NCBI GenBank assembly: GCA_036939755.1
Contig: JALLAZ010000836.1
Span: 1 to 11,747 of the forward strand
Origin: Stephanodiscus triporus
Taxonomy: Eukaryota > Bacillariophyta > Thalassiosirophyceae > Thalassiosirales > Thalassiosiraceae
Length of the DNA stretch: 11,747 bases
Direction: 5' to 3'
This document shows positions 1 to 11,747 of the stretch, in pieces (position 1 is the first letter of the stretch; each line of letters opens with the position of its first letter). The translations under genes were made by a program, and so were the position numbers. Below the pieces are notes generated by a model. It made no database searches, was not told the DNA's origin, and saw only the letters and a program-made list of their open reading frames with translations.

Positions 1-212
1 GGGAGAATCACCCGTCATGCTGTCCGCTATTTTCTTGGCCTTTCCTTTTCTCTTCGGCTGTGCGAGCTGATATTATTGCGAGGTGGATCAGGTTGTTGTT
101 TACGTTGATGTGAGGTTTTTGCAGTGCTTTGGTGTTCTGTTTTGTCGCTTTTCTTTGTCTCTCGAGAGGTACGGTGTTACTTAGGACATTGATTGTATGT
201 ACGATACCCACC

Positions 213-338
213 CACTCAAACTCTTGTAACCCGCCCTACGTAACTTACAGGTACGTAGATGCAGGAACAGGTATGTCCTGCCCTACGTACCTGGAAATTA
301 CGTAAGTAGGGCGGGTACGGGTCAAGATTCAAGTTTGA
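213..338. repeat. Long imperfect inverted repeat (fold-back element)
   Basis: The left arm (about 213-266) is the interrupted reverse complement of the right arm (about 276-338), around a 9-base centre. Matching blocks are CTCAAAC/GTTTGAT, CCCGCCCTAC (230-239) with GTAGGGCGGG (307-316), AGGTACGTAG (249-258) with CTACGTACCT (283-292), and GCAGGA (261-266) with TCCTGC (276-281). Small indels separate the blocks. The transcript would fold into a hairpin of about 125 nt. It could be a miniature fold-back transposon or a structured regulatory element; no target-site duplication was recognised. Confidence 0.7.
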
Positions 339-718
339 TTGTGTTTGACGGTCCGAGCCGAATGACGATGGCGATATGCGAACCCACACAAGGACTTCAA
401 CAGTCATAGCGTCATACGTAGAGTAAGTTAGTAGCGTCTACACGGCAATTTTGTACTCCGACTTGTGTCATACGATCACGGACAGCTGGGTCGCTCTTCG
501 GCTATCTCGCCATCTCAGTTCCAGTTATTCCTACGCACCCTAAGTACCACAACATACTTTTTATGCAATTTGATGGACGGGGTGGGTTGAAAAACCTTAA
601 AGGAAGAGCTATGCGGAAAACTGCGTCTTTTCCTTGCTGTGGAAAAACGTTCACTGACTCCGTCGGGAGACTGTCCTCTGAGCCACGGTGTGTCACAAAT
701 TTTGCGCCACCCGCCACC

Positions 719-739
719 ATGGCAGAGCTTGTTCCATAA
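719..739 (+). promoter_or_regulatory. Possible upstream ORF in the leader of the menin-like gene
   Basis: An ATG at 719 sits in the context GCCACCATGG, a textbook animal-type Kozak match. It opens a six-codon frame (MAELVP) that stops at 737-739, 22 bases before the main ATG at 762. If the transcript starts upstream of 719, this would be a translated uORF that could dampen translation of the main frame. The transcript start is unknown, and the Kozak preference of this organism is not established from the window, so the role is an inference. Confidence 0.35.
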
Positions 740-761
740 AGAAGATCTTATCTCATAGAGT

Positions 762-2270
762 ATGTCGGATCGGCAGCAGCATGACAGGTTTTCGGGTCGA
801 GTGATCTACGACGACCCGACCTCTCCCCCCGGCGAATCAGCGCACCGACGGCGGTTGGGAGACGACGACGACGACGACGACGCGCAGGTTCACGAGGAGC
901 TCCTGCGCGCATTCCGAAACGACGTCGACTACCTCGAATCCGACGCCCACGACGAGACGCGTAAATATCGCATACTCGCCGAGTGGAGCTGCGTCGTCGG
1001 ATACTGCGAGGCTCTATCCACCCACGCGGATGCGTCGCGTCGATACTCGATGTTTCCGGTGCCACTCGACTCGTTGCGACGTTTGGTCGAGGAGGAATTC
1101 GTGCCGTTGCTCCACGACGCGGCCCGATCGGACGCAGCCCCGAGGACGAGGGACGATGACGACGACGCGACGGCCGGAAGGGGTGAGAGCGTCCACAGGC
1201 GGACGGTCCGGGCCGTGTCAAACGCAATCTGGGGAAAGGCGCAAAACAAAAATTCCTCGACGCGGGATGAGCTCCATGCCAACAGCCTCTACAGCTGCCT
1301 TCGCGGGGAAATCGATGGCAAGAGCTTGGATTGCTTCGGGGCGGCGCTATTGGTCGTCATCGGGATGAACATGCTTGGCTTCCGAGGCAGCCGCTTGACG
1401 TTGAGTGAGGATCACGCGTACGAGAGCCACCTCGTCGAGGACGGCGACGGCGATGGTACGGACACGGACGAGGCGAATCATCGTCGACGATCGTCCGTTA
1501 AACGAGCCACCTGCGAGGTGGCCATCCCGGGGAACACGAAGGCCGCTCGGGCCAAGCGCGGGAGGGAAATTTCGCGCACGTTCGAGTCGAAATCCGGCGC
1601 CGTTACCGCGGAAACCTCGTGGTTGTACATGGCGAAGAATCCGGTATTGTGCAACACGCCCTGCATGGTTATGGCCGCGATGATTTCCAACCTGAATTGC
1701 GATATCGGCAAGAATAGACCCGGATCCGATGACGGCAGACCTCTAGTAGTCAGTCGACCGCTGTACAGATTGAAACGCGACATGCTGTGGATCCTTCACG
1801 AGTGCATGACCGCGTTTCCGTTTGCGTTAATGGAGCTGGGGGAATGCGAGGAGCACCTTAGCTCACAGAGAGGAATGGAATGGGTAGACGCATCAGAGTT
1901 GTTGCAATGTAAAGGGACTCTCATCCTCAGGAATGAGAAATTATTTTTGGATGCTATAAGCATTTCGAAGAGTCGGTATGGGGATGCTCAAGTTTACCCC
2001 TACTTATATTGCGGTCACTATCACCGCGACGCTGGACGGGATGGTCAAGAATATCGACTAGTCGAAGCATTGAGACTTTATTCCAATGCTACTCGAGTTG
2101 CTAGCTCCTACCGATACGATGCCAAAGATTGCTTGCAATTGATGAAGCACTTCACAACAGTGGCGTCGTTGATATTGAAAGATATTCTGCTTTCACCATG
2201 GGATTCTGGGGGGATTATGAACAAATCTAAGCCGTGGATAAAGGTTGATGGTACGATAGAGGGGGGATAA
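762..2270 (+). CDS. MEN1-like: Menin (MEN1) homologue, C-terminally truncated copy
   Basis: This intronless frame encodes 502 residues that follow menin almost from end to end. Recognisable blocks are the N-terminal helical segment (about 43-88), VSNAIW (152-157), the SLYSCLRGEIDGKSLD region (175-190), LTLSEDHAY (212-220, human LALSEDHAW), SWLYM (286-290), MLWILHE (341-347), YPYLYCGHYH (412-421) and YRY (450-452). Menin is a nuclear scaffold that in animals binds the MLL/KMT2 histone H3K4 methyltransferases, LEDGF and JunD. Insertions rich in Asp, Arg and Ser (34-40, 131-135, 224-245) fall between conserved blocks. After D496 the frame leaves the family and ends with six unrelated residues, so the C-terminal helical part and the tail are missing here; a matching 3' piece lies at 11009-11524. 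The ATG at 762 leaves a short unconserved leader before the menin homology. The family call rests on my own residue-level recognition. Confidence 0.85.
   Translation: MSDRQQHDRFSGRVIYDDPTSPPGESAHRRRLGDDDDDDDAQVHEELLRAFRNDVDYLESDAHDETRKYRILAEWSCVVGYCEALSTHADASRRYSMFPVPLDSLRRLVEEEFVPLLHDAARSDAAPRTRDDDDDATAGRGESVHRRTVRAVSNAIWGKAQNKNSSTRDELHANSLYSCLRGEIDGKSLDCFGAALLVVIGMNMLGFRGSRLTLSEDHAYESHLVEDGDGDGTDTDEANHRRRSSVKRATCEVAIPGNTKAARAKRGREISRTFESKSGAVTAETSWLYMAKNPVLCNTPCMVMAAMISNLNCDIGKNRPGSDDGRPLVVSRPLYRLKRDMLWILHECMTAFPFALMELGECEEHLSSQRGMEWVDASELLQCKGTLILRNEKLFLDAISISKSRYGDAQVYPYLYCGHYHRDAGRDGQEYRLVEALRLYSNATRVASSYRYDAKDCLQLMKHFTTVASLILKDILLSPWDSGGIMNKSKPWIKVDGTIEGG
867..887 (+). repeat. GAC trinucleotide run inside the menin-like gene
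   Basis: A short run of GAC/GACGAC repeats encodes an Asp tract at residues 34-40. A second acidic run (GATGACGACGAC, near 1155) encodes residues 131-135. These are length-variable loops in the predicted protein and not conserved menin blocks. Confidence 0.8.
2121..2249 (+). repeat. Segment duplicated at 11009-11137
   Basis: These 129 bases match 11009-11137 with eight substitutions and no gaps (about 94% identity). Similarity fades right after GGTTGAT in both copies. The segment encodes menin residues 454-496. In the downstream copy the frame continues into further menin sequence, whereas here it stops after six codons. Confidence 0.95.
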
Positions 2271-2875
2271 TAAGGACTTCCAGGAAGCCGGCTAAAAACT
2301 TTTTCTCAGTTGTTATCGGACCTGTCGCACCTATTATGGATAATTTCTGATTCGCGAGAGAAGCCAGTTTTTTTTGCTTTTTCTCAGAGCTTGTCCAAGT
2401 GCATGGAGAGAAAAGAAAAAAGATGAACATCGAACATCACACATATAATGACTGGCTTTTCTCGCAATTTTCTGTCTCTTTTCTGTCTTGCTTCTCGAAA
2501 AAATGTTCATTCACTAATGGCGCTTGGAGTGCGATCGAACTTTCCAAGGCACTTTCACAAATAAACAAATTAGTTTTTCCTTAGTATTTTACGAGTCATA
2601 ATGTCTACCATCAGAAAATTCTTTCTCTGGTCCTTTTCACCTGCGGCAAAGTTCGGCCGAGCCTTTTTCGCACTCCACAATGAGGATTGACAGCACGTCG
2701 GGTAGGTAGGTAATGTTTTATTTCCTTGGCCACCAGTGGTCGAATGGGACCGCCAATGGTATCATTAGAAGCGGATTTTTACCGCGCATCCAGCGATGCA
2801 ACATTCAACTGTGTCTCACGTGCTGTTTTTTCTGTGTGATAGCTAAAGAATAACAGGACATGCACATCTCCGCAT

Positions 2876-2909
2876 CGCCGCCGCCGCCACCTCCTCCTCC
2901 TCCTCCGCC
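2876..2909. repeat. CCG/CCT trinucleotide microsatellite
   Basis: A run of CCG units passes directly into CCT units. It translates to a poly-proline stretch in one frame and to a poly-arginine-like stretch on the opposite strand, which explains the open frames overlapping it. Confidence 0.85.
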
Positions 2910-3040
2910 ACTCTGGAGTCCTGCGTGTTTCCAAATAAGGGAGGATAGAAAGAGTCGGCATCACAGTTCAAGTTTGGTTGAATCCCCAGGGTACTATTCA
3001 ACATTTGATGGTGTCGTCCCTGGCGGCATTGTCCCCCTTC

Positions 3041-3068
3041 CTGCCAGTGGCGAGTGACCCACTGGCAG
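3041..3068. repeat. Perfect 10-bp stem-loop
   Basis: CTGCCAGTGG (3041-3050) is the exact reverse complement of CCACTGGCAG (3059-3068), with an 8-base loop. It sits between two copies of TGGYGGCATTG about 60 bases apart. Function is unknown; it may be part of a small mobile or structured element. Confidence 0.7.
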
Positions 3069-3295
3069 CAACGTCTTACCTGGTGGCATTGTTTGGTTAT
3101 TCATGTTCTTCTTGTAACAAATGCTCAGTTCTAAATGTATTTAATTTATGCATACACTCGTGGTAGATTTATCAGATTATGCCACAAATGTTATGAGTGC
3201 GGTAAAGCATCTCTCGGGCCCAACTGGCCTGGCGGGAAGCTGGCAATCTGATTCCTTCATTCTCCAAAGGCAAGCATCTTTTTGCATTGTGACAG

Positions 3296-3481
3296 CCAAG
3301 CACTAGCTCAAAAAACGCATGGCGACCGCCTCCATCCTGCTATCGTCGCGACATTCGCTTGCCGTTGTCGTCAGCGACTGAGGCCCTTGGCAAGAGGGCA
3401 CTGGTCGCATACCTTCAGTCTGAATTGGATACTATCGAACTCCTGCTCAAAGTCATGGATCGTTTCGAATTCAACGAATGA
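3296..3481 (+). other. Possible terminal exon or small-gene remnant
   Basis: A frame opens directly after a good acceptor-like sequence (TTTTTGCATTGTGACAG, AG at 3294-3295) and runs 61 codons to a TGA at 3479-3481. The second half reads like a charged amphipathic helix (ALGKRALVAYLQSELDTIEL onward). Alternatively, an ATG at 3319 in another frame gives MATASILLSSRHSLAVVVSD and stops at 3379, just where the helix-coding frame continues, so a frameshifted small gene is also possible. No upstream exon or family was identified. It converges on the HAD gene ending at 3511. Confidence 0.25.
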
Positions 3482-3510
3482 CGTTTGTTGGGCTATCTTG
3501 GAAAAAATAA

Positions 3511-4188
3511 TTAGATCTTGCGTTTCATCAAGTGAAACTCTCTAATTTGTGTCTCTATCAATCGTACCCCCAAGCACACCTCGGTCAGCGTCAGGCCCAC
3601 CGAACTTTCGGTCTTAACTGCATGTTTGATTGCTTCTGGCAAAACTCTACCCTCGACGTTCACCAAATCTTCGTCGTCGAGGGCTATCCACGATCGTACG
3701 ATGTATTCCTCCCTTGCGTTATTAGCCTTCGTCCATACCCAATTGAGAATTTCCTCGTGTCGCGTGGCGTGATAATTCGGATCCGTGACATCGAAGAACG
3801 AGTCCGAGTGCGACTTCCAAACTCGCAGCACGGTCGCGTCCTCCCTCCCCCTCGCGATCGCGTATGCGCGAAAGCTCGATAGTATGTCCTCGACGAATTC
3901 CGGACGCGCTCGCCACGTCGATGACAGGACGAGCTTCGCGCGGTACGACGACGACGACGACGATGCATCATCGTTCGTCGCCTCCTCTCCACTCGCGTTG
4001 AGACGGGTCAACAACGTCGTTAGCGCCTCCATGGTCCGATCGGGAAAGATACATCCTTCCGTGTGGCGCGTTAACTCGTTATGTTGCTGGCGGTCGCCAA
4101 TGCGGGCGCCGCCCCCGAACGGAAGGAGGACGCCGTCGATGTCAAGGAAGATGACGTCCACGAGCTTCGGCATCGCCGCATCGCGCAT
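3511..4188 (-). CDS. HAD-superfamily protein of the HAD_SAK type
   Basis: The 225-residue protein has the HAD phosphohydrolase signature: motif I FLDIDGVL (14-21, catalytic Asp16 and Asp18), motif II LVLSSTWR (86-93) and motif IV ALDDEDL (169-175). A conserved RHEEILNW segment (143-150) lies between them. The arrangement resembles the HAD-like domain named after Swiss Army Knife RNA-repair proteins, whose members are often uncharacterised; no kinase or ligase partner domain is present. A Ser run (76-81) comes from a trinucleotide repeat. Met6 (MPKLVDVIFLD) is an equally credible start. The C-terminal VGLTLTE (197-203) fits the family end. It is transcribed away from eIF3f across 131 bp. The substrate cannot be told from sequence. 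Confidence 0.8.
   Translation of the reverse strand: MRDAAMPKLVDVIFLDIDGVLLPFGGGARIGDRQQHNELTRHTEGCIFPDRTMEALTTLLTRLNASGEEATNDDASSSSSSYRAKLVLSSTWRARPEFVEDILSSFRAYAIARGREDATVLRVWKSHSDSFFDVTDPNYHATRHEEILNWVWTKANNAREEYIVRSWIALDDEDLVNVEGRVLPEAIKHAVKTESSVGLTLTEVCLGVRLIETQIREFHLMKRKI
3946..3965 (-). repeat. GAC/GTC trinucleotide run in the HAD gene
   Basis: Repeated GAC on the plus strand encodes the poly-Ser stretch (residues about 76-81) of the minus-strand HAD protein. It lies in a loop between the N-terminal motif I region and motif II and is probably not structural. Confidence 0.8.
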
Positions 4189-4319
4189 GGCCTATCGCGT
4201 CATGTGTTACAAGTAGTTACAACAACACTCTTCTCCTAACAGACGGTCTGTCATTCCATTCACCCGGTCTGTCATTCACCCGTAAACCGGAAACAACCAC
4301 ACACACCAAACAAAACACC
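4189..4319. promoter_or_regulatory. Divergent promoter region with a 21-bp tandem motif
   Basis: Only 131 bp separate the start codons of the HAD gene (-) and eIF3f (+), so both promoters must lie here or within the leaders. The sequence CGGTCTGTCATTC occurs twice, at 4244-4256 and 4265-4277, with a 21-bp period, and each copy is followed by a C-rich or pyrimidine-rich tail. The first copy overlaps the near-palindrome AGACGGTCT. These are candidate transcription-factor sites. An A/C-rich leader (ACAACCACACACACCAAAC) runs up to the eIF3f ATG. No TATA box was seen. Confidence 0.5.
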
Positions 4320-5595
4320 ATGGCGGCAGCGCTCGCCCACGACAATCTCCCCCCCGCCACCTACGGGTGCTCCCCCGCCCTCCTCCTCAACTCCCCCGCC
4401 GTCACCCGGTCGGTCGCCGCCGTCGCCGCGAGCGCCGTGGCGGGCGCAGGCAGCGACGGCGGGGGAGCAGGGGGCGAGACCATGCCGGTATCGACCGTGT
4501 TCGTGCATCCCATCGTGCTCCTGAGCGTGCTAGACCATCACACGCGAAGGCAGGAGGGGGCCGGGCGCGTCATCGGGACGCTTCTCGGGAAGAGGGATGG
4601 CGATCGGGTGAGAGGAGAAAGAGTCGAGGATTTGCTCGTAATTCATTTGTTCGTCGTGGTGTCGGAGATTACGTGATCGCAGCACATCGGATGAGTCCGG
4701 GGAGAATCGCTTCAAAACCGGCCGAGTTTGCCCTGAATGCGCACGTCGTTAGTTCCGAAGGAGACAAAGATCAAACGTCGAGTCTGCCAGATGTCATTAT
4801 TCTTTCTCATCCTACATCTCTTCGCTTCCCCATTCGCGAATATTATTTCCCCCACATCGCAAAAAAAAGGTCGAGATCACCAACGCCTTCGCCGTCCCTC
4901 ACGCCGAGCGTGGCGACGAGGTCGCCATCGGGAAGGACTTCAACCGCCAGATGCTCGCCCTCCACCTTCGTGCGAATCCGCGAGAGACCGTCGTGGGATG
5001 GTACGCCACCGCCATGCCCGTCGACGACGGAGAGAGCAAGTGCATCGTCGACACGAGCTCTCTCATTCACGAATTCTACGCGGGAGAGTGCGACGACGAT
5101 CCCATCCACCTGGTGGTGGACACCGGCCTGCGCACGGACGCCGTGCCCCTGCGCGCGTACAAGTCCATCCCCGTTTGCGTGAAGGGCGAGCCGCTGGCGA
5201 ACATGTTCCACGAGATACGATTGTCGTTGAGGTCGTCCGACAGCGAGCGCATATGCGTCGATCGGATGATTGGTTCGGCCTCCGACCCGGACGGGGCGCC
5301 GGCCTCGAGGGACGAGGGCGCGGCACTCCAGCTTTCCATGGAGAGGCTGCTCTCCATGCTCGAGACTTGCTCCGAGTACGTTGACGGGGTGGTCGAAGGA
5401 TCGATAACGCCCGATGACGAAGTGGGACGAGACATATCGGAAACTCTCAGCTCGGTGCCGCGCATCCGACCAGAGGTGTTTGATAAGATGTTCAATGACA
5501 GCCTGCAGGACCTGTTGATGGTAACGTATTTGTCCAATATTACGAAGACTCAGCTTATGATTGCCGAGAAGCTGAACGAAACGTTGGGGAAGTAG
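4320..5595 (+). CDS. EIF3F: Eukaryotic translation initiation factor 3 subunit F (eIF3f), one intron
   Basis: Exon 1 (4320-4607) and exon 2 (4870-5595) join in phase 0 to give 337 residues, close to animal (357) and plant (293) eIF3f. After an Ala/Gly-rich N-terminus (1-55), the MPN domain (about 57-190) shows VFVHPIVLLSVLDHHTRR (60-77), GRVIGTLLG (82-90), ITNAFAVPH (99-107) and VVGWYATA (137-144). It has no HxH...D zinc motif, as expected for this inactive MPN subunit. The C-terminal helices carry VGRDISETL (281-289) and the signature DLLMVTYLSN (310-319). eIF3f is a core subunit of the cytosolic eIF3 complex that recruits mRNA to the 40S ribosome. The ATG at 4320 follows an A/C-rich leader. 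The gene shares its upstream region with the divergent HAD gene. Confidence 0.95.
4608..4869 (+). other. Intron of eIF3f
   Basis: The donor GTGAGA (4608) and the acceptor AG (4868-4869) restore the MPN domain exactly between residues ...KRDGDR and VEITNAF. The intron is 262 nt long. The acceptor is preceded by eight A residues, with the pyrimidine-rich tract (TTATTTCCCCC) lying further upstream, which is an unusual arrangement. Several in-frame stops prevent read-through. Confidence 0.9.
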
Positions 5596-5935
5596 GGAAG
5601 TGCCGTTGTCATTGTTTCGGTTTGGTCTTTGGGATGACGCTTCCCCCCTAAAATAATAATACGATTAAGAGAGAGGGAGAGAAAGAGAGAGAGTGAGAGA
5701 GAGAGGAAGAGAGAGAGCCAATGCTACCATTTCCAAATTAAATAACACAGACAGACAGAAAAGGGAAAACAAGTTCATTTGCCCTTGACTGTCATTGTGC
5801 TAAACACTGTGTGATTCAAGGCATAGTTATTTTACATTGGGGTGAGATACCAATATGACCTCTAAAAGAAAAATCAATGAATTGATGAATTCTGCACAGT
5901 GTTGAGGAAAATGGGCAACTCGTCATATTTTTATC
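5596..5935. other. eIF3f 3' flank: GA-rich tract and fold-back DNA
   Basis: No coding frame was found. The eIF3f 3' UTR presumably lies here. A purine tract of GA repeats occupies 5667-5717. Between 5800 and 5906 there is an imperfect fold-back (AAACACTGTG near 5803 against CACAGTGTTG near 5895). An element around 5831-5868 reappears inverted at 5994-6030, inside the transposon. Confidence 0.6.
5667..5717. repeat. GA-rich purine microsatellite
   Basis: About 50 bases consist almost entirely of GA dinucleotides with a few G, A or T interruptions. It lies 70 bases after the eIF3f stop codon, in the probable 3' UTR. Confidence 0.9.
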
Positions 5936-6030
5936 ACGTTATAAATTTAAAACAGCCGAATTTGGTTATAAATTAAGACAGCTATAAAAATATTTTTAGA
6001 GGTCATTTGTAAAATCACGGTATCTTCGTC
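5855..6030. repeat. Inverted repeat spanning the left edge of the MULE
   Basis: ATGACCTCTAAAA (5855-5867) is the exact reverse complement of TTTTAGAGGTCAT (5994-6006). Beyond it, GATACC (5846-5851) matches GGTATC (6019-6024) after an 11-base interruption. One arm lies outside the terminal inverted repeat and one inside, so the left boundary was rearranged or two elements are nested. Confidence 0.55.
5936..5990 (+). repeat. Left terminal inverted repeat of the MULE
   Basis: It begins ACGTTATAAA and contains AACAGCCGAA and GGTTATAAATTA. It pairs with 8233-8287 in reverse complement at 47 of 55 positions without gaps. The outermost ten bases are perfectly conserved. Confidence 0.85.
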
Positions 6031-6195
6031 CCACGCTTTTTTCATTTGCTTGAATGTCATTGCCGCCCCACGACAGGAGGATACCATGCTGCCATAATTT
6101 TTGACCTCGACCTCGAGTGCCCCGCCTATGACAATGACGCCGCCGCCGCTGCCTCCGCCTGCCCCCTCTCCCTTCGCCTTTTTAATTGTTTTGTT

Positions 6196-7924
6196 ATGGA
6201 GATGGAGTCGCCTTCCGATCTCATCGCTGGGGTTATGGATATGCTTGACAACTCCCTCGCGGAGTTCCATCAACTTGATGCCCAGATCGATGTTGACTTC
6301 AATCGCGTCAATGCTGAGGTGTCCGTTCCTATGCCATCCCCCCCTCTCCCTCTCCCAGTCTTCGGCGAATTTGTGACAAATGAGGCGACTACGGGGTTGG
6401 TGAGCATACAGTCATACACATGTCAACTTGGCAACTCCCAACGACGTCGTCGACCTGGCGTCCTCCAACGATTCCGACGATGACAAGCCTCCCGCCAAGC
6501 CGCCCTCTTCAAAGAAGGCCCGCAGCTCGTTGTCCAAGCTTTTTCCCGAGCCGTCCCAAACCACCACTGCAAAACAAGAACAAGAATTCTCACGTGTATT
6601 ACTGCTCCCATCGTTGCGGGAGCGGTTGCAAGGCAAAGCTGCGCGTGCCACTCGAGGGCTACAGCCGCATGCCCAATCTTTACATGGCCCAAGTCGAGGG
6701 TCACCTCCGAGTCAGAGGGGCTGGGGAGCTACGAGTGGTCTGGCAAGGAAGGAAGTGACAAGTTGAGAATGTTCAACAAGTTGTGCAAGCCTTTCATGAC
6801 GTCACAGAGGACATGCGTCGGATGATGGGTCTATATGCTACACAGAATCTCACGCGGACTTCAAGCATGATCTTTGAGGAGTGCAGGAAAGGGAATTGAG
6901 GATGTGCAATTTCCTCATGATTGGACGGGACTACAGAATCATTGTTGTCTGGAGCTTGTGTGAAAGGCTCGCAAAGAAATGGGGCTTGGCAACACAATCG
7001 CTACCTTGGAGAATACCCCATCATATTCTTACATGACTGACAATAGGACTCGCCCTTTTCTCCATTTCAGTGGGAATTGGCTCCATCCCAGTCCCTCAAG
7101 GCCAGATGAGAGGATGTGTCTCATATGATAATCAGGAATCCCAAATTGATTCCGTTGATGAAGAATCCTGGTCAGTTTTCTGTTCTGTTTTCTGTCATTT
7201 ATTTTTTATGTGCTACTGCATGCCCATTTTCTGTTCTATTTTTGGTCATATTTTCTGTCCTTTTTTATGTGCTAATGCATGCCCGTTTTCTGTTCTATTT
7301 TTGGTTATATGTGTTTCTTAGGATTGGATTTGTTCGTGGATGCTACATATGATATACGACCACTCCACCAGTTCCTACATGCCCATTGTCTACATGCTGA
7401 TGTCCCACAAGACAGAAGCTCTCTATTAGCACACATTCAGTCAGTTGTGGTCCTGTCCAACTGGAAGATGGACGTGCGTACGTACTGTTCCAACTTCGAA
7501 GCCGCACTCATGAAGGAACTTGATATAGCCTTCAAGGCATATGGTGGAATCCATGTGGGTTGCTTCTTCCATCTCAAACAGTGTTGGTGGAATTTTCTCC
7601 TAAAGCAGTGTGAGTTGTCGAAGGATATCGCAAAAGAGGCCATGCTACCTGGGAATTGGGATCTTTTGTGTGTGATTCCTCGTAAAGAAGTGGGGACGCG
7701 GGCATGCAGTTCCTTCATAGTAAGAACCTGGAGAAAGGTAAGCAAAAATTGACGAAGAAAGAACATGATGGGTATGATCGCTTTTGGACGTACTTCATCA
7801 AACAGTGGCTTCCAATAGTTGACAAGTGGAATATTTGTGCAAAAGATGGCAGCTGTTATGACATGACATGGTCTATCGTACTAACAATGGTGTGGAGAGA
7901 TACAATTGTCGTGTAGGTGATTGA
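6196..7924 (+). pseudogene. MULE transposase with FLYWCH-like zinc finger, broken
   Basis: Coding sequence is recognisable in pieces that switch frames. An acidic N-terminus starts at ATG 6196 (MEMESPSDLIAG), and a Ser/Asp/Lys-rich linker covers about 6428-6580. The zinc-finger-like block YYCSHRCGSGCKAKLRV...EGH covers 6597-6704. Linker pieces follow at 6759-6896 and 6895-7070. The transposase core (7322-7735) has FVDATYD, NFEAAL and GCFFHLKQCWWN, then FWTYFIKQWLPIVDKWN (about 7780-7832) and RTNNGVERYN (7877-7906). These match the MULE superfamily order. In-frame TGA stops occur at 6756, near 6958 and near 7104, and at least three frameshifts are needed. The usual DFE motif reads NFE. The protein would cut and paste the element using the terminal repeats, but it cannot be made intact. 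Confidence 0.8.
7171..7321 (+). other. Probable intron of the MULE transposase, made of a T-rich tandem repeat
   Basis: Splicing from 7170 (donor GTCAGT) to 7322 (acceptor TGTTTCTTAG) joins RNPKLIPLMKNP to GLDLFVDATYD in frame, as expected around the first catalytic Asp. The interior is an imperfect tandem repeat: units 7174-7225, 7226-7284 and 7285-7320, with a period of about 52-59 bases and the shared core TTTTCTGTTCT and GCATGCCC. Open frames across it code for artificial Phe/Cys/Leu-rich peptides. Confidence 0.55.
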
Positions 7925-8121
7925 GAAAGAAAATCTGATAACAGGCTCAATTATTGAGCGATATCAGGACGGGACAGGTCGCAGAACCAAGTCGCAACTT
8001 TGTGCAAACCATCCCCGCTATCCCTGATGAGTACGTTACATTTATTTAGATAAATACTTTATTTTAGACTATTTGTTATTATTTTGCATATGCGGCTGCA
8101 CACGATGCCGACGCAGGCGCG

Positions 8122-8155
8122 CTGTGTGAGTTGCTGCTGGCGGCAACTCACACAG
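8122..8155. repeat. Perfect 13-bp hairpin near the right end of the MULE
   Basis: CTGTGTGAGTTGC (8122-8134) and GCAACTCACACAG (8143-8155) are exact reverse complements around an 8-base loop. It lies about 80 bases inside the right terminal repeat. It could be a subterminal binding site, a transcription end signal of the element or an insertion footprint; the sequence does not decide. Confidence 0.8.
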
Positions 8156-8232
8156 TGATGCCAATGCTGCGTAACGCCATGGAAACCATTAACGGACCAC
8201 ACGGTCATGCATGGTAATGGCTGTCATGAGTT

Positions 8233-8287
8233 TTTTTACGGCTGTCATAATTTATAACCATTTTCGGCTGTTATATGTTTATAACGT
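8233..8287 (-). repeat. Right terminal inverted repeat of the MULE
   Basis: Read on the minus strand it begins ACGTTATAAACATATAACAG and matches the left repeat at 47 of 55 positions. The motif GGCTGTCAT recurs at 8219-8227 and 8240-8248, and a related GGCTGTTAT at 8266-8274, giving a subterminal array typical of transposase binding regions. Confidence 0.85.
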
Positions 8288-8430
8288 TATTTTTCCAGAA
8301 CGGAAATTCCGAATATCAGTGTTGAATCTGGCGGTAACAATGCTAATTCTCTCTTCTTGTGACGTTGATGGATCACCAGCATCAATTGTGAATAACCGTA
8401 CAACTCCCTAGTTTCCTCAGCGCTATATAT
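8288..8430. other. Short spacer between MULE and kinase gene
   Basis: These 143 bases separate the right terminal repeat from the kinase stop codon. They probably hold part of the kinase 3' UTR. The near-palindrome CGGAAATTCCG lies at about 8301-8311; no other feature was seen. Confidence 0.5.
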
Positions 8431-10665
8431 TTAGCCGGTAGACCTCCTGCCCATCAAGCTCCAGCGTAAGTTGCGATCATTCTGTATGGAGGGTTCCTTT
8501 GCAAGCGCCAAAAGGCCTTGTCTCACCAGCCACATATCCGGCCTATCACAGGCAGAGTTTGACCAACATTTGGTCATGGTGTCCCTCAAGTCTTTTGACC
8601 AGTGTTTACTCAATTTTGGCCGAACTCCCTTCCCAAAGACAACCTTGTGGAATTCAGCCGGCGTTTTGACAGTAATAAATGGCTTCTTGAGCGCACAAAT
8701 TTCCCAAAGAAGGATCCCGAAGGAATAAATATCAGAAGGGAGGCTGTAACCCAGATCCAATCCAACCTCTGGCGCCATGTACCGGAGGGTGCCACATCGG
8801 TCGTAGAGTAGCCCCGGCTCCCGGGTGCCACATGAAGTTCCGCTGCACAACGATTGGCTCTTCGTAGGATAGTCCAGAGACGTCGCAAATCCTAAGTCAA
8901 ATAGTTTTAACACACCGGTCGAGTCAAAGCCAACATTATCAGGCTTGAGGTCGCGAAATATGATATTCTTCGAGTGAAGGTAGGCAATCGCATCGGCGAT
9001 GAAGCATGCCGTGTTGATTTGAGCCAGCGAGGGAGATTTATTGTTCTGCTTCTGCCAACGAAGGATGCGATCCGTTAGGGTATCTTGCAACCTATCTAGT
9101 AGAATGAAGTAGCCATCGCCCAGACGGGTGGACCTGGAGTAAAACCCCCCTGCCCTACCATGAATCGTTATAATATTAGGATGGTTGAGGGAGGCGAGCA
9201 TAGTCGTTTCACGGACCAAATCCTCGACGCCGATCATGAATTGTTCGGCATCGGATCGAATTTGCGGACGTAGACACTTCATGGCAAGCACCACTTTACG
9301 TTCCTGCTGCTTTTGTGATGAATGACGGCGAGTGATTTCTCCCAAGCACACTGACCCTGTCATACCGCGGTCACCACGCTGCCTTCCACTGCCCATGCTC
9401 AGTCTTTGGGGTCGAAATTCTTGCATTTCCGCCGCGGCCTTTCCTTGATTTGGCTGCTCAGAGGCCTCACTCTCTCGTCCATTGTTTATTATCAGACTTT
9501 GGGGTAGAGATTCTGTCGATTTTGCCTCGGCCTGTCCTTGATTTGGCGGGTCAAAGTCGACTTCGCGAATCTTATCAAGATCGCCGAGTAGATAAGGGGA
9601 ACGGGACTCCTTGTCGAGGTCATCCACTTTTCTCCCCATGAGCTCGTCGGAGCCGCCTCCATCTTGGGGAAATTTTGCCGCGATGAGCTTATCAAGCTCC
9701 TCTCTGTCCGATCCCCATGACTCGAACGTAGGCATCGCCTCCACTGCAACCGTTGCGAAGACCTCAAACACATCCGAAAATGTCCCCTTGCCAAGGAACT
9801 TCCCCATGACAAGATCATTCTTGTTGAACTGCTGAATGCCCTCCCACTTTTTTCGATCCGACACGGAAACCTCGGTCGAGAGAAATTCTTCGACACGGAG
9901 GGCGGCAACAGTGTCAAGCTCACGTGCCGTGGGTGCATCACCAAGGCTTTCGAGCAAGGTCATTGAATCCGTAGATACTCCGCCGAGAAATTCTGCGTCA
10001 AGCGCGTTGCCTTCCATGTCCAGATCCCCTTCGCTAATACTCGAACACGACTTCAATGAATACCTTTGACTTGTTGGACCAATCATGTTGTCAACATGAA
10101 GCATGTCCTGAGGCATCACGGTGACGTCATCTGTTCCCAAAGTCGTTATTCCATCCGCGTCGGATTGAAGCATCCTATGGAGGGAGTTAACGGAGAGCAT
10201 TCTATTCCCGCTGTTGGTCTCGATAATTTTCGTCAGCGCCGCGTTATGATAGGAATTAATTGGAAGATCTTTCTTCTGCCTAGATGTTATATCCTTGTCA
10301 ACTTGCTGTAAATGATGACTAGAATGGTTGGTGAAGGTGAAGCTTGTACTGGCGCCCCTCTTACTCGTGAAACTGCCCATCAAAGTTGATGATTTTTCGA
10401 ATATCCGCTGCGATCTGCTCTTCCGACTTTTTGACACTTGTTCCATTGGCAAATGTTCGTGCTCGGTGGCATGCCGTGTCGAATCCGTCGTCGAACTGAT
10501 AGAAGACGAACTCCCCGCGGAACTGTGGAGCTCCATGGGAGTTAGGGCTGGGGGCATTTTTGTCACTTCGTGAACAGCATTGATGGAGTCAATCGGCGCA
10601 TTCGACGAGCGGTCAGAATAGCCGTTCTTCCAGGGGCTGTGAACCTTGTTGTCAGACTCTTCCAT
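8431..10665 (-). CDS. Protein kinase, TKL-like, with long N-terminal extension and split N-lobe
   Basis: The 744-residue protein has a Ser-rich, probably disordered region (1-265) and a kinase domain (about 283-725). Visible motifs are the Gly-rich loop GKGTFSDV (292-299), the ATP-binding Lys463 in LAMKCL, the helix-C Glu486, the catalytic loop FRDLKPDN (570-577, Phe replacing His of HRD), DLG (590-592, Leu replacing Phe of DFG), YMAPEV (629-634) and SDIYSFGILLWE (644-655). An insertion of about 155 residues (301-455) separates the Gly loop from Lys463 and contains two copies of a 31-residue repeat starting PNQG. Catalytic Lys, Asp572, Asn577 and Asp590 are present, so it is likely active on Ser/Thr. 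It is transcribed toward the transposon and eIF3f. Substrate and pathway are unknown. Confidence 0.88.
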   Translation of the reverse strand: MEESDNKVHSPWKNGYSDRSSNAPIDSINAVHEVTKMPPALTPMELHSSAGSSSSISSTTDSTRHATEHEHLPMEQVSKSRKSRSQRIFEKSSTLMGSFTSKRGASTSFTFTNHSSHHLQQVDKDITSRQKKDLPINSYHNAALTKIIETNSGNRMLSVNSLHRMLQSDADGITTLGTDDVTVMPQDMLHVDNMIGPTSQRYSLKSCSSISEGDLDMEGNALDAEFLGGVSTDSMTLLESLGDAPTARELDTVAALRVEEFLSTEVSVSDRKKWEGIQQFNKNDLVMGKFLGKGTFSDVFEVFATVAVEAMPTFESWGSDREELDKLIAAKFPQDGGGSDELMGRKVDDLDKESRSPYLLGDLDKIREVDFDPPNQGQAEAKSTESLPQSLIINNGRESEASEQPNQGKAAAEMQEFRPQRLSMGSGRQRGDRGMTGSVCLGEITRRHSSQKQQERKVVLAMKCLRPQIRSDAEQFMIGVEDLVRETTMLASLNHPNIITIHGRAGGFYSRSTRLGDGYFILLDRLQDTLTDRILRWQKQNNKSPSLAQINTACFIADAIAYLHSKNIIFRDLKPDNVGFDSTGVLKLFDLGFATSLDYPTKSQSLCSGTSCGTREPGLLYDRCGTLRYMAPEVGLDLGYSLPSDIYSFGILLWEICALKKPFITVKTPAEFHKVVFGKGVRPKLSKHWSKDLRDTMTKCWSNSACDRPDMWLVRQGLLALAKEPSIQNDRNLRWSLMGRRSTG
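9390..9553 (-). repeat. 93-bp tandem duplication inside the kinase gene
   Basis: About 9390-9460 and 9482-9553 are diverged copies with a 93-bp period; both contain CTTTGGGG and TCCTTGATTTGGC. They encode residues 374-400 and 405-431, each beginning PNQG and containing PQ(S/R)L. The length is a multiple of three, so the frame is kept. The repeat lies wholly within the N-lobe insertion. Confidence 0.75.
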
Positions 10666-11007
10666 GATGAACTGAATTTGATGGTCGAATGGCTGCCGGC
10701 TGCGCTGTGGGGCGGGGAATACCTATACTCCTTTTGGTTGAAGTCAATCCTTCGTTCCCTTTTGTCTTGTCCATCGGTTTTGTTTGCATGCATGGTCTTG
10801 CTTGCGTGATAAATAAGTTTTTGGAAGAATGTCACATGGTCACAAAACAAGTCTTTGCCTTAAAGAGAAGAGGAAATTGTATTAGAACCCATTTTTAAGG
10901 GCCTGTCCACAGGCATCGTTTTTTTCGTACCTCATACACCCCGCTGGGGTATGAAATTGCGTACATAGGACGTATCGTACAGTATTTCTGGCCATCAAAA
11001 AAATCAT
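10666..11007. other. Kinase upstream region
   Basis: No supported gene was found. It should hold the kinase promoter and leader (minus strand). A small hairpin GCCTGTCCACAGGC (10901-10914) is followed by a run of T, and a second imperfect hairpin around CACCCCGCTGGGGT lies near 10935-10952. Sequence continuity ends at the N at 11008. Confidence 0.5.
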
Positions 11008-11008
11008 N
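11008..11008. other. Unresolved base / probable scaffold join
   Basis: The only N in the window lies exactly one base before sequence that duplicates 2121-2249. The left side (AAAAAAATCAT) shows no menin homology. This suggests that two contigs were joined here, possibly with the true gap length unknown. Confidence 0.75.
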
Positions 11009-11524
11009 GCCAAAGATTGCTTGCAATTGATGAAGCACTTCACAACAGTGGCGTCGTTGATATCGAAAGATATTCTGCTTTCACCACGGAATTCTGGGGG
11101 GATTGTGAACGATGCTAGGCCGTGGATAAAGGTTGATAATGCCATCGCTGCTGCAACGTGGCTACTCGGATTTTTTGATTCCCTCTTGTTGTGGGAGGAG
11201 CGCGAGCAGAACACGTTTGTTGAGATACTTGACGTTCGGCACAAGCACTCGTTGGGCAAGTTGATTCAACACTTTTCTGTTGATATTCGGCTAGCGGCTA
11301 TTGCAAAGATTCAGTCTCAAGAGGAGCTTGGCAACAATTCGTTAGCTGTTACAGAAGATCGCTTGATGCACTTTAGAAATCCTCGCTCGAATCGATTTGC
11401 CAAGGACAGTCTCCTTGTTGGGGCTTTGTCTAAAGGAAAGGTGGTCGTTCGTGAGTTGGAAATGGCGTTGCCGTCTAGTAGCGAAGGGAGAAGCTGCAGG
11501 GAACGAAAAAAAGCGCGCTCGTAG
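11009..11524 (+). CDS. MEN1-like: Menin homologue, C-terminal part (5' truncated at the N)
   Basis: The 171-codon frame is open from the first base after the N. Its first 43 codons repeat the end of the menin-like frame at 762-2270; it then continues with menin C-terminal sequence: WLLGFFDSLLLWEE (51-64, like human LLRFYDGICKWEE), SLGKLIQHFSVDIR (81-94, like SLGRFEGQVRQKVR) and LLVGALSKGKVVVRELEMAL (135-154, like the conserved LLVATKINSSAIKLQL end). A basic tail (161-170, RSCRERKKAR) could serve as a nuclear localisation signal, as in animal menin. With residues 1-453 of the other frame this would total about 624 residues, against roughly 610 for human menin. No start codon belongs to this piece; its 5' part is missing, either beyond an assembly gap or by real truncation. 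Confidence 0.8.
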   Translation, partial: AKDCLQLMKHFTTVASLISKDILLSPRNSGGIVNDARPWIKVDNAIAAATWLLGFFDSLLLWEEREQNTFVEILDVRHKHSLGKLIQHFSVDIRLAAIAKIQSQEELGNNSLAVTEDRLMHFRNPRSNRFAKDSLLVGALSKGKVVVRELEMALPSSSEGRSCRERKKARS

Positions 11525-11646
11525 TGAAAACCGTGTGAGTCCACCGCTCAACAACCTTCGAAACAACTGGTAGATTCACAATTCTCTAGTAGAAACCGGT
11601 CATCAACATGTAGAAACATGGATTCGATTGAATCATCTATTTCTTG
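11525..11646. other. Spacer between convergent genes
   Basis: These 122 bases lie between the menin C-terminal stop and the stop of a minus-strand frame. It is probably shared 3' UTR. Nothing else was recognised. Confidence 0.4.
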
Positions 11647-11747
11647 CTACTCTGCTGCCTGAGTCATTCCAAGCTTACGAGAAAGATATTCCTGCATCCT
11701 TGGACGAATGTTTCCAAGTGCCTCCCACTCCCAATAAGGCACTGACA
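11647..11747 (-). CDS. C-terminal end of an unidentified protein, cut by the window edge
   Basis: On the minus strand a frame enters from the right edge and reads SVPYWEWEALGNIRPRMQEY followed by LSRKLGMTQAAE, then stops (TAG, complement of 11647-11649). The composition looks protein-like, and the convergent position next to the menin stop fits a compact genome. With only 33 codons visible no family can be named, and it could be a chance frame. Confidence 0.4.
   Translation of the reverse strand, partial: SVPYWEWEALGNIRPRMQEYLSRKLGMTQAAE

Follow-up and report, generated by a model that had tools for sequence, protein, structure and literature searches.

A menin homologue from a Stephanodiscus-type diatom with a predicted remodelling of the MLL-binding cavity

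Introduction

Menin is a tumour suppressor and leukaemia drug target whose origin is obscure, and we know of no enzyme activity for its thumb domain. According to one source, Phe9 of MLL rests on menin Leu177, Ala182 and Met228, Glu359 and Glu363 together with Tyr319 hold Arg12, and Pro13 lies between Tyr319 and Tyr323 (PMC8022399); a second source names Phe9, Pro10 and Pro13 as the hot spots of MLL, with charged contacts from Arg8 and Arg12 (PMC11490872). In the papain-like superfamily, a Cys opens the core helix and a His stands at the start of the following strand, and retention of the full catalytic triad in some menins has already been published (PMC10318531).

Here we describe a menin gene in a window (the whole stretch of DNA analysed) of 11,747 bases, which is the entire contig C826. 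A first-pass annotation of this DNA proposed a menin homologue from a diatom or related alga, saw in it a bearing on the age of menin-MLL/COMPASS scaffolding, and suggested a profile search, a comparison of predicted fold and a phylogeny as checks.

Family membership and relatives

The gene lies in two pieces, with the following features:

762..2270, forward strand: menin N-terminal piece, 502 codons and a stop, ATG at 762, within an open frame of 759-2270
2121..2249, forward strand: first copy of a 129-bp repeat (sequence self-comparison; relatives P0001 and P0002)
11008, no strand: the only N of the window, a probable scaffold join (sequence)
11009..11524, forward strand: menin C-terminal piece, 171 residues and a TAG stop, opening with the second repeat copy

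The translation of the first frame contains VSNAIW, LTLSEDHAY, SWLYM, YPYLYCGHYH and YRY in that order, and LLVGALSKGK sits in the downstream frame (10955-11524), just as the first-pass annotation had read them. The only family that Pfam recognises in the first frame is Menin (PF05053), at residues 144-474 with E 2.4e-27 and a score of 96 bits (cut-off 23.6). The best solved-structure match of the window protein is Nematostella menin (PDB 3re2, E 1.1e-19), with human menin chains next (E 4e-12 to 1e-11). A profile built from 60 diatom-type sequences reached 3re2 at E 5.5e-46 and the human chains at E 2.5e-36 to 8.2e-35, and at the level of sequence comparison the match to the menin family is far beyond chance. 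The predicted structure has the thumb-palm-fingers architecture of menin over its full length (VIA-align second look at Foldseek matches), with 24–29% identity between diatom and known menins (human MEN1, Nematostella) across the aligned fold.

The profile match, the full-length fold and the LSEDHA floor are shared with human MEN1 and Nematostella menin, as are the Tyr319/Tyr323 positions and the SWLY block. Compared with both, the diatom protein has four inserted residues a short way ahead of LDCFG, a long loop following LSEDHAY and several changes in the pocket: the acidic wall is gone, Glu replaces Asn282, Tyr or Phe replaces Trp341, and Phe replaces Tyr276. We regard its identity as a genuine menin, by descent and by fold, as near certain; it is the sole PF05053 match in its own draft genome (21.65 Mb, 1324 contigs).

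The nearest protein, 97–99% identical, comes from Stephanodiscus triporus, which supports the diatom source; on the same ground we rejected animal contamination. Named best relatives are all diatoms: Stephanodiscus, Discostella, Thalassiosira, Skeletonema, Cyclotella, Nitzschia, Cylindrotheca and Seminavis among the best 120 of 169 matches, with Epithemia and Amphora added among the best 120 of 131 (searches that scored only about 8000 candidates each). Four diatom copies among the matches listed (P0001, P0077, P0079 and P0101) are named 'Menin' in UniRef; NCBI calls one relative 'Menin domain family protein' and another 'multiple endocrine neoplasia I', and several JGI proteins are labelled 'menin'. 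Diatom menin homologues are therefore already catalogued in UniRef, NCBI and JGI, and the homologue itself is not new: the window protein belongs to the same family as the database menins of Stephanodiscus triporus, Nitzschia inconspicua, Cylindrotheca closterium and Seminavis robusta. The sole sign of expression is the presence of MMETSP transcripts (P0003, P0076 and P0085) among the listed relatives.

For residue comparisons we assembled a diatom-type set of 144 rows (the best 120 of 169 matches plus 24 new ones from the second search) and an animal-type set of 120 rows (the best 120 of 603 matches, proteins of about 184–586 residues owing to a length limit in the search). Unnamed rows are labelled diatom-type on the strength of the search; 102 of the 144 rows are also placed by a tree. 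In this quick tree, which we rooted on animals and which carries a long-branch warning for P0052 and P0239, one branch separates the 102 diatom-type rows from 18 animal rows.

Two-piece layout and neighbouring genes

Both pieces named by the first-pass annotation are real, but the window copy of menin is not encoded by one continuous frame, in which it differs from the otherwise 97–99% identical Stephanodiscus triporus database menin. The first piece is 97% identical (489/502) to P0001, a 627-residue Stephanodiscus triporus protein; homology reaches about 2249 and then diverges, and the final codons of the frame (2250-2270) are not menin. The C-terminal piece has no Pfam match by itself and was recognised through its 99% match (169/171) to P0001 residues 457-627. 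P0002, an environmental protein, is 89% identical to the first piece and 94% to the second. Since P0001 and P0002 match both pieces, an intact gene of the same layout exists in a near relative.

The menin frames (762-2249 and 11009-11521) overlap through the 129-bp repeat, whose copies (2121-2249 and 11009-11137) are 94% identical. We rejected an intron across 2250-11137, given the 129-bp overlap of the pieces and the unrelated genes, on one strand and the other, that separate them. A scaffold join is the likeliest cause of the split, and the second repeat copy begins directly after the N at 11008. A real partial duplication is also possible, since the first repeat copy carries 8 substitutions, all within 2176-2230, that change 7 residues. 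The first copy would then be a truncated allele or pseudogene. Six of the seven altered residues disagree with both P0001 and P0002 (one agrees with P0002), and a decayed menin tail on contig C1188 shows that tail duplications occur. Against this, the second piece starts exactly past the window's only N, and over its remainder the first copy matches the intact gene at 97% identity and has no internal stop; we give the truncated copy a minority share of our belief and prefer the scaffold join.

The decayed tail on C1188 (7431-7624, locus L008, in the same genome) is a frame-broken copy of the menin C-terminus, 80% identical across 239 bp to window 11313-11548. The menin neighbourhood is eukaryotic, with an eIF3f exon (4876-5592), a HAD-domain gene and a protein kinase. 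The frames of the eIF3f gene suggest an intron at 4608-4875, which would separate a start exon, with its ATG near 4321, from the 4876-5592 exon. The gene at 3514-4188 on the reverse strand carries a HAD_SAK_2 domain (66.8 bits), whose name comes from RNA repair proteins. A decayed DNA transposon probably occupies the stretch 5933-8290, where two inverted repeats, each about 55 bp long and 85% identical to the other (5936-5990 and 8233-8287), flank a short transposase-like frame at 7276-7752 ('HVGCFFHLKQCWW'), which has no Pfam match and which we take to be MULE-like.

The MLL-binding pocket

Pocket positions were mapped by sequence alignment, with human residue numbers set by motifs in a human menin chain and rows gapped at a position left unscored there. 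Three stretches of the window are concerned:

1401..1421, forward strand: LSEDHAY, the aligned MLL pocket floor, containing His218 (codon 1413-1415)
1833..1835, forward strand: Glu358 (Glu361 of P0001) at the aligned position of human Asn282
2136..2159, forward strand: stretch in which Gln459, His463 and Thr466 align with human Glu359, Glu363 and Glu366, the acidic wall being lost

The hydrophobic sites that receive MLL Phe9 and Pro13 (Leu177, Ala182, Met228, Tyr319 and Tyr323) are occupied in P0001 by L, A, V, Y and Y; Val at the Met228 position is also the commonest residue in animal-type rows (90/120). Leu177, His181 and Glu195 are kept in all 143 filled diatom-type rows, Tyr319 in 139 of 140, and Tyr323 is Tyr in 110 of 140. 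The LSEDHA motif (window 1401-1418) is nearly invariant in both sets, with L, S, E, D and H each in 119/120 diatom-type rows (A in 116/120), and S, E, D and H in 120/120 animal-type rows (L in 113/120, A in 105/120). Strict conservation of LSEDH should not be read as a sign of MLL binding; the motif includes the His of the enzyme-like site described below.

The charged side of the pocket is different. None of the Glu359, Glu363 and Glu366 positions is acidic in any of the 120 scorable diatom-type rows (24 of the 144 were unscorable), whereas all three are acidic in 119/119 filled animal-type rows; in place of the Glu359/Glu363 pair of MLL-binding animal menin, the window protein has Gln and His. 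The Asn282 position is Glu in 143/143 filled diatom-type rows and acidic in 0/120 animal-type rows, Trp341 is replaced by Tyr or Phe in 124 of 127 filled diatom-type rows, and Tyr276 by Phe in 141 of 144. These rows are related by kinship, and the pattern may represent one old change rather than many. As read from the alignment, the MLL-scaffold features are half present in diatom menin: the hydrophobic sites stay and the charged grip is gone in every scorable row. This apparently remodelled cavity in diatom-type menins is what is new here. In the titles and abstract openings searched, with subscription papers mostly outside their scope, we found no literature on menin in diatoms, nothing on diatom menin in work on diatom H3K4/COMPASS, and no report of a clade-wide loss of the acidic wall in menin.

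The first-pass annotation's link to menin-MLL/COMPASS scaffolding is weakened accordingly by the missing Arg12-holding residues, while its identification of a diatom menin stands. That diatom menin serves as an animal-like scaffold, binding the N-terminal MBM1-type motif of a trithorax-like enzyme, would suit the common fold, the largely kept hydrophobic floor and Tyr319/Tyr323 positions, and the one Dpy-30 domain found in the same genome. Set against these are the absent acidic residues and the replacement of Trp341, along with a faint indication from the genome itself, where FYRN, N-SET and FYRC had no match (a draft searched in six frames, exon by exon and probably partial, with no control genome above the cut-off). 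A weak reading by eye of part of the frames likewise recognised no SET1/MLL-type enzyme among 32 SET matches, 30 of them assigned to loci, covering 8 wider stretches, one whole open frame and most of another, and translations at 14 loci, several of which were clearly out of frame or on the wrong strand and so uninformative. We consider such an animal-like scaffold improbable.

One of the SET loci in this genome (contig C935, L040, 1678-4935) is a 1086-residue open frame with a C-terminal SET domain and a part that reads as Ulp1-type protease-like, an unusual combination that is perhaps transposon-linked.

The Cys-His site

Two further codons mark a site resembling that of papain-fold enzymes:

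1332..1334, forward strand: Cys191 codon, nucleophile position of the papain/transglutaminase fold and first residue of the core helix (Ser154 in human)
1515..1517, forward strand: Glu252, equivalent to Glu255 in P0001 and Glu195 in human menin, a candidate for the third position in a Cys-His-Glu site (alignment)

All 143 filled diatom-type rows carry the Cys-His pair typical of the papain/transglutaminase fold, and 143/143 also have Glu at the Glu255 position (P0001 numbering); human menin has Ser for the Cys. In the predicted structure, helix 191-204 starts at Cys191 and strand 219-224 begins just past His218, the papain-like arrangement outlined above. When the thumb was modelled alone, the 11 non-menin rows among the 50 matches listed were LapG, GdmF, Ceg10 and PNGase. 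The diatom thumb resembles PNGase, the arylamine N-acetyltransferase-like GdmF and LapG in topology, in the Cys at the helix start and in the His before the strand, but the structural match is weak and the diatom thumb is embedded in a menin palm and fingers.

These observations, with the published triad-bearing menins, favour the chief rival to our interpretation, in which diatom menin would be a working cysteine enzyme (of protease, deamidase or transglutaminase type) acting through Cys191, His218 and probably Glu255, and the animal scaffold a derived use of an old substrate cleft. We think this unlikely, and less likely than a scaffold. The interpretation we favour, and hold to be probable, is that the window encodes a nuclear menin of a Stephanodiscus-type diatom, its gene divided by a scaffold join or a partial duplication, and that this orthologue-like protein of thumb-palm-fingers fold is still a peptide-docking scaffold whose partner is other than the animal MLL motif. 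The cleft of its transglutaminase/papain-like thumb, closed by the palm, would make the central cavity; the LSEDHA floor and the gap between the two tyrosines could still receive a hydrophobic anchor, MLL Arg12 would no longer be gripped by acidic residues, and a Glu seen in no animal-type row would occupy the Asn282 position. Two points count against a scaffold: strict Cys-His conservation is also what an enzyme would show, and we found no diatom partner and recognised no SET1/MLL-type enzyme in the draft genome. Because the acidic wall is lost and the Cys-His pair kept, the protein is a menin by descent for which animal-style MLL docking should not be assumed.

Within animals (rows P0145, P0153, P0169, P0226, P0229 and others), the listed vertebrates, a bug and several crustaceans carry Ser at the papain-type Cys position and hagfish carries Ala; the cnidarians and ticks listed, and the other insects with names, have kept the Cys. 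Judging from these rows, the cysteine looks to have been lost several times.

Origin and significance

Named rows among the best 120 each of 169, 603 and 131 matches were all diatom or animal, with no third eukaryotic group, though many rows are nameless. Since no third group appears among the matches listed, ancient descent and transfer both fit, and diatom menin may have arisen by either. A giant-virus or prokaryotic origin was set aside: viral contigs scanned with the diatom profile gave 28 pattern matches and prokaryotic genome contigs scanned with P0001 alone gave 585, with 0 menin relatives in either scan at that sensitivity.

A speculative history, which we rate as rather unlikely, would have menin begin as a transglutaminase/papain-fold cysteine enzyme, with diatoms still using Cys191-His218-Glu255 and animals converting the substrate cleft into the MLL docking site by adding the acidic wall, before several lineages, including vertebrates, lost the catalytic Cys. 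The diatom clade shares the menin fold and strictly conserves the enzyme-like site, but its MLL-contact wall is different throughout; it thus provides a natural comparison between the parts of menin needed by the fold and those needed by MLL binding. With them, the question of whether menin descends from an active enzyme becomes directly testable in a culturable alga.
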